The position numbers and the translations under genes were made by a program. Shown piece by piece: positions 1-64,000 of a stretch of 64,000 nucleotides of DNA; the stretch's first letter is position 1; every line of letters starts with the position of its first letter. Location of the stretch: NCBI GenBank assembly GCA_027488865.1, contig JAIYAU010000034.1, forward strand, positions 186,001 through 250,000, written 5' to 3'. Below the pieces are notes generated by a model. The model searched no databases and was not told the DNA's origin. It saw only the letters and a program-made list of their open reading frames with translations. The stretch comes from Cytophagaceae bacterium. Its GTDB lineage: Bacteria > Bacteroidota > Bacteroidia > Cytophagales > UBA9547.

Positions 1-2110
1 AAGCAAAAGGATTTGCACCTGCATTGTTATGTGTGTAAGTTGCTCCAGCATTAAACACGATTGAATTTGCCGTACCAGCACCAAATGCATTACCTGCGAA
101 AAAAGAACCTACTGTAAATGTTCCTGTACTTGTAAAGGTGATCCCTGAAGCATCTGCTGCAGTTAATCTGTGTGCAGCACTAGAGGTTCCGTTAAAAGTA
201 ATACTACCGTCAACCTTCCCTGTTTCACCAGTAGTAACATTTAAAACAACTGGGTTGGTACCGTTACTAAAAAATGTAAGGCTACTTCCAGCCTCCACTA
301 CAAAGTCATCACCGGATATTCCGCCATCCACGTTAATGGTGCCACCAGTGCTAGTTGTAGAAAAGGTTGTACTGGCGTTATTTGTCAATTTAAGATGGCC
401 TACAGTTTGGGAAGTGAAGTCGATATTTACTGTAGCTGTAGGTGTTATGCTACCATTGAAGATTAAAATGTCTGAAGCCAAAACTGTGGTTCTAGCTGGT
501 GACCAACTGGCGGGAGTTGACCAAGATCCTGAACTTACATTCCAAGTATAACTGAAATTAGAAGCAATTGAAATAGGTGCACTTGTAGCTGCATCGGTTA
601 AGCCGCTCGTAGAAGCATTAATAGTATAACTACCAGCCTGATTAAAAGAAATATTACTAAATGTTGCTATTCCCGCTACTGCCGCCACGGTTGCTGTTCC
701 CCCAAGTACTCCTGGGCCTGAAACCTTGTTTATTGTAATGTTTCCAGTAAAGCTATTATCCACCGTAGCACCGGAAGTTTGTGCTTCAACTGTGAAAGAT
801 GCTAAAGAAGAAGAAGTCAACGCTGCGGTTGGAACATTCTTTAAAACCAAGTTTGTAGCAACATCTTGAACAGTAAAAGTGGCTGAAGTACCTGTCGATA
901 ATACATCACCCGATGTTCTAGCAGCAATAATAGTGGCTCCTAATTGTGGAGTATTTATTGACAGGCCTGAAAATGAAATAGAATTAGTGCCAGCATTAAT
1001 TGTTCCTGTCAATGTGCCAGACAAGACACCTGTACCACCCAATGAGATAGTTACTCCTGTATTTGAGGTAACTGCCGCAACAGCATTTGTAGCATCTTGA
1101 GATTGAACAGTAACCGTAAATGAGCCATTTTTTACTGGACTTGATGGACTAATAGATGATATTACTAACTTGGTAGGAGCAGCAGCCGAACAATTTACAT
1201 TTAATGGCGCATCAGTTGATATAATGTTAACTGATGTTGTTCCTCCTGTAGGATTAACTGTAATCGCTCCAGATGGCCAAGTTCCATCCAAATCAGTAGC
1301 ACATCCTACGGAGGCCCCTGATGTTATTGATAGCTGGTCAATTTTTCTTACCCCATTTGTGTTGGTATTAGGTATTATCGTATTCCATGCCGCAGCTGTT
1401 GTACTGTAACCAGTTACAATATTTGCAATCGTTGTACTAATACTTTCAACCACTGTACATGACAAGGGACGACCAGTACCTGCAACGTTATTATACAAGG
1501 TGACAATATTTTTTTCGGTGGCAGATGATGCTCCTTTAATTAATGTTCCATTGTTTGCCCCAGCACTTGCAGACCAAGCCAATACCGTTATCCCTACATT
1601 GGAGGCGTATCTTACTACTTGCGTGGGTGTTGCGGGCAATGCCAATGTTAAGGTTGGGAAAACGATATTTCCAGCCGTAAATCTCGTATTTGTAGTATGC
1701 ACAACACCAAACCAACTAGTATAACTTCCAGAAGCATCGGTGGTAAATGTTTCAAAATTTCCAGCGGTATTAGTATTAGCTGATGTAGAATATGTATACG
1801 TTGATCCAGCGGTATTTATCATCAAGGGATTTCCCGCACCTGACTGGGCAGTTCCAATATCCGTCCCTAAAGCTAAACCTGGAAAGTATCGGTACTGTGT
1901 ATTCGGGTTAAGTCCTGAAACTGTTAATCTAAACATAACAGGAAGTCTAGTATTATTTCCTCCACTAGCCATATATTGTGGTGTTATAACACTTGCAATG
2001 TTGGACTGGGTTAGATTCTGTGCACTAGAAGCGACCGCCAAGAGCATCGCACCTACAAACGATCCTATGCGGAACATGTTTGCCATTTTGTCTCGTACCA
2101 TTTGTTTCAT
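1..2110 (-). CDS. Large secreted adhesin-like protein, N-terminal part (cut by left edge)
   Basis: An open frame of 703 codons reads leftward from an ATG at 2110 without a stop and leaves the window, so the C-terminus is missing. The N-terminus has basic residues, a hydrophobic stretch and an Ala-Gln cleavage-type site around residue 31 (AMLLAVASSAQ), a typical Bacteroidota Sec signal. The mature part is rich in Thr, Ser, Gly, Asn and Val, low in Cys, and looks like repeated beta-sandwich or beta-helix segments, with a WNVSSGSWSTPASW motif near residue 530 that is common in secreted Bacteroidota surface proteins. A type IX sorting domain is expected beyond the edge but cannot be seen. Internal ATGs at codons 4, 9 and 12 are alternative starts. 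A full TTTG/TAnnTTTG promoter lies about 50 bp upstream. The specific function is unknown. Confidence 0.85.
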   Translation of the reverse strand, partial: MKQMVRDKMANMFRIGSFVGAMLLAVASSAQNLTQSNIASVITPQYMASGGNNTRLPVMFRLTVSGLNPNTQYRYFPGLALGTDIGTAQSGAGNPLMINTAGSTYTYSTSANTNTAGNFETFTTDASGSYTSWFGVVHTTNTRFTAGNIVFPTLTLALPATPTQVVRYASNVGITVLAWSASAGANNGTLIKGASSATEKNIVTLYNNVAGTGRPLSCTVVESISTTIANIVTGYSTTAAAWNTIIPNTNTNGVRKIDQLSITSGASVGCATDLDGTWPSGAITVNPTGGTTSVNIISTDAPLNVNCSAAAPTKLVISSISPSSPVKNGSFTVTVQSQDATNAVAAVTSNTGVTISLGGTGVLSGTLTGTINAGTNSISFSGLSINTPQLGATIIAARTSGDVLSTGTSATFTVQDVATNLVLKNVPTAALTSSSLASFTVEAQTSGATVDNSFTGNITINKVSGPGVLGGTATVAAVAGIATFSNISFNQAGSYTINASTSGLTDAATSAPISIASNFSYTWNVSSGSWSTPASWSPARTTVLASDILIFNGSITPTATVNIDFTSQTVGHLKLTNNASTTFSTTSTGGTINVDGGISGDDFVVEAGSSLTFFSNGTNPVVLNVTTGETGKVDGSITFNGTSSAAHRLTAADASGITFTSTGTFTVGSFFAGNAFGAGTANSIVFNAGATYTHNNAGANPFA

Positions 2111-2156
2111 TTTAGTTTTAAATGTTTAAAATATAGATAGTGCTAATAAAAGCTAT

Positions 2157-2185
2157 CAAAGGTACTTAAACAGTATTATGCCAAA
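2157..2185 (-). promoter_or_regulatory. Bacteroidota-type promoter for the adhesin-like gene
   Basis: On the minus strand TTTG (2182-2185) is followed after 17 bp by TACCTTTG (2157-2164), a perfect match to the -33/-7 consensus TTTG...TAnnTTTG known from Bacteroides and Flavobacterium. Initiation would be near 2150, leaving a leader of about 40 nt. Confidence 0.65.
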
Positions 2186-2320
2186 GCATCCTTAATGTTA
2201 CCAATGTGTTAAGGGCTCATTTACTTGACTAATAGAACGGTTATGACTATAAAACCAATTTTTTGAAGGATTGCGTATATATATTTTCCCTCCACTATTT
2301 TGGATTAATCCTGATAAGGT

Positions 2321-2350
2321 CAAAAAAATAACAGGCTGTTTGCCTGTTAT
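2321..2350 (-). terminator. Intrinsic terminator downstream of the TerC-family gene
   Basis: A perfect 9-bp stem (ATAACAGGC at 2328-2336 and GCCTGTTAT at 2342-2350) with a 5-nt loop is followed on the minus strand by seven T residues (2322-2328). It lies about 35 bp past the TerC stop codon. Confidence 0.8.
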
Positions 2351-2383
2351 AGATCTTAGAATTATTAAAAAATACTAAACTTT

Positions 2384-3088
2384 TTAAGCCTGTTTCTTTC
2401 GCATACGCATATTTATCACCTCTAAAACCAATGCAAACGTTATAGAGAAATAAATATATCCTTTAGGGAAATGAGCATGAAAGCCTTCACCTACAAGCAT
2501 GGTACCTATCATAATTAAAAATGACAAAGCCAATATTTTGATGGATGGATTATCGTTTACAAAATTACTAATTGGTTTAGCAAAAATGAGCATCACAATC
2601 ATGGAGATCACAACAGCAATAATCATAATATAAACATTGTCAACCAAACCTACCGCAGTGATAATAGAATCAATAGAAAAAACGATGTCAATCAATACAA
2701 TTTGTGATATGATGGAGGAGTATGCTGATTTAATTGGTTTATGGCCATGCTCGTCTTCCTCACCTTTTTCAACTTTAATGTAGATTTCTTTTACACTTTT
2801 ATAAATTAAAAAGATTCCACCTGTAATTAAAATCAAATCTTTAATACTAATGGGATGGTCAAACAAGGTTACTAGCGGCTTGGTAAGGTGCACTAAATAG
2901 CTCACCATAAATAATAAACCTATCCTGCAAATTAAAGCCAATGATAAGCCCATGATGCGGGCATTTTGCTGTTTATCCAAAGGGAGTTTGGCCACCAAAA
3001 TGGAGATGAAAATAAGGTTATCGATTCCCAGTACGATTTCCATTAAGGTAAGTGTACCTAAGCTGATGAGAAGATCTAGTGAAAACAT
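2384..3088 (-). CDS. TerC/Alx-family integral membrane protein
   Basis: A 234-residue protein with about seven hydrophobic segments. It carries the two TerC signatures, GIDNLIFISIL near residue 22 and VFSIDSIITAVGL near residue 136, each with the conserved Asp thought to bind a metal in the membrane. TerC/Alx/YkoY proteins are linked to tellurite resistance or, for Alx and YkoY, to manganese export; which applies here cannot be read from sequence. A charged cytoplasmic loop (VEKGEEDEHGHK) separates the two halves. It sits 74 bp downstream of sprA on the same strand, with a strong terminator behind it. Confidence 0.85.
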   Translation of the reverse strand: MFSLDLLISLGTLTLMEIVLGIDNLIFISILVAKLPLDKQQNARIMGLSLALICRIGLLFMVSYLVHLTKPLVTLFDHPISIKDLILITGGIFLIYKSVKEIYIKVEKGEEDEHGHKPIKSAYSSIISQIVLIDIVFSIDSIITAVGLVDNVYIMIIAVVISMIVMLIFAKPISNFVNDNPSIKILALSFLIMIGTMLVGEGFHAHFPKGYIYFSITFALVLEVINMRMRKKQA

Positions 3089-3162
3089 AGCATGAAAAAA
3101 TTGTTTTCAAATAAACACAAAAAATCACATTTTGTTTAACCTTTTGCCTAAAAAACGTTCAA

Positions 3163-6100
3163 TTAGTTCAACGTAAATCTAACCTGAACCCCAAAAAGCG
3201 TATTTACCCTTCTAAACGAGCTGGATATATAAGGTCTAGTAACACTTCTTTCGTAATAAATTTGCAAGTTAAGTCTTTGGTTTACTACGTACGTTATATT
3301 AGGCCGTATCAATATAGTCATTTGCCCTGCTGTAAAATTATTAATACCATCTGGGCTACGTTGTATTGTTTTTTGATCCCTGATGGTAATGTCTAAGCGC
3401 ATATTGGTTTCATTTTTTAAAACCACTACCCTACCTTTGGTCTTAATGGGAAGCTTAAGTCCCGTTTTGATATAGCCCATATTCACGGCATAGTCATGAC
3501 CCTTTATTTCTGTAATTCCTCCATTATTTGCGATATTGAGCGTTAGCGATCGATCTTTTTTAAATTGAAATCCTATGCTAATGTTCTTTTTGGTCTTGGC
3601 ATTAATGCCAATAAGTGGCGCAAAATTTTCTCTAATAGTAACATCTCCTATCACATATACAGGTACAAAAGAGTTAGGGGTAGAGTCCGATTGTGTATTA
3701 ATTAAACGGGTTTCTACAGGCTTTAAAAACTCTTCTTGATTTCTTAATGATAGCAATCCTGCCTCGTCATATCTGGCATCATTCTTATAGTTATTAACAT
3801 TATAGGTAGAAGTGTAGCTATGGGTAAGTGTCATACTTGAGAAATATTTTTTAATTTTCCCAATATTTGATAATCCGCCATAATCGACCCGCCAATTTGG
3901 CATGGGAATATTTGGGAAAGCACTCATGGAAACCTTATTTATGTCTTGACCAGAGTAAGCTGCTATAAATGAAGGAATTAAAACATCTGGTCCATTTAAA
4001 TCATAGGTACCTCCCGACTCATCCTTATAATAAGATGAATTTGGATTGGCTGTCATTAACCGGTCTTTCATGATAGCTCTATTGGCGCGATATTGTTCAA
4101 ATGCGTAGTTTGTAATTTTTGTTTTATCTTCTTTATGAAATGCTGAATGTATGGATATAAAACTTATTTGGTAAGTACCTGACCTTGAAGGACTAAATGA
4201 GGCAATTCGACCTGTACCATTAAAACTAGTATCTTTAAACTGCTCTTCATACATACCACTTTTGGATTTCGAGGCACTAATTTGAATCCTAAAGTCCTTA
4301 ATTGGCTCTATTTGAGTTTGCGCTGTAAACTTCACATTTCTATTTTGTTTTAGGCGCTCCGTTAGTAGCCTATTGTGTGTGACCCAATCTCCATCAGATG
4401 CGGCTTGTTTAATACCACCTTGTTGGCCAAGGATAAAAGGAAATCCTGGAGCTTCAAAAGCATCGTCCATACCTAAGTATTTTACTTTTGGCAAATAGCC
4501 TGGCAATGAGGTTCCATCGGTTACTTCGTAAGTAAAGTTAACCGATTTTACTGACATCAACTTCTTTAAAACACCTTTAAGCGCCTTGTATTCTGGCAGT
4601 TTTACCTTGATGGTGTCTATCTGTCCATTAGATCTTGTTTTAAATACTAATTTGGTGCGAGGTGGTTTTTTAGCGCTTGTTTGATTGTTAATTTCTTTTA
4701 AAAATTTGACTTTATTATACAATTTGTTTAAATCAATCCTTCCATTTACGCTTTGTGTTCTACTATTTTGAATGTTATTTCCCAATGAATCTGCAATTCC
4801 CAATGAACCTGCATTCCAAATATAATTGGCTGTATATCTGGTGTCGGCATTAACCCAGTCTAACATGGGAATTTTATCAAGCGGCACTTTATAATTTAAT
4901 GAAATATTCTGGTTAAATGTTTTTATCCTTCCAAATCGTTGTAAGTTCTTGATTACAGAATCTCTTTTGGTTATCTCACCACCTTTAATAGTATCACGAT
5001 TAATTTTTCCTTGAGGTTCATCTATAATAGCCTTTACATCAGCCACATAATCCAAACTCAAACTTTTGGTGAAGGCCCATCTTAAATTATAGTTTCTATC
5101 TAGCGTCCAAGATTTATCATAGGTTGGTATCATCCCCTCTGTTGTTAAATTCCCATTTCTAAGCTGTTGTTCACTATATAACCTATTCATATCAGCCCTA
5201 AAAGCAATATTGCTCGGGAGCGGCGAAAAGTTAAAATCCTTAACCAACTTTAAATAGGGTGAATTAATCAGTTTGACAGTGGTTTTCTTTAATGGTTCAA
5301 AAGATTTTGAAGTTATACTATATGCATAAGTAACTGATCCTCTGTAAACTTTACGCACATCGGTTTCTATGTTATAATCTGTTTTGTTGGTTTCACTATA
5401 AGCAGCTGTGAGTGATACGTTTTCAATATCATAAATATGTTTTTTAGCATCCTTTTTAGTCTTGGTTTTTTGAACGTTTGTAAAATTGATACTTTTAAAA
5501 ACTGTCTTCTGAGTCATCAACTTTGTATACGCAGAAGGATCTTCTTGAGTGCTGGCGCTAGCCTCCAGCTTAACATCTGGGTTGGTAGGATCAAATTTAG
5601 GTTTTAATTGATTTACAGTATAATCGACTTGCATTGGAAGTTTAAGCCCTACTTTTTGTGGAAGCAGTTTGCTCAAATTAATCCCTGCGGAAACTCCATA
5701 ATTAATAGTTTCTTTGGTAGTTCTGCTAGATATTCTTTGTTCAATTTGGCCAAAGCCAATTCCTTCGTATTTACCTGACAACGAAACTGTTGCTAAATCT
5801 GCCAATACCAAATTGGCACTACCTATGGCTGCATCGCTACCTTTTTGGTTAAACCCTGTAAATCGAAGTTCATTAACCCAAACACAAAATGATGCCTCCT
5901 CTCGTTTGGAATCCAAGGGATTTCTAATCCCAATCATTATGTTCTTGATATCCGTAAGATCTGGGTTACCCGTGACAGAATATAAATTTTTCCCAAAGTA
6001 TTTTTCTTGCCTTAACATAGGATTAGTTAAATCAGGATTATTTTCTTTTCTAATTTTCTTGAGGGTGGTAAGGTCAGCCAACGAGACATCCAATTCATTT

Positions 6101-9100
6101 TCTGACGGCCAAACCTCAGACGCACTAAGGTTGTTTTTTTGAGATGTCCTGAGAGGTATTTCCACTTCATAATAATTAAGTTCCAAATCAGTACCAAATC
6201 TAATAAAAGCCCTTACTTGACCGTCTTCCGTAGGTAATATATCGTCGCTTTCTGCATGAATAAACATTTTAATACGTTCGTAATTGATTGCGTTGAGTTT
6301 GTTAGTTTCTTTATAAACTGCTTGACCAGTTTTTTTAAGATTAGATACACAAAGTCTAAGTGATTGTTCATTTAGCACTCGATTAAGATTGGAGGTATTA
6401 TCTCTATCTCTTACAAAACCAGGAGGTGTTACATATCCAGTGTTTTCTTCTGCATTTACAGTTGAAACGTTAAAACCAGAACTTGCTGGATCTGCAACAA
6501 ATTGTTGCTCAGGTTCTAGTACTTGCTTCAAAAATGGCCTCCATTGGCCTGCAACAAACTGAAATTGCGCCAATCTTAATACGACTGGTTCTGAAAAATC
6601 ACTCATGTACAATCTGCAAAACTGCACTGTTTTTAAGTCAGCTGCTCCAACTTTTGTAGCGGATGGATCTCGCAAAGGAATCCTAAATTGATACCACGTT
6701 ACATTTTCGCCGTTGCTAACAGTTACACGCTTATCAATGATGTAATTTTGACCTGTTTCCAGACCTTGTGGCGTTACATTGATTTTATATTCAAAATAGT
6801 TTTCATTAGCATCTATGGTATTATTTTTATTAAGATCTTCATTGTCAGGCGTTGTATATGATGAAGCTACCAATGACCCACCTGAACTCTCGGGTGAGTT
6901 ATTTTCCACTCCATTGTAATTTTTGTATCGATCTATTATCTGAAACCCGTTTTGCTCATCACCTAGGTAATATTTAAAATCATCATTTGAAGGGTCACTT
7001 AATATGGCTTGTTTAGCGTTGTCCTTAACAGATGAGTTTGTTATACTATTAACAAACGCTGCATATTTTGAATTCTCTTCGGTTGAGTTGAGTCCATCAA
7101 GTCCTTTATCTTGTTTTTCCCTTGCACCTGGCGTTATTGTAAAAGCCTCATTCAAAAACTGCGATTTGGTTACCCTACCCCACACATTGTTATCTGTGAA
7201 TTGAACGAGTTGATCATCTGAGGTAGGTAGTCCATTTTCAAAAGCATGTCGTCCATCTCTTAACACGTCTTCTGACACGTTACCAATATTAAAAAATAAA
7301 TTTCCTCCTTTGGTGTTATACATGATAGTATCAGCACCTGTAAAAGGACTTTTTACATGCAACCCACCATTATTGCCATTTAAAAATGGATCCATCATCC
7401 AAAATTCCAAATATTGGATATTGCCATCTTCAAAATCGGTATTAAATGTTATTGGCCTAGTTATTCCAGCAAAATTTGAAGCGGGATCCTTAAGCAGCCC
7501 ATTTTCATTTAAATCAGGATTATAATTATATGGACCTCGCTCATAAGGGAAATAAGCCAAATCCAAGGTAGGTTCATTGATGGTAGCAGCCTGTTGAGAC
7601 CTATTAGGAAACAACTCTTGCGGACCCACAATCCTTGTATAATGATGACGATTTCCGCCATTTTGTACCAAATCAGACGGCACAATGTTGCCTCTACCAG
7701 TAGCTGAGAAAAATATATTATCTACATTGTACCAAGCCAATTTGGCTCTGTTATATCCATAAGCCAAATCGTTTAGGTCTCTCCCGTTTCTAAATTTTAC
7801 AGGTGGGGCAGCCACCCGCCAGCGAGAAGGAGACCTAGTAAGATCAAAAGGATTTCTAGCTCCTTCAAAATCATCTATAAAAGCATTTCCATCCTTACCT
7901 ATAATAGAGGACACACTTGGGATTAACCTTGCATATTCGCCTTTTATGTTTACTGACGATGGTACTTTGGTAGCTATTAGGGGTAATTTATCTATTATTT
8001 TGGTAATAAGTCTTGATTCCTTCTTGTAAGCAAAATCAAAACCCGCCATTGTATTTCGCAATGGTTCATCTCCAGTGGCTACCCTCGTGATAAGTGGGCG
8101 TTCGTTAAGGTGCATCAAGGTGGTACCGATATACATATCTTTGGATAAGGTGTATTCCAGTCGTGTACCCATAAGTGACTTAGATCTAAAATTAAAAAGA
8201 TCAGCTTTTTCGAAGTTTACACTTATGGGTGATCCCGATGTAAGCAAGCCTTCATTGATTATTTTAACACGGCCGAGATCATAATTAACTGTATAATCCA
8301 CATTTTCTTGCAATTGCCTACTTCCTGAGGTCACTCTTACCGAGCCTGGCGCAATGTTTATTCCATTTAGAGATATTTCACTTGAGGCATTTGATTGAAT
8401 ATTGCCGGTAATGTAAAACTTTGATTTACTGGGGAAGAGCAATAACCTTGATTTTATACTATCATAAATTTCTTGAAAAACATATGCCTCTGCGAGTTCT
8501 GTTTCTGTTGTTGGATCAAATTTACTATTCAGATGCGAGCCAAAAGGTTCTAACACCGGAAAAATAATTCTACCATTAACAGAGTCTACGGTTATATTAT
8601 TTAAAAAATCATAGTAGCCATCTCCTCCTTCAATCCTTTCCCTGTTTTGATTGAATTTATCTGCATTTAATACACTTACCAAGGGGACATTCTTTAAAAC
8701 ATCTGGTCTTCCAACTTGTAAAGAAGGATTATCAACACCTGAGGCATCATCTTTGTAAACAACCCTCATTTGAAAACCTTTAGGCGAAATATTATTAACA
8801 CCCAAAGAATAAATGTTTTTCATCATCAAATCCCACATCGGACTCGGTTTCGGACCACTCAAACGATTATTTATATCATTTGGCCTAAGTAATTTCACAA
8901 ACGTGAAATTTTTAGAACTGTCAGTTTGATTACCCGTTACCTCTCCTACACTATAAGTTTTGCCGTTATAAGTAAATTCAAAAGCCACAGCTAGCACTTC
9001 GTTTGTTCTTAATTGGGTAAGAAGAGAAATATACCCAAGCTGAGGGTTGAATTTAAAATCTTTATTAACTACTAATGCCCGCGCTGGGCTTAAAATCTCG

Positions 9101-10401
9101 TAATCACGACCTTGAAGTAATCCATTAGTTTTTAAATTTATCTCAGCATTGTTCACATTCCTTAACAAATCTTCATTTCTTGCGATATAGTCACCATACA
9201 ATTTATTTGCACTTTTTGTATCTGGTACTTTAGCATTTCCTCCATTGTTATAGGTAGATAAAGTGGGGTTATATTCTCCAAGATCAGCAAAGGCTATGAT
9301 ATTCTTGGTTCTGTCGGTAGTTGTATTTTGGTTGGTAACGTACACATCCACACGGGTAATATTAAGTGTAGACGTAATACTTGGAGCAGCACCAAGCCAT
9401 TCTTCATAATTTTCTCTAAAAAATTGGGCTAAAAAATAATGTTTATTTTCGTCGTATTCTTTGCAATTAATTTCAATTGGTTTTCCTTGAGAGCCATTGG
9501 AGGAAAGACTAACCGACTCTGTTTTACCACGTTGATTCGCCAATATGGTAGTAACCTTTAATCTGCCAAACTGCAACTGAGATTTAATACCAAACAAACT
9601 TTGCGAACCAGTTATAAGCTGTGTGCTTAAGGGCATACTTACGTTACCAGCCTCAATAGTTTTAATAATATCATGGTCCATACCAGTATAGGTAAGTTTG
9701 ATGTTGTTATCAAAATCAAACTGGGCTTTGGTGTCCCAATTAATGGCAATTTTTAATTTTTCACCAATTTTGCCTTGCACATTGAGGGCAATTGTTTGGT
9801 TAAAATTAAATCCACCATTTCGTTGTTGCCTAATAGGAAGTGCAGGATTGTCTGTCCGTTGGTACTGCCCTCCAAAATCCAACATAACGTTACCATTTGG
9901 TTTGATATCTATATAATTACCACCAAAAATTCTATCAAATTTAGGACTTACATAAATGGGCGGGATGATTCTCCTAGGACTATTGTCGCCAGCTTTGGAC
10001 TCATCTTCTTTTTTAGATTGCTGCTTCCAATATTGCTTTAAGTCTTTTTGTTTTTTATAACGCTCATACTGTTCATAGGTCATTCGGGTAGGTGGCCTAT
10101 AATCAAATTCTCCTGATTTTTCTCTTATGATGTAACCTTTGCCTGTTTCATCTAACTCCACCGACTGTTGAATATTTGAAGGATTTTTGAGCATCAATGG
10201 CGAGTCCGTCGTCTTATTCGAAAGGTTGTCGCCATATCGGTCCTCAATATTGGTATTGGGCTTTGGAGTTTTACGATACGGTATATCCTCTTCTTTTTTG
10301 GTTGAGTCTTTAGGAGCTATTTGTGCAAATAGTAGATTTGAAGTACTTGACAATAAGCACAAAACCGTGGCACAAATCAATATTTGGTTAATTTTTATCA
10401 A
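3163..10401 (-). CDS. sprA: SprA, outer-membrane translocon of the type IX secretion system
   Basis: A 2412-residue protein matching the size of Flavobacterium SprA (about 2400) and Porphyromonas Sov (about 2500). It starts with a Sec signal peptide (hydrophobic core ILICATVLCLLSS, Ala-Gln near residue 26), then a Lys/Glu/Pro-rich segment, then a very long run of amphipathic beta strands typical of the giant 36-strand barrel. SprA forms the pore through which proteins with type IX sorting domains cross the outer membrane, and is needed for gliding in flavobacteria. Several cargo proteins are encoded in this window (11.2, 42.5 and 47 kb). It lies 22 bp behind ruvA, as in many Bacteroidota, so the two are probably co-transcribed. 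Downstream is a TerC gene; gcvH, which I recall following sprA in other genomes, is not seen. Confidence 0.95.
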   Translation of the reverse strand: MIKINQILICATVLCLLSSTSNLLFAQIAPKDSTKKEEDIPYRKTPKPNTNIEDRYGDNLSNKTTDSPLMLKNPSNIQQSVELDETGKGYIIREKSGEFDYRPPTRMTYEQYERYKKQKDLKQYWKQQSKKEDESKAGDNSPRRIIPPIYVSPKFDRIFGGNYIDIKPNGNVMLDFGGQYQRTDNPALPIRQQRNGGFNFNQTIALNVQGKIGEKLKIAINWDTKAQFDFDNNIKLTYTGMDHDIIKTIEAGNVSMPLSTQLITGSQSLFGIKSQLQFGRLKVTTILANQRGKTESVSLSSNGSQGKPIEINCKEYDENKHYFLAQFFRENYEEWLGAAPSITSTLNITRVDVYVTNQNTTTDRTKNIIAFADLGEYNPTLSTYNNGGNAKVPDTKSANKLYGDYIARNEDLLRNVNNAEINLKTNGLLQGRDYEILSPARALVVNKDFKFNPQLGYISLLTQLRTNEVLAVAFEFTYNGKTYSVGEVTGNQTDSSKNFTFVKLLRPNDINNRLSGPKPSPMWDLMMKNIYSLGVNNISPKGFQMRVVYKDDASGVDNPSLQVGRPDVLKNVPLVSVLNADKFNQNRERIEGGDGYYDFLNNITVDSVNGRIIFPVLEPFGSHLNSKFDPTTETELAEAYVFQEIYDSIKSRLLLFPSKSKFYITGNIQSNASSEISLNGINIAPGSVRVTSGSRQLQENVDYTVNYDLGRVKIINEGLLTSGSPISVNFEKADLFNFRSKSLMGTRLEYTLSKDMYIGTTLMHLNERPLITRVATGDEPLRNTMAGFDFAYKKESRLITKIIDKLPLIATKVPSSVNIKGEYARLIPSVSSIIGKDGNAFIDDFEGARNPFDLTRSPSRWRVAAPPVKFRNGRDLNDLAYGYNRAKLAWYNVDNIFFSATGRGNIVPSDLVQNGGNRHHYTRIVGPQELFPNRSQQAATINEPTLDLAYFPYERGPYNYNPDLNENGLLKDPASNFAGITRPITFNTDFEDGNIQYLEFWMMDPFLNGNNGGLHVKSPFTGADTIMYNTKGGNLFFNIGNVSEDVLRDGRHAFENGLPTSDDQLVQFTDNNVWGRVTKSQFLNEAFTITPGAREKQDKGLDGLNSTEENSKYAAFVNSITNSSVKDNAKQAILSDPSNDDFKYYLGDEQNGFQIIDRYKNYNGVENNSPESSGGSLVASSYTTPDNEDLNKNNTIDANENYFEYKINVTPQGLETGQNYIIDKRVTVSNGENVTWYQFRIPLRDPSATKVGAADLKTVQFCRLYMSDFSEPVVLRLAQFQFVAGQWRPFLKQVLEPEQQFVADPASSGFNVSTVNAEENTGYVTPPGFVRDRDNTSNLNRVLNEQSLRLCVSNLKKTGQAVYKETNKLNAINYERIKMFIHAESDDILPTEDGQVRAFIRFGTDLELNYYEVEIPLRTSQKNNLSASEVWPSENELDVSLADLTTLKKIRKENNPDLTNPMLRQEKYFGKNLYSVTGNPDLTDIKNIMIGIRNPLDSKREEASFCVWVNELRFTGFNQKGSDAAIGSANLVLADLATVSLSGKYEGIGFGQIEQRISSRTTKETINYGVSAGINLSKLLPQKVGLKLPMQVDYTVNQLKPKFDPTNPDVKLEASASTQEDPSAYTKLMTQKTVFKSINFTNVQKTKTKKDAKKHIYDIENVSLTAAYSETNKTDYNIETDVRKVYRGSVTYAYSITSKSFEPLKKTTVKLINSPYLKLVKDFNFSPLPSNIAFRADMNRLYSEQQLRNGNLTTEGMIPTYDKSWTLDRNYNLRWAFTKSLSLDYVADVKAIIDEPQGKINRDTIKGGEITKRDSVIKNLQRFGRIKTFNQNISLNYKVPLDKIPMLDWVNADTRYTANYIWNAGSLGIADSLGNNIQNSRTQSVNGRIDLNKLYNKVKFLKEINNQTSAKKPPRTKLVFKTRSNGQIDTIKVKLPEYKALKGVLKKLMSVKSVNFTYEVTDGTSLPGYLPKVKYLGMDDAFEAPGFPFILGQQGGIKQAASDGDWVTHNRLLTERLKQNRNVKFTAQTQIEPIKDFRIQISASKSKSGMYEEQFKDTSFNGTGRIASFSPSRSGTYQISFISIHSAFHKEDKTKITNYAFEQYRANRAIMKDRLMTANPNSSYYKDESGGTYDLNGPDVLIPSFIAAYSGQDINKVSMSAFPNIPMPNWRVDYGGLSNIGKIKKYFSSMTLTHSYTSTYNVNNYKNDARYDEAGLLSLRNQEEFLKPVETRLINTQSDSTPNSFVPVYVIGDVTIRENFAPLIGINAKTKKNISIGFQFKKDRSLTLNIANNGGITEIKGHDYAVNMGYIKTGLKLPIKTKGRVVVLKNETNMRLDITIRDQKTIQRSPDGINNFTAGQMTILIRPNITYVVNQRLNLQIYYERSVTRPYISSSFRRVNTLFGVQVRFTLN

Positions 10402-10423
10402 AAAGTATTATATAAAATCAATG

Positions 10424-11017
10424 TTAGGCAGACTTTAAGGCTAATTTAATTAGTTCCTCCAGTGTTATCTGATTGCCTTTAATTTGTAAAATATTGTCTA
10501 TAGATTTTTCAGCTGAAGTTTTTGGAAATCCCAAAGTTTGTAAAGCAGATAACGCTTCTATTTTAATTTTATTATTATTCGAACCTACAATATTTGAAAA
10601 ATCAGTCGATTGATTGCCCTTTTTTATTTTATCTTTCAATTCCAGAATCAAACGCTGTGCTGTTTTAAGGCCAATCCCTTTCACTGCTTGTATAGTTTTA
10701 ACATCCTCAGAAAGAATTGCCTTTTCAAGTTCTTCTGACGACAAAGAGGATAAAACCATCAAGGCTGTGCTTGGTCCTACACCAGAAACAGAAATCAAAA
10801 GCAAAAATATGGATTTTTCACTATCATCTGCAAATCCAAATAAAGTATGTGCGACTTCTGTAATATGTTGGTATATAAAAACTTTTGAAGTGTCTTTATC
10901 CTTGAGCTGGCTATAGGTATTTAAAGAAATTTTTACTTGGTAGCCAACACCATGAGTTTCGACGATTATATAGGTTGGATCTTTATAAGTAATATTACCT
11001 GTGAGATATGCAATCAT
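10424..11017 (-). CDS. ruvA: Holliday junction branch-migration protein RuvA
   Basis: A 197-residue protein of standard RuvA length. Domain I is an OB fold starting MIAYLTGNITYKD. Domain II has two helix-hairpin-helix motifs, SVSGVGPSTALMVL (about residue 78) and AVKGIGLKTAQRLI (about residue 113). Domain III is a C-terminal UBA-like three-helix bundle (ALSALQTLGFPK) that contacts RuvB, joined by an acidic/Asn-rich linker. RuvA binds the four-way junction and loads RuvB helicase for branch migration. It precedes sprA by 22 bp on the same strand. No ruvB or ruvC is nearby. No convincing promoter was found upstream. Confidence 0.95.
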   Translation of the reverse strand: MIAYLTGNITYKDPTYIIVETHGVGYQVKISLNTYSQLKDKDTSKVFIYQHITEVAHTLFGFADDSEKSIFLLLISVSGVGPSTALMVLSSLSSEELEKAILSEDVKTIQAVKGIGLKTAQRLILELKDKIKKGNQSTDFSNIVGSNNNKIKIEALSALQTLGFPKTSAEKSIDNILQIKGNQITLEELIKLALKSA

Positions 11018-11100
11018 TTAATATAAACTTGATTATAACATAAAATGATGTGCAAGATAAATTAAAAAAATAGTATTCTGAAAAATGATTGAAAAGGTAT

Positions 11101-11145
11101 AAATAAAAAACGTCCCAAAACCTTTTTTAAGAGTATTGGGACGTT
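11101..11145 (-). terminator. Intrinsic terminator behind the type IX-sorted protein gene
   Basis: A 10-bp perfect stem (AACGTCCCAA at 11109-11118 and TTGGGACGTT at 11136-11145) encloses a 17-nt loop and is followed on the minus strand by TTTTATTT. It is 16 bp past the stop of the upstream gene. Confidence 0.75.
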
Positions 11146-11160
11146 AAGTAAACTACAATT

Positions 11161-12162
11161 TTATTGATAAATAAGCTTATATGTTTTGGTTGTTTCGCCC
11201 GACTTCAACTCTAAAAGGTAAACACCTTTGGGGTGGTTGCGCAAGTTTATAGATCTGTGGCCGGATAAATTAGAGGCAGGTTCATAATACACCTGTTTTC
11301 CAGAGGAGGATCTTACTGTAATTTCAAAATTGGCTGATGCATCTACCAAAAACTCTCCATCAGATGAAGGGTTCGGGTACGCTTCCGTTGTTAAACGAGA
11401 TGCATCAGAGTCTTCAATATTAGTAGTATTAATGCAGGCATAACCGTATTTGCTGATTGCTTTGGTATTTTGAATTAACTCAAACCGCTCAGCAGTTTTA
11501 ACTAAGTTGTCACTATTGTAAGTATAGCTATTATTTACGGCTACTGTGGTTGGACTAATTGAAGGATATATTTTTAATAAATTATTTTTGTTGAAATAAG
11601 CGAATATATCCTCAGTAGTACCAAGATTTTTAAAAGGATTCTCCTTGTCGTCGTATTGGAATGTTGCGGCAGCGAAGATACTAAACTGACTAACAAAAAT
11701 TGAAGCACTGGTAATATTACCATTTGTAAAAGCAATATCTGTTAATTCCAAATTAGGATCTTGCACACCACTAAGAACATCACCGTTATAAGAGAATTTG
11801 GTCGTATCCTTTTTAACACTCGATCCTAATTTATAGTGACGCACCTGTTTAACAAGATTTGATCCGATCCACTCATTTTTTGAGAAGTATCCAGTTCTTT
11901 GGTTGGTAATAGTGAAATTGATTACACTATCTAACCTATTCTCGCTGTAATAATAGTTATCATAAGCTATTTGTACGCTAGTAAGGGTATCAAAATATGT
12001 CTTTTTAATGGGTAAACCGTTAGAATTGTATTCAAGCTTACCAATAGATGTCGTACCGCTTGCCTTTGTGGTATCCATTTGTACCACCAGTTTGCATTGA
12101 GCCTGCGCAACCAATGTGGCAGATAAAAGAAAAATTGAGAGATAGAATGTCTTCATAATCAA
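11161..12162 (-). CDS. Secreted protein of unknown function with a type IX sorting domain
   Basis: A 333-residue protein. The second Met (12156) gives the cleaner signal peptide (MKTFYLSIFLLSATLVAQAQ). The body contains YD/RHS-like short strands (YNSNGLPIKKTYFD, YNSDNLVKTAERF) of the kind found in Bacteroidota secreted beta-rich proteins; no catalytic motif is recognised. The last 75 residues form a clear type A type IX sorting domain: AYPNPSSDGEF, then SSGKQVYYE, then NLRNHPKGVYLLELKSG, ending in KTYKLIYQ. It is therefore predicted to be exported by Sec, passed through SprA and anchored or released at the surface. It is a single-gene unit with its own terminator. Confidence 0.85.
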   Translation of the reverse strand: MIMKTFYLSIFLLSATLVAQAQCKLVVQMDTTKASGTTSIGKLEYNSNGLPIKKTYFDTLTSVQIAYDNYYYSENRLDSVINFTITNQRTGYFSKNEWIGSNLVKQVRHYKLGSSVKKDTTKFSYNGDVLSGVQDPNLELTDIAFTNGNITSASIFVSQFSIFAAATFQYDDKENPFKNLGTTEDIFAYFNKNNLLKIYPSISPTTVAVNNSYTYNSDNLVKTAERFELIQNTKAISKYGYACINTTNIEDSDASRLTTEAYPNPSSDGEFLVDASANFEITVRSSSGKQVYYEPASNLSGHRSINLRNHPKGVYLLELKSGETTKTYKLIYQ

Positions 12163-12403
12163 ATATTATTTTTTCAATAATTAATTGTAAAATTAAAATA
12201 ATTTTAATGAATTCAAAAAGATGTGACGCTAATTTGGTTTAATTTAGTTAAAATAATTTTTTAAAAGTAATTTCTAAATGATTAATAAACGGATATATTA
12301 ATTAGGAACGTTGAATTAGGACAATAGTACTTTAATAATGAGTTTACTAGCACAATTTAAGAACTCCATTATTCACTTTTAATTACATCAACTTGGTAGT
12401 TAA
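12163..12403. other. AT-rich intergenic stretch between the type IX cargo gene and amtB terminator
   Basis: No open frame with a plausible start, no RNA signature and no repeat was seen here. It probably holds the promoter of the gene that starts at 12162, but no good TAnnTTTG box was found. Confidence 0.4.
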
Positions 12404-12435
12404 CAAAAAAGAGGTTGTCCAAATTGGACAACCTC
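12404..12435 (-). terminator. Intrinsic terminator behind amtB
   Basis: A perfect 10-bp stem (GAGGTTGTCC at 12411-12420 and GGACAACCTC at 12426-12435) with an AAATT loop is followed on the minus strand by six T residues. It lies 28 bp past the ammonium transporter stop. Confidence 0.85.
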
Positions 12436-12463
12436 CATAAAATTATCACAATATTAAAACAAC

Positions 12464-13828
12464 TTAGATAGATTCTCCATGTTGAGACATATCCAATCCC
12501 ATTTTCTCTTCTTCAGCTGTTACACGAAGTGGAGAAATTAAGTTAGTTATAATTAGAAGCAAATAAGAACCTCCAAATGCAAATCCAGAAACTAATGCCA
12601 ATGCGATTAAATGTTTAACAAAAAGGGCAGTTTCTCCAAAGAATAATCCATTTCCTGCAGCGCCTTCCATAGTAACTACACCGTTAACTGCGCCTGTTGC
12701 AAATACACCAGTCATAACCATACCGACCATTCCACCTACACCATGGCAAGGAAATACATCTAAAGTATCATCTAATGAAGTTTTAGTTCTCCAATCTACT
12801 ACGATGTTACTAATTAAGGCCGCAACAACACCAATGAAAATTGAATGTGGAATAGTAACAAAACCAGCTGCTGGAGTAATAGCAACTAGACCTACCACTG
12901 CACCAATACAAGCACCTAATGCCGAAGGCTTTTTACCTTTAATACTGTCATAAAACACCCAAGCTAATGCAGCAGCAGCTGAAGCAGTGTTAGTTGTAGC
13001 AAACGCTGTAGCCGCTAATTGGCCAGCACCAACTGCAGAACCTGCATTAAAACCAAACCATCCGAACCATAACAAACCAGTACCTAACATAACAAATGGT
13101 ACGTTAGCAGGTTTGTGCTCTCCGTGTCCACTTTCCGTAATACGTCCTTTTAAGAATATAGCAGAAGCCAACGCAGCCCAACCTGCCGACATGTGTACTA
13201 CAGTACCTCCAGCAAAGTCAAGAACACCTAATTTGAACAAGAAACCTTCAGGATGCCATGTCCAGTGTGCTAGAGGGGCATATATAAATAAACTAAATAA
13301 TACTATGAACAAAATGTACGAAGTAAATTTAATCCTTTCGGCAAACGCACCAGTAATAAGTGCAGGAGTGATAATAGCAAACTTTAATTGAAAAAAAGCA
13401 AACAATACCAATGGGATTGTTGGAGCCAAAGCCCAAGGTGCACCATCCAATACTCCTTTAAACATTAAGAAGGTAGTTGGATCACCAATTACTCCGCCAA
13501 TGTCGTCACCAAAAGCCAAACTAAAGCCTACCACAATCCATAATACTGAAATTACAGCCATGGAGATTACACTTTGCAACATCGTAGAAACGATGTTTTT
13601 TGCATTCACCATTCCACCATAAAAATAGGCTAGACCTGGAGTCATCAATAATACCAATGCTGCTGCTGCCAACATCCACGCGGTATCACCAGTATTAATT
13701 GCAGCAATTTTCTCAGCCACTTCTTTAGTGGGAGGAAGAGGTACGTTGGGTATAAACAACGCCGCCAGTGCCACACCTATCAAAATGATAAATGGCACAA
13801 TTGATAGTCTGTCTTTTTTTAGTTCCAT
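12464..13828 (-). CDS. amtB: Ammonium transporter AmtB/Amt
   Basis: A 454-residue polytopic membrane protein of the Amt/MEP/Rh family, which conducts ammonium across the inner membrane. Family marks include the twin pore histidines in GGTVVHMSAGWAALASA and FPCHGVGGMVGMV, the FAFFQLKFAIITPALITGA segment, and the GAFAER turn. The N-terminus has one extra hydrophobic segment (SIVPFIILIGVALAALFIP) before the first conserved helix, which may act as a signal or additional helix. In many bacteria amtB is paired with glnK; no PII gene is adjacent here, so any PII partner must be encoded elsewhere. It is a monocistronic unit with a TAACTTTG -7 box upstream and a strong terminator. Confidence 0.95.
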   Translation of the reverse strand: MELKKDRLSIVPFIILIGVALAALFIPNVPLPPTKEVAEKIAAINTGDTAWMLAAAALVLLMTPGLAYFYGGMVNAKNIVSTMLQSVISMAVISVLWIVVGFSLAFGDDIGGVIGDPTTFLMFKGVLDGAPWALAPTIPLVLFAFFQLKFAIITPALITGAFAERIKFTSYILFIVLFSLFIYAPLAHWTWHPEGFLFKLGVLDFAGGTVVHMSAGWAALASAIFLKGRITESGHGEHKPANVPFVMLGTGLLWFGWFGFNAGSAVGAGQLAATAFATTNTASAAAALAWVFYDSIKGKKPSALGACIGAVVGLVAITPAAGFVTIPHSIFIGVVAALISNIVVDWRTKTSLDDTLDVFPCHGVGGMVGMVMTGVFATGAVNGVVTMEGAAGNGLFFGETALFVKHLIALALVSGFAFGGSYLLLIITNLISPLRVTAEEEKMGLDMSQHGESI

Positions 13829-13886
13829 AATAGTAATAGTTTTTAAAGTTTTGAATTTAACTAAGATTTATTGTCTGTTGTTGTTA

Positions 13887-13894
13887 CAAAGTTA
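13887..13894 (-). promoter_or_regulatory. -7 box of amtB
   Basis: The minus strand reads TAACTTTG, a perfect TAnnTTTG. It predicts initiation near 13880 and a leader of about 50 nt. No -33 TTG is visible at the usual distance, so an activator may be needed. Confidence 0.45.
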
Positions 13895-14774
13895 ATTATA
13901 ATTTTTCTTAAATTAAAATAAATTTTAAAGCTATTTTTAAATATTATATCATTTATTAATTATTTATGCCTTAAAATACAGCCTAATCTCATTAAAATAT
14001 GCATTTTTTTTAATAATTCGGTTATTATTTGAAGATTAATAAATTATGATAAAGCCAAGAATAATTGTAATATGACTAAAAATCAAGCTATTGGTGATAA
14101 ATATTGTCCGTTTTTTAAAAAACAAGTTCTATATTCATATATTTCTAAAATATTTATGGCCATTATAGTCGAATACCGAACCTGATCATCATAATTATTC
14201 ATAAAAAGACAATTTTTATTACCTAATTACATAAATTAAGTATAGAATTTTTGAGTAAATAAAAGGCCACCTTACCAAATAAGACAAGCAACTTTTGATG
14301 GAACTTCTGGTGGGCGTTGGGTGCTAAGTAAAATGTTAAGTTGATTAAAATTTATTTAATAGGTTCGACAGAGTTAAAGAACGTAGGCCTGTTTTGTCAT
14401 TCCAATTATTAATTGTTGAAAAACGAACTAGCCAAACTTGGTATTATTGTACTTTTCTAATATTTTTTCACCATTTAAGCTGATATCATCTTCCAAGCAT
14501 CTTCCGAGTATCATCCGAGAACCATCCGAGAATGTGATAATTGAACTTTTCTAAGTGAGTAAACCAACTCGCTAACACTATAAAGGCCCTTCTTTGGTTG
14601 AAATATAATAAGCTGTACCAGTTGATTAATCTTATTAAGGTGTAATTGCTCAAAATCAGAAACAATTGCTCTTCGTTAGACATTAGATAATCACCACTTT
14701 AATTGATTCCGTAGAAATTTATTACCTATGTGGTGTAAATCATCAAAATGAGCGAACCTAAAGTGGCACATTAA
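13895..14774. other. 0.9 kb AT-rich stretch without a convincing gene
   Basis: Only short frames occur here, such as 37 codons from 14072 and 65 codons on the minus strand at 14486-14683, with no recognisable product. The first 300 bp are extremely A/T-rich. A short degenerate tandem repeat is at 14487-14531. The stretch may be a decayed insertion or gene, but no transposase or integrase remnant was recognised. Confidence 0.4.
14487..14531. repeat. Short degenerate tandem repeat (about four units of 11-14 bp)
   Basis: Four successive units share the core CATC(TT)CC followed by AAG or GAG: CATCTTCCAAG, CATCTTCCGAGTAT, CATCCGAGAAC and CATCCGAGAA. The units differ slightly, so this is an old or evolving repeat. 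It lies in a stretch with no gene. Confidence 0.6.
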
Positions 14775-15593
14775 TTGTATAAGGATTTAAGAATTTTAAC
14801 AATTAGTCACTTGATAAAAGAAACCATTTTAACTGTTGTATGGTCTGTTTTTGGGATAGGGTACTTAACCAAAAACTACGAATTGATTTTACAAAAATTA
14901 GAGCGTTTAATTGCTCGAAATAAAACATTAGAGGAGGTAGATTTAGAAATTTTAACAAAGTACAGCAGATTTTACAAAGGACTTTCTCCACATATGAAAT
15001 ATGTATTTGAGGAAAGATTAGCATTATTTATGTTTAGCAGAAGTTTTGAAGGTATTGGATTAGAGATTACCTCAAAAATGAAAGTTTTGATATCGGCTTA
15101 TGCAGCTCAACTTACTTTTGGTATCCATAATTTTGAATTTAAAAATTTTAAGAAAATTAAACTTTATGGTGGCCCTTTCTCAATAACAGAGGGTGTTTTT
15201 CAAAGTTGGTTGATTGAAGCAGAAAACGATACAATACATGTATCTTGGCCAGATTTTTATACAGAAATAAGAATAAAGCGTAAAAATGTTCCGTTGGGGC
15301 TTGAAATTATGGCAAGATTGCTACAAATTGAAAATAAAAGCCAGAAAATAATATCTTTAAAGACGGATAAAACGGGACATTTAGAATATTTTAACGTCAA
15401 TCTATACCAACAAATAGTAATGGATTCTGATTTTCAGTTATTTACCAAAACTGATTTATTATCTTTAGATAACTTCATAAAAGCATGTATCCTTTATTAT
15501 CATTCCGATCCAGTAAAAATGAAAAACTGCTATCCGCGTTTATATGAAGAAATAAATAAGGCAGTGTTTACAGAATTTGCTGAGGTGGCATAA
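14775..15593 (+). CDS. MtfA-like protein lacking the zinc-peptidase motif
   Basis: A 272-residue protein, read from a TTG at 14775; no ATG occurs before codon 74, so the start is uncertain. A hydrophobic segment at residues 17-30 may anchor it. Residues 67-138 follow the MtfA (Mlc titration factor A) peptidase family closely: FYKGLSPHMKYVFEERL, FEGIGLEITSKMKVLISAYA and the KIKLYGGPFS strand. In MtfA the catalytic HExxH follows a LGL motif and is followed by AL..EN. Here the same place reads LGL-EIMAR-LLQIEN (EIMAR at 177-181), so both zinc histidines and the catalytic Glu are gone. It is therefore probably not a protease and may be a binding or regulatory protein. The family assignment is from recognition, without an alignment. 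Confidence 0.7.
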   Translation: MYKDLRILTISHLIKETILTVVWSVFGIGYLTKNYELILQKLERLIARNKTLEEVDLEILTKYSRFYKGLSPHMKYVFEERLALFMFSRSFEGIGLEITSKMKVLISAYAAQLTFGIHNFEFKNFKKIKLYGGPFSITEGVFQSWLIEAENDTIHVSWPDFYTEIRIKRKNVPLGLEIMARLLQIENKSQKIISLKTDKTGHLEYFNVNLYQQIVMDSDFQLFTKTDLLSLDNFIKACILYYHSDPVKMKNCYPRLYEEINKAVFTEFAEVA

Positions 15594-15831
15594 ATGCAAT
15601 TTATGCTTCTTAGAAATTAAGATATCAATATTAACTATCCTCATTGTTGGGGAAATATATTTAACTTATTATTCTAACACCAAAACAAAATACAAAGTTA
15701 TAGCTGAGTATAAAATGATAATTCATTAGTTTAATCTATAAATATTTGAAAGGTTCTGCTTTTGGCTTCAAACAAACTAGCACCAAACTAATTTATCATT
15801 GTCTAAATAATTTTTTTTAGTCTTTCAGGTA

Positions 15832-18800
15832 CTACTTACCATATTCACTTGGTAAAATACCATAATATGATTTAAATGTTTTGCTAAAGTATTTGGGGTC
15901 AGAAAAACCTACTGCAAATGCAATTTCTGAAATGTTTTTTCCACTAGCTATAATAAGTTTTGCCGCTCTTTTCATCCGTTGTATTCTAATAAGGTCAGTT
16001 GGTGGCTGGCCAGTAAGCGCAGTAAGTTTTTTTGAAAAATTACTTCTATGCATGTTCATTGTTTTGCTGAGTTGTTCCACACCAAAATCCTCATCAGCTA
16101 GATTTTCTTCTATGGTATTGTGAATTTTGGCAAGCCATATCTTGTCTAAAGAGTTATCAGAAATTGGCTTTAACAAATATTCTTCATCAATACTCACTTT
16201 CTTTTTTAATAATTCTCTGTTTTGCAATAAGTTGCAGACCTTTAGAGCTAAAATTTGTGGATTGAAAGGTTTGAGCATATAGTCATCTATACCTGTTTTA
16301 AGACCGCTGATAATGCTAGATTCTTCATTTTGTGAGGTTAACAAAATAATTGGGATGTGGCTAGTATCTAAATCTTCTTTTAGTTGCTTGCTCATAAAAA
16401 ATCCATCCATATCTGGCATTACAACATCTGACACAATTAAATCTGGCATGTTTGATTTAGCTAATGCTAGGGCTTTAGAGCCATTTTCGGCCTCCATTAT
16501 TTCAAAATGACTCTTTAATGAATACACAATTGACTTACGGACTTCGTCTTGATCGTCCACTATCAAGATGAGGCTTCCTTCAATTCCGTCAAATTGACTT
16601 TCATAAATAACAGTTTCCACCGACTTGTTTGTATTATTAAATGGAGTTTTTAAAATCGGCTTGAATTCTAAGGAATATTCTTCAGCATTATCTATCTTAA
16701 TATCATCTTTAAAATTAAGTTTAAATTCTGAACCCTGTCCAGGTTGTGAAGATACCGACCAACTTGCTTGATGATACTTTAAAAATTCTTTAATAAGCTC
16801 TAAACCAAGACCAGTACCTTTTTCACCTTTGGTACCTAGCGCAGATCTGTGAAATGAGTTTTGGCTAATTATATTAATTTGATCTTCCGTCATACCGATG
16901 CCGTTGTCTCTAATAGTTATATTAAAGCCGCTTGAATTGTATTGAACATCAATCATTATGTATCCCTCTGATTGTGTGAACTTTATGGCATTTACAAGAA
17001 GATTTCTAATAATTGTTTCAAACATATCTTGGTCTACATGTACCCTCAAAGATGCACTAGCTGAGTAGGTTGTTGCAATCTGTTTTTCTTTTAAAGTAAA
17101 TTCAAATTGATTTATTATTTTAATAATTGTAGCATTGAGGTCTATTTCAATTGGAGTAAATTGGATTCGGCTTGTTTGTGTTCGCGCCCAGTCAAGAAGA
17201 TTTTCTACAATATTTAAGGCGTTTTTGGAGGCTTGGTATATATAATTGGTCATTTCTAGTTGTTCTTCTTGGGCGCGTACGATTTGTGGATTAGCTAACA
17301 ATTGTGCTAAACCTGCTATGGAAGAAAACGGTGCCCTAAGGTCATGAGCAATAATGGAAAATAAGGTGTTTTTGGTATTATTAGCTACTTCAAGTTCTCG
17401 TTTTTGTTTTTCAAGTAAGTCTTTTTGGCTCATAATCTCAGTTGTTCTTAACTTGATTTTTTCTTCCAAAATTTTATTCCGAAGCTGAATGCGCCAAGTC
17501 TTAAACTTAAAGTAAAAATAGACGCCTAAGACAAAAATTATAAAAATGGCTGACCTAAACCACCATGTTTGCCAAAAGGGAGGTGAAATGTAAATTTTAA
17601 AGCTGTAAATGGGCCCTCTCAGCTGCGTCCCTAACAATGTATTTCTTGCAAAAAAGGTGTAATTCCCTGGTGGAATAGCGGGATAACTAACACTGTTATT
17701 TTTGCCCAAAATTTGCCAATCGTCCTCTAATCCCTCCATTTTGTATTCCACATCGATTTTTTCATTGCCTAATTTGTAAGTTAGACTTGACAAGAAGAGC
17801 GTAAGATGGTTTTTTTGATGAGAAAGAGACATTTCACCAAGGGTAAGTATATTTTTATGTTGAAGAAATGGTTTATTAAACAATCGAATTTCTGTTATAC
17901 ACGGTGTGTTATCGATGGTCTCTTCTGGAAGCTGCTGGGTATCAAACCAACATAGCCCACTACTCGTGCCAAAGTATAAATTCTGATTTGTAATAAAACT
18001 TGCATTAATAATAAAATCTTCTCCAGGAATGCCGTCACTAAGGCCATACCAACCACATTCTCCTTTCGTTTTTTGATACCTATACAATCCCCTGTTGGTA
18101 CTTATAAAGAAATCGCCAGTTTGAGCTTGTTCTATTGACTTAATACTTGCTTTGCCAAGTTGGTTTGTGTTTTTTGCTTTTATTAGTTTGTTTTGGTCAA
18201 TATAATAAAGCCCATTAACCGTTCCAACCCATATCGTATTATCCTTGTCTTGATAAAGGCAATTAACATCATGATCTTGTAAACTGTTGAACTGATGTTC
18301 TGTGACAATATCTGTGAAATCGATTTGGTTTAAAGCTAAATAGCTTATGCCGCTATTGGAAGTAGCCCAAACAGTACCTTTAACATCTACCAATACTTTT
18401 GTTGTCCAAGGGCTTTGTAAATGCGTATAATTCGTAAATGTTTGAGTCTTAGGATTGAACTTGGCTACGCCCTTGCCATGTACTGCAAGCCATAAATTAC
18501 CTTCTGCATCTTCATCAATAGATCGGATGTCATTTCGTAATGGCCCAGTTGATTGGCCGTTAAATTGATAATGTTTAAATGAGTTGGTACTAGGTAAATA
18601 CAAACTAAGACCACCTCTAAAAGTTCCAATCCATATTCTTTGTTTGCTATCTTCAAATATGCTCAATACAGCATCATTTGACAAGCCACTTGAATTACTA
18701 ATATCAGTTACAAACGATTTAATTAATTTTAATGAGGAATTGTAAACATATATACCAGAGCCATCAGTACCTATCCATAGATTTCCAAAATGATCTTTAC

Positions 18801-19881
18801 AAATGGCAGAAACGATGTGATTAACAGCAGTTTTTGGTGGAATAATCTGTTTAAATCGGTTGAGAAATTTGTTGGTGAGCGCAAGACCATTTCGGTCTAT
18901 ACCCAACCAAAAACTACCTTCTTGGTCTATAAAGATGGCATTTATCTTATAACTAGCCAGATTAGAATTAGCAGCAACAATATTGGGTACAAATTTTTGC
19001 AACTGAGTGTCAAAATAGTAAAGTCCAGACTCATCGATGGATACCCATATTTTACTTGAATCTTTGCAATATATATTGTTGATTATAGCTGATTTATTAT
19101 TTGCGATAAGTTTAAGGTCAAACTTTTTAAGCACTCTTTTTCCTAGTTGATAATAGTATAGTTCTCCATTGTATTTACCTATCCATAAATTATTTTGTTG
19201 GTCAATTTCCACAGCTGTGTGGAAATTATCAGATAGTACTTTTTCGTTGGTATATTGAAGACTATCTATAAAAATAGACTTGGCTGGATCATATTGATAG
19301 ATCATATTATGTGTTATAAAAAGCAATGTGCCCTTTTTGGTGGCTTTAATAAATGGCAAGGTTTCGTGGAATTTATTGCTTTTAAATAAAGGGACAGCCT
19401 CCATATTTTTTACAAAAAATATACCTTGCCCTGTTCCTAGCCAAATTTGTCCTTTGTTATCCTTGGCAAGACTAATCACATAACTATCTTCTTGATTGGG
19501 AAATTTTACTTGAATGTATTTGTTGAATTCTCTTTGATACAAGGCTAGTCCTTTGTTAGTTCCTATCCATATATCACCATTGTCAACAGGCAGCAGACAT
19601 AAGATATCGGTACCTTTTGGAGACAAAGATTCCTCCTCTTGAATAGCGCGAAAAGTATGGCCATCGTATTTTATTAGTCCTTCGTTAGTTGCTAACCAAA
19701 TAAATCCATCTTTGTCCTGCACAATTTCCTTAACCCGATCTGGATAAAATCCTTCTTTAGGGCCAAATAGTCTAAAACTCACAGACTGGGCATTGCTAAC
19801 ACTAGCGATTCCTAGCAAAGAAATCATCAAATAAATAAAACAAGAGAAGAAGTAACTTGTCTCTTTAAACAGGAATGTCAT
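15832..19881 (-). CDS. Hybrid two-component system regulator (periplasmic propeller, kinase, receiver, AraC)
   Basis: A 1349-residue one-protein signalling system. A signal peptide (to about residue 32) is followed by two seven-bladed propellers made of reg_prop repeats (DKDGFIWLATNEGLIKYDG and many relatives) to about 690, then a Y_Y_Y domain (YKMEGLEDDWQILG, PGNYTFFARN) and one membrane helix near 790-805. The cytoplasmic part has a HisKA domain with phospho-acceptor H846 (IIAHDLRAPFSSI), a GHKL ATPase (NLLVNAIKF, DNGIGM, GEKGTGLGLEL), a receiver with D1152 (IVSDVVMPDMDG) and a C-terminal AraC helix-turn-helix (ISEIAFAVGFSDPKYFSKTF). Such regulators usually sense glycan fragments next to a polysaccharide utilisation locus. 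No SusC/SusD pair is adjacent, so the ligand and regulon are unknown. Confidence 0.93.
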   Translation of the reverse strand: MTFLFKETSYFFSCFIYLMISLLGIASVSNAQSVSFRLFGPKEGFYPDRVKEIVQDKDGFIWLATNEGLIKYDGHTFRAIQEEESLSPKGTDILCLLPVDNGDIWIGTNKGLALYQREFNKYIQVKFPNQEDSYVISLAKDNKGQIWLGTGQGIFFVKNMEAVPLFKSNKFHETLPFIKATKKGTLLFITHNMIYQYDPAKSIFIDSLQYTNEKVLSDNFHTAVEIDQQNNLWIGKYNGELYYYQLGKRVLKKFDLKLIANNKSAIINNIYCKDSSKIWVSIDESGLYYFDTQLQKFVPNIVAANSNLASYKINAIFIDQEGSFWLGIDRNGLALTNKFLNRFKQIIPPKTAVNHIVSAICKDHFGNLWIGTDGSGIYVYNSSLKLIKSFVTDISNSSGLSNDAVLSIFEDSKQRIWIGTFRGGLSLYLPSTNSFKHYQFNGQSTGPLRNDIRSIDEDAEGNLWLAVHGKGVAKFNPKTQTFTNYTHLQSPWTTKVLVDVKGTVWATSNSGISYLALNQIDFTDIVTEHQFNSLQDHDVNCLYQDKDNTIWVGTVNGLYYIDQNKLIKAKNTNQLGKASIKSIEQAQTGDFFISTNRGLYRYQKTKGECGWYGLSDGIPGEDFIINASFITNQNLYFGTSSGLCWFDTQQLPEETIDNTPCITEIRLFNKPFLQHKNILTLGEMSLSHQKNHLTLFLSSLTYKLGNEKIDVEYKMEGLEDDWQILGKNNSVSYPAIPPGNYTFFARNTLLGTQLRGPIYSFKIYISPPFWQTWWFRSAIFIIFVLGVYFYFKFKTWRIQLRNKILEEKIKLRTTEIMSQKDLLEKQKRELEVANNTKNTLFSIIAHDLRAPFSSIAGLAQLLANPQIVRAQEEQLEMTNYIYQASKNALNIVENLLDWARTQTSRIQFTPIEIDLNATIIKIINQFEFTLKEKQIATTYSASASLRVHVDQDMFETIIRNLLVNAIKFTQSEGYIMIDVQYNSSGFNITIRDNGIGMTEDQINIISQNSFHRSALGTKGEKGTGLGLELIKEFLKYHQASWSVSSQPGQGSEFKLNFKDDIKIDNAEEYSLEFKPILKTPFNNTNKSVETVIYESQFDGIEGSLILIVDDQDEVRKSIVYSLKSHFEIMEAENGSKALALAKSNMPDLIVSDVVMPDMDGFFMSKQLKEDLDTSHIPIILLTSQNEESSIISGLKTGIDDYMLKPFNPQILALKVCNLLQNRELLKKKVSIDEEYLLKPISDNSLDKIWLAKIHNTIEENLADEDFGVEQLSKTMNMHRSNFSKKLTALTGQPPTDLIRIQRMKRAAKLIIASGKNISEIAFAVGFSDPKYFSKTFKSYYGILPSEYGK

Positions 19882-20041
19882 TTATTATCCACAACAATAA
19901 GGTACAATTGCAATATACGATAGTATAAAACTTGCAACCGTAAAAATTGTATTAAATAAACAAAAAAAGTTATTATTGGATGATTTTTGGTCCTAACACT
20001 AATTCCGGCCCTGACTCCACGACATAAGCAACAGAATAAAT

Positions 20042-21379
20042 TTATATTGAAATCCCTTTAATTTTCCTAAACAAATCCACAGCATATAGGTCAGTCATAC
20101 CAGCTACAAAGTCAACTACTGTTTGTATTTTTGAGTAGGGGCTTGGATTGTCGTTTTTAAATTGATCCGGAATAAGGTCAACTAGCTTTTGGTCATAATG
20201 TGATTTATTATTGATAATCGCTGGTACAAATTCTTCCATTAATCCACCAAGCACCTTGTAGCCAGCTATTTCTATCTCCACAGAGGCAGGATAGTTATAC
20301 ACCTTTGCCACAGACACCTCCTCAATTTTCTTCAGATGGCTCAGCAATGGCTCATGCAAGCCATTAAATAAACTAGAGTTATAGCTACCTGTCATTATTT
20401 GATCCCTATTATCCCAAAATAGTTTAGAACATGCTTGAATTAATAAATTGATTACCAATGCCCTTATAAATGAGACTCTATCGTTGGCGTCACTTAATTG
20501 AGGTAAAACCTCCTCCGTGTACCTGCTAAATTTATTAGGGTTTAAACTATTTAAAATTGGGAACAAAAGTTCTTTCACCTCAGCTTCAGAAATTATTTTT
20601 AACCGATGGGCATCTTCTAAATCTATGATATTATAACATATATCGTCTGCAGCCTCAACCAAATACACCAATGGATGTCGATAATAAGCGTTTTCCTTAT
20701 TAAGATTATGAATTAACCCTAGTTCTTGTGCTATTTGGTCAAATGTATTCTTCTCTGTGTTAAAGAAGCCATATTTTTTAGTGTGTATACTACTTTTATC
20801 ACTTGATGAGGCCAAACAAGGATATTTGACAGTAGCCGCCAAAGCTGCATAAGTGAGAGAATACCCACCAGTACCCTTTCCTTTAAACTGATGCGTTAAT
20901 ATTCTAAATGTATTGGCATTGCCTTCAAAGCTGGTAAGGTCGGCCCATTCTTTTGGTGCCACCTCTATTTGATATTTTTTTCCTTCTCCTTCTTGAAAGT
21001 ATCTTGAAATTGCTTTTTCGCCTGAATGCCCAAAAGGAGGATTACCTAAGTCATGAGCCAAACAAGCAACAGAAACTAAAGTGCCTAGTTCGCTTACGTC
21101 TAAATAGTCTGCTTCCTCCTCTTTAATAAGTTGATTGGCTAATATCATTCCCAGCGAACGACCAACGCTAGCTACTTCTAGACTGTGTGTGAGTCGATTG
21201 TGCACAAAAACGCTGCCAGGTAGAGGAAACACTTGTGTTTTATTTTGCAGCCTACGAAAAGGAGAAGAAAATATAATTCGGTCATAATCCCTATGATATT
21301 GTGTTCTTGCCTGATCTGCGTCTGAAGATCTGTTTTCAAAACCAAGTCTTTTGGTAGAGAGCAATCGTTGCCAACTCAT
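20042..21379 (-). CDS. dgt: Deoxyguanosinetriphosphate triphosphohydrolase (dGTPase)
   Basis: A 445-residue HD-superfamily enzyme that splits dNTPs, classically dGTP, into nucleoside and tripolyphosphate. The metal-binding residues are visible in order: NRLTHSLEVASVG (first His), ACLAHDLGNPPFGHSGE (HD pair) and a later Asp in LVYLVEAADDICYN. The N-terminal DYDRIIFSSPFRRLQNKTQVF segment is the Dgt signature. The length fits the longer Dgt class. It shares strand with the gene 160 bp upstream of its neighbouring regulator, but the gaps on both sides argue for its own transcript. Confidence 0.93.
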   Translation of the reverse strand: MSWQRLLSTKRLGFENRSSDADQARTQYHRDYDRIIFSSPFRRLQNKTQVFPLPGSVFVHNRLTHSLEVASVGRSLGMILANQLIKEEEADYLDVSELGTLVSVACLAHDLGNPPFGHSGEKAISRYFQEGEGKKYQIEVAPKEWADLTSFEGNANTFRILTHQFKGKGTGGYSLTYAALAATVKYPCLASSSDKSSIHTKKYGFFNTEKNTFDQIAQELGLIHNLNKENAYYRHPLVYLVEAADDICYNIIDLEDAHRLKIISEAEVKELLFPILNSLNPNKFSRYTEEVLPQLSDANDRVSFIRALVINLLIQACSKLFWDNRDQIMTGSYNSSLFNGLHEPLLSHLKKIEEVSVAKVYNYPASVEIEIAGYKVLGGLMEEFVPAIINNKSHYDQKLVDLIPDQFKNDNPSPYSKIQTVVDFVAGMTDLYAVDLFRKIKGISI

Positions 21380-21538
21380 GTAATACGCTGTTTATATGGT
21401 TGTAAAAATACAACTAAAGATTATATCTCACTAATATATCTTGAATTGGAAAATTGAGGTGTAAAACTTGGATTTAACTATGAAGGATTATACTCTTTCA
21501 ATTAATAATCACCGATAGAACTAGTCATTGTTAATGAA

Positions 21539-22183
21539 TCAAAACATTAAAACAACAGACAATGACGAACTTGTCATTCCCAAGGCCATACCAGCCCAAG
21601 CTTGTAAGCTTGTGTGGCAATTAAGGTACATTCTTGCACTCATAAGGCTTCCAAGTAAAAAAATACTAATGATGACAGGGAAAAACATGTTGGGTTCAGG
21701 AAAATAAAAGTTAAGACTCATAAGAAATCCAACAAAGCCACCCATTGCGCATGTATGCACGCTAATTTTCCAAAAAAGGGTAATTATTGCAAGTACTACT
21801 ATGGTAATAGTCATACATAACAAAGCATAAAATAAGATTCCTTTTATGCCCATTTTATTATAAAACAAAAATAAAACACTTAGATAAATAAAGATAGTAA
21901 TGAGATTGGGTAATAAACGATCTTTTCTTTTGTTGAGTGATATACTGGTGATGGAGCCTGTTAAAAATAGAACATACACAGCAATGCCTGGCATTAGGGC
22001 CGTAGTAAATAGCATAATTAACAACAAGTTAATAAAATAACCTTCAGGAATGTGGGTAGCCGTAGTAGGATAAACAAAGAGGATTATTGCAAAAATGAAG
22101 GTAGGCATCAACAAAGGATGCAACACTACAGAAGCCAAATTTGCTAAAAATTTATAAAAAGGAGACTTGCCCAAAATTATCAA
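21539..22183 (-). CDS. PAP2-like membrane protein (degenerate active site)
   Basis: A 214-residue protein with about six membrane helices, read from a TTG at 22183. It keeps the layout of membrane PAP2 phosphatases: a basic motif NKRKDRLLP (85-92), SVHT at 141-144 in the place of PSGH, and SARMYLNCHTSLQ (182-194) in the place of SRxxxxxHxxxD. Arg184, His143 and His190 are retained, while the final Asp is Gln194 and the PSG turn is altered. Bacteroidota carry a subfamily of this kind, usually annotated as PAP2-family phosphatase; activity on a lipid phosphate is not certain. It lies downstream of nothing obvious and 160 bp from dgt. Confidence 0.6.
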   Translation of the reverse strand: MIILGKSPFYKFLANLASVVLHPLLMPTFIFAIILFVYPTTATHIPEGYFINLLLIMLFTTALMPGIAVYVLFLTGSITSISLNKRKDRLLPNLITIFIYLSVLFLFYNKMGIKGILFYALLCMTITIVVLAIITLFWKISVHTCAMGGFVGFLMSLNFYFPEPNMFFPVIISIFLLGSLMSARMYLNCHTSLQAWAGMALGMTSSSLSVVLMF

Positions 22184-22322
22184 TGTTATAAATAATAAAG
22201 TTAATCGTACGAATATAAAACAAATTCAACTTTTAAACAGTACCATGACCAATTATCTTTAAGAATTTCTATAGTTAAAATGGATTTTTAATACAATATT
22301 CTAAAAAACCAAAAATTAGGAT

Positions 22323-22330
22323 TACTTTTG
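22323..22330 (+). promoter_or_regulatory. -7 box upstream of the small secreted protein and aroE
   Basis: TACTTTTG fits TAnnTTTG exactly. It predicts initiation near 22337, inside the longest possible reading frame, which supports the ATG at 22355 as the start. No -33 TTG is apparent. Confidence 0.4.
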
Positions 22331-22354
22331 TATAGCAATTATTCAAGACGATTT

Positions 22355-22672
22355 ATGATTAAACTTAGCTATATTTTACCTTTGTTTGCCTTGTGGTTTA
22401 GTTTTGGTTTTAAATCAGATCAACTACCCAAATCCAATCAGCAACTTGTTTCCTATCCATTAAAAGGTACTTTTACCGCAAGACCAAGTGCCTATCCTGA
22501 ATCTGTTACAATTGATTATTGGGTGCATGATTTACTAGGCAACGAAATATATTATTCTAACCACGCCATAGGAATAGGCAGCCCTAAAGAACATATTCAA
22601 CTTTTTGCAGATAAAGAATATATCAGCTTGATGTTAAAAAATGCCAATCAAATTTATTTGAGGAAAAGATAA
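22355..22672 (+). CDS. Small secreted protein of unknown function
   Basis: A 105-residue protein starting at the ATG at 22355; the frame extends upstream to a TTG at 22328, but that lies in the -7 box. It begins with a signal peptide (LSYILPLFALWFSFGF), followed by a short mature domain without recognised motifs (AYPESVTIDYWVHDLLGNEI). It is 33 bp upstream of aroE and probably shares its transcript. I do not recognise the family. Confidence 0.6.
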   Translation: MIKLSYILPLFALWFSFGFKSDQLPKSNQQLVSYPLKGTFTARPSAYPESVTIDYWVHDLLGNEIYYSNHAIGIGSPKEHIQLFADKEYISLMLKNANQIYLRKR

Positions 22673-22705
22673 TTCCTAACTTGCCAATTGTAATACTTAG
22701 GTTGA

Positions 22706-23446
22706 ATGAACAAAATTTATGGCTTAATTGGTTATCCCCTTAGTCACTCCTTTTCTAAGAAGTACTTTACGGAAAAGTTTGAAAAAGAGGGAATTGTAAA
22801 TTGTCGTTACGAACTATTTCCAATAGCTGACGCAAAGGACTTTTTAAGTCTGTTTGAGCAAAACCGAGAATTACAAGGACTTAATGTAACCATTCCACAC
22901 AAAGTATCTGTTATACCATTTTTACATTCATTAGACGATAGTGCGGTAAAGGTAGGTGCTGTTAACGTAATTAAAAGAAGTGGTGAAGGTGATCTTATCG
23001 GATACAACTCCGATTATTATGGCTTTAAGGCTTCATTGATTCCTTTTATGGAGGGAAATTTCAATAAAAAGGCGTTAATTCTTGGTAAAGGTGGAGCTGC
23101 TAAGGCAGTAGAAGCGGCTTTAAAAGATTTGTCAATGGTCTATAAATATGTTTCAAGGCAAGAAAGTGAAAGTAGTATAACATACAATCAACTAAATGAG
23201 CAGGTTATGAATGAGTACCAACTTATTATAAACACCACTCCTTTAGGAATGTATCCGGCAGTTGATGAGGCACCTGCATTGCCTTATGATTTTATTACAC
23301 CTAATCACTATTTCTATGATTTAGTGTATAATCCACCGATTACAAAAATGATGCAATTGGCCCAAAATAAACAAGCGAAAGCTAAAAATGGACTAGATAT
23401 GTTATATTTACAAGCCGAAAAAGCATGGGAAATTTGGAATAGTTAA
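22706..23446 (+). CDS. aroE: Shikimate dehydrogenase
   Basis: A 246-residue enzyme that reduces 3-dehydroshikimate to shikimate with NADPH in aromatic amino-acid synthesis. The substrate site SHS (LIGYPLSHSFSKKYF, from residue 7), the catalytic Lys in LNVTIPHK (about residue 65) and the Asp-containing GYNSDYYGF are present. The NADP-binding turn is GKGGAAKAVEAAL (about residue 127), and NTTPLGMYP and NGLDMLYLQAEKAW complete the family pattern. Slightly shorter than E. coli AroE (272), as is usual in Bacteroidota. It is probably co-transcribed with the small secreted protein upstream. Confidence 0.94.
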   Translation: MNKIYGLIGYPLSHSFSKKYFTEKFEKEGIVNCRYELFPIADAKDFLSLFEQNRELQGLNVTIPHKVSVIPFLHSLDDSAVKVGAVNVIKRSGEGDLIGYNSDYYGFKASLIPFMEGNFNKKALILGKGGAAKAVEAALKDLSMVYKYVSRQESESSITYNQLNEQVMNEYQLIINTTPLGMYPAVDEAPALPYDFITPNHYFYDLVYNPPITKMMQLAQNKQAKAKNGLDMLYLQAEKAWEIWNS

Positions 23447-23523
23447 ACACGCTTAATTTTCTCCAAACAAATTTTACAAATAGCGTTTTTGAAAAAAATT
23501 TAAACTTAAAATCTCTTACAATC

Positions 23524-24432
23524 ATGAAAACCATATTACTTTTTAGTGTTTTATCTTTATTCCTTTTTTCATGTGCTATACACACAGGCACGCTTACCAC
23601 AAGTGCCTTACCCAATTGCACATACGAAGGTATCGCGAAAGTAAAAGTAGGTACAAGCCATTTTTTAGGAATTGGTGGAAACACAAGAGGAGCTTTAATT
23701 TTGGATGCCAAAGAAATGCTTTTATCAAATAATCCTCCCAAAAGTGGTATTACACTCACCAACTATACTGTTGATATCAAAAGAACCTTTTTAATTTTGA
23801 CTACCAGCAATGTTATTACCGTTTCCGCTGAAAAATATCGTTGCCCTACTAACTATGTTACTACTACCGACAAACAATCATTTAATACCCCTTCCAAAGA
23901 AGATTCAGTAAAAAGCAAAATCCTTCCTACACTTTTAGAAACAGAAAATATTCAAAAGTCGTCAGAGCCAACCGAAGTACAAAAAGAACCATCACCTGTA
24001 ATTGAACCAAAAAAAGAGGAGGTTACCCAACAAGTAAATATCAAAGCGGTAGACCCAGCACGTTCAGAACTGTTAGAAGTAAACGACCCAATCTATTTTG
24101 TAATGGATAATGTGGTTATCAAAGGGGTTATTATTTCAAAATCAACCAAATCTTGCACTATTATTTATAAAGATCAAAACAATAAAGACCTTTCAAAGAA
24201 CATATCTAAAGATAATATCTATCAAAGTTTGAAAATAGATAAAACCGAAATTACTTATGGTTACCAAATAGGGAGCAGAATTAAAATTGAGGTTTTTGCA
24301 AAACAAAGCAACACAAATGTGATAAGAGAAGGCTCCATTATAGGAATAGGCAAAAATGGGGTAATTATGGAATATCCAAAAGAAGACGGCTCCATAAGGC
24401 AATTACAGGTTGGGTATAATAAAATTTTATAA
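23524..24432 (+). CDS. Predicted lipoprotein of unknown function
   Basis: A 302-residue protein with a lipoprotein signal (MKTILLFSVLSLFLFSC, Cys17). The first 100 residues resemble a small beta domain, containing GTSHFLGIGGNTRGALILDAK. A Pro/Glu/Lys-rich linker (residues about 130-170) follows, then a C-terminal domain with two SH3-like strand repeats (LLEVNDPIYFVMDNVVIKG, GSRIKIEVFAKQSN). The GIGGNTRGALILDA element recalls DUF6567-type Bacteroidota lipoproteins, by memory only. It converges on the TonB receptor gene and overlaps its end by 6 bp. The role is unknown. Confidence 0.75.
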   Translation: MKTILLFSVLSLFLFSCAIHTGTLTTSALPNCTYEGIAKVKVGTSHFLGIGGNTRGALILDAKEMLLSNNPPKSGITLTNYTVDIKRTFLILTTSNVITVSAEKYRCPTNYVTTTDKQSFNTPSKEDSVKSKILPTLLETENIQKSSEPTEVQKEPSPVIEPKKEEVTQQVNIKAVDPARSELLEVNDPIYFVMDNVVIKGVIISKSTKSCTIIYKDQNNKDLSKNISKDNIYQSLKIDKTEITYGYQIGSRIKIEVFAKQSNTNVIREGSIIGIGKNGVIMEYPKEDGSIRQLQVGYNKIL

Positions 24433-26847
24433 TTTTATGCCAAGACTAAGGTAGCAGGTTCGAGGGTCAGACGGTATTATGCCTGGCCCGGGATATCCAT
24501 CGGCACGTCTTGTAAAATATCTTTTGTCAGCGATGTTATTGATACCTGTGCCTAATAAAAATCTTTTGTATTCGTACTTAACCGATAAATCTAAAACATT
24601 ATAACTAGGTATCTCGCCTACAATGGCACTAGGTGATGGGTTAATGCTGTTAGTCGCATCGGTAAATTGGCTGGCAATATGTGAATATTGTAGCGTGGTA
24701 GCAAAAGTTCCTCTTTTATAGGTTATTCCACTTCTGTGTGTAAATGCTGGCACAAGCTCTACCTTATTGTTTGCATAAATTCTATTAAATGCCTCATTGT
24801 CACTAGACAAATAAGTAGCATTGTTGATTGCATTATTAAGAAAAATGGTAAAACTTGTTTTGCTAACTCCTTTTATCAATTTCCATATATCTATCTCAAT
24901 AATAGACTCCACACCTTGCGTTTGTGAATTCCCAATATTTGTTCTAAATCTTTGTCCGTTAGGTAAAAAAGTTTCTCCAATACGCCCTTTATACCTTAAA
25001 TAATACAAATTGATATCAAAATAAATTAGCTCTTTCCAATTACCACGTAAGCCTAGGTCGGCGTTATATCCAAACTCATCTTTCAATAAACTATCAACCT
25101 CAATATTGGGGTTAGAAACTATAACATCACTGAAAGTGGCTGCCCTGTAGTTGGTCGTATAGTTTCCATACAGCTCTATTGATTCATTAACTTTGAATGA
25201 ACTACCTGTCCCAAACAACAAAAAGCTGCGTACGTTACTACTGTTTCTATAAATTTTATTATCAACTAACACGTTATCACTCCTATCTTTCACAATATTT
25301 CTTGTATATCCTTTAGAAAACGTTTGAATGTTCTCTAGTCTTATTCCTGGGGTAACTGTAATTCTTGGGCCTATCTGAAAAATATTTTCAAAGAATAATG
25401 CATAGTTTTGGCTAGGCAAAATATAGTCAAATTTTTCTACGTTTGAAGGGTTTACAAAATAGAAGTCCGGCCCTGCAAGAGCGTTACCATCACCTTGTTG
25501 TCTAGTAGTTCGTCCTTTATAAATACGCTGACCTACCACAAAAGCCATTTTTTGATTTGCTAATTTATATCGGTGAAGTAAGCGCAGTTCCGATCCAAAA
25601 TTAAGATAATCATCGTTTTGATATACCCTGTTTCCGGGTAGGTCAATCACATTGATTTTTTCTTGTGAACCAATTGCTTTACGAGAGGCAATAAGGACAA
25701 AATTACGCCAATTTAATTGGGTGTTTGTGTTGATTTTATAGTCCAAGTTTAAAGAAAACAGGTTCCAATTAACGGCAAACCAATTTCTAGCCCTTACTGA
25801 TTGTTGAGGATTTTTTAAAAAGTTTGCATCGGTAAGTCCTCCTGGCTGCTGCGCAAGATAGTTCATATAGGTGTATTCTATATTTGCACTAAGCCTTTTA
25901 TTTAGTTTATACTCAACTTGACCATATGCTACCTTTGCATTAAATTTACTATTAGGCCTCCAGCAATCACCTTGTTTGTATTGAAGGAAGGCATAATAAT
26001 TAATTTTTCCAAGAGTGCCACCTACACTGTTGAATGTATTTAGAAATCCATAGCTGCCACCAGTGTTTCTTGTAGTAAATTCTATCTTTTTGTTAGTTGG
26101 ACCTTTTTTAAATACAAAATTGATCATACCCCCTAGTTGTGTGCCATATTGGAGTGAGGCAGCACCTCGCACAAACTCTATTTTTTCTATAGCTTCAAGT
26201 GGCGGAGTGTAATAGCTTTCGGGGTATCCGAGGGCATCTGCACTAATATCGTAACCATTTTGCCTTACATTAAAGTTAGCAGTTCTGTTTGGACTCAATC
26301 CTCTTGCGCCAATACCTAGTTGAATACCAGCACAATCGTTTTCCCATATGTTAAGCCCTGAAATTTTTGAAAACGCTTGGCGGGCGTTGTTACTAGCAGT
26401 ATTAAAGGTAAGTTGATCAAGTGATATTACTTCAGTTTTTTTACCATCATAGATGGAAGTGCCCTCAATAGAAGATAATCGACCAATACCAAAATCATTT
26501 TCCTTTTTTTTGGTGATTACCACCGTTTCTAGTTCGGTTTTAGCTGGTTTTAGGTCAAAATATACCTTAATGTCCTCATTAGAAACTATTACCTTCTTTT
26601 TTTGAATAACATGACCTTGTGCAAAAGCAATAATATTGTACTCACCAGGGAGTATGTTGGTAAGGCAATAGTTACCATTAGAATCTGCCAAGGTGACCCA
26701 AGTTGTTTTCTCAAGTGAAATCTGAAAATCTTTGGTGTCCCCATCTTCACAACCTACTTTACCACAAATACTTACCTGTGCTATTGCGCACGAAGCAACT
26801 AATAACAACATCCCTAAAATTTTGTATTTCTTCAGATTGTTTCTCAT
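24427..26847 (-). CDS. TonB-dependent outer-membrane receptor, probably for iron
   Basis: About 806 residues from the ATG at 26847; a Met four codons further upstream (26859) lies in the -7 box and is less likely. After a signal peptide (ILGMLLLVASCAIAQ) comes a carboxypeptidase-regulatory-like domain (to about 105), a plug domain with GARGLSPNRTANFNVRQNG and the PPLEAIEKIEFVRGAASLQYG motif (about 150-245), and a 22-strand barrel ending YLSLGIKL. The arrangement is that of FecA/ferric-siderophore receptors. A Fur/Irr-type palindrome overlaps the promoter, which supports iron regulation. No ferric ABC transporter or TonB/ExbB genes are adjacent, so the substrate is not fixed. The gene's end overlaps the convergent lipoprotein gene by 6 bp. 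Confidence 0.9.
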   Translation of the reverse strand: MRNNLKKYKILGMLLLVASCAIAQVSICGKVGCEDGDTKDFQISLEKTTWVTLADSNGNYCLTNILPGEYNIIAFAQGHVIQKKKVIVSNEDIKVYFDLKPAKTELETVVITKKKENDFGIGRLSSIEGTSIYDGKKTEVISLDQLTFNTASNNARQAFSKISGLNIWENDCAGIQLGIGARGLSPNRTANFNVRQNGYDISADALGYPESYYTPPLEAIEKIEFVRGAASLQYGTQLGGMINFVFKKGPTNKKIEFTTRNTGGSYGFLNTFNSVGGTLGKINYYAFLQYKQGDCWRPNSKFNAKVAYGQVEYKLNKRLSANIEYTYMNYLAQQPGGLTDANFLKNPQQSVRARNWFAVNWNLFSLNLDYKINTNTQLNWRNFVLIASRKAIGSQEKINVIDLPGNRVYQNDDYLNFGSELRLLHRYKLANQKMAFVVGQRIYKGRTTRQQGDGNALAGPDFYFVNPSNVEKFDYILPSQNYALFFENIFQIGPRITVTPGIRLENIQTFSKGYTRNIVKDRSDNVLVDNKIYRNSSNVRSFLLFGTGSSFKVNESIELYGNYTTNYRAATFSDVIVSNPNIEVDSLLKDEFGYNADLGLRGNWKELIYFDINLYYLRYKGRIGETFLPNGQRFRTNIGNSQTQGVESIIEIDIWKLIKGVSKTSFTIFLNNAINNATYLSSDNEAFNRIYANNKVELVPAFTHRSGITYKRGTFATTLQYSHIASQFTDATNSINPSPSAIVGEIPSYNVLDLSVKYEYKRFLLGTGINNIADKRYFTRRADGYPGPGIIPSDPRTCYLSLGIKL

Positions 26848-26856
26848 TTGGGTGTG

Positions 26857-26877
26857 CAAATTTAGAATTATTCTAAA
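26857..26877 (-). promoter_or_regulatory. -7 box overlapped by an iron-regulator-type palindrome
   Basis: The minus strand has TAAATTTG (26857-26864), a perfect TAnnTTTG. Sharing four bases with it, a perfect 7-3-7 palindrome runs at 26861-26877 (TTTAGAA-TTA-TTCTAAA). This matches the form of the Irr/Fur-family iron control element known from alphaproteobacteria (TTTAGAA-N3-TTCTAAA, from memory). A second palindrome, GCTTAG-TT-CTAAGC, lies at 26913-26926. Repressor binding here would block the TonB receptor promoter. Confidence 0.6.
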
Positions 26878-26926
26878 GAACTAAAAAAGAAACTTTAGTT
26901 TTTGTAAATGTAGCTTAGTTCTAAGC

Positions 26927-27167
26927 CAAACAATTGTATTCTTATCTTTTACCAAAACCTTTTCATTGAACAACATATACAACAGGCAAATACTTTAACC
27001 TCAATGTTTCAACCCAGATTAATCATTGTAAATTATAAAATTACCATTCTTCCAAAAGATCAAACAGTTTACCATAAACAATCAAGAAAATAACAACTTA
27101 CCCAGTTTTGGAAAAATCTTTAAATAAATGCCCTTAACAATAACTTATTTATACAAAATCAATAACA
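26927..27167. other. Intergenic part between divergent receptor and outer-membrane protein genes
   Basis: AT-rich sequence between the two divergent genes. No gene, RNA or further repeat was recognised between the two promoter zones. Confidence 0.4.
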
Positions 27168-27180
27168 AAATGTACATTTG
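27168..27180 (+). promoter_or_regulatory. -7 box with overlapping 12-bp palindrome
   Basis: TACATTTG (27173-27180) is a perfect TAnnTTTG and is overlapped by the perfect palindrome AAATGTACATTT (27168-27179). It lies about 90 bp before the outer-membrane protein gene at 27271. The palindrome is a candidate operator; AT-rich context makes chance occurrence possible. Confidence 0.4.
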
Positions 27181-27270
27181 TTGCTTATATTAAATTCGAA
27201 TCTTCTACCAACAACTGAAGTTTTCTAATTGTGATATGATGCTGAATTCATAATCAAATAGAGAAATTAA

Positions 27271-28098
27271 ATGTTCAAAAATTTATTGACAGGAGCGATA
27301 TTGCTCACTGGTTCGTTTTGTTGTGCACATCAAAATGACTCGCTTAAAACCAAACATAAGGGTACCTTTTACGCAGGTTGGGGCTATAATCTTGATTGGT
27401 ACAGCAAAAGCGACATTCATATTAGTAATAACGGAGACCTAAACGAACACAACTATAAAGGAAATTACGATTTTACAGTACATGATGCACAAGCTAGGGA
27501 TAGAGCTGATTTTGAAGGTATTGGGGATCTAATTAATATTACCATTCCTCAATATGTTTGGAGAATTGGGTATATGTTTAATGACAAACGCGATTTAGGT
27601 ATTGAATTGAGCTATGACCATGCAAAATACATTGTAAATGATTATCAAAAATTGCGTGTAACTGGACAAATATTTGGACAACCACTAGATAAAGACACAA
27701 TAATTGACCCTAAAACATTTTTGCATTTTGAACATACAGACGGAGCCAATTTCGTAACCCCTAATTTGGTAAAACGCTTTAAATTGTATCAGGCGAAAAG
27801 TAAACTTCTTAAGGTAAGTTGCATAGGAAAGTATGGTTTTGGCATAGTTTTCCCGCGTACTGACGTTACCCTGTTTGGCAAAAGAATCAATAACCGCTTT
27901 CATGTAGCGGGATATTTCACTGGGGTTGAGCTGGGTCCAAGAATAGAAATTTATAAATATTTTTACGCCGAATGGACTATTAAGGGTGGATACGCCAACT
28001 ACACCAATTCGTTAGTAATAAAAGATACAGGCAAGGCAAAGCACAATTTTACAACATTTATGACCATCTGGAGTGTAGGATTTATGTTTCCGTTGTAA
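27271..28098 (+). CDS. Outer-membrane beta-barrel protein of unknown function
   Basis: A 275-residue protein with a signal peptide (LLTGAILLTGSFCCAH) and alternating amphipathic strands across its length (GTFYAGWGYNLDWYSKSDI, YVWRIGYMFNDKRDLGIEL, WTIKGGYANYTNSL), ending in IWSVGFMFPL as barrel proteins do. A Cys pair in the signal region (CC at 17-18) leaves open a lipoprotein reading. It is divergent from the TonB receptor; whether the two are co-regulated is unknown. No specific family is recognised. Confidence 0.7.
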   Translation: MFKNLLTGAILLTGSFCCAHQNDSLKTKHKGTFYAGWGYNLDWYSKSDIHISNNGDLNEHNYKGNYDFTVHDAQARDRADFEGIGDLINITIPQYVWRIGYMFNDKRDLGIELSYDHAKYIVNDYQKLRVTGQIFGQPLDKDTIIDPKTFLHFEHTDGANFVTPNLVKRFKLYQAKSKLLKVSCIGKYGFGIVFPRTDVTLFGKRINNRFHVAGYFTGVELGPRIEIYKYFYAEWTIKGGYANYTNSLVIKDTGKAKHNFTTFMTIWSVGFMFPL

Positions 28099-28228
28099 TA
28101 GAATTCAACATTAAATCTGTAAACTTATTTTTTAGTACAAGTTAAATATGAGGCACAAGGGCTCTTGCAACAACTTTACAGAAAATTGCTCTTTATTCAT
28201 ATCATCATTATTTAATTTTCCACTTAAT

Positions 28229-28292
28229 ATCGTGTCGGATATCTTCACCCAACACAACCAGTTGGTAGTTATGGAAATAAGTCTTTTAAACC
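28229..28292. repeat. Imperfect 64-bp direct repeat, copy 1
   Basis: This stretch is about four fifths identical to 28901-28964 with two single-base indels; the best shared blocks are TCTTCACC, ACACAACCA and AATAA followed by TTTTAAACC. The copies flank the lipoprotein gene at 28323-28886. On the minus strand copy 1 could encode VVLGEDIRHD, comparable with VVYGEDKATK in copy 2. Confidence 0.55.
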
Positions 28293-28322
28293 TCTACTAC
28301 TCACTAGAAGTTAGCCTCCTTC

Positions 28323-28886
28323 CTATTCCTTCCTAAGGGAAGATACGTTGGTATATACATTGGTTGCAACCGAATCCCAATCTGGTTCAGGTTTATTTTT
28401 AGTAAAATAATATTCAACATAAATCCTGTCCTTAAAGGTTTCTTTTACAAGTTTATAATGAACCACAACAATTTTCTGATTGATAAAAATATAACGAGGA
28501 GCCTTTAGTGCATTTTGACTATTAGTAATTTTATTACGTAGTAAACCTAGGTCATGGCTTCTACTAACAGAGTCCCTTAATGGGTTATTGCAGCCACCAT
28601 ATTCGGCACATCGTCTATAATCAAAAGACATGTTATAAGATCCGTCATCGAATATTTGTACATCCTCCATGCAATTTTTTTGAGCCGTATTACTATTGAT
28701 CAATAAATCTGAAAAAACAAATATACTGTCGTACAACATTCTATTGCTGACATAATTAGCCCTCATAAATTCTACCTTAGGTATTTTGTAATTTATATCC
28801 CAAAAGAGAAAGTAAACTGACCTACACCCCACACTTAAGAAAAGCATCAAAAAAAGTATCACTCCAAATAAGGTGTTCCGGTACAT
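28323..28886 (-). CDS. Predicted membrane or lipoprotein of unknown function
   Basis: From the Met at 28886 the product is 187 residues; the frame extends 16 codons further to 28934, but that part lies in a repeat that also occurs downstream. The N-terminus is a hydrophobic signal (TLFGVILFLMLFLSVGC) with a lipobox-like end at Cys, followed by SVYFLFWDINYKIP. The rest is soluble, with strands such as SYNMSFDYRRCAEYGGC and IVVHYKLVKETFKDRIYVEYYF. No known family is recognised. It is flanked by the 64-bp direct repeats. Confidence 0.6.
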   Translation of the reverse strand: MYRNTLFGVILFLMLFLSVGCRSVYFLFWDINYKIPKVEFMRANYVSNRMLYDSIFVFSDLLINSNTAQKNCMEDVQIFDDGSYNMSFDYRRCAEYGGCNNPLRDSVSRSHDLGLLRNKITNSQNALKAPRYIFINQKIVVVHYKLVKETFKDRIYVEYYFTKNKPEPDWDSVATNVYTNVSSLRKE

Positions 28887-28900
28887 TCCTAAAATAATTA

Positions 28901-28964
28901 ATTTTGTCGCCTTGTCTTCACCATACACAACCAATTGTTAATTATGGCAATAAATTTTTAAACC
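28901..28964. repeat. Imperfect 64-bp direct repeat, copy 2
   Basis: Partner of the copy at 28229-28292, in the same orientation and about 670 bp away. It covers the possible extended N-terminus of the lipoprotein gene and ends 11 bp before the GH15 stop codon. Confidence 0.55.
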
Positions 28965-28974
28965 CTTAACTAAC

Positions 28975-30759
28975 TCAAAAATAATTCAAATTATCTAGCT
29001 TTTTTGATATTCTAAATGCTGCATTTACCAAGCCCACATGGCTGTAGGTTTGTGGGAAATTGCCCCATTGGCTTCCTGTGGTTGCCTCCACATCTTCACT
29101 AAATAAACCTACATGGTTGGCGTATTTCATCATGTTTTGAAACTGAAGAATGGCGTCGTCAATTCTGCCTACTGCGGCAAGTGCCTCTATATACCAAAAG
29201 GCACAAATTAAAAATGTGGTTTGTGGCTCGCCAAAATCATCGGCGTGTTTATATCGATAAAACAATCCTTCAGGTGTTTTTAACTCATTTTCTAATACTT
29301 TGAGGTGTTGTTTGGCTTTATCCGAATTGGGATTAAGATAATTCATCGTGATAAGTTGCAGGGTGCTGGCATCTAGATTTTTAGAACCAATAGCACTTGT
29401 ATAAACCCCGCGCTCTTTGTCATAACATTCTTCTATTTTTTGTGCTGACTGTGCCACGAGGTTTTTCGCAGTATCAATCATTTTGCTATCCTTTTTAAGG
29501 GTATTGGCAATCTTAAGACCGGCCATGCTACCCGCCCAATGAAAAAGAAATGTATAACAATGTTGGTGCCTTCCATGTCTAAATTCCCACAGGCCAGCAT
29601 CGGGTTCGTGCATCGTTTCTCCAATTTTTTTAAGGGTTTCGTTGATAATTTTAATAGAATTGCTTCTTTCTGAATCAATAAAACGCTTATCAACATACAA
29701 CGGGAGCAGCGACATCATGATTTGGCCATAAACGTCGTTTTGGGTTTGGGTATAAGCAGCGTTGCCTACACGCACAGGGCCATTGCCAAGATATCCCTCA
29801 AGCGGTACTATTTTTTCATCCATCTGTGTACCACCCGTAATGGTGTACATGGGCTGAAAGCGCTGCTTTTCATCGAGGGTGATGTTCACTACAAATTGAA
29901 AGTATTTTTCAAGTTCTTGAAAATGACCAATATTATTAAAAGCTGTCAATGCGTAATATGAATCTCGGATCCAGCAATAGCGGTAGTCCCAGTTGCGACC
30001 ACTTTGTGGAAACTCAGGTAAACTTGTAGTGCCCGAGGCTATAATGGCGCCTGTATCTTCAAACTGATGAATTTTTAAAACCAAGGCGGAGCGAAGCACT
30101 TCTTTTTGGTAAAAACTAGAAATACTTGTTGTTTTGATCCAATCGCGCCAATGTTTGATGGTTTTACGTAAAAAATCTTCTGCTGTCGATTCTACCGCGG
30201 CCTCTAAAGGAATACCATAAGTCAAAATGAGGTATTTTGGCTCATTTAAACTGATGATTTGCTCGTCAAGTATAAAACTAAGGGGAATATTGGTAGTGAG
30301 CCTTACCTGACTTTCAAGCCCATGGTAACGAATATGTGAGCTGCCTTGGTATTCTTCAGGAATAAGTTCTCCATATTTGCCCACAGGCTTACATTTAACT
30401 TTAATTCTTGGAGCGCCGGAAATCGCCTCAATTTTTCTGATGAGCATTAAAGGTTTATAATACCTATCGTGTTGAACAAATCTTGGTGCAAAATCTGTGA
30501 CCTTAAACTTACCGTCGCTACTTTCAAACTCGGTACATAACACATTGGTGTTATCAAAGTAATATTGATTGGTATTATAGTTATCTACAGGAGGTTTTAT
30601 GGAGAAAGTCCCGCCTTTTTCTTTGTCCATTAACCCGCCAAAAATAAAACTACTATCAAAACGAGGCCAACACATCCACTTGATACTAGCTTTTTTGTCA
30701 ATGTGTGCCATGTAAGCACAATTTCCTATTACACCGAGGTCGTAAGTATGTCTGTTCAA
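28975..30759 (-). CDS. Glycoside hydrolase family 15 (glucoamylase/trehalase-like)
   Basis: A 594-residue cytoplasmic protein, read from a TTG at 30759 because the conserved N-terminal motif DLGVIGNCAYMAHIDKKASI needs the residues before the first ATG. The N-terminal beta-sandwich (to about 220) has the WPRFDSSFIFGGLMD motif. The (alpha/alpha)6 barrel follows, with SGRNWDYRYCWIRDSYYAL (substrate-binding WxxxRD), the general-acid Glu in DAGLWEFRHGR, and PQTYSHVGLVNAAF near the end. The family acts on alpha-glucans, kojibiose-type sugars or trehalose; the substrate here is not decided. No signal peptide, so it works inside the cell. A glycogen branching enzyme lies 33 kb away. Confidence 0.9.
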   Translation of the reverse strand: MNRHTYDLGVIGNCAYMAHIDKKASIKWMCWPRFDSSFIFGGLMDKEKGGTFSIKPPVDNYNTNQYYFDNTNVLCTEFESSDGKFKVTDFAPRFVQHDRYYKPLMLIRKIEAISGAPRIKVKCKPVGKYGELIPEEYQGSSHIRYHGLESQVRLTTNIPLSFILDEQIISLNEPKYLILTYGIPLEAAVESTAEDFLRKTIKHWRDWIKTTSISSFYQKEVLRSALVLKIHQFEDTGAIIASGTTSLPEFPQSGRNWDYRYCWIRDSYYALTAFNNIGHFQELEKYFQFVVNITLDEKQRFQPMYTITGGTQMDEKIVPLEGYLGNGPVRVGNAAYTQTQNDVYGQIMMSLLPLYVDKRFIDSERSNSIKIINETLKKIGETMHEPDAGLWEFRHGRHQHCYTFLFHWAGSMAGLKIANTLKKDSKMIDTAKNLVAQSAQKIEECYDKERGVYTSAIGSKNLDASTLQLITMNYLNPNSDKAKQHLKVLENELKTPEGLFYRYKHADDFGEPQTTFLICAFWYIEALAAVGRIDDAILQFQNMMKYANHVGLFSEDVEATTGSQWGNFPQTYSHVGLVNAAFRISKKLDNLNYF

Positions 30760-30908
30760 TGGGTTTGGCTTTTAAATTATAAAGCTAATTTTACAAAAGA
30801 CTACTGAACAAAACAAATTCTAATGGTTTGTTTTTAGAAATGTTGTTAAATGAAAGGCTAAGTAATTAAAAAGACAAATTAAAATAAACGTAAAAAAATA
30901 AAATGGAT

Positions 30909-31598
30909 CTATTTATTATAAACAATAAGAAATCTAAAAGCCCATTTCCAATGGATACTTGCTGCAGAAGAGTTTATAATGTTTATCCAATCGCTTTTCA
31001 CAAAACCTCTTTTTACAGAAAGTGGTGCGTCATTTTTAACCAAAGCTGAACGGGAAAAGAACTTTGTAAGCCACTTGATGCTGTAATACGCTATCCAATG
31101 CCGATGTAAATCGTTAATAAAAAATCCTAGATTTGAACAATCTTTAAAAATAGTAATTAAATTTTTTAGTTGGCTTTCGTTGAAGTGATGACAAAAAAGA
31201 GCGGAGGTAAAAATGTCAATGTTTAAATTTAACGAACGAATGTTGTTATAATCTTCACAAATAAATCGAATATTATTAAAACTACCACATGCACTTTGGG
31301 CATACTCAATGGCTTCGGGTTTAATATCCAACCCAATAAATTGAACTTGAAAATTGCGTTTTTTCGCCCATTGAGCAAGGCTAATTAAGGTGTCTCCACC
31401 TCCGCAACCCACGTCCATGACTAGATAAACTTTGTTTTTATCTACTAATAATTTTTTTAACCCAGCAATGCTTACCTTATGCCCACCTAGCCATTTGTTT
31501 ATAAAGGCCAATTCCCTTAGATTTTGAAAAAGCAAGTCCTTAGCTATATGAGGAGCATCAAGCATCTCTGCCTCATAAGAACGTAACTTTATTTCCAT
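30909..31598 (-). CDS. SAM-dependent methyltransferase
   Basis: A 229-residue class I methyltransferase. Motif I is VMDVGCGGGDTLISLA (about residue 78), followed by an acidic strand end GLDIKPEAIEYA and a motif II/III segment FICEDYNNI. The C-terminal part (NDLHRHWIAYYSIKWLTKFF) resembles the methyltransferases that Bacteroidota encode next to type III polyketide synthases, but no such synthase is here. The substrate is unknown. It starts 49 bp downstream of the small His-rich lipoprotein gene on the same strand. Confidence 0.8.
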   Translation of the reverse strand: MEIKLRSYEAEMLDAPHIAKDLLFQNLRELAFINKWLGGHKVSIAGLKKLLVDKNKVYLVMDVGCGGGDTLISLAQWAKKRNFQVQFIGLDIKPEAIEYAQSACGSFNNIRFICEDYNNIRSLNLNIDIFTSALFCHHFNESQLKNLITIFKDCSNLGFFINDLHRHWIAYYSIKWLTKFFSRSALVKNDAPLSVKRGFVKSDWINIINSSAASIHWKWAFRFLIVYNK

Positions 31599-31647
31599 TA
31601 TCTACAAATGTGTATATAATAGCCGAAATAGATCGACCCAACACTTT

Positions 31648-31776
31648 TTACTTACTTGCGTGATGTGTTGCGTGATGATGGTGTGGCTGCTTTGCACCTA
31701 TATAAGTAGCACAAGTATGTTGAGAACATGCAGCAAGAAGCATTGAAGAGGCGATAATGAGTAGTAATTTTTTCAT
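31648..31776 (-). CDS. 42-residue His-rich small lipoprotein
   Basis: A short frame from ATG 31776 to TAA 31648. It has a clean lipoprotein signal (MKKLLLIIASSMLLAAC, lipobox LAAC, Cys17), a short HTCATY motif, and a His-rich tail (QPHHHHATHHASK) with seven His in the last eleven residues. The His cluster suggests metal binding at the membrane surface. Small lipoproteins with a C-x-TY element are widespread in Bacteroidota by memory, but none has a settled role. A perfect TAATTTTG -7 box at 31817-31824 gives a leader of about 35 nt. The gene lies 49 bp upstream of the methyltransferase. Confidence 0.75.
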   Translation of the reverse strand: MKKLLLIIASSMLLAACSQHTCATYIGAKQPHHHHATHHASK

Positions 31777-31816
31777 GTAAAATTAATAATAAGCTATGAT
31801 AACGAGCACATGAAAG

Positions 31817-31824
31817 CAAAATTA
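31817..31824 (-). promoter_or_regulatory. -7 box of the small lipoprotein gene
   Basis: The minus strand reads TAATTTTG, a perfect TAnnTTTG at a suitable distance before the small ORF. No clear -33 element is visible. Confidence 0.4.
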
Positions 31825-32028
31825 ACACATTTTAATAAAATACTGGTTATAAAGATAAATATTATTTTAAAAAGCAAATATATAATAAAACCATGACTGC
31901 TAGGTGTTTCAAATTTTGACCACTGTTCAGACAATTACTATAAGATTTATAAAAAGTTGTTTTAAAATTTTAGTCTATCTTCATTATATTTACGTACTTT
32001 AAAATGTCATACTTTTAAACTACCTACG

Positions 32029-33360
32029 ATGTTTTCTATCTTAACAATCAAAAAGGAAGAATATCAAAAATTGATTTCTAGCCTCGAACAGTACAAAAGT
32101 GATGTTAAACAAGCCACGGAGTTTATTAAAGAGATTGAAAAGGGCAATTTGAATGTTTCTTACCATGGCATTTTAGACGAGGCGTCAGAGGATAAAGAAA
32201 GCTTAGCTGGCAGCTTGCTGAGCATGAGAGATCAAATGAAATCTTATGAAAATCAAGAAAGAGAAAGAAAGTGGGTGAATGAAGGTTTGGCCAAGTTTAT
32301 AGAAATATTAAGAGCAGACAACTCAGACCTCAAAACTTTATGTGAAAAAATTACCAGCAATCTTGTTCAATATTTAAATGCAAATCAAGGTTATCTTTTT
32401 ATTGTTAATGACAACGATCTCCAGGATGTACATCTTGAGCTAATGGCATGTTATGCCTATGACCGCAAAAAACATATTGATAAAAGAGTTGACATACGAG
32501 AAGGGCTCTTGGGACAAACATTTTTAGAAAAAGAAACCGTTATTTTGACAAATGTACCTCGAAACTACGTGCACATCACCTCAGGCTTAGGAGAGGCCAC
32601 CCCTGGTTTTGTAGGTATTATTCCGCTTAAGATAAACGATGTAGTATATGGAATTTTTGAAATCGCATCCTTAGAAAAGGTAGAACAATATCAAATTGAG
32701 TTTGTTGAAAAGCTCGGTGAAAGTGTGGCATCTACTATATCTTCGGCCAAAATTAACCAAAAAACTCAACAACTTTTGGCGGAGTCGCGTGAAATGACTG
32801 AAACCATGCGCTCACAAGAGGAGGAAATGCGCCAAAATATGGAAGAACTACAGGCGACGCAAGAGGAGATGGAAAAAAAATCAAATGAGATAGAAAATAA
32901 ATTTAACACCCTTAATGACTGTAACATAGCCTATATTGAATTTGATTTAGATGGCTATATTTCAAACGCCAATGACGCAATTTGCCAAACATTCGGCTAC
33001 AAACTAGAAGAAATAATTGGCAAACACCATAGCACATTTGTAACTACACAATATAAAAACTCACTTGAATATCAACAGTTTTGGACTGACCTAAGAGCAG
33101 GAAACTTGGTTAAAGGTGATTTTGAAAGAATAACCAAGTCAGGTGAAAAGGTTTATTTAAGAGCGGCTTATTCTTACTTAAGAGACGGTGCAGGTGTACC
33201 GTTTAAAATAATTAAGTTGGCCACCAATGTTACTGAAAGTGTAAATATACTACAAGAATACAACTCCAAAAAGGCGCTTTATGAATCACAAGCAGCGGAA
33301 CTATTGGAACTTAAAAGATTAGTAGCGGATTTAGAAGGCAAACTTGCAAAGAATAACTAA
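32029..33360 (+). CDS. GAF-PAS sensor protein without an output domain
   Basis: A 443-residue soluble protein. A helical, HAMP-like N-terminus (to about 85) leads to a GAF domain (about 90-245: LCEKITSNLVQYLNANQGYLF, VDIREGLLGQTFLEKET). A coiled coil follows with the EEEMRQNMEELQATQEEME signature seen in many Bacteroidota sensors, then a PAS domain (about 293-405: NIAYIEFDLDGYISNANDA, GKHHSTFV) and a short C-terminal coil. No kinase, cyclase, methyl-accepting or DNA-binding domain is present, so it must pass its signal to a partner or act as an adaptor. Convergent with the rhomboid gene, overlapping it by 4 bp. Confidence 0.85.
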   Translation: MFSILTIKKEEYQKLISSLEQYKSDVKQATEFIKEIEKGNLNVSYHGILDEASEDKESLAGSLLSMRDQMKSYENQERERKWVNEGLAKFIEILRADNSDLKTLCEKITSNLVQYLNANQGYLFIVNDNDLQDVHLELMACYAYDRKKHIDKRVDIREGLLGQTFLEKETVILTNVPRNYVHITSGLGEATPGFVGIIPLKINDVVYGIFEIASLEKVEQYQIEFVEKLGESVASTISSAKINQKTQQLLAESREMTETMRSQEEEMRQNMEELQATQEEMEKKSNEIENKFNTLNDCNIAYIEFDLDGYISNANDAICQTFGYKLEEIIGKHHSTFVTTQYKNSLEYQQFWTDLRAGNLVKGDFERITKSGEKVYLRAAYSYLRDGAGVPFKIIKLATNVTESVNILQEYNSKKALYESQAAELLELKRLVADLEGKLAKNN

Positions 33361-34235
33361 CCTTGGCTGGCCTTAAAAAGCTTTTCCTTTTCTTCCTTCG
33401 ACAAACTACTGTAGCCACTAGCAGATATTTTGTCCAATATTTTATCAATTTCTTCCTGATTGGGGGAACTATCTCTAGTCGGATTTTTAAGAATAGTTTT
33501 GTGAGTAACTTTTAATTTGGACTTTCGCTTAAAGATACTACTTGTAAAATCAACTAGTTTAAATAATGGCACTCCCCAATCGTTGCCCTTTTTTAACTCC
33601 TTGATAAATACAAATCCTAATAGTGCACCACCAAGATGAGCAATATTGCCAAAAGAATTGACTCCCAAAGTACCTGCAAAAGAAATAAGGATAAAAAAGG
33701 CCGCAAGGTATTTTAGTCTTACAGGTCCTAAAAACATTAAAAATACCGTGTAATCAGGTGACAAAGTCGCCGCTCCCACTACAATAGCATACACACACGC
33801 TGAAGCCCCTACCAAATATGCTGAAGAATGATCTTTAAAAACAGGCAAAAGATTAAATGCCAACAAGTATAAGATTCCACCAGCTAGCCCGCCATAGATA
33901 TACAGTGATAATAGTTTTTTACTTCCCAGAAACTCATAAATGATTTGACCAAAATAATATAGCCCAAGCATATTGCCAAACACATGAAAGATATCATAAT
34001 GGGTAAAGGAATACGTAAATAGCGTCCAGAACTTTAATGGAACTTCATAGATACTGCCAGGAAGACCAAGGTATGGCTTGAAGATGAGGTTGAAAAGTTC
34101 GCGTTGATTAGCAAAATATAAAACCACTTGAAGCAGCAGTAGAATTGAAAACACTACTGAGTTAATAATAATTAACCTAACTAAAGTATCCTTTTTTCTA
34201 AATGAGCTTTTAAGGTCTTCTATTACATTATTCAT
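33357..34235 (-). CDS. Rhomboid-family intramembrane serine protease (second of pair)
   Basis: A 292-residue membrane protein with about six helices and a Lys-rich cytoplasmic C-terminal tail of about 75 residues. The rhomboid catalytic dyad is intact: Ser145 in GASACVYA and His200 in GNIAHLGGALLG. The HxxxN of helix 2 (HVFGN, 84-88) is also present, with TLFTYSFTHYDIFHVFGN as the family pattern. Rhomboids cut transmembrane helices of other membrane proteins; the substrate is not known. It begins 3 bp after the stop of the neighbouring rhomboid gene, so both are very likely translated from one transcript. Confidence 0.92.
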   Translation of the reverse strand: MNNVIEDLKSSFRKKDTLVRLIIINSVVFSILLLLQVVLYFANQRELFNLIFKPYLGLPGSIYEVPLKFWTLFTYSFTHYDIFHVFGNMLGLYYFGQIIYEFLGSKKLLSLYIYGGLAGGILYLLAFNLLPVFKDHSSAYLVGASACVYAIVVGAATLSPDYTVFLMFLGPVRLKYLAAFFILISFAGTLGVNSFGNIAHLGGALLGFVFIKELKKGNDWGVPLFKLVDFTSSIFKRKSKLKVTHKTILKNPTRDSSPNQEEIDKILDKISASGYSSLSKEEKEKLFKASQG

Positions 34236-34238
34236 AGT

Positions 34239-35039
34239 CTAATAAAAGCTTTTGTTATTTCTTTTCCAAATCATGATTAATATATACGCAAAAATCATAC
34301 CCCCTATGTGTGCGTAGTGTGCCACGTTATCCCCGGGCACACGAATCATTCCCGAATATAGCTCTATTATTGCATAAAAACCAACCAAGTATTTTACTTT
34401 AACTGGGAAGGGGATGAAAAGCAACTGAAGCTCAGTATTGGGGAAAAGCAACGCCATGCCTGCCATCAGGCCAAATACCGATCCCGAAGCACCTATCATT
34501 GGCGAATCTACATAAGCGCTAATAAGATTTTTTACTTGCATTCTTGCCGCTTCTATAAATTCAATATTGTTGGGCTGGTCGGTGTAAGCCCTCACTAAAT
34601 CAGCCACCATGTAATAATGGTCTTTCACGTATTTACTAAAAAATAATTCGAAAATCTCAGGTTTGGGATTTGCCAAAAACTCGTAAGCCGCCATTTCTAC
34701 TGGATGGATTTCAAGATATTTAATAATAGCATATATTAAGCCAGCACCTATACCTGTCACAAAATAAAAGAGAATGAACCTTTTGGCACCCCATACTTTT
34801 TCCAACAAAGGACCAAAAATCAACAGACCAAACATATTTCCAAAAAGATGTTTAAAATCTCCATGAAAAAATATGTAAGTAACCAATTGAAATGGGTTGA
34901 AGTGTTTGGAATAAACATAATGCATTCCTACAATCTCAAACAAGGCTTCTTGATTAATTAACCCAAGTAATTGAACAATAAAAATGGCAATATTTATGTA
35001 GATTAAATTTTGAACAACAGGTGTAATGTTTCTAACCAT
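34239..35039 (-). CDS. Rhomboid-family intramembrane serine protease (first of pair)
   Basis: A 266-residue membrane protein with an intact rhomboid dyad: Ser185 in GASGSVFGLMAG and His244 in HYAHIGGM. The oxyanion-associated HLFGN (64-68) lies in helix 2. Unlike its neighbour it carries an insertion of about 75 residues between the third and fourth helices (about 105-180), which is soluble and charged and may shape substrate choice. It is followed after 3 bp by a second rhomboid gene on the same strand. Confidence 0.92.
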   Translation of the reverse strand: MVRNITPVVQNLIYINIAIFIVQLLGLINQEALFEIVGMHYVYSKHFNPFQLVTYIFFHGDFKHLFGNMFGLLIFGPLLEKVWGAKRFILFYFVTGIGAGLIYAIIKYLEIHPVEMAAYEFLANPKPEIFELFFSKYVKDHYYMVADLVRAYTDQPNNIEFIEAARMQVKNLISAYVDSPMIGASGSVFGLMAGMALLFPNTELQLLFIPFPVKVKYLVGFYAIIELYSGMIRVPGDNVAHYAHIGGMIFAYILIMIWKRNNKSFY

Positions 35040-35141
35040 TGGAATTGCTTAAATTATTTAGGGCTCAAAATTAATGAATAATTAAAAAGAAGTGACAACA
35101 TGGCAATAAAACCCCCATCTTTGTATTTTAGTTTTATTTTC

Positions 35142-36164
35142 ATGGATTCTTTATTTTCTTCGGCTATTCATCAATGGTATAAAATAAATAAAAGAGATTT
35201 ACCATGGCGCAATTTAAAGGATCCTTATATAATTTGGCTTTCTGAAATCATCCTCCAACAGACAAGAGTCGCGCAAGGCCTGCCTTATTTTAATAAATTC
35301 GTAGCAGCTTATCCAACAGTGTTTGATTTAGCACATGCTCCTCAAGACGAAGTACTTAGATTGTGGCAAGGGCTAGGGTATTACTCTCGTGCACGTAATC
35401 TCCATGGTACTGCGCAGGTGATAGTGTCAAAATATAACGGCATATTTCCAAGTAGTTATTCGCACTTGTTAAAGCTTAAAGGTGTAGGACAATATACTGC
35501 TGCGGCCATAGCTTCATTTGCCTTTGATGAAGATGTTGCTGTGGTTGACGGAAATGTTTACAGAGTTCTTGCACGATATTTTGGAATTGAAACGGACATT
35601 AACAGCGGCAAAGGTCAAAAGGATTTTAAACAATTAGCACAACAATTACTACCAAAAGGATTGGCCGCTGAGCATAACCAAGGAATTATGGAGTTTGGTG
35701 CGTTACAATGTGTTCCTGTTTCTCCTGATTGTTCCATTTGCCCCTTAAATGAAACCTGTGTAGCATTTTTGAAAAAAGAAGTGTCACAACTGCCAATCAA
35801 AATAAATAAAACCAAAATAAAGCAGAGATATTTTTCTTATCACGTTTTTTTAAAAGATAGGCAGCTATTTTTACATAAAAGAGAAACCAACGATATTTGG
35901 CAAGGTCTATATAATTTTCATTTATTAGAAGGGCAAGATTTTGTCAGTCCAACGGAGGGTGTTGAATTGTTCGTTTCAAAGGAGTACAATCATATACTAA
36001 CCCATCAACGAATTAAAGCTAAATTTTTTGTAATAGATGCTGAATCAATTGAAAAGCTTCCAGATTTTCTAAGTCCTTTTAGCGAAATGGAAATAGAGAA
36101 CTTGCCTAAACCAGTCCTAATAAGTAAATTTTTAAACGATTACGCTAGTAAGATTTTTAATTAA
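35142..36164 (+). CDS. mutY: A/G-specific adenine glycosylase MutY
   Basis: A 340-residue base-excision repair enzyme that removes adenine paired with 8-oxoguanine. The frame starts 14 codons earlier at 35100, but homologues begin at MDSLFSSAIHQWYK, so the ATG at 35142 is chosen. The catalytic Glu lies in WLSEIILQQTRV, the helix-hairpin-helix is LKLKGVGQYTAAAIASFAF, and the catalytic Asp is in VVDGNVYRV. The [4Fe-4S] cluster is bound by C-x6-C-x2-C-x5-C (CVPVSPDCSICPLNETC). The C-terminal NUDIX-like domain that recognises 8-oxoG follows. It overlaps the convergent sensor gene by 8 bp. Confidence 0.95.
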   Translation: MDSLFSSAIHQWYKINKRDLPWRNLKDPYIIWLSEIILQQTRVAQGLPYFNKFVAAYPTVFDLAHAPQDEVLRLWQGLGYYSRARNLHGTAQVIVSKYNGIFPSSYSHLLKLKGVGQYTAAAIASFAFDEDVAVVDGNVYRVLARYFGIETDINSGKGQKDFKQLAQQLLPKGLAAEHNQGIMEFGALQCVPVSPDCSICPLNETCVAFLKKEVSQLPIKINKTKIKQRYFSYHVFLKDRQLFLHKRETNDIWQGLYNFHLLEGQDFVSPTEGVELFVSKEYNHILTHQRIKAKFFVIDAESIEKLPDFLSPFSEMEIENLPKPVLISKFLNDYASKIFN

Positions 36165-36780
36165 AAATGAATTTACGTGCTGGGGTAGCAAGAATTACAA
36201 CATTTAAAATTACCAACAAAATAGAAAACGAAAATACCATTTGTTCTTTGGTACGGTGGCTAGCCAATAGCTCGGTATCGTTATTTTTATATATTTTGAT
36301 GATTATTTTAACAGCATCATTATAAGCATTTTCATTTTTTATAATAAGGTTATGAAAATGGTTAGACAATGTTGAAATATCTGATTTTTGAATAATTACT
36401 TGAGAAGAAATGCTCATTTTATTCATATGTTTATTTGAATTTCTAAAAGCATCTACAACAAGTTCCTTTTTGTCCTCCTCTAAATCTGAATTTTTAATAT
36501 ATTCTGCTAGCTTCTTTTGTTCTTCTTGCCAAACGCTCATTTTAGATACCATTTCTGCTACCTCATTGTCTTTGCGACTACCTTTATACACTACAATTCG
36601 CAGAATAGACTCAGATATATGATCAGCCCTCATGGTTTGTTCTTCACATAAACCCACTATCTCAGGGTTTTGAACAAAACTCTCATCTTTATTGCGAATA
36701 TTTAAAAAAGAAACTACTAATATGAGTACTATAAATAATTGTGCAGCTACATATAGAGGCAAAATTTTGGTACGGGTCAT
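36157..36780 (-). CDS. Stand-alone four-helix-bundle membrane sensor module
   Basis: A 207-residue protein with a first membrane helix (about 8-25), a periplasmic helical region with regularly spaced Asp, Glu and Lys (about 30-178), and a second membrane helix (about 183-200), ending ARKFIFN. This is the layout of a PilJ/type-4-pili-like input module of a methyl-accepting protein or histidine kinase, but no HAMP, kinase or signalling part follows. It may be a truncated gene, since the stop lies 8 bp inside the mutY end, or a sensor that works through a partner. The GAF-PAS protein without output is 3 kb away; any link is speculative. Confidence 0.65.
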   Translation of the reverse strand: MTRTKILPLYVAAQLFIVLILVVSFLNIRNKDESFVQNPEIVGLCEEQTMRADHISESILRIVVYKGSRKDNEVAEMVSKMSVWQEEQKKLAEYIKNSDLEEDKKELVVDAFRNSNKHMNKMSISSQVIIQKSDISTLSNHFHNLIIKNENAYNDAVKIIIKIYKNNDTELLASHRTKEQMVFSFSILLVILNVVILATPARKFIFN

Positions 36781-36900
36781 AACAATATTAAAAATGAGCC
36801 TAAAAATAGATTAAACTTTCAACTTCTACGATATTATAATCAATAGGTTTTGTTTTGTTTACATATTTATACTGTTACACAAATTTATTGTGTATTTTAT

Positions 36901-38100
36901 CTACAATACATTGGCCATCTGGTTTTTTGATTTAATTATTTCTTGAAGCCAAGTTTCTAATTGCAAACATTCAATAGGGTTTAATGTTGCGAAAACCAAT
37001 TCAATTTGGTTGCTATAGCTAAAATCAAAATGGAACACCCCTTGTTTAAGATTTTCTTTAAACTGGTTTGCTAAAGCCTCAAATTGCAAGTTGGGATTGT
37101 TACGGTAAGAAATCAGTTTATCATAACCCTCTTTATTAAAAATTATTAATTTGTTTGGCTGGTTGTTGCTTTTAGTCCAGTAGTTATAAACGATAGAATA
37201 AAGTTGGTCCAACGGTATTGATTTGGATAACTTAACTTCGCTGGTTTTTTTATCTAATTCCAAATAATCAAAACTAGAATGGCTTACAGCTATACTGTAT
37301 TTTGTAGTAGCATCCTTTATCAGCTGTTTGATAATAGAAAACATTATAATACCAAAAACAATAAAGATAAATCCGCAAATGATAATTGGGAAAATTTCGA
37401 AACTTACCTTGAAGCTCATTGATTTAACAACCGCATATAGGATAGAACAGAATATTGCACCAAAACCGACCAAGAAAGCTACTGTAGCAAGTTTGACCTC
37501 GTTTTGCCAAAATATAGATGTTTTGTTTAAGCCTTCTTTTTTTTCTAACTTATTTGAAAAAACAGGGCTGAAATTGGCAATGTAAATTTGACTAAGATTT
37601 ACATTCGCCCTTAACTTCTGCAAGTCCTCATTTGCCTCATTTTCGGTTGAATGTTTAGTAAGAAACCATTCTCCTCCATCCTTTTTATACAAAACAGTAT
37701 GATAATAATAGGTTTTATGTCCTTTACTACTGCTATGTGTTTCAATATAGATTCCAAATTTTTCTATCTCCTCATATTTAATGTAGCCTCGATATTGTTC
37801 TACGTCAGAAAGCTCAAGCGCCACACATCCTAACTTGTTGTCAAAGACCACCTTGCTAAGGGTCGTTTTTTTGTTGTTTTTGTCGTAAGTAAAAGCAGTA
37901 TAGACAACAAAAATTCCAATTGACGGGAATACTAACTTAAATATTAAAAAAGGAAACTCCCAAGGCATAAGTAATAACATTACCAAACCTACTAAGGTAA
38001 ATATTGAACCAACTATTAAGAAAACCGTTTTTGTAGAACCACTGTTAGCCCTTTCCAATATCACTTGGTCGGCCGAGGAGGATTTTATTTGAAGTGACAT
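36901..38100 (-). CDS. Polytopic membrane protein of unknown function
   Basis: A 399-residue protein with two membrane helix pairs, near residues 22-65 (FLIVGSIFTLVGLVMLLL) and 205-265 (LATVAFLVGFGAIFCSILYAV). The parts between and after them look soluble and beta-rich (FGIYIETHSSSKGHKTYYYH; FDYLELDKKTSEVKLSKSI), with a similar arrangement in each half, so an internal duplication is possible. No family is recognised. A perfect TAATTTTG -7 box lies at 38123-38130 on the minus strand, giving a leader of about 15 nt. Confidence 0.7.
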   Translation of the reverse strand: MSLQIKSSSADQVILERANSGSTKTVFLIVGSIFTLVGLVMLLLMPWEFPFLIFKLVFPSIGIFVVYTAFTYDKNNKKTTLSKVVFDNKLGCVALELSDVEQYRGYIKYEEIEKFGIYIETHSSSKGHKTYYYHTVLYKKDGGEWFLTKHSTENEANEDLQKLRANVNLSQIYIANFSPVFSNKLEKKEGLNKTSIFWQNEVKLATVAFLVGFGAIFCSILYAVVKSMSFKVSFEIFPIIICGFIFIVFGIIMFSIIKQLIKDATTKYSIAVSHSSFDYLELDKKTSEVKLSKSIPLDQLYSIVYNYWTKSNNQPNKLIIFNKEGYDKLISYRNNPNLQFEALANQFKENLKQGVFHFDFSYSNQIELVFATLNPIECLQLETWLQEIIKSKNQMANVL

Positions 38101-38220
38101 AACATAAAATTTAGGGTACCTTCAAAATTACATTTTTTGAAGTAAAGATTGAAAAAATTTTGGACAATCTAATAAAATAATTAATCCTTTAAGCTTTGCC
38201 TAATATTTACGTATTAATTT

Positions 38221-38262
38221 TGCCCAAACATTGGGCATATTCACAAACCTATCTTATATTTG
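38221..38262 (+). promoter_or_regulatory. Promoter with a palindrome over the -33 element
   Basis: TATATTTG (38255-38262) is a perfect TAnnTTTG, 21 bp after the TTG at 38231-38233. A perfect 7-3-7 palindrome TGCCCAA-ACA-TTGGGCA (38221-38237) covers the -33 TTG. Initiation near 38269 lies downstream of the longest frame's start, supporting the ATG at 38340. Confidence 0.5.
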
Positions 38263-38339
38263 AAGTAGCTTTTTATACAAATAACAATCAAAATTTGAAT
38301 TATAACATAACATCAAGGATTTTCCAATTATTTAATACT

Positions 38340-38780
38340 ATGAAAAAAACGCTAATATTCTTAATTTTTGTAACAATAGGCTTTCAAGCACAAGCTCAGT
38401 TTCATAAATATCCTGAATTAAAAAAGATAGACGAGCAACTTGATGTGGCTTTAGATAGCTCTGCCAAACACATGATTATGTTCATTCTTACTAAAAACGA
38501 AAGTGACTATGATATGGCCATAAGCACAGTAAATAAAGCAGATAGCCTTAACAAATATTTTTTAAAAGAAGCAGGAGATAAAAAATTAAAGTTAGACGAG
38601 TATCAAATTGAAGGCAGAAGAGACGAGATAAAACAATTTTTTGCAAAAAAATTAAAGGCAGAAATTTTGGCTGAGAAAAAGAAGTCAGAGCATGTGAAGT
38701 TCAGACATCATAAATATGAAGTAGGCCCCAAAGCACTCTCATATTATGAAAAATTTATTGAATTCTTACCACGAAACTAG
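38340..38780 (+). CDS. Small secreted protein of unknown function
   Basis: A 146-residue protein starting at the ATG at 38340, where a clear signal peptide begins (MKKTLIFLIFVTIGFQAQAQ). The frame is open for 48 more codons upstream, but the promoter lies inside that stretch. The mature protein is helical and rich in Lys and Glu (DEQLDVALDSSAKHMIMF, QFFAKKLKAEILAEKKK) with no known motif. It lies 53 bp before the ECF sigma factor gene and could be part of the same transcript. Confidence 0.65.
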   Translation: MKKTLIFLIFVTIGFQAQAQFHKYPELKKIDEQLDVALDSSAKHMIMFILTKNESDYDMAISTVNKADSLNKYFLKEAGDKKLKLDEYQIEGRRDEIKQFFAKKLKAEILAEKKKSEHVKFRHHKYEVGPKALSYYEKFIEFLPRN

Positions 38781-38833
38781 CTATTGGTTCTGTGGTTGGT
38801 ACTAAGACTAAGCGCAGCTAAAAATACTATAAA

Positions 38834-39475
38834 TTGAACGAAAACATAGAAAATAATATTCCAGAAGAAGAACCTCCTTTAAAGGTACTTACCCCTAAAG
38901 AAAAGAAAGAGAGAGATGACGCCTTTGAAAAGGAGTTTTTACATCTTATAAATCCTCTTTATAATTTTGCCTATCGCCTCACGTTGGATGAAGATGATGC
39001 AAATGACTTAGTCCAAGACAGTTATTTAAAGGCATATAGATTCTTCGATTCTTTTGAAAGGGGAACTAACGCCAAGGCTTGGTTGTTCAGGATTTTGAAG
39101 AATAGCTTCATTAACGAGTATCGACGCAAGGCAAAAGAGCCAGGAAAAGTCGATTATCAAGACGTGGAATCATACTATAACTCAGATGATATAGACGAGC
39201 CTATCACATCTGACTTACGCGTTGATGCCATGAGAGATATGATAGGGGATGAAGTGGCTAATGCACTTAATGCTTTGGCTGTAGACTTTAGAACCGTTAT
39301 TATCCTATGTGATCTTGAAGGATTTACTTATGAAGAAATGTCGAAAATTCTCAATATACCCATTGGTACAGTGAGATCCAGACTACATAGAGCTAGAATG
39401 TTGCTTAAGGAGAAATTAAGAACTTATGCCTCTAAAATGGGCTACAACGACACATTAGAGGGTGAATTTGAATAA
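38834..39475 (+). CDS. ECF-type RNA polymerase sigma factor
   Basis: A 213-residue sigma-70 family protein read from a TTG; no ATG lies upstream within the open frame, which begins at 38822. An acidic/Pro-rich N-terminal extension (EEEPPLKVLTPKEKKER) precedes region 2 (YRLTLDEDDANDLVQDSYLKAYRFF, then AWLFRILKNSFINEYRR) and region 4 (ALAVDFRTVIILCDLEGF, EEMSKILNIPIGTVRSRL). Regions 2 and 4 are complete. The anti-sigma-like protein 45 bp downstream is its likely partner. What it responds to is unknown. Confidence 0.92.
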   Translation: MNENIENNIPEEEPPLKVLTPKEKKERDDAFEKEFLHLINPLYNFAYRLTLDEDDANDLVQDSYLKAYRFFDSFERGTNAKAWLFRILKNSFINEYRRKAKEPGKVDYQDVESYYNSDDIDEPITSDLRVDAMRDMIGDEVANALNALAVDFRTVIILCDLEGFTYEEMSKILNIPIGTVRSRLHRARMLLKEKLRTYASKMGYNDTLEGEFE

Positions 39476-39520
39476 TTAACTCTCGAATAATAAATATACT
39501 AAGTTATCAATTAAATATTT

Positions 39521-39823
39521 ATGCCTATGGCCTCTATTTTACCAAATTTTATTACCGCATTTTTCAATAAAGACAAAAAATCTCTTGTAGACACTCCCGA
39601 AGGATATAGAAGGTGCTTGGAAGTAATAAATCTAATTTTGGACGGAGAAGCAGATGATGAGCAAAAGTCTTATTTTGAGCAGAAAATAAAATGTTGTCAA
39701 AAGTCAATGAAACATTACGAAGTAGAGAAATGTGTAAAAGAAGTTATTCAAGAAAAAATAGATAAAAAACCAGTACCGCCAGAGTTGTTAGACAAAATTA
39801 AATCTGTTATAAATACAATTTAA
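39521..39823 (+). CDS. Anti-sigma-like protein without zinc ligands
   Basis: A 100-residue soluble protein directly downstream of the ECF sigma factor. Residues 38-95 follow the Bacteroidota anti-sigma pattern: a LDGEAxxE turn, an amphipathic helix SYFEQKIKCCQKSMKHYEVEK, and the end KPVPPELLDKIKS. In zinc anti-sigma domains (His-x3-Cys-x2-Cys) a His and two Cys are found here; by this alignment the positions read Lys55, Cys59 and Ser62, so the zinc site is lost. Starts at 39521 or 39527 are both possible. The function as sigma inhibitor is inferred from family fold and gene order. Confidence 0.7.
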   Translation: MPMASILPNFITAFFNKDKKSLVDTPEGYRRCLEVINLILDGEADDEQKSYFEQKIKCCQKSMKHYEVEKCVKEVIQEKIDKKPVPPELLDKIKSVINTI

Positions 39824-39883
39824 ATTAGTTTATAAGCAACAGCTTGTATCTCAGCTGTTCAGCTTTCATTTTATTCTTCCTTT

Positions 39884-40453
39884 ATGGGTAAAGCCATCAT
39901 ATTTTCTGCACCATCGGGCTCAGGCAAAACAACCATCGCAAAACACTTATTGGCGAAGTATCCAACAAAACTAGGCTTTTCTATCTCAGCGTGTACAAGA
40001 GACAAAAGAGGTAGAAATGAAGAACATGGTAAAGATTACTACTTTTTATCAATTGAAGAATTTAGAACTAAGGTTGAAGAAAATTCCTTTGCTGAATGGG
40101 AAGAAGTATACCCCGGTGGCTATTATGGCACGTTGGTAACAGAAATAGAACGCTTGTGGGCACAAGGCAAAACAATTATTTTTGATGTAGATGTAAAAGG
40201 TGGAGTGAGCCTCAAAAAATATTTTGGAGAAAAATCACTTTCAATTTACGTAAAAATCCCTTCCATAGAGGAACTTGAGCGAAGACTAAGAGAACGTGGA
40301 ACAGAATCAGAAGATAGTATTTCTAAACGACTGTATAAAGCTAAATTTGAAATGAGTTTTCAAGATAAATTTGATCATATACTTATTAACGAGCACCTAG
40401 AAGAGGCACTACAACAAGCCGAGAAACTAGTGATAGATTTTATAACCAGCTAA
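39884..40453 (+). CDS. gmk: Guanylate kinase
   Basis: A 189-residue cytoplasmic enzyme that phosphorylates GMP to GDP with ATP. The P-loop is [15 protein letters not shown] (about residue 6), and the GMP-binding part has [21 protein letters not shown] and [15 protein letters not shown], followed by [15 protein letters not shown]. The length is standard. It lies 60 bp after the anti-sigma-like gene and 11 bp before nadD; gmk and nadD are commonly adjacent in Bacteroidota and are probably co-transcribed. Confidence 0.95.
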
Positions 40454-40464
40454 TAGCTCTCACT

Positions 40465-41037
40465 ATGCACATCGGTCTATTTTTTGGTTCTTTTAATCCT
40501 ATTCATATTGGTCACTTGGTAATTGCGAACTCAATTATTGAACTGGAATATGTAAAGAAGGTTTGGTTTGTAGTATCTCCGCAAAATCCCTTTAAAAAAA
40601 TTGAAGGACTTCTCAACGAAAATGATCGGCTTAAGTTGGTAGAATTGGCGATAATGGACAATCCCAATTTTGACGTGAATGATATAGAATTTATATTACC
40701 TAAGCCTAACTATACCTTCGAAACGCTTAGAAATTTAAGAGAAAAGTACCGCGACCACAATTTTGATCTCATCATGGGTGCGGATAACATAGCTGATTTT
40801 ACCAATTGGCATAATTTTGAAGAAATTTTAGAGCACCATAGAATACTAGTTTATCCAAGACCATATGCTCCTAAGACTGATATGGTTTATCACCCTAGGG
40901 TTAAGCTGGTAGAGGCACCACTTTTTGAAATATCAGCCACCTTTATTAGAGAATCTATCAAAAGAAATAAATCTGTAAAGTATTTGCTACAAGAAGAGGT
41001 GGAAAAGTATATAAAATTTAAAGGTCTGTATCTGTAA
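40465..41037 (+). CDS. nadD: Nicotinate-nucleotide adenylyltransferase
   Basis: A 190-residue nucleotidyltransferase that forms nicotinic acid adenine dinucleotide in NAD synthesis. The N-terminal signature GLFFGSFNPIHIGHL and the C-terminal ISATFIRESIKRN are diagnostic, with the SPQNPFKK and LIMGADNIADFTNWHNF segments between. It follows gmk by 11 bp on the same strand. A hairpin with a short T run lies 73 bp beyond its end. Confidence 0.95.
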   Translation: MHIGLFFGSFNPIHIGHLVIANSIIELEYVKKVWFVVSPQNPFKKIEGLLNENDRLKLVELAIMDNPNFDVNDIEFILPKPNYTFETLRNLREKYRDHNFDLIMGADNIADFTNWHNFEEILEHHRILVYPRPYAPKTDMVYHPRVKLVEAPLFEISATFIRESIKRNKSVKYLLQEEVEKYIKFKGLYL

Positions 41038-41109
41038 GAATTGGTATTTAGGTTTATTTCAATCCATAATAAGCATTAAAAACAGATTGCAAAATGGTTA
41101 GGACTTATT

Positions 41110-41137
41110 GTGGTTTTAAAAATATCAAACCACTTTT
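41110..41137 (+). terminator. Probable terminator behind nadD
   Basis: A 7-bp stem (GTGGTTT at 41110-41116 and AAACCAC at 41127-41133) with a 10-nt loop is followed by TTTT. It ends just before the stop of the convergent gene. Confidence 0.5.
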
Positions 41138-41138
41138 G

Positions 41139-41915
41139 TTAATAAGACTTTGAATTCGTCTTGTTTAAATCATTAACTTTTTCAGATACTGAAATTAATA
41201 ATGACAATTTATCTTCAATTCCATTACCTATTACTATAATATCAGCTCCAGCTTCAATGGCATCCATAGCCTTTTCTACTGTGTTTAGCCCGCCACCTAC
41301 TATCAACGGTGCTGAAATTGATCTTTTAACAGTAGCCACCATTTTCATATTTACTGGCACAGTTGCACCACTTCCCGCATCCATGTAAATGAGTTTCATG
41401 CCAAGCATTTCACCAGCCATAGCTGTACAAGCTGCTATACTGGGTTTGTCGGCAGGTAAAGGGTTGGTGTTACTTATATAAGAAACAGTAGTCGGCTTTC
41501 CTCCATCGATTAGCATGTACCCCGTCGACAAGATCTCTAAGTGTGTTCTTTTTAAAATTGGTGCTGCAATAACGTGCTGGCCTATAAGTAATTCTGGATT
41601 TCGACCAGATATTAGCGAAAGAAAAAGTATGGCATCGGCTTGAGCATCTATGTGCATATTATTACCTGGGAAAAGTATCACCGGAATAGAGCAATTTTCT
41701 TTAATGGTTCTTATTACACCGCCCAAGTTATTGTTTGTAATCAAGCTGCCACCTACAAAAAAGTAGTCAATTTTGTTTTCTAAACCAATAGAAACTAACT
41801 TTTTAACTCGCTCATTGTCTACGTTATCCGGGTCTATAAGCACCGCGAACGACTTATGATTGTTTTCTTTGTTGGATAGTATTTGTTGGTAAACTTTATT
41901 CATTTTAGTGGCCAC
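41139..41915 (-). CDS. Geranylgeranylglyceryl/heptaprenylglyceryl phosphate synthase homologue
   Basis: A 258-residue TIM-barrel protein of the PcrB/GGGPS family, which joins sn-glycerol-1-phosphate to a polyprenyl diphosphate, making an ether lipid precursor. Characteristic segments are FAVLIDPDN (strand 1), DYFFVGGSL, VILFPGNNMHIDAQADAILFLS, GYMLIDGGKPTTVSYIS, YMDAGSGA, PLIVGGGLNTVEKA and IIVIGNGIE. Homologues occur in many Bacteroidota, where some have been shown to make geranylgeranylglyceryl phosphate, but the final product in the cell is not known. Convergent with nadD. Confidence 0.88.
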   Translation of the reverse strand: MATKMNKVYQQILSNKENNHKSFAVLIDPDNVDNERVKKLVSIGLENKIDYFFVGGSLITNNNLGGVIRTIKENCSIPVILFPGNNMHIDAQADAILFLSLISGRNPELLIGQHVIAAPILKRTHLEILSTGYMLIDGGKPTTVSYISNTNPLPADKPSIAACTAMAGEMLGMKLIYMDAGSGATVPVNMKMVATVKRSISAPLIVGGGLNTVEKAMDAIEAGADIIVIGNGIEDKLSLLISVSEKVNDLNKTNSKSY

Positions 41916-42071
41916 AAATCGCCTTCTTACTTAATACAAGTTTTTCAAAATTAGTAAATATTAACTAATTCATTTGTGTGTAGACGTCAATAATGTAATT
42001 CTTAACTAATATATGGCTCTTTGTTCGCAAAATAATTATAAAAGTGCAATTATTTCATGGAATTATAAAAT

Positions 42072-42100
42072 TTTGTTAAATTTATTCCTCAATAACTTTA
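42072..42100 (+). promoter_or_regulatory. Promoter of the small membrane protein gene
   Basis: TTTG (42072-42075) is followed after 17 bp by TAACTTTA (42093-42100), one base off TAnnTTTG. Initiation near 42107 would leave a leader of under 10 nt before the ATG at 42116. Confidence 0.45.
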
Positions 42101-42115
42101 TAAATAACATACTGA

Positions 42116-42466
42116 ATGGGATCTCGTAGGCTAACTAAAATAATCATATTGGTTTTTACCATTTTATTTGCAGACGTTGTAAAAGAACTTGCCTTACATT
42201 TTATGCATATCGAAAAAAATTCCACCTCTCCATTTAGGACGGTAGCGATAGGTATGATCATAATTTTAGTGGTGTTTTATCCAATTTTTTCGATTATGGA
42301 TGTTGTAATGGAAAAAATGGTATCTGGTTATGTCCGTGGGACTAAAAAGGTAGCTGGTGGAAGTTTAAAAGGATTAATAATTGCTTTTGTAATTGGATTT
42401 GCTATTATCTATTGTGTTTATCTTTATGCATGGTTTGATATAGTTATTTGGAAGGCAAGGTTTTAA
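42116..42466 (+). CDS. Small membrane protein of unknown function
   Basis: A 116-residue protein with three hydrophobic segments: IIILVFTILFADVVKELA, VAIGMIIILVVFYPIFSIM and LIIAFVIGFAIIYCVYLYAW. A short cytoplasmic-looking loop with Lys/Gly residues (RGTKKVAGGSLKG) separates the last two. No family is recognised. It is convergent with the type IX-sorted gene whose stop is 18 bp away. Confidence 0.65.
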   Translation: MGSRRLTKIIILVFTILFADVVKELALHFMHIEKNSTSPFRTVAIGMIIILVVFYPIFSIMDVVMEKMVSGYVRGTKKVAGGSLKGLIIAFVIGFAIIYCVYLYAWFDIVIWKARF

Positions 42467-42484
42467 TTGGACATTCAGAATTCC

Positions 42485-43873
42485 TTATCTTTTGAGAAAT
42501 TTATGATGATATAATTGATCATTGGTGGTTACTACTGCAACGTACATGCCTGTGCTTAAGGCAGAAATATCCAAATTAGGCTGGTAAGATTCGATCACTG
42601 CATTACCAAATAGATCCAGTACCTTCACATTTTGAAATCCCACAACTTGTATTTTCAACTCGTCACTTGCTGGGTTAGGTGTGATGAGCAGACTGTTATG
42701 ATTTACCTCGTTTTCTTCTACAGCTAATATTCTTGAAAATAACTCTGTTGAATCTCCATATTGGGTATCCTTGTTTTTGTAATATACTATAGTTGAACTG
42801 TAATTGTAAGGAAAGCCATAATGATCATCATAGATTTCATCACTCGACCAAAATCCAACAGGATATTTGTACGTTTCTCGTCCGATATTTCCGTCAAATA
42901 TGATAACTGTTGGCTTCGATGCACTATCTATATATAACCTATAATCTGGGTAATTTTCAGTTCTGAACTCGGAAGAAAGGTAGTTTTTTGCTACTATTGT
43001 TTCAGCATGTACAAGGCCTATAACAGATAATTCCTGGAAAATTCGTCCTTTAAGCCCCTTAGGTTCAACCCCTATGGTGTCAATGTAGCTGAAATTACTT
43101 TTTACTTTCCATTGCACAAAGTTTTTTTGATTCACCTCCACTTGATAGCTACACGAAGAAGTAGGTGTTGGACAAATTTTTGACTTTACTTTTACCTTAA
43201 TTAGTTTTTCAGTAGTATTTGCATCACTTTTATAAGAATATTGACTATACCCTAATATGTCCCCTACCTCTAGCGCAAAGGTTGAACCTATTCCAACTGG
43301 AGAATAAGCACCATTATACTTTATCAAGTCCTTAAAAGATACTTGGCCCAATCCTTCATAGCCAACGTGTACAAATGTAATACCTTCTAAGAGTCCATTA
43401 CTTTTGGTGAGAACAATCTTTTTGCCATGGCTCAAGGATATATCAATAATAGAATCGTTTATGTCTGCTCTAAAACCTTTTTTGCTACTAGCGGTGATTG
43501 CTCTTTTCTTGTTAAAAATCCAACTATTATTTATGGTTGATATGTTAAATGTATCGTTCCAAGCTGTAATAAATTGGTAACTACCAAGCTGCTTTTTTAT
43601 CATTTTGGTGCCAAAGATATTTTGTAAAGAATCTGTATTAGGTCTATGAGGGGACGGCCAATCTGAAAATGTTCGTTTATTAAAGAAATAGACACTATCG
43701 CCGTTGGAAAGTGAATTAACAGAATCAATCCTAAAACTCGCTAGTTCTTGGTTGGGCGAACCCTTTATAACATACTCATAAATATTGTTTAATCTAAAGG
43801 GCTGGTAGTTTTGCGAAAATGCTAAATTAGATATAACTAAAATACTTAGAAAGAAGAAGGAGGTAGGTTTCAT
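42485..43873 (-). CDS. Secreted protein of unknown function with a type IX sorting domain
   Basis: A 462-residue protein with a signal peptide (FFFLSILVISNLAFSQ). The body is beta-rich with many short strands and no recognised catalytic motif; it contains a Cys pair in KICPTPTSSCSYQVEV. The C-terminal 70 residues are a type IX sorting domain: LITPNPASDEL, VLDLFGNAV, then SALSTGMYVAVVTT and the basic end HHKFLKR. It is thus predicted cargo of the SprA system. A perfect TAATTTTG -7 box at 43899-43906 overlaps the T run of the preceding gene's terminator. Confidence 0.82.
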   Translation of the reverse strand: MKPTSFFFLSILVISNLAFSQNYQPFRLNNIYEYVIKGSPNQELASFRIDSVNSLSNGDSVYFFNKRTFSDWPSPHRPNTDSLQNIFGTKMIKKQLGSYQFITAWNDTFNISTINNSWIFNKKRAITASSKKGFRADINDSIIDISLSHGKKIVLTKSNGLLEGITFVHVGYEGLGQVSFKDLIKYNGAYSPVGIGSTFALEVGDILGYSQYSYKSDANTTEKLIKVKVKSKICPTPTSSCSYQVEVNQKNFVQWKVKSNFSYIDTIGVEPKGLKGRIFQELSVIGLVHAETIVAKNYLSSEFRTENYPDYRLYIDSASKPTVIIFDGNIGRETYKYPVGFWSSDEIYDDHYGFPYNYSSTIVYYKNKDTQYGDSTELFSRILAVEENEVNHNSLLITPNPASDELKIQVVGFQNVKVLDLFGNAVIESYQPNLDISALSTGMYVAVVTTNDQLYHHKFLKR

Positions 43874-43895
43874 ATTAGAGGGTTGAAATTGATAA

Positions 43896-43951
43896 TAACA
43901 AAATTAAACAATTTCTTAATGGTTAAAATAGTTAAATATTAAGAAATTGTT
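43896..43951 (-). terminator. Terminator hairpin between the dehydrogenase and type IX cargo genes
   Basis: A perfect 14-bp stem (43907-43920 and 43938-43951) around a 17-nt loop follows the dehydrogenase stop by 10 bp and is followed on the minus strand by TAATTTTGTTAT. The stem is A/T-rich, so it is less stable than its length suggests. Its downstream arm overlaps a -7 box for the next gene. Confidence 0.6.
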
Positions 43952-43961
43952 ATATTAATTA

Positions 43962-46715
43962 TTATGAACTAGCCTTATACACCATTTCAAAAACTGAATG
44001 GTAAGGTTGTTTTGTATGTTTGCTTAGATTAAGGTTACATGTTACCGAACTTGAACAATAGGCATTTTGGCCTTGTTTGATTTCTCCCAATTGTATCGAA
44101 AGTGCAGAATTGGTCAATTCTGGAACTAAAAATCCTCTATCTCCTGCCATTCCACAACAGCCGGTTGAGGAGGGAATATTGATTTCATTTGCACAAAATT
44201 TAGCAATGTTTTCAAATTTCTTGTTCAATCCAAGTTTTTGCAAAGAGCATACAGGGTGTAACGTAACCTGTGGTAGTTTTTCTTTGATCTTGATAGTTGG
44301 TAACAAATAATCGTTAATAAATTCGACACTATCAATAAATTCAATGAGGTTATACTTAGCCAAAACCTCTCCAGTTAGTAGTTTTCCAGCGTGTTTCAAA
44401 TTTACGGTACAAGAACTCACATCCACAACTACTGGAATTTTCCCATGTAAGGATTGAGCATAGATAGCTTCAATGGTTTTAGAGAGTGCAATGGATGCTG
44501 CTTTTTCAAATCCTTTTGATGAAAAAGCTTGACCACAACATAAGCCCACATTATTTTGTATAACATGTAAATGAATTCCTGCTTTTTTAGCAAGTAGTAC
44601 AGCCAGTTCGCTATCATGCAGTTCTTGGTTGTTAAAGATTCTTGATACGCAAGTCGGAAAGTATAAAAACGCGGTTTGGTCTGTTAAGCTAGTAACAGCA
44701 ATCTTTTTTGGATGTGTGTAGTGACCATTTAAGAAGTAGTTTTTAACCGAGTTTGGCAATAAGTCCAACAACTTCAATCCTGACCTAATTGAGCGTTCCA
44801 CCAGCGGCAGGTTTTTAGATATTACCTCACTTATTCGGTTTTGTATAGAAGAATGATTTTCTGTTCTCAATCTTTTTACCAAATCACCAGTATTAATGTC
44901 TACTGGGCAATTTACGGCACACATCCCATCCACAGCGCAGGTATCTAATCCATCATATTTATAATCTTTTAAAAGCTCATTAAGTACAATGCGGTCTTGA
45001 AATTTTTTAAGTTTTGCAATGCTTCTCCTTATTACAATTCTTTTTCTAGGTGTGAGTGTTAGGTCTTTGCTAGGGCAGCTAGTTTCACAAAAGCCGCATT
45101 CTATACATTTGTCCACTTCCTCTTCCACAGCAGGAAGACTTTTTAAGTTTTTTATATGGGCTTCCTTATCTTCATTGATAATGACACCGGGGTTTAAAAT
45201 ATTGTCAGGATCAGCTGCAAACTTTATTTTTCTCATTATTTCATAAGCCTCAGTACCCCATTCGGTTTCAATAAAGGGAGCCATATTTCTCCCTGTTCCG
45301 TGTTCGGCCTTTAATGAGCCATGGTATTTGGACACAACCAACTCAACGACCTCATTCATAAAGTTTTTATAACGATTGGTATCAGCTTCGTTATCAAACG
45401 ATTGTGTAACCACAAAATGGATATTTCCATCTTTAGCATGGCCAAAGATGATAGCATTATCATAGTTATACTTTTTAAATAGGAGTTGTAAATCTTCTAT
45501 CGCTTCCGACAAATTTTGAAGAGGGAATGCAATATCCTCTAAAATCACCGTGGTGCCTCGCGCTCTTACTGCACCCACACTAGGGAAGAGCCCTTTTCTT
45601 ATTTTCCAAATGCTTAGCTGCTCTTCGTAATTAAATGTATAATTCGGTTTTGAAATAAGGCCATCGAACTTTAGTAATTCCGAATTTATCACTTGCCTTT
45701 TCAAGTTTTCTTCGTTCATATCTTGATATTCACAAAGCAGTGCCGCATTTCCATTTTTAGCCATTTGGACAGTCTCCGGAACTCCATGTAAATGTTTTAT
45801 GGATTCTAGGGAGGCAAAATCCATGAGTTCTAGGGCTTCAGCTCCAGAACTTTTAAGGCTTTCAATTGCATTGCAGGCGTTGGCAATTGTTTCAAAAAGC
45901 AATAGTCCAGTAGCTTTGAAGGGCTTATCAGGTATGGTTTTTAAAACTGCTTCACTTATAAATGCCAAAGTACCCTCTGCCCCTATGAGTAAATGAATAA
46001 AAATGTCCAATGGGTGGACATAATCTATAAAAGAGTTAAGTGAGTAGCCTACAGTATTTTTGATTTTATACTTTGATCTAATTTTTTCCGTAAGTGCATG
46101 GTTATTAATCAAATGGTTTTGAATCTCACTTATGGCATTCACAATTTTTGGTTCATTTTTAATAAATCTTATATAATCATCTGATTTTGAGCTATTATAA
46201 ATATTTCCATTGGTAAGTATGAAAGCAAGACTCGATAAAGTATGATAGCTATTATGAGCCACACCACAACACATGCCACTGGCGTTATTTGACAAAATTC
46301 CTCCCATCATTGCGGCATGAATACTTGATGGATCGGGGCCTATTTTTGATTTATATTTTTTTAGCTGCAGGTTTACCATACTGCCAGTAACACCTGGCTG
46401 AACTTTTACCGCATTTTCAAAAGCCGTTACATTTCTCCAATGTTGGCTTATATCCAAAATAATTCCACTTCCAACAGTTTGACCTGACAGGCTAGTGGCG
46501 CCAGCTCGAATAGTGATTGGTATTTTCTTTAATAAACAAAATTTGAAAAGCTGCTGTATTTCGCCCTCATTTGTTGGGAAAACAATAGCAATTGGCTTAA
46601 TTTCATAAAATCCTGCATCAGAGGCATAAGCTAATAAATCTATTTCTCTTTGTTTTATTCTTTCCGCCGAAATTATGGTTTTTAGTTGGTTATAATCTTT
46701 GATTGAAAGTTTCAT
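43962..46715 (-). CDS. Fused FAD-linked and iron-sulfur D-2-hydroxyacid dehydrogenase
   Basis: A 917-residue fusion of a GlcD-like flavoprotein with a GlpC-like iron-sulfur protein, the YdiJ/D-lactate dehydrogenase type. The N-terminal FAD domain has RAGATSLSGQTVGSGIILD (about 66-80). The FAD-oxidase C-terminal domain includes FGHAKDGNIHFVV and KAEHGTGRNMAPF. Two [4Fe-4S] motifs follow: CIECGFCETSCP and CAVDGMCAVNCPVD. Two cysteine-rich CCG domains close the protein (NVGLCCGQAF and SSTGCCGMAGDRGF). It oxidises a D-2-hydroxyacid, probably D-lactate or D-2-hydroxyglutarate, and passes electrons on to the quinone pool; the substrate is inferred. Single-gene unit with a terminator. Confidence 0.9.
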   Translation of the reverse strand: MKLSIKDYNQLKTIISAERIKQREIDLLAYASDAGFYEIKPIAIVFPTNEGEIQQLFKFCLLKKIPITIRAGATSLSGQTVGSGIILDISQHWRNVTAFENAVKVQPGVTGSMVNLQLKKYKSKIGPDPSSIHAAMMGGILSNNASGMCCGVAHNSYHTLSSLAFILTNGNIYNSSKSDDYIRFIKNEPKIVNAISEIQNHLINNHALTEKIRSKYKIKNTVGYSLNSFIDYVHPLDIFIHLLIGAEGTLAFISEAVLKTIPDKPFKATGLLLFETIANACNAIESLKSSGAEALELMDFASLESIKHLHGVPETVQMAKNGNAALLCEYQDMNEENLKRQVINSELLKFDGLISKPNYTFNYEEQLSIWKIRKGLFPSVGAVRARGTTVILEDIAFPLQNLSEAIEDLQLLFKKYNYDNAIIFGHAKDGNIHFVVTQSFDNEADTNRYKNFMNEVVELVVSKYHGSLKAEHGTGRNMAPFIETEWGTEAYEIMRKIKFAADPDNILNPGVIINEDKEAHIKNLKSLPAVEEEVDKCIECGFCETSCPSKDLTLTPRKRIVIRRSIAKLKKFQDRIVLNELLKDYKYDGLDTCAVDGMCAVNCPVDINTGDLVKRLRTENHSSIQNRISEVISKNLPLVERSIRSGLKLLDLLPNSVKNYFLNGHYTHPKKIAVTSLTDQTAFLYFPTCVSRIFNNQELHDSELAVLLAKKAGIHLHVIQNNVGLCCGQAFSSKGFEKAASIALSKTIEAIYAQSLHGKIPVVVDVSSCTVNLKHAGKLLTGEVLAKYNLIEFIDSVEFINDYLLPTIKIKEKLPQVTLHPVCSLQKLGLNKKFENIAKFCANEINIPSSTGCCGMAGDRGFLVPELTNSALSIQLGEIKQGQNAYCSSSVTCNLNLSKHTKQPYHSVFEMVYKASS

Positions 46716-46978
46716 TTATTTAGTTTTTTAAGAAAAGTGCAATAAAATCTTGTTAATAATCTATTGTGTTATTAAGATGTTACGATAAAGGTTATGTGCA
46801 TAGTTAAAATATTAATAAACAAATAAATACAAAAATTTCAATACGTTACAATTTGTCAATTAAATGCTTTCTCAATGCGCAATAAATATGATTTTTCTTA
46901 CAACTAATTATCCAAAACTAATAAGAACAGCCTAATTTAGTGCTACAATTTTAAATAATTGATCTTAACGTTCCAAAT

Positions 46979-49900
46979 ATGAAAAAATTCAACATTTTCT
47001 TAGTGGTTCTACTCATGTCAGCTACATGGAGTATGGCACAAAAGGTAGCAGCCTATTTTCCCAGCTACCGAAGCGGTGTAGTAAACAGTATGCAATGGAA
47101 TAAATTGACAGATGTTTATTACGCTTTTATGAATGCCGATGTTAATGGCAATTTAATAACTAGTAATCCAAGTGACGCAGTTTTTGGTTTTGATGCCATT
47201 ACTTTTGATGCAGTAAAGGCCAAATGCACTGCCAATGGTGTAAGACTTCATATATCAATCGGCGGTGCAGATGCGGGTTACCAAAGGGCCGCTAGGTTAA
47301 AGACTATAGCAAGAAGTACCACAGCAACCAACACTTTTGCAACTCAGCTTGTAAATTATGCTATTAATAATGGGTTGGCTGGTATCAATCTAGACTGGGA
47401 ATTTCCAAATGAATCAATAAATGGTACCGGTGGAAATGTTACGGATCACTACAATTTAGTAAAAGCAGTAAAAGACAAAATATTGGCTTCTTCTAAACCC
47501 ACCTTAATTTTAGGAGCAGCAGTTGGTGGAGAGTGGTTTGGAACATTTAGACATACCAACTATGTATCAAATGCTACAAGTACAAATACTGTAGCACTTC
47601 TTGATGAGTTTCACATTATGGCATATGATTTACCTGCTGGTGGCGGGGGAACAGGCTTGCCTTATAATGTTAATCATCATGCTGCAGTAGCTGATGTTGC
47701 TACCTCCCTTCAAGAGTGGAATTCCCAAAAAGGAGTTCCTTACAACAAAATGTTGGTTGGTATTCCATTTTATGGAAGAACGGCATCAAGAGGAGTAGGA
47801 AATGACATTGATAACATGTATCTAAATATTTCTTCTGGTAACCCTGCAGCAGCTTTTCAAGATGCGGATGGATTAGTAAATGGATGGTATTACGATTCTA
47901 AAACCCAAATAGACCTTAAAATCCAAGATGCAGTGGGCTCAAAAGGGTGTCAAGGAGCATTTGTGTGGGATCTTGGTCAAGACAGAACTGATCAATATTC
48001 TCTTCTTTCTGCTATTAAAACCAAAATGGATCAAGTTTGTCCTATCCCTGATCCAAACCTAGGTCCAGATCAAGGGTTTTGTTCTGGTTCAGTAACTTTA
48101 AATCCACAAGTGCCTACAAACGCAGGTAGAACATTTACATGGCAAAAGGATGGCGTGAATATAACAGGTTTTATTAACAGTTCTACTGCCAATACCTACA
48201 GTACCAATCAAGCAGGTACGTACAAGGTAATAATTAAACAAGGTAGTTCGTGCCAAAAAGAGGATCAGGTTTCAGTTGTTTCTGGTTCAAGTTTCACCGC
48301 CACAGGTGCTACCCGTTGTGGTTCTGGCTCTGTTACTTTAAATGTAAACTCAACTACTGGTACTTATGATTGGTACGATGCTGCTGTAGGTGGGTCTAAA
48401 TTATTAACGGGAGTGGCAGGAAATAACTTTGGTCGTTCATTAACTACTAATGTGACCACTACTTCTGATTTTTTTATTCAGGTTAATAATGGTTCTCAAG
48501 ATTATAATACCGGAAAGACCGTTTATGAAAATACTCCTAAGGCTGCTTGGAACGAAAAAGGTATAAATGATGCAAACAATAAACCTCGTTTTGCGCAAAA
48601 AATTACCTTGTTTACAGATGTTACCTTAAAATCACTAAAGATTTATAAACCATCTGGTGTTACTGTAAATAATGCCAAAATCATTATTTACAAATCTAAC
48701 GGCTCAACTATACATGCAATTACAGATTCAGTAAATTTAAATGGAACGGTTTCGGTTTATACGTTTAATGCAAACGTTGCATTGCAAGGCTCTGTAGCAG
48801 GTACAGTTTATTACATTGGTGTATGGGCTAAGAATGCTGTGGGAGGTGCATCTACTAATCCTGGCTTTTTCTTAGACCGTAATCAAGCTGCTGCTAATTA
48901 TACCCAAGCAGGTGTATTTACTTTAAACAGATTTGCGTATATTTCATATACTGGAGATTTTGGAATTACTAACTCAGAAACCGACAATTATGGTCAATTA
49001 TTTGATATCGTGCTTACAACAGGTGTGCCAGATCCATGCGGAAGGGTAAAAGCAACAGCAACTGTAAATCCAGGAGCAGATATTACTAAAACTGCTATTC
49101 CTGTAAAATATAACCTGTGTCCTACAGAGAGTGGTACAGTAAGGATTTTAAACTCTGAGTTAGATGCACTTTATCAAGTAGTAAGCGGTACTACCAATAT
49201 TGGTTCGCCTGTTACCGGTACAGGTAGTAATATTGATCTTACAGTTCCAAATAATGTACTTTTGGGAGGAGCAAATAGCTTTAACGTAAATGTGTCAAAA
49301 GTAGGATGTGGTGCTTCACCTCTTACTGACACAGTGGGCTTTAATGTTACTCCTTTTCCTAATGTTGGTTATACCGTTACTTCACCAGCTGCTGTATGCC
49401 AAGGTACTAATGCGGTTATAAATGTAAATGGTTCACAAGCAGGAAGGTCGTACCAAGCGTATTCTGGCACTACCTCATTGGGTAACGCAGTACCAGGTTC
49501 GGGTTCTTCGATCGCGTTATCTGCTGCTACGGGTAGTTTATCTGTAGGAAATAATACTGTAGTTGTAAAAGTGATAACAGGAACGTGCCCAACTTCCGAT
49601 ATTACAGATACTGTTGTTGTTAAGGTAAGTGCTCCAGTTACTCCCATCATTACCTATAATAATGTAAGTAAAACTTACGGAGATGCAGCTTTTGCATTAA
49701 CTGCTTCTTCAAATAGTACAGGTGGTATCACTTATAGTGTTGTTAATCAAACACCTACTGGAATTGTGTCCATTGACCCTAATTCTGGGCAAACGACTAT
49801 TTCAGGTGCAGGTAGCGCAACTATCAGAGCTTCGCAAGCCGCTAACGGTTGTTTTGCTGCAACTAGCAAGGATATTACACTTACTATTTCAAAAAAGACC

Positions 49901-52900
49901 CTTACTGTCACTGCAGATGCACAAACAAAGTCTTATAACACAGTCAATCCGACTTTGACTGTAAAATACAGTGGATTTGTGGGAACAGATGGAGTGGCAG
50001 GAATAGACACTCCGCCAACAGTAAGTACTACGGCAGTTACGAATAGCACAGTTGGAGGATACCCTATTACAGTAAGCGGTGGAATTGATAACAACTACAC
50101 CTTTAGTTACGTGGCTGGCACACTTACCGTTACCAAAGCTACACCAACCTTGGCCATTACATCGGCTAATTCTGGCCAAGCAGGAAGTACTATTGACTTA
50201 TCAGCTTCTACTAACTCAACTGGACTTATTACATGGACTGTTGTTTCAGGAAATGGTACTGTCTCGGGAAGTTTATTGTCTCTAACCGCTTCTGGAAGTG
50301 TTGTAATTCAAGCTAGTTTAGCAACAGATGCAAACTATAATGCTGCTTCGGTGCAACAAACTATCACTATTTCAGCAAAGTCCACACCTTCAATTACGTT
50401 TAACAATATTTCTAAAACTTATGGAGATGTTGCATTTGCAATGACTGCGAGTTCTAATTCATCAGGTTCGTTGGCTTATAGCATTACCAATGGCAATTCT
50501 TTTGCTACCATAAATCCTAACGGTCAAGTGACGATACTTGGTGCTGGTATTGTAACTGTAAAGGTAGATCAAGCATCTAGTGGCACCTTTGCTGCAGGTT
50601 CAGCTACGGCTACTTTAACTATTGCAAAGAAAAATTTAAATGCAAAAGCTGATGATAAATCAAGGAATTATAATAGCGCTAATCCAGCCTTTACAATTTC
50701 TTATACTGGTTTTGTAGGGTCTGATAATGCTGCTGGTATTGATGTTCAGCCTACAGCTACAACTACCGCTACCCAGACTAGCAATGCAGGTTCATATGTA
50801 ATAACCTTATCTGGAGGTTCAGATAATAATTATAACATTGTAAACGCAAATGGTACGTTAACTGTCAATAAAATTGCTCCTACATTGCAGATTACTTCTG
50901 GCAGCTCTGGTCAAGCAGGTACTAACATTAGTTTAACTGCTTCTACCAACTCGACAGGTGTCATCTCATGGTCTGTTATTTCTGGTAATGGAACCGTTTC
51001 TGGTAGTACCTTGTCATTAACGGCGGTTGGAACTGTGGTTGTGCAAGCTTCATTAGCAACTGATGTTAATTATACAGCTACTACGGCTCAGCAAACGATT
51101 ACCATTACAAATCAGACTGTTCCAACTATCAATTTTACTGATGTAAATAAAACCTTTGGTGATGCCGCATTTAATTTGACCGCATCTTCAAATTCTACAG
51201 GCTCGTTATCTTACAGTATCACTAGCGGAAATGCTTTTGCAACCATTACACCTAATGGACTAGTGACTATTTTAGGAGCAGGTACTGTACAAGTAAAAGT
51301 AGACCAAGTTGCCTCTGGTTCGTTTGCAGCTACTAGCAAAACTGCTACTTTAACCATTGCTAAAAAGCAACTTAGTGGAACGGCTGACAACAAAACTCGA
51401 CCTTACAATAGCGCGAATCCAACATTTACTATTACTTACAGTGGATTTGTAGGTACTGATAATGCAACAGTTATTGATGTCGCGCCAACAGCTTCTACCA
51501 CTGCCTCACAAACAAGTAACCAAGGTACCTATTCAATCGCTGTTACTGGTGGATCTGATAATAATTACACGTTTAACTATGTGTCAGGTGTATTAACTAT
51601 TACCAAAATTGATCCTACATTAACTATTACCTCAGCTAATAGTGGTCAGGCAGGATCAACCATTAACCTTGCAGCGAATACGAATTCGTCAAGCCCTGTT
51701 ACTTGGTCTGTGATTTCTGGTAATGGCACCATTTCTGGTAACATTTTATCACTTACCGCACAAGGAAGTGTAGTGGTACAGGCTGCGGTAGCAACAGATA
51801 TTAATTACAATGCTGCTACAGCCAATCAAACAATTACAATTTCAGCAAAAACGGTACCTGTTATTACCTCCAACAATATAAATAAAACGTTAGGCGATGC
51901 GGACTTTACACTACCTGTTAGTTCAACTTCTTCTGGTGCATTGTCATATAGCGTTGTAAGTGGTAACACTTTTGTTTCTATTAATCCAAATGGTGTGGTT
52001 TCGTTGTTGGGAGCCGGTAATGCTACCATAAGAATTAGTCAAGCAGCGTCTGGTGTTTTTGACGCAGCTACAAAAGATGTAACAATTACTATAGCTAAAG
52101 GAACTAGGTCTGTTAATATTACCTCAGCCAATGCGGTTCAAGCAGGTACTACGTTGAATTTAACTGCAACCTCTAGCCCAAGCAGCAGCGCGTTGACTTG
52201 GTCTGTTTCAATATTAGGCACAACGAATGCCTCAATAACAGGTTCAACACTTACGGCTGGTTCTAATGCTGGTACTGTTACAGTAAAGGTGGATGTAGCT
52301 GCTGATGCTAATTATAATGCAGCTAGTGCTACACAAGCAATAACGGTTTCGTCATTGGCAGCTCCTGCAATCAACTTTGCGGATCAAGTTAAAACATTTG
52401 GAGATGCTAAGTTTAATATGGTAGCTAGTTCTAACTCTGCTGGTGCCTTGACTTACAGTATTACATCTGGCAATAGTTTTGCAACAATTAATGCTACCTC
52501 AGGGGAGGTAACCATCCTTGGTGCTGGTATAGTTACAGTAAAGGTAGATCAAGCTGCTGCAAGTACATTTGCTGCATCTTCTAAAACAGCTACCTTAACA
52601 ATAAACAAAGCCACAAGAACAGTAGTAATTACCTCAGCCAATACAGCTCAAGTGGGTACACAAGTTGCGCTTACTGCTACTGCTACTCCAAGTGCTAGTG
52701 TTGCCTTCTCAGTTACGTATGGTACAGGAAGTGCCACAGTATCTGGAAATCAGTTATCACTGGTTACAAAAGGTACAGTGACGATAACTGCTTCTGTAAA
52801 TGCAGATGCAAATTATCTCGCTGCTTCAGGTACTCAGGTATTTACAATTACTGATATCAACAGTGTGGAGGATGTAAAGCTAGATGCTCGATTAGTAGTG

Positions 52901-53140
52901 AGTGCAAGTCCAAATCCATTTGAAAATCAAACTCAGATAGAAGTTTCGTTGCCTTCAGATGCAGTTTTAACTGTTGAAGTGTTGAACTTGGTAGGCGCAT
53001 CTATAGCTAATTTAAGTGCGAACGAAAACTTAACTGCTGGTAAACATACATTTGATTTGGCTTCATTGGCTAGTGGTACTTATATTGTTAAAGCCATTGC
53101 GAACGGCCAAGTTGCTACTACAAGAGTTGTAAAACAATAG
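46979..53140 (+). CDS. Giant secreted GH18 chitinase-like protein with MBG/YDG repeats and type IX sorting domain
   Basis: A 2053-residue protein. Signal peptide to residue 20 (MSATWSMAQ). A GH18 catalytic domain covers about 22-360, with the SxGG motif HISIGGADAG (91-100), the catalytic region GINLDWEFP (D139, E141) and the MAYD motif. Two positions of the usual DGxDxDxE are changed (Asp to Ala at 134, Asp to Asn at 137), but the catalytic Glu is retained. Ig-like and carbohydrate-binding-like modules follow (to about 880), then a tandem region of MBG/YDG repeats (residues 891-1960) and a type IX sorting domain with SASPNPFENQTQIEV and the end TTRVVKQ. It is probably a surface or released chitin or peptidoglycan-active enzyme exported by SprA. 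Confidence 0.93.
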   Translation: MKKFNIFLVVLLMSATWSMAQKVAAYFPSYRSGVVNSMQWNKLTDVYYAFMNADVNGNLITSNPSDAVFGFDAITFDAVKAKCTANGVRLHISIGGADAGYQRAARLKTIARSTTATNTFATQLVNYAINNGLAGINLDWEFPNESINGTGGNVTDHYNLVKAVKDKILASSKPTLILGAAVGGEWFGTFRHTNYVSNATSTNTVALLDEFHIMAYDLPAGGGGTGLPYNVNHHAAVADVATSLQEWNSQKGVPYNKMLVGIPFYGRTASRGVGNDIDNMYLNISSGNPAAAFQDADGLVNGWYYDSKTQIDLKIQDAVGSKGCQGAFVWDLGQDRTDQYSLLSAIKTKMDQVCPIPDPNLGPDQGFCSGSVTLNPQVPTNAGRTFTWQKDGVNITGFINSSTANTYSTNQAGTYKVIIKQGSSCQKEDQVSVVSGSSFTATGATRCGSGSVTLNVNSTTGTYDWYDAAVGGSKLLTGVAGNNFGRSLTTNVTTTSDFFIQVNNGSQDYNTGKTVYENTPKAAWNEKGINDANNKPRFAQKITLFTDVTLKSLKIYKPSGVTVNNAKIIIYKSNGSTIHAITDSVNLNGTVSVYTFNANVALQGSVAGTVYYIGVWAKNAVGGASTNPGFFLDRNQAAANYTQAGVFTLNRFAYISYTGDFGITNSETDNYGQLFDIVLTTGVPDPCGRVKATATVNPGADITKTAIPVKYNLCPTESGTVRILNSELDALYQVVSGTTNIGSPVTGTGSNIDLTVPNNVLLGGANSFNVNVSKVGCGASPLTDTVGFNVTPFPNVGYTVTSPAAVCQGTNAVINVNGSQAGRSYQAYSGTTSLGNAVPGSGSSIALSAATGSLSVGNNTVVVKVITGTCPTSDITDTVVVKVSAPVTPIITYNNVSKTYGDAAFALTASSNSTGGITYSVVNQTPTGIVSIDPNSGQTTISGAGSATIRASQAANGCFAATSKDITLTISKKTLTVTADAQTKSYNTVNPTLTVKYSGFVGTDGVAGIDTPPTVSTTAVTNSTVGGYPITVSGGIDNNYTFSYVAGTLTVTKATPTLAITSANSGQAGSTIDLSASTNSTGLITWTVVSGNGTVSGSLLSLTASGSVVIQASLATDANYNAASVQQTITISAKSTPSITFNNISKTYGDVAFAMTASSNSSGSLAYSITNGNSFATINPNGQVTILGAGIVTVKVDQASSGTFAAGSATATLTIAKKNLNAKADDKSRNYNSANPAFTISYTGFVGSDNAAGIDVQPTATTTATQTSNAGSYVITLSGGSDNNYNIVNANGTLTVNKIAPTLQITSGSSGQAGTNISLTASTNSTGVISWSVISGNGTVSGSTLSLTAVGTVVVQASLATDVNYTATTAQQTITITNQTVPTINFTDVNKTFGDAAFNLTASSNSTGSLSYSITSGNAFATITPNGLVTILGAGTVQVKVDQVASGSFAATSKTATLTIAKKQLSGTADNKTRPYNSANPTFTITYSGFVGTDNATVIDVAPTASTTASQTSNQGTYSIAVTGGSDNNYTFNYVSGVLTITKIDPTLTITSANSGQAGSTINLAANTNSSSPVTWSVISGNGTISGNILSLTAQGSVVVQAAVATDINYNAATANQTITISAKTVPVITSNNINKTLGDADFTLPVSSTSSGALSYSVVSGNTFVSINPNGVVSLLGAGNATIRISQAASGVFDAATKDVTITIAKGTRSVNITSANAVQAGTTLNLTATSSPSSSALTWSVSILGTTNASITGSTLTAGSNAGTVTVKVDVAADANYNAASATQAITVSSLAAPAINFADQVKTFGDAKFNMVASSNSAGALTYSITSGNSFATINATSGEVTILGAGIVTVKVDQAAASTFAASSKTATLTINKATRTVVITSANTAQVGTQVALTATATPSASVAFSVTYGTGSATVSGNQLSLVTKGTVTITASVNADANYLAASGTQVFTITDINSVEDVKLDARLVVSASPNPFENQTQIEVSLPSDAVLTVEVLNLVGASIANLSANENLTAGKHTFDLASLASGTYIVKAIANGQVATTRVVKQ
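49649..52852 (+). repeat. Composite tandem repeat of about 735 bp inside the GH18 gene
   Basis: Five unit starts, each with the motif (K)T(Y/F/L)GDxxF, lie at 49649, 50393, 51128, 51863 and 52370. The first three are full units of 744, 735 and 735 bp. Each holds a YDG-type domain, an MBG domain (SYNTVNPTLTVKYSGFVG and relatives) and an Ig-like domain (ITSANSGQAGSTI). The fourth (507 bp) lacks the MBG domain, and the fifth is shorter. Loss or gain of units by recombination is likely. Confidence 0.85.
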
Positions 53141-53187
53141 AGAAGGCTTTCTCAGATGAATTAAACCTTTGAATAATTTTATGCAGA

Positions 53188-53221
53188 ACCACCTAGTACG
53201 AAAGTGCTAGGTGGTTTTTTT
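53188..53221 (+). terminator. Intrinsic terminator behind the GH18 gene
   Basis: A 12-bp stem with one G-T pair (ACCACCTAGTAC at 53188-53199 and GTGCTAGGTGGT at 53204-53215), a GAAA tetraloop and six T residues after it. It lies 48 bp past the stop. Confidence 0.9.
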
Positions 53222-53686
53222 ATGATTAATAGCCTTGTGGTTAAGGTCAACTTAAGTAAATTTCTATTCGGTAACTAGGTTGGAAATAGTAGTGATGCTT
53301 ATTAGATTGATTTTAATGTACTGCAGCCACTTCTAGAACTGAGTTCATACTTTGTTTTGGATATGGATGTAAACTTCCACATAATGGGAGACAGTATTTG
53401 GCGTTTGAAGATTGGGTTTAAGTACCTCATTAGTAAAATTATATGTTAATTATGATCATTCTCAATACTTCGTTACTAATGGAATTATAATTATTTCGCA
53501 TAAAGTTTGTCACATAATTCTCCAATAAGATTAGTTTTGATAAATTACTAGGCTGATATAGATAAGAAATGGTTGTAGTTTAATAATTTAGCGCCAACAT
53601 CATATAGCTTATGATTAATCTGGCTTTTGTCACTATTATTAACATGTCGGTCGGCAATTATCAATATCTAAATACAACCAAACAAT
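53222..53686 (+). other. Intergenic stretch before the acyltransferase pair
   Basis: No real gene is seen in these 465 bp. A frame starting at 53611 overlaps the acyltransferase gene in another phase and is a shadow. The promoter of the acyltransferase unit should be here, but no good TAnnTTTG match was found. Confidence 0.4.
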
Positions 53687-55138
53687 ATGATTTTCAACTC
53701 TTGGAACTTCGCCCTATTTTTACCAATTGTATTTTTACAGTACTGGTTTGCGACCAAAGGGAATTTAAAACTTCAAAATATTTTACTACTCGTTTCAAGC
53801 TACTTTTTTTATGCGTGTTGGGACTGGCGGTTTATGTTTTTACTAATTTTCTCTACCTTATTAGACTACTTTACGGGTATTAAAATACACGAAGCTTCAA
53901 AACAGAAAAATAAAAGGTGGTGGTTGTGGCTTAGTATAAGTGTCAACTTAGGTTTTCTTGGAGTTTTTAAATACTATAACTTTTTTGCAGCTTCATTTGC
54001 AGATGGGTTGTCTCTTATCGGATTTAAAGCAAACTTAGGGTCTTTACGACTAATTTTACCCGTAGGAATTTCATTTTATACCTTTCACGGATTGTCCTAC
54101 GTAATTGATATTTATAAAAACAGAATAAAACCAGAAAAAAACCTTGTTGACTATTCCGTTTTTGTTAGCTTTTTTCCCTTGTTAGTAGCAGGACCTATAG
54201 AAAGAGCAACGCATCTTTTACCTCAAATTCAAAAAAAAAGAGAATTTGATTATTCAAAAGCGGTTGATGGATTGCGGCAGATATTGTGGGGTTTGTTTAA
54301 GAAAATTGTCATAGCCGACAATTGTGCGGAGTATGCAAATTTGATTTTTAACAATTCAGGAGACTATTCCGGGAGCACGCTTGTTTTAGGTGCATTGTTT
54401 TTTACTTTTCAAATCTATGGCGACTTTTCGGGCTACTCCGATATTGCACTAGGTACAGCCCGACTTTTTGGAATAGACCTTTTAAGAAATTTTGCTTTCC
54501 CGTATTTTTCAAGGGACATTGCCGAGTTTTGGAGACGTTGGCATATTTCGCTATCCTCTTGGTTTAAAGACTACCTTTACATTCCATTGGGTGGTAGCAA
54601 AGGTGGAATGTGGATTAAGATACGTAATACCTTTATTATTTTTCTTGTAAGTGGATTCTGGCACGGTGCCAATTGGACTTTTATTGTTTGGGGTGCTTTA
54701 AATGCGATTTATTTCTTACCGCTTTTGTTATCCAACAGCAACCGCCATAACTTGGATTCGGTAGCACAAGGTAAACTATTCCCAAACCTAAAAGAACTTT
54801 CATTTATGGTGTTAACATTTGGGTTAACTGTTTTTGCATGGATATTTTTCAGAGCCAACACTATAGCACATGCAATAAGCTACATTTCTGAGATTTTATC
54901 AGGGTCACTTTTTACAATACCTAATTTTGAAGGTGTTGGTAAGGCCTTTACAACAAGTGTTCTGGTTGTGATTTTTGTCTTAGTCGAGTGGCAAGGACGA
55001 GAAGGGCAATATGCTATCGCAAATTTGGGTCAGCTTAGAAACCTCCCCATTAGGTGGTCGCTGTATGCGCTTTTACTATTTTCAATCGGTATGTTTATGC
55101 CTTCAGTTGAATCACCTTTTGTTTACTTCCAATTTTAG
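53687..55138 (+). CDS. MBOAT-family membrane O-acyltransferase (AlgI/DltB-like)
   Basis: A 483-residue polytopic protein of the membrane-bound O-acyltransferase family. Diagnostic parts are LPVGISFYTFHGLSYVIDIY (His134), FFPLLVAGPIERA, YGDFSGYSDIALG, FWRRWHISLSSWFKDYLYIP and the catalytic His326 in SGFWHGANWTF. AlgI-type members move acetyl groups from the cytoplasm to a surface polysaccharide, working with a periplasmic SGNH/AlgJ-like partner. The gene 6 bp downstream fits that partner. The polysaccharide acceptor is not known; no polymer synthesis genes are adjacent. Confidence 0.92.
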   Translation: MIFNSWNFALFLPIVFLQYWFATKGNLKLQNILLLVSSYFFYACWDWRFMFLLIFSTLLDYFTGIKIHEASKQKNKRWWLWLSISVNLGFLGVFKYYNFFAASFADGLSLIGFKANLGSLRLILPVGISFYTFHGLSYVIDIYKNRIKPEKNLVDYSVFVSFFPLLVAGPIERATHLLPQIQKKREFDYSKAVDGLRQILWGLFKKIVIADNCAEYANLIFNNSGDYSGSTLVLGALFFTFQIYGDFSGYSDIALGTARLFGIDLLRNFAFPYFSRDIAEFWRRWHISLSSWFKDYLYIPLGGSKGGMWIKIRNTFIIFLVSGFWHGANWTFIVWGALNAIYFLPLLLSNSNRHNLDSVAQGKLFPNLKELSFMVLTFGLTVFAWIFFRANTIAHAISYISEILSGSLFTIPNFEGVGKAFTTSVLVVIFVLVEWQGREGQYAIANLGQLRNLPIRWSLYALLLFSIGMFMPSVESPFVYFQF

Positions 55139-55144
55139 GATTCA

Positions 55145-56098
55145 ATGAAAAAATTTCTTTTAAATACGGTCGCTTTCTTGTTTTTTTCATGTTTGTTTTA
55201 TCTCGTTGCCTTGTTTATTTGGGGGCGTTTTGCCCATTCAATTCTAAAATCTAATTTGGATTATAAAATAGGTTCTACTGGATATCTTTACTCTAGGCTT
55301 TCCGAGGTTAATAACCAAAAAGATTTAGATGTTTTATTTTTAGGTTCCTCACATGCTTATAGAGGATTTGACACAAGAATATTCTCAAAATATGGGTATA
55401 AAACTTTCAACCTAGGTTCTAGCTCTCAAACACCGATACAAACAAAAGTTCTGTTAAACAGGTATTTAAAAAACTTAAATCCAAAAACAATAGTTTATGA
55501 AGTCTACCCTGCTAGTTTTACGGTTGATGGAGTTGAATCATCACTTGATATCATTGCTAATGATAAAAATGATTTTTATTCTTTAGAAATGGCATTAAAA
55601 ATAAATAACATAAAAACTTACAATACACTTATTTATGGGTTTATTATGGATTTACTAGGGCTAAACAGATCATTCTACGAACCGATTCGTAAAGCAAATG
55701 AAACGTATATTTCTGGTGGTTTTGTAGAACATGAGCTTGCTTATGCTAAGCCTCAACCATTTTTGCAACAAAGGATATCTATAAAACAAAATCAACTACA
55801 ATCTTTTTCTGAAATTGTGGCAACAATAAAACGTGAAAATATTGACCTAATACTGGTTTATGCGCCAATACCCAAGATGAAATATGCTAGTTATGATAAC
55901 AATGGCTATTTTGATAGTATAATGAAGAAGTATTCTGATTATCATAACTTTAATGAAATCATATCTTTAAATGACACATTGCACTTTTACGATTCCCATC
56001 ATTTAAATCAACTTGGTGTAGAATTATTTAACAAAAAAATGATTGAGATATTAATCAATACTGCATCTAAAACGCGTAATATAGGTTCTACCCGTTAA
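55145..56098 (+). CDS. Membrane-anchored SGNH-like acyl-transfer partner of the MBOAT protein
   Basis: A 317-residue protein with one N-terminal membrane helix (about 8-27) and an extracytoplasmic domain. The order of motifs resembles SGNH hydrolases and AlgJ/AlgX-like proteins: DVLFLGSSHAYRGFD (Ser68/69, His70) in the position of block I, and YDSHHLNQLG (Asp283 and His286) in the position of block V. It begins 6 bp after the MBOAT gene. The pair is probably an O-acetylation module for an envelope or secreted glycan. The exact hydrolase family is not recognised with certainty. Confidence 0.75.
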   Translation: MKKFLLNTVAFLFFSCLFYLVALFIWGRFAHSILKSNLDYKIGSTGYLYSRLSEVNNQKDLDVLFLGSSHAYRGFDTRIFSKYGYKTFNLGSSSQTPIQTKVLLNRYLKNLNPKTIVYEVYPASFTVDGVESSLDIIANDKNDFYSLEMALKINNIKTYNTLIYGFIMDLLGLNRSFYEPIRKANETYISGGFVEHELAYAKPQPFLQQRISIKQNQLQSFSEIVATIKRENIDLILVYAPIPKMKYASYDNNGYFDSIMKKYSDYHNFNEIISLNDTLHFYDSHHLNQLGVELFNKKMIEILINTASKTRNIGSTR

Positions 56099-56144
56099 TA
56101 GTGTTGGCTGTTTTTTAGCTATTCTATCACCCTCAAAGTTTTGT

Positions 56145-56327
56145 GCAGATTATCCAGGAGTAAATGAGCTTTCAGAAATCTTATTAGCTAATCCCGAAAT
56201 ATAAATAGAATTGCATGGAATTACTTGGAATCAGGTTGACCCAAACCTTAACTTGACCTTATTGGAACACCTTGAAGCAAAGGCAAAATGTATCTTTTAT
56301 ACAGAAGTATTTCAGCAAAACATATAA
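56145..56327 (+). pseudogene. Possible short gene remnant with an in-frame stop
   Basis: One reading frame runs from 56145 to a stop at 56325-56327 and is interrupted once, by TAA at 56202-56204. It would encode ADYPGVNELSEILLANPEI, stop, then IELHGITWNQVDPNLNLTLL. The second part looks like ordinary coding sequence. No family could be confirmed, and it may be chance. Confidence 0.3.
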
Positions 56328-56485
56328 AGGGAAAAGGAATTTGATTGAGTAATTCGATTGCACTTACTTGTTTGGAGAAAGCGCAAAAAAATAGGATGGT
56401 TTCATAAGCGTTTATATTTTTTAGATATCATTATAATCTACCCAACGGGACGGAATGCATTAAATCAATAATTTTTTCCTCTTCA

Positions 56486-56517
56486 TTTGTTAATTCTCTT
56501 CGCTTTTCTTAGCTTTG
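56486..56517 (+). promoter_or_regulatory. Promoter of the membrane protein/winged-helix unit
   Basis: TTTG (56486-56489) is followed after 20 bp by TAGCTTTG (56510-56517), a perfect match to the Bacteroidota consensus. It predicts initiation near 56524 and fixes the gene start at the ATG at 56535 instead of the upstream frame start at 56487. Confidence 0.7.
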
Positions 56518-56534
56518 CATTACAAAGTACTTTT

Positions 56535-57197
56535 ATGACTACAGAACATCAAAAGCATCTCGAAGATTTGGCGGAAATAAGATCAATCATGGAGCGATCT
56601 TCTAGATTTATTTCTCTTAGTGGTTTATCTGGGGTATTTGCAGGAATTTACGCACTTGCTGGCGCAGGTTTGGCTTTTTGGTATTTCAAAATGTCTTTTC
56701 AAAATTCCATTACAAAAAATTACTTACAAATTTTTGTTGGGGTAAGAAGTAGTTTTGAGGTAATAAGTTTTTGTGCCATTGTTGGAATTGTGGTGCTTTT
56801 TTTGGCTATTGGTACAGGTATTTTCTTCACTACAAAAAAGGCAAATAAACTTGGTCATTCCATTTGGGATAAAAGCGCGTTGAGACTCGTGTTTAACTTA
56901 GCTATCCCCTTGGCTACCGGAGGTGCTTTGGGTATAATCTTGTTATACCATGAACTGTACTATTTACCTGCACCTATTACACTTATTTTTTATGGATTGG
57001 CGTTGGTGAATGCAAGCAAATATACTTACGGAGATGTTAAATATTTGGGCATTATCGAGATTTTATTAGGACTTACAGCGTCCCTTTTTATAGGATATTC
57101 TTTCTTATGTTGGATTATAGGTTTTGGAGTAATGCATATTTTATATGGCACATTAATGTACTATAAGTATGAAAGAAAGTCTAGTGTCAATCTTTAA
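56535..57197 (+). CDS. Conserved Bacteroidota membrane protein, partner of the winged-helix gene
   Basis: A 220-residue protein starting at the ATG at 56535, just downstream of a consensus promoter. After a short amphipathic start (HLEDLAEIRSIMERSSRFISLSGLSG) there are about six membrane helices. The EIRSxMERSSRFISLSGLSG opening is, by memory, typical of a conserved Bacteroidota membrane family without assigned function that sits before a winged-helix regulator, as here. The regulator starts 11 bp after its stop. Confidence 0.75.
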   Translation: MTTEHQKHLEDLAEIRSIMERSSRFISLSGLSGVFAGIYALAGAGLAFWYFKMSFQNSITKNYLQIFVGVRSSFEVISFCAIVGIVVLFLAIGTGIFFTTKKANKLGHSIWDKSALRLVFNLAIPLATGGALGIILLYHELYYLPAPITLIFYGLALVNASKYTYGDVKYLGIIEILLGLTASLFIGYSFLCWIIGFGVMHILYGTLMYYKYERKSSVNL

Positions 57198-57208
57198 TAG
57201 ATAAGTTA

Positions 57209-57505
57209 TTGGCTACTTTATCCGAAGGATTTAACAAAGCTTTTGAAAGCAAAGCAAGGTTGGGAATAATGTCCGTTTTATTAGTAAACGAGGCAGTGGA
57301 GTTTAATGTCTTAAAAGAACTACTTTCTTTAACAGATGGAAACCTTGCAAGTCACTTAAAAGCGCTGGAAGAACTTCAATACATTGTGGTAAATAAAAAA
57401 TTTATTGGTAAAAAGCCCAACACTACTTATATGGCAACTACAGAAGGTAAAACGGCATTTAGTCAGCATTTAGATGCTTTAGAACATTTTCTAAAGGGGT
57501 TTTAA
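57209..57505 (+). CDS. Winged-helix transcriptional regulator
   Basis: A 98-residue protein read from a TTG that gives the usual N-terminus of the family (LSEGFNKAFESKARLGIMSV). The winged-helix part reads LKELLSLTDGNLASHLKALEELQYIVVNKKFIGKKPNTTY, with the recognition helix at DGNLASHLKAL and the wing after it. ArsR/MarR-like small regulators of this type usually bind as dimers. No sensor domain or Cys/His metal site is present. It is translationally close to the membrane protein gene upstream and faces a DUF4173-like gene downstream, the likely target. Confidence 0.88.
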   Translation: MATLSEGFNKAFESKARLGIMSVLLVNEAVEFNVLKELLSLTDGNLASHLKALEELQYIVVNKKFIGKKPNTTYMATTEGKTAFSQHLDALEHFLKGF

Positions 57506-57520
57506 TTGAAGAATTTAACG

Positions 57521-57556
57521 AGGCACATGTGCCTTTTATTTGGTTAGATAACTTTG
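57521..57556 (+). promoter_or_regulatory. 14-bp palindrome next to a -7 box, candidate operator
   Basis: AGGCACATGTGCCT (57521-57534) is a perfect palindrome, and TAACTTTG (57549-57556) is a perfect TAnnTTTG. They sit in the place of the -33 and -7 elements for the ATG at 57586. The neighbouring winged-helix protein is a candidate for binding the palindrome. Confidence 0.5.
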
Positions 57557-57585
57557 AAATAAAAAGTACTTTTAAAATAACAATC

Positions 57586-59079
57586 ATGAGCAGAAAATTA
57601 AAATTGGTAGTTTCCTTTATTTTAGCTATTGTCCACAATATTATCTTTTGGGATCAATACTTAGGTGTTAACAGTCTGGTATTTAGTGTGTCGATAATTG
57701 TTTGCATGTATTTTTTATATCCCACAAGTTTTAAATTAAAGCTAGTAAAAATAATGGCAGCATCTTTATTGCTTGTTTCAATTGCAGTAGTAGTAAATGG
57801 GTCGTTTATTGCAAGATTTGCCACTATCGTCTGTTCGGTATTGTTTACGGTGGCAGTTCATACACCTCAACTCAAAAGTATTTTTTATTTGGTTTTAGCC
57901 TCTTTTGAAAAACTTTTTAGAGTTCCATCATCGTTGAGCGTGGAGGAGGTAAGTACTAGTGATAAAATTAAAAAGGGGCCTAAACTAACCTCTATATTGC
58001 GTATTTGGTTGTTGCCAATTGTGGCATTTTTTGTTTTTTTATTCATTTATAAAGCAGCCAATCCCATGTTTGATCGTTATGTAACATACATTTTTGAGCA
58101 GATAGGATTGTTTTTTACCAATGTTTTTCAGCATTTTTCTATTGGAAGAATCTTCTTTTTTAATTTTGGACTACTTATTGCGTTTTATATAATTTTTAGG
58201 CCTGGGGTTAGCTTAACCTCAAAATATGAACTTGGGTTAGGTGATTTTTTAATTAGAAAAAGAAAGCCAAGAGTTAAAATCAAAGGAGAGCCCCGTTTCC
58301 TATTAACTGATTTAAAGACAGAATTGAAAATTGCCACAAGCCTAATGATTCTTATCAACCTTCTGATATTCGTGGTTAATGCAATTGATATCAATTGGTT
58401 ATGGTTTAATTTTAATATAGCTGATGCAGGGAGCTTGTCACAACTTGTGCATGAAGGCACCTATCTATTAATACTTAGTATCGTGTTGAGTATGTTTATA
58501 ATTGGATACTTTTATAGAGGAAATATAAACTTTTTGAATAATAAAACCTTAAAAATCTTAAGTTTTGTGTGGATTTCTCAGAATATTATTATGGTTGTTT
58601 CAGTTGGAATAAGAAACTTTCATTATATATCACAACATGGACTTGCCTACAAGAGAATAGGGGTAATCATATTTTTAATTCTTGTCATAGTGGGATTATT
58701 ATCACAAGCGTCTAAAATTAATAATACCAATTCCTCATTTTTCTTGCTTAGAATAAACAGCTGGGCCACTTTTTATTTATTGCTAATTGTCGCTTGTATT
58801 AATTGGGATATTGTTATTGCTAATCACAATTTATCACATGCGTCTCCGAAGCAGACAGACCTAAAGTTTTTATTATCGTTATCGAATAAAACGTTACCCT
58901 TGCTTAGGACCAAAGCAGAACTTTTCAAAAGTGAAAGTATGGAGAATTGGAGAAATGGTGAAATTAATATTTTGGAACAAAAAGCTCAAGATTTTATAAT
59001 TGATTATAAAAACAGATCCTTTTGGTCCTGGAACTATGCAGATTATTGTGCTTTTAACCAATTGACCAGAAATCCATGA
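57586..59079 (+). CDS. DUF4173-like polytopic membrane protein
   Basis: A 497-residue protein from the ATG at 57586; a frame start 19 codons upstream (57529) falls in the promoter. It has about ten membrane helices and the DUF4173 pattern WLLPIVAFFVFLFIYKAANP, LVHEGTYLLILSIVLSMFI (with HEGTY) and YRGNINFLNN. The C-terminal part is soluble and contains a short repeated Lys/Asn-rich helix. Function is unknown. It forms a neighbourhood with a winged-helix regulator and another membrane protein. Confidence 0.8.
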   Translation: MSRKLKLVVSFILAIVHNIIFWDQYLGVNSLVFSVSIIVCMYFLYPTSFKLKLVKIMAASLLLVSIAVVVNGSFIARFATIVCSVLFTVAVHTPQLKSIFYLVLASFEKLFRVPSSLSVEEVSTSDKIKKGPKLTSILRIWLLPIVAFFVFLFIYKAANPMFDRYVTYIFEQIGLFFTNVFQHFSIGRIFFFNFGLLIAFYIIFRPGVSLTSKYELGLGDFLIRKRKPRVKIKGEPRFLLTDLKTELKIATSLMILINLLIFVVNAIDINWLWFNFNIADAGSLSQLVHEGTYLLILSIVLSMFIIGYFYRGNINFLNNKTLKILSFVWISQNIIMVVSVGIRNFHYISQHGLAYKRIGVIIFLILVIVGLLSQASKINNTNSSFFLLRINSWATFYLLLIVACINWDIVIANHNLSHASPKQTDLKFLLSLSNKTLPLLRTKAELFKSESMENWRNGEINILEQKAQDFIIDYKNRSFWSWNYADYCAFNQLTRNP

Positions 59080-59393
59080 GGTCAACAAAAAGGTCAGGGG
59101 TTTAATCGTGTGTACTTATTAATTATTTAAAGGAAAGTTATTTTATCAAATTTAATGGTAGAATTTGGTGATAAAACATTTTAGTATGCAATCGGATTGT
59201 GTTTCTCCCTTGGGATGTTACAGAATCAATTTTTAATAGAAATCATTTTGTGTTGCATTTGATTAAACTGAGTTCATTGTGTTTAACAAAGGCTTGGGTT
59301 AGCAGTTTTTATACTTAATAAAAGATAAAAACTTTATTATTAGTCAAAAAGAACAAATTTTCTGTTAATTTCGCATCACTTTAAAAAACAATT
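59080..59393 (+). other. Intergenic stretch before the glycosyltransferase
   Basis: AT-rich, with no open frame of interest, no terminator of note and no repeat. A TAATTTCG at 59366-59373 is one base off a -7 box and may serve the glycosyltransferase gene. Confidence 0.35.
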
Positions 59394-60512
59394 GTGCTTA
59401 TAGACGTCCTTTTTTATCTTTTTTGCGCGGCAATTGCATTTCAGTTATTTTATATTTTATACTTCTTTTTGCGTCTAGCGTTGTATAAGCCTCAGGGCGT
59501 TGTTATTGACCTAATCGAGAAGGTAGAACCCATAAGTGTTGTAATTGCCGCATGGAATGAATTAGATAATTTAAAGAGTCTTATTCCAACTCTATTAAAG
59601 CAAAATCATCCCAATTTTGAAGTAATTTTGGTGGATGACCGCTCCGACGATGGTACTTTTGATTACTACAGGGAGTTTTCTTATCAAGAGCCAAGATTCA
59701 AGATATTAAGGGTAGATCAAACACCTGAAGGGATGAGTGCTAAAAAGTATGCACTCACGCTGGGCATAAAAGCTTCTAAATGTGACCAGATTGTTTTTAC
59801 TGATGCTGATTGTTTGCCCGAACATACAAATTGGCTAAGACATATCCAAAAAGAATTTAGTAACACAAATAAAGTAGTTCTGGGCTATTCTAAATACCAG
59901 AAAAAAAGAGGATTGCTTAATATTTTTATACGGTTTGAAACCACATTTACTGCATTACAATATTTATCGTTTGCCTTGTCTAAGATACCCTATATGGGCG
60001 TTGGTCGTAACCTAGCGTACACCAAATCGTTATTTCTTGAAAGTAAAGGTTTTCAGCCATTTATGAGTTTTATTGCTGGTGACGACGACCTTTTTGTACA
60101 AAAGGTGGCAAATTATGGCAATACCAAAATCGTGGTGCATCCTGAATCTCACACCGTATCCATCCCCAAAAATGACATAAAGTCTTATATTATTCAAAAG
60201 AGGAGGCATCTTGGTATAGGTCATTACTACAAGTTTTCTCATAAGCTTTTGCTTGGAGTACTGTTTATTTCAATGTTGATATGTTATTTTTGTTTTGTAC
60301 CTTTGTTGTTTACAGATAAGTACAATTTAATTGTTTCAATTTCTGTAGGAGTAAGGATTTTGTTATTAGGGTTCGTTTACTTTAGAATAAGCAAGTTGTT
60401 TAATGACAAACAAGAATGGTATTTATTACCGATACTGGAATTGTTATACATTTTTTACTATATAGTGATGGGCATGATAAGCCTGCAAAGCAAGAAAGTT
60501 AAATGGAAATAG
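59394..60512 (+). CDS. GT2-family membrane glycosyltransferase
   Basis: A 372-residue protein read from a GTG (no ATG is available near the conserved start). An N-terminal membrane helix (about 5-28) is followed by a GT-A fold: ISVVIAAWNE, VILVDDRSDDGTFDYY, VFTDADCLPE, IAGDDDLFVQK and the substrate-binding QKRRHLGIGH, and then by two or three C-terminal helices. It probably adds sugars to a lipid carrier or polysaccharide. Its last 10 bp overlap the next gene, an ECF sigma factor, so the two are likely co-translated. Confidence 0.9.
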   Translation: MLIDVLFYLFCAAIAFQLFYILYFFLRLALYKPQGVVIDLIEKVEPISVVIAAWNELDNLKSLIPTLLKQNHPNFEVILVDDRSDDGTFDYYREFSYQEPRFKILRVDQTPEGMSAKKYALTLGIKASKCDQIVFTDADCLPEHTNWLRHIQKEFSNTNKVVLGYSKYQKKRGLLNIFIRFETTFTALQYLSFALSKIPYMGVGRNLAYTKSLFLESKGFQPFMSFIAGDDDLFVQKVANYGNTKIVVHPESHTVSIPKNDIKSYIIQKRRHLGIGHYYKFSHKLLLGVLFISMLICYFCFVPLLFTDKYNLIVSISVGVRILLLGFVYFRISKLFNDKQEWYLLPILELLYIFYYIVMGMISLQSKKVKWK

Positions 60513-61111
60513 AAGAAAAGGAGTTTTCTGACAAGGCCAAATATGATTTTAAGTTGGTAGAAAGAGCTAAGCAAGGCGATGAAAAAGCCTTTGCAGAACT
60601 TATGCGCAGATACCGTAAGCCTGTTTACCATCTAATTCTTAAAATGGTGAGGCATCAGGATGATGCTGAAGATTTAACCATCGAAGCATTTGCTAAAGCC
60701 TTTAGAAATTTACCAAAATTTAATCCTGAATATACCTTTAGTACTTGGCTCTTTAGAATTGCCACCAACAACTGCATTGACTTTATTCGAAAAAAGAAGT
60801 TGAATACCATGAGCATTGATGGCTCTTTTAAAGATGACAATGGAGATGATGTGGGCATGGATATAAAGGATAATAACCTTAATCCTCAAGAAGAAGCTAT
60901 CAAGGAAGAAAAAATAGAAATTATTAAGACTATCGTTACTAGACTTCCCAATAAATACCAAGTATTGGTAAGAATGAGATATTTTCAGGAATTGTCTTAC
61001 GAAGAAATCGCCACAGAACTTGATGCTCCTTTAGGTACTGTTAAAGCGCAACTTCACCGTGCTCGTGAGCTTCTTTATGACATGGTTAAAGGCAAAAAAG
61101 ACGCTATATAA
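60503..61111 (+). CDS. ECF-type RNA polymerase sigma factor
   Basis: A 202-residue sigma-70 family protein with complete region 2 (FAELMRRYRKPVYHLILKM, then DAEDLTIEAFAKAFRNLPKF and STWLFRIATNNCIDFIRKK) and region 4 (LPNKYQVLVRMRYFQELS, EEIATELDAPLGTVKAQLHR). An acidic linker (FKDDNGDDVGMDIKDNN) separates them. No anti-sigma gene follows. The overlap with the glycosyltransferase end (10 bp) is unusual for a sigma factor. A strong terminator lies 23 bp downstream. Confidence 0.92.
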   Translation: MEIEEKEFSDKAKYDFKLVERAKQGDEKAFAELMRRYRKPVYHLILKMVRHQDDAEDLTIEAFAKAFRNLPKFNPEYTFSTWLFRIATNNCIDFIRKKKLNTMSIDGSFKDDNGDDVGMDIKDNNLNPQEEAIKEEKIEIIKTIVTRLPNKYQVLVRMRYFQELSYEEIATELDAPLGTVKAQLHRARELLYDMVKGKKDAI

Positions 61112-61134
61112 AAACTAATATTCTATAAAGTAAG

Positions 61135-61169
61135 GAACTTTCATACCTAGTATTGAAAGTTCTTTTTTT
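61135..61169 (+). terminator. Intrinsic terminator behind the second ECF sigma factor
   Basis: A 9-bp stem (GAACTTTCA at 61135-61143 and TGAAAGTTC at 61154-61162) with a 10-nt loop is followed by seven T residues. It separates the sigma gene from rsmG. Confidence 0.85.
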
Positions 61170-61186
61170 GATATAATAATTGATTT

Positions 61187-61816
61187 ATGGAAATTCTATA
61201 TCGTTATTTCCCACAACTCAGTGTAAAACAGGTTGAGTTATTTGCTCAATTGCTGCCATTATATACGGAATGGAATGAAAAAATCAATGTAATTTCAAGA
61301 AAGGACATTGATTCATTGTACGAAAAGCACGTCGTTCATTCTTTAAGCATCTCAAAAATTATTGACTTTGTGCCTCAAACAGCTGTTCTCGACGTAGGCA
61401 CAGGTGGTGGTTTTCCAGGTATACCATTGGCTATTATGTTTCCTGAGGTAGAATTTCATTTAGTTGATTCTATTGGGAAAAAGATTAATGTTGTAAATGA
61501 AGTGGCCCACGAGCTTAAATTGAATAATGTTAAGGCAGAACACGTGCGCGCTGAACAGATTGATAGAAAATATGATTTTGTAGTGAGCCGTGCTGTAACT
61601 AAAATGGATGAACTGTATGGATGGGTTCATAAAAAGATAAAAAAGGACCCTATCAACAGACTACCAAACGGAATAATAACTTTAAAAGGTGGAGATTTGG
61701 ATGAGGAACTGATTAAGTTTAAAAATACAGTTATTATTTACGACCTTAAAGATTATTTCACAGAGGAGTTTTTTGAAACCAAAAAGATAGTTTATTTGCC
61801 AATGTCAGTAAAATAA
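61187..61816 (+). CDS. rsmG: 16S rRNA m7G527 methyltransferase RsmG
   Basis: A 209-residue protein of the GidB/RsmG family, which methylates N7 of G527 in 16S rRNA; loss gives low-level streptomycin resistance in other bacteria. Typical parts are YTEWNEKINVISRKDIDSLYEKHVVHSL, the SAM motif VLDVGTGGGFPGIPLAI (about residue 65) and the ending VVSRAVTKMDELYGW and ITLKGGDLDEEL. Length is standard. It lies 18 bp after a terminator, so the transcript probably begins close upstream. Confidence 0.95.
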   Translation: MEILYRYFPQLSVKQVELFAQLLPLYTEWNEKINVISRKDIDSLYEKHVVHSLSISKIIDFVPQTAVLDVGTGGGFPGIPLAIMFPEVEFHLVDSIGKKINVVNEVAHELKLNNVKAEHVRAEQIDRKYDFVVSRAVTKMDELYGWVHKKIKKDPINRLPNGIITLKGGDLDEELIKFKNTVIIYDLKDYFTEEFFETKKIVYLPMSVK

Positions 61817-61844
61817 CGAGGCTATAAACTTTATAACCTCGCTT
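61817..61844 (+). terminator. Probable terminator behind rsmG
   Basis: A 10-bp near-perfect stem (61817-61826 and 61832-61841, one mismatch) with an AACTT loop starts right after the rsmG stop and is followed by a short CTTT. The T run is weak. Confidence 0.45.
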
Positions 61845-61882
61845 TAATGGTGCTCTCCCTTTTATTGTTTAAATTACTACTC

Positions 61883-63193
61883 TTAATGACCAAAATTATG
61901 CTGATCGTCTTTCGTTAGGTTCTTACCAGCCGCAATTTGCACCTTGATTTTATCAATTTTGTTTTCGTCCATCGACTCAATAGTAAAAGTAAACGGTGGG
62001 ATGTCAATTACTTGACCTATAGATGGTAAATCTTCAATTTCGGATATTATAAATCCTCCAATGGTGTCATAATCACCAACTGGCAAATTCCAATTAAACT
62101 TCTCGTTGAGGTTATCTATCTCTAGGCGAGCACTTAAAGAATATGTATTGGTATCAATTTTTTGAACAGGTAACTCATCCTCATCATGTTCATCGTTGAT
62201 TTCTCCAAATATCTCTTCCATTATGTCCTCAATGCTCACAATTCCCGCTGTGCCACCAAATTCATCTACCACCACCGCCAAGCTTTTACGTTGATCAATA
62301 AATTGAATCATAAGATCATTTGCAGGCATTATTTCCGGTATAACCAAAATTGGTGTAAGCACTTCTTCAATGCTAGCGGGTTTTTTAAACATCGCTAATG
62401 TGTGTACATAACCAATTATTTCATCTATGGTCTCTTTATAAACCAAAATTTTAGAATGACCACTTTCAAGAAAAACATTCTTTAGTTCTTCAATTCCATC
62501 AGTTATTTCAATGGCTATGATTTCTGTTCGAGGGCGCATACAGTCTTTTACCCTTGTTTTTTTAAATTCTAATGCATTGCTAAATATCTTCGCATCCACC
62601 TCTGCTTTTTCTTGATCGTCGTTAGGGTCCGGCGACTGGTTTCCTATATAGTTGTTCAAATCCGTGAGTCCAAAAACAGGTTTTTCTTCCGAAAACTCTG
62701 CCCGAAGTACATTTTCAATAAAGTACCTAGTTGGCCACATTACAATGAATACAAAAATCCACATAATATAATAAATGAAATTCATTGGCAATGCAAAGAC
62801 TTCCAACATCACATTTGGATTGGCCATAAATATGGTTTTCGGAATAAACTCGGCTATCACCAATATAATGATAGTGGCTATTACAGAATGGATTAATAAT
62901 ATGGCAATCTCATTATGAAAGTTTGGCCCTAGCACAGCATGAATATGAGGTTCTAATATTTCGGTCATATAAATATCATATAGTACAATTGCTAATGTGT
63001 TGCACAACATAGTTGTTCCTATGTATCTGGAAGCATTTTTTAAAAACTTGGATAGAATTCTTCCGCTGCTAGAACCTTGTTTATTTAAAAGTTCAATTTG
63101 AAGCTTGTTTGAAGATACAAATGCGATTTCCATACCTGAAAAAAAGGAAACCGCAACCAATGAAAAAATGACGTAATAAAGCTCTGGGCCCAT
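61883..63193 (-). CDS. Hemolysin/CorC-type CBS transporter-like membrane protein
   Basis: A 436-residue protein with a DUF21/CNNM membrane domain of three or four helices (1-160, with FFSGMEIAFVSSNKLQIEL and AEFIPKTIF), two CBS domains (about 215-335, FGLT... to AVVVDEFGGTAGIVSIED) and a C-terminal CorC_HlyC domain (about 350-425, ISEIEDLPSIGQVIDIPPFTF). Such proteins are implicated in magnesium or cobalt efflux, with CBS domains as nucleotide sensors. The family also includes GldE, but gldD is not adjacent, so no symbol is given. It is convergent with rsmG. Confidence 0.9.
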   Translation of the reverse strand: MGPELYYVIFSLVAVSFFSGMEIAFVSSNKLQIELLNKQGSSSGRILSKFLKNASRYIGTTMLCNTLAIVLYDIYMTEILEPHIHAVLGPNFHNEIAILLIHSVIATIIILVIAEFIPKTIFMANPNVMLEVFALPMNFIYYIMWIFVFIVMWPTRYFIENVLRAEFSEEKPVFGLTDLNNYIGNQSPDPNDDQEKAEVDAKIFSNALEFKKTRVKDCMRPRTEIIAIEITDGIEELKNVFLESGHSKILVYKETIDEIIGYVHTLAMFKKPASIEEVLTPILVIPEIMPANDLMIQFIDQRKSLAVVVDEFGGTAGIVSIEDIMEEIFGEINDEHDEDELPVQKIDTNTYSLSARLEIDNLNEKFNWNLPVGDYDTIGGFIISEIEDLPSIGQVIDIPPFTFTIESMDENKIDKIKVQIAAGKNLTKDDQHNFGH

Positions 63194-63224
63194 AAAAATT
63201 CGTATGAACGAATTAGTTAAGCAG

Positions 63225-63232
63225 CAAATTTA
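63225..63232 (-). promoter_or_regulatory. Possible -7 box of the CBS protein gene
   Basis: The minus strand reads TAAATTTG, a perfect TAnnTTTG, 32 bp before the start codon at 63193. No -33 is apparent. A perfect AATTCG-N6-CGAATT palindrome lies between it and the start codon. Confidence 0.35.
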
Positions 63233-63380
63233 ATGAAAAAGAAATTCACTTAATAAAACATTTTTATTTTATTAATTTGAATCAGCGTATGGTAAGGTTT
63301 TATTAACAAAGAAAAATTCATTCACCTATCAAATAATCGGGTTGTTATTCAACTTGTGCTAGGGAAATTTGTAATAATTT

Positions 63381-63426
63381 AAACCTAGAAAAGTTTGGCA
63401 CAAACATTCTGTAATTTGTGCCAAAC
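63381..63426 (-). terminator. Intrinsic terminator behind glgB
   Basis: A perfect 12-bp stem (GTTTGGCACAAA at 63393-63404 and TTTGTGCCAAAC at 63415-63426) with a 10-nt loop is followed on the minus strand by TTTTCTAGGTTT. It starts 12 bp past the glgB stop. Confidence 0.75.
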
Positions 63427-63437
63427 ATATTTAGATT

Positions 63438-64000
63438 TTAACCAATTTTTTGAAGTACTAAGGCAGTCCGATTCGTAAGGTAAATGCTTAAGAATTCAGG
63501 ACCAAAGTTGCTAAATGTTTCATATACAATTGATTCGTCAATACGACCATGTCCTCCAAACTTAATGGAATCGGAATTGAGTACAACTTTGTATTTTCCT
63601 GACACAAAAACTCTAAATCTATAATCGAAGATAGAATTAGTGGGATGAAAATTGAACAAGAAAATTAAATTGTTTCGCTCAAAAATGATGACTTTATTGG
63701 CAGCATCCATGTTGAGCTGTTGTGCTTGTTCAGCCTTTAACAACTTGTTTTCTTGAACACATTCAATCATTGCTTTATCAAAACTGGCAAGAAACTGATA
63801 TTTCAAGTCTGGATTGTCCACAAGTGACCATTGTCTTCTGGCGTATTTATAACTCCAGTTGTTCCCTTCTCTAGGAAAATCTATCCATTCTGGATGGCCA
63901 AATTCGTTGCCTATAAAATTTAGATAAGCCTCTCCGCCTAAGGTAATTGTAAATAACCTAAGCAGTTTGTGCAGTGCCATTCCTCGGTCGATAACCACAT
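63438..64000 (-). CDS. glgB: 1,4-alpha-glucan branching enzyme, C-terminal part (cut by right edge)
   Basis: The visible 187 codons are the C-terminal end of a GH13 branching enzyme; the start lies beyond the right edge. Recognisable parts are GGEAYLNFIGNEFGHPEWIDFPREGNNWSYK (a conserved block of branching enzymes), YARRQWSLVDNPDLKYQFLASFDKAM and the C-terminal beta domain (FLFNFHPTNSIFDYRF, YKVVLNSDSIKFGGHGR). This pattern matches the eukaryote-like GH13_8 branching enzyme. It makes alpha-1,6 branches in glycogen. The partial reading frame begins inside the protein, so no internal Met should be taken as a start. Confidence 0.9.
   Translation of the reverse strand, partial: VVIDRGMALHKLLRLFTITLGGEAYLNFIGNEFGHPEWIDFPREGNNWSYKYARRQWSLVDNPDLKYQFLASFDKAMIECVQENKLLKAEQAQQLNMDAANKVIIFERNNLIFLFNFHPTNSIFDYRFRVFVSGKYKVVLNSDSIKFGGHGRIDESIVYETFSNFGPEFLSIYLTNRTALVLQKIG

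What the first reader, a model, noticed from the sequence alone, without database searches (positions are those of the whole stretch)
26857..26877. Iron-regulator palindrome overlapping a TonB receptor promoter
A perfect TTTAGAA-N3-TTCTAAA palindrome shares four bases with a consensus -7 box in front of a FecA-like receptor. The form matches the Irr/Fur iron control element of alphaproteobacteria, which would be striking if used in a Bacteroidota. It also moves the gene start to 26847.
Basis: partly seen in the sequence, partly recalled or inferred. Interest (0 to 1): 0.6.

Follow-up and report, generated by a model that had tools for sequence, protein, structure and literature searches.

The report
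Iron-control site before a TonB receptor

Summary
TTTAGAATTATTCTAAA lies at 26861-26877 and shares four bases with a TAnnTTTG promoter box in front of the receptor gene, whose start is best placed at ATG 26847. The form is rare: about 0.2 copies of TTTAGAA-N3-TTCTAAA are expected in the 4.33 Mb genome and two are found. In a genome-wide scan with a matrix made without this genome's sites, this is the best site. Four of the five best sites precede iron-uptake genes. The motif recurs before the orthologous receptor, or the lipoprotein-imelysin-HTTM-receptor operon, across Bacteroidota and some neighbouring phyla. Here that operon is split in two, and both halves keep a site.

It is an iron-type element, but not a borrowed alphaproteobacterial Irr site: ATTTAGAATTATTCTAAAT is the published Fur box of the Bacteroidota member Riemerella anatipestifer (18 of 19 bases match), and the genome's only Fur-family protein is an ordinary Fur, not Irr. 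So it is a new instance of a known kind.

One thing is open: which protein reads the box. One relative with no detectable Fur keeps the boxes, and published Riemerella data show the iron response surviving fur deletion. A second regulator cannot be excluded.

The parts
26861..26877 (.). 17-bp perfect palindrome TTTAGAATTATTCTAAA (core of the Fur box, 7-1-7 core TTAGAAT-T-ATTCTAA)
26860..26878 (.). 19-bp Fur-box match ATTTAGAATTATTCTAAAG, 18 of 19 identical to the R. anatipestifer consensus ATTTAGAATTATTCTAAAT; best match in the whole genome to a matrix built without own-genome sites
26857..26864 (-). putative Bacteroidota -7 promoter box TAAATTTG (TAnnTTTG); shares TAAA with the palindrome
   Evidence: inferred, transcription start not mapped
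26845..26847 (-). proposed ATG start codon of the receptor gene
   Evidence: signal peptide and position downstream of the -7 box; inferred
24427..26847 (-). TonB-dependent receptor, 806 aa, CarboxypepD_reg-like N-terminus, plug and barrel; closest solved relative E. coli FecA

Best explanation
The palindrome is an iron-responsive operator, the Bacteroidota form of the Fur box. Inferred mechanism: when iron is plentiful, a Fe(II)-loaded dimer of the genome's single Fur (contig C3) binds the TTAGAAT-N-ATTCTAA core, which covers the start of the -7 box (TAAATTTG), so the housekeeping sigma factor cannot engage and the receptor is not made. When iron is short, Fur leaves, the promoter opens, and an mRNA with a very short leader (about 5-10 nt) is made from ATG 26847. 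The same operator stands before the lipoprotein-imelysin-HTTM genes at C5:152048-155810, which in most relatives share an operon with the receptor, so the split halves should respond together. Shown by computation: the site, its rarity, its conservation at this operon, its link to iron genes, and the presence of one Fur.
For: Sequence identity to the published R. anatipestifer Fur box, whose Fur was reported to bind promoters including a Fe3+-dicitrate receptor with ATTTAGAATTATCCTAAAT and hmuR with ATTTAAAATTATTCTAAAT (PMC5609570). In that species the TonB receptor, HTTM ('vitamin K-dependent gamma-carboxylase') and imelysin genes rise 2.1-3.1-fold in low iron. Genome-wide matrix scan: rank 1 is this site; ranks 3-5 are a siderophore-type TonB receptor, the imelysin operon and an AraC gene beside that receptor. 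Of 30 TonB receptors only this one and the siderophore-type one have a strong site (24.1 and 23.3 bits; next 10.3). Conservation: 14 of 17 transcription-unit promoters chosen without reference to a site carry a significant match to the Riemerella consensus (dinucleotide shuffles, p<0.05). In named genomes 35 of 75 operons score 15 of 18 or better against 16 of 440 other upstream regions (Fisher p 2e-21). The own imelysin operon shows box, TTTG, TACATTTG -7, second box, ATG. One Fur gene in the genome, with the metal- and zinc-binding residues invariant or nearly so in 23 relatives.
Against: No binding or expression data for this organism. Relative G018 (one contig, 98% complete) has no detectable Fur yet has boxes before feoAB, a multiheme cytochrome gene and the imelysin operon. 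In R. anatipestifer the iron response survives fur deletion (hmuR 7.9-fold in wild type, 8.4-fold in the mutant; imelysin 3.1 and 2.9), with only 1.4- to 2.6-fold derepression in high iron for the iron-uptake genes; and that paper's abstract prints a different, E. coli-type box. In most relatives the boxes flank the promoter (about -33 and at the transcription start), so direct overlap with the -7 box is not the usual arrangement.
Confidence: 0.72

Rival explanations
1. The box is a genuine iron operator, but its main reader is not Fur: another metal regulator (DtxR/MntR family, or one not yet recognised) binds it, alone or in competition with Fur.
For: A relative with no detectable Fur keeps the boxes at feoAB, the imelysin operon and a cytochrome gene; the iron response persists in the R. 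anatipestifer fur mutant. The own genome has one MntR/DtxR-type protein with a FeoA-like domain.
Against: R. anatipestifer Fur was reported to bind box-bearing promoters. Relatives G004 and G027 have boxes but no DtxR-family match, and G017 only marginal ones. The own MntR-like gene sits beside an ABC metal-transporter solute-binding gene, and none of 30 DtxR-family loci carries a box.
Confidence: 0.2
2. It is a PerR-like operator: the Fur-family protein senses peroxide as well as, or instead of, iron.
For: The core fits the form TTAnAATnATTnTAA recalled for PerR boxes (from memory). The protein also matches PerR models and PerR structures at lower rank.
Against: Best sequence matches are to Campylobacter and other Fur proteins. 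The regulon found is iron uptake and iron-rich proteins, with no peroxide-defence gene among the best sites.
Confidence: 0.05
3. It is an alphaproteobacterial-type Irr/ICE element, acquired or convergent, read by an Irr-like protein.
Against: The genome's only Fur-family protein reaches 35.6 bits with the Irr model against a cut-off of 170, and has the CxxC pairs of Fur. The motif is old and general at this operon in Bacteroidota.
Confidence: 0.02
4. It is a chance AT-rich palindrome without function.
For: Copies with up to two mismatches are no commoner than in the control.
Against: Exact copies exceed expectation (3 against 0.14), top sites cluster at iron genes, and the site is conserved before orthologues.
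Confidence: 0.02

Closest known systems
Fur box of Riemerella anatipestifer (ATTTAGAATTATTCTAAAT; PMC5609570)
   Same: 18 of 19 bases, within 100 bp of the start codon, before a Fe3+-dicitrate-type TonB receptor; the same imelysin-HTTM-receptor gene set is iron-regulated there
   Different: Different lineage; the operon is split here; binding and iron response not tested here
[quoted passage not shown]
   Same: Similar letters and palindrome form; also read by a Fur-superfamily protein
   Different: No Irr in this genome; Irr represses when iron is low (PMC3413700), a different logic
PerR box of Firmicutes (TTAnAATnATTnTAA, from memory)
   Same: 7-1-7 palindrome of the same frame
   Different: Peroxide regulon; the target genes here are iron genes
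E. coli Fur box
   Same: 7-1-7 palindrome with AAT-N-ATT centre
   Different: Outer half-site is TTAG/CTAA instead of TGAT/ATCA; P. gingivalis Fur did not bind the E. coli box (PMC6613475)

Membership tests
Bacteroidota Fur box (R. anatipestifer type) | 19-bp sequence ATTTAGAATTATTCTAAAT | tested here: met
   18 of 19 identical
Bacteroidota Fur box (R. anatipestifer type) | Lies within about 100 bp of the start codon of an iron gene | tested here: met
   The 19-mer's near edge is 12 nt from the ATG of a FecA-like receptor; the actual substrate is unknown
Bacteroidota Fur box (R. anatipestifer type) | Conserved before orthologous genes | tested here: met
   14 of 17 unselected promoters p<0.05; 35 of 75 named operons against 16 of 440 controls
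Bacteroidota Fur box (R. anatipestifer type) | A Fur protein is encoded in the genome | tested here: met
   One FUR protein, 94.8 bits, cut-off 23.1; but relative G018 has boxes without detectable Fur
Bacteroidota Fur box (R. anatipestifer type) | Bound by Fur with metal; gene repressed by iron | not testable with these tools
   Needs gel shift, footprint and RNA measurement
Irr/ICE element of alphaproteobacteria | Sequence TTTAGAA-N3-TTCTAAA | tested here: met
   Letters match; the consensus itself is taken from the finding, as no held paper gave it
Irr/ICE element of alphaproteobacteria | An Irr protein in the genome | tested here: not met
   Sole Fur-family protein: Irr model 35.6 bits, cut-off 170; IrrA model 34.1 bits, cut-off 150
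FecA ferric-citrate receptor | FecA model NF041676 over cut-off | tested here: not met
   106 bits, cut-off 1100; full-length PDB match to FecA E 9.4e-21
FecA ferric-citrate receptor | N-terminal signalling (STN) domain | tested here: not met
   Pfam finds CarboxypepD_reg-like instead
TAnnTTTG (-7) promoter of Bacteroidota | Exact TAnnTTTG close upstream of the gene, type used in this genome | tested here: met
   TAAATTTG; 16 of 39 starts on the coding strand against 6 and 4 in controls; transcription start not mapped

The most novel reading that the evidence does not exclude
The TTTAGA-N5-TCTAAA operator is an old iron element, present in Bacteroidota and in a few records of Balneolota/Rhodothermota and Chlorobiota type, that is not read by Fur alone: a second, still unnamed iron regulator reads it. 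That would explain why a relative without detectable Fur keeps it and why R. anatipestifer keeps its iron response after fur deletion.
Probability: 0.2. Interest if true: 0.68.

Novelty: new member of a known kind. Interest (0 to 1): 0.36.

Why it matters
It gives a clean, testable operator for iron control in a phylum whose Fur regulons are little mapped. It shows the operator is conserved at one gene set across the phylum and beyond, often in a two-box layout around the -33/-7 promoter. It also exposes an open question, what reads the box when Fur is absent, that a gel shift or a mutant could settle.

Tried and rejected
A single-sequence scan of genome contigs found no relatives; an alignment query then gave 80 named loci. 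Counting all copies with up to two mismatches gave no enrichment. The spacing-spectrum search TTTAGA-N{0,11}-TCTAAA was not informative: totals lay below the reversed control and own-genome places were not listed. Considered and rejected: Irr, chance palindrome, a terminator hairpin (the site overlaps a promoter box, and its relatives sit at promoters), and the MerR-like MliR regulator of Bizionia (suggested there to be an activator; no palindrome given). One training sequence of model R1 was typed with a wrong first base (ATTTAGAATTAGTCTAAAT for CTTTAGAATTAGTCTAAAT); this affects an outer position only.

Full report
What is there. The palindrome TTTAGAATTATTCTAAA is at 26861-26877 exactly as reported. 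The gene it serves runs leftward: an 806-residue TonB-dependent receptor with CarboxypepD_reg-like, plug and barrel domains, full-length similar to E. coli FecA in the PDB (E 9e-21) but far under the curated FecA cut-off. On the minus strand TAAATTTG, an exact TAnnTTTG box, overlaps the palindrome by four bases and ends 9 nt before ATG 26847. TAnnTTTG occurs before 16 of 39 gene starts of the window on the coding strand, against 6 on the other strand and 4 in reversed form. The start at 26847 is therefore preferable to the mechanical TTG at 26859, which lies inside the -7 box. No transcription start has been mapped.

Is it more than chance. For TTTAGAA-N3-TTCTAAA a first-order model expects 0.23 copies in 4.33 Mb; two are found. 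The inner TTAGAATNATTCTAA is expected 0.14 times and found three times. Looser matching shows no excess, so the claim rests on near-perfect copies and on their positions.

A sequence-only model was built from sites of relatives and Riemerella, with no site of this genome. The best site in the genome is the one in the window. Second is a perfect copy at C13:57742, just behind an efflux-type gene and 138 bp ahead of nuoA; the likely nuo promoter is about 120 bp further on, so its function is doubtful. Third to fifth are a siderophore-type TonB receptor on C44, the lipoprotein-imelysin-HTTM operon on C5, and an AraC-type gene next to that receptor. Among all 30 TonB receptors found, only the window's and the siderophore-type one carry a strong site (24.1 and 23.3 bits; the next has 10.3). 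The C44 sites are not orthologous to anything in the training set as far as examined, so they are independent support.

Conservation. Orthologues of the receptor at 37-52% identity are found in most relatives. In many the receptor is the last gene of an operon: lipoprotein, imelysin, HTTM/VKGC protein, receptor. In this genome the first three genes lie about 57 kb from the receptor on the same contig, and both halves have a box. Against the published Riemerella consensus, 14 of 17 transcription-unit promoters not chosen for having a site are significant at p<0.05 by dinucleotide shuffling. In 75 operons from named genomes 35 reach 15 of 18, against 16 of 440 other upstream regions. That comparison takes the best of several upstream regions per operon, which inflates it by at most a few fold. 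The named set is mainly Bacteroidota (Pontibacter, Mucilaginibacter, Zobellia, Bizionia, Aquimarina and others), with a few records of Fodinibius, Rhodothermaceae and Ca. Thermochlorobacteriaceae.

Promoter layout. Many promoters have two boxes, one at the -33 region and one directly after the -7 TAnnTTTG, over the expected transcription start; the downstream TAnnTTTG lies 46-47 bases from the start of the upstream box in 25 cases. The own imelysin operon has this layout: box at 151964, TACATTTG, second box at 152026, ATG at 152048. The window's receptor has a single box lying on the -7 itself. All arrangements fit steric repression, which is inference.

What it is. The motif is not an alphaproteobacterial loan. 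The Riemerella anatipestifer study PMC5609570 gives the Fur box as ATTTAGAATTATTCTAAAT and reports Fur binding to promoters including a Fe3+-dicitrate receptor. That paper is the only one in the held library with these letters. The genome has one Fur-family protein, closest in the PDB to Campylobacter Fur (the organism is from general knowledge of those entries), with the histidine, glutamate and cysteine ligands invariant or nearly so among 23 relatives. The Irr models score far under their cut-offs. The simplest account is the ordinary Bacteroidota Fur box.

What is not settled. Relative G018 (single contig, 98% complete) has no Fur-family match by two searches, yet boxes precede feoAB, a multiheme cytochrome gene and its imelysin operon. 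In the Riemerella data the iron response survives fur deletion: hmuR 7.9-fold in wild type and 8.4-fold in the mutant, imelysin 3.1 and 2.9. The abstract of that paper also prints a different box from its text. So either Fur shares the box with another regulator, or these data have other causes. The DtxR/MntR family is not an obvious substitute: G004 and G027 have boxes without it and none of 30 such loci carries a box. This is the part worth pursuing.

Verdict.

Noticed in passing
G000:C5:151964-152048 (L076): Promoter of the lipoprotein-imelysin-HTTM operon has two boxes flanking a -33/-7 promoter (AATTAGAATTATTCTAAAT and ATTTTTAATTAATCTAAAT); in relatives this operon continues into the receptor gene that here lies about 57 kb away.
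   Followed up: yes
relative G018 (L095, L203, L216): Genome without any detectable Fur-family protein keeps the boxes before the imelysin operon, a multiheme cytochrome c gene and feoAB.
   Followed up: partly
PMC5609570 Table 4: In R. anatipestifer the iron response of hmuR and the imelysin operon is as large in the fur mutant as in wild type; the abstract and text of the paper print different Fur boxes.
   Followed up: partly
L191 (G000:C57:5810-5827), L213 (G007), L203 (G018): A weaker box lies 119-189 bp before a multiheme cytochrome c gene (possibly alternative complex III) in three genomes, hinting that iron-rich respiratory proteins belong to the regulon.
   Followed up: partly
L201 (G007), L211 (G004), L210 (G020): Boxes directly before sufB and an ApbC/Mrp-type Fe-S carrier gene in relatives.
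   Followed up: partly
G000:C13:57742-57760 (L186): Perfect 19-bp copy just after the stop of an efflux-adaptor gene, 138 bp before nuoA but about 120 bp upstream of the likely nuo -7 box; function unclear.
   Followed up: partly
L097 (G000:C21, TonB receptor upstream): TTTAGACTAATCTAAA, the same half-sites with a 4-base spacer, about 25 bp before another TonB receptor; possibly a different regulator's site.
   Followed up: no
window 26913-26926: Perfect inverted repeat GCTTAGTTCTAAGC about 35 bp upstream of the Fur box in the same intergenic region.
   Followed up: no
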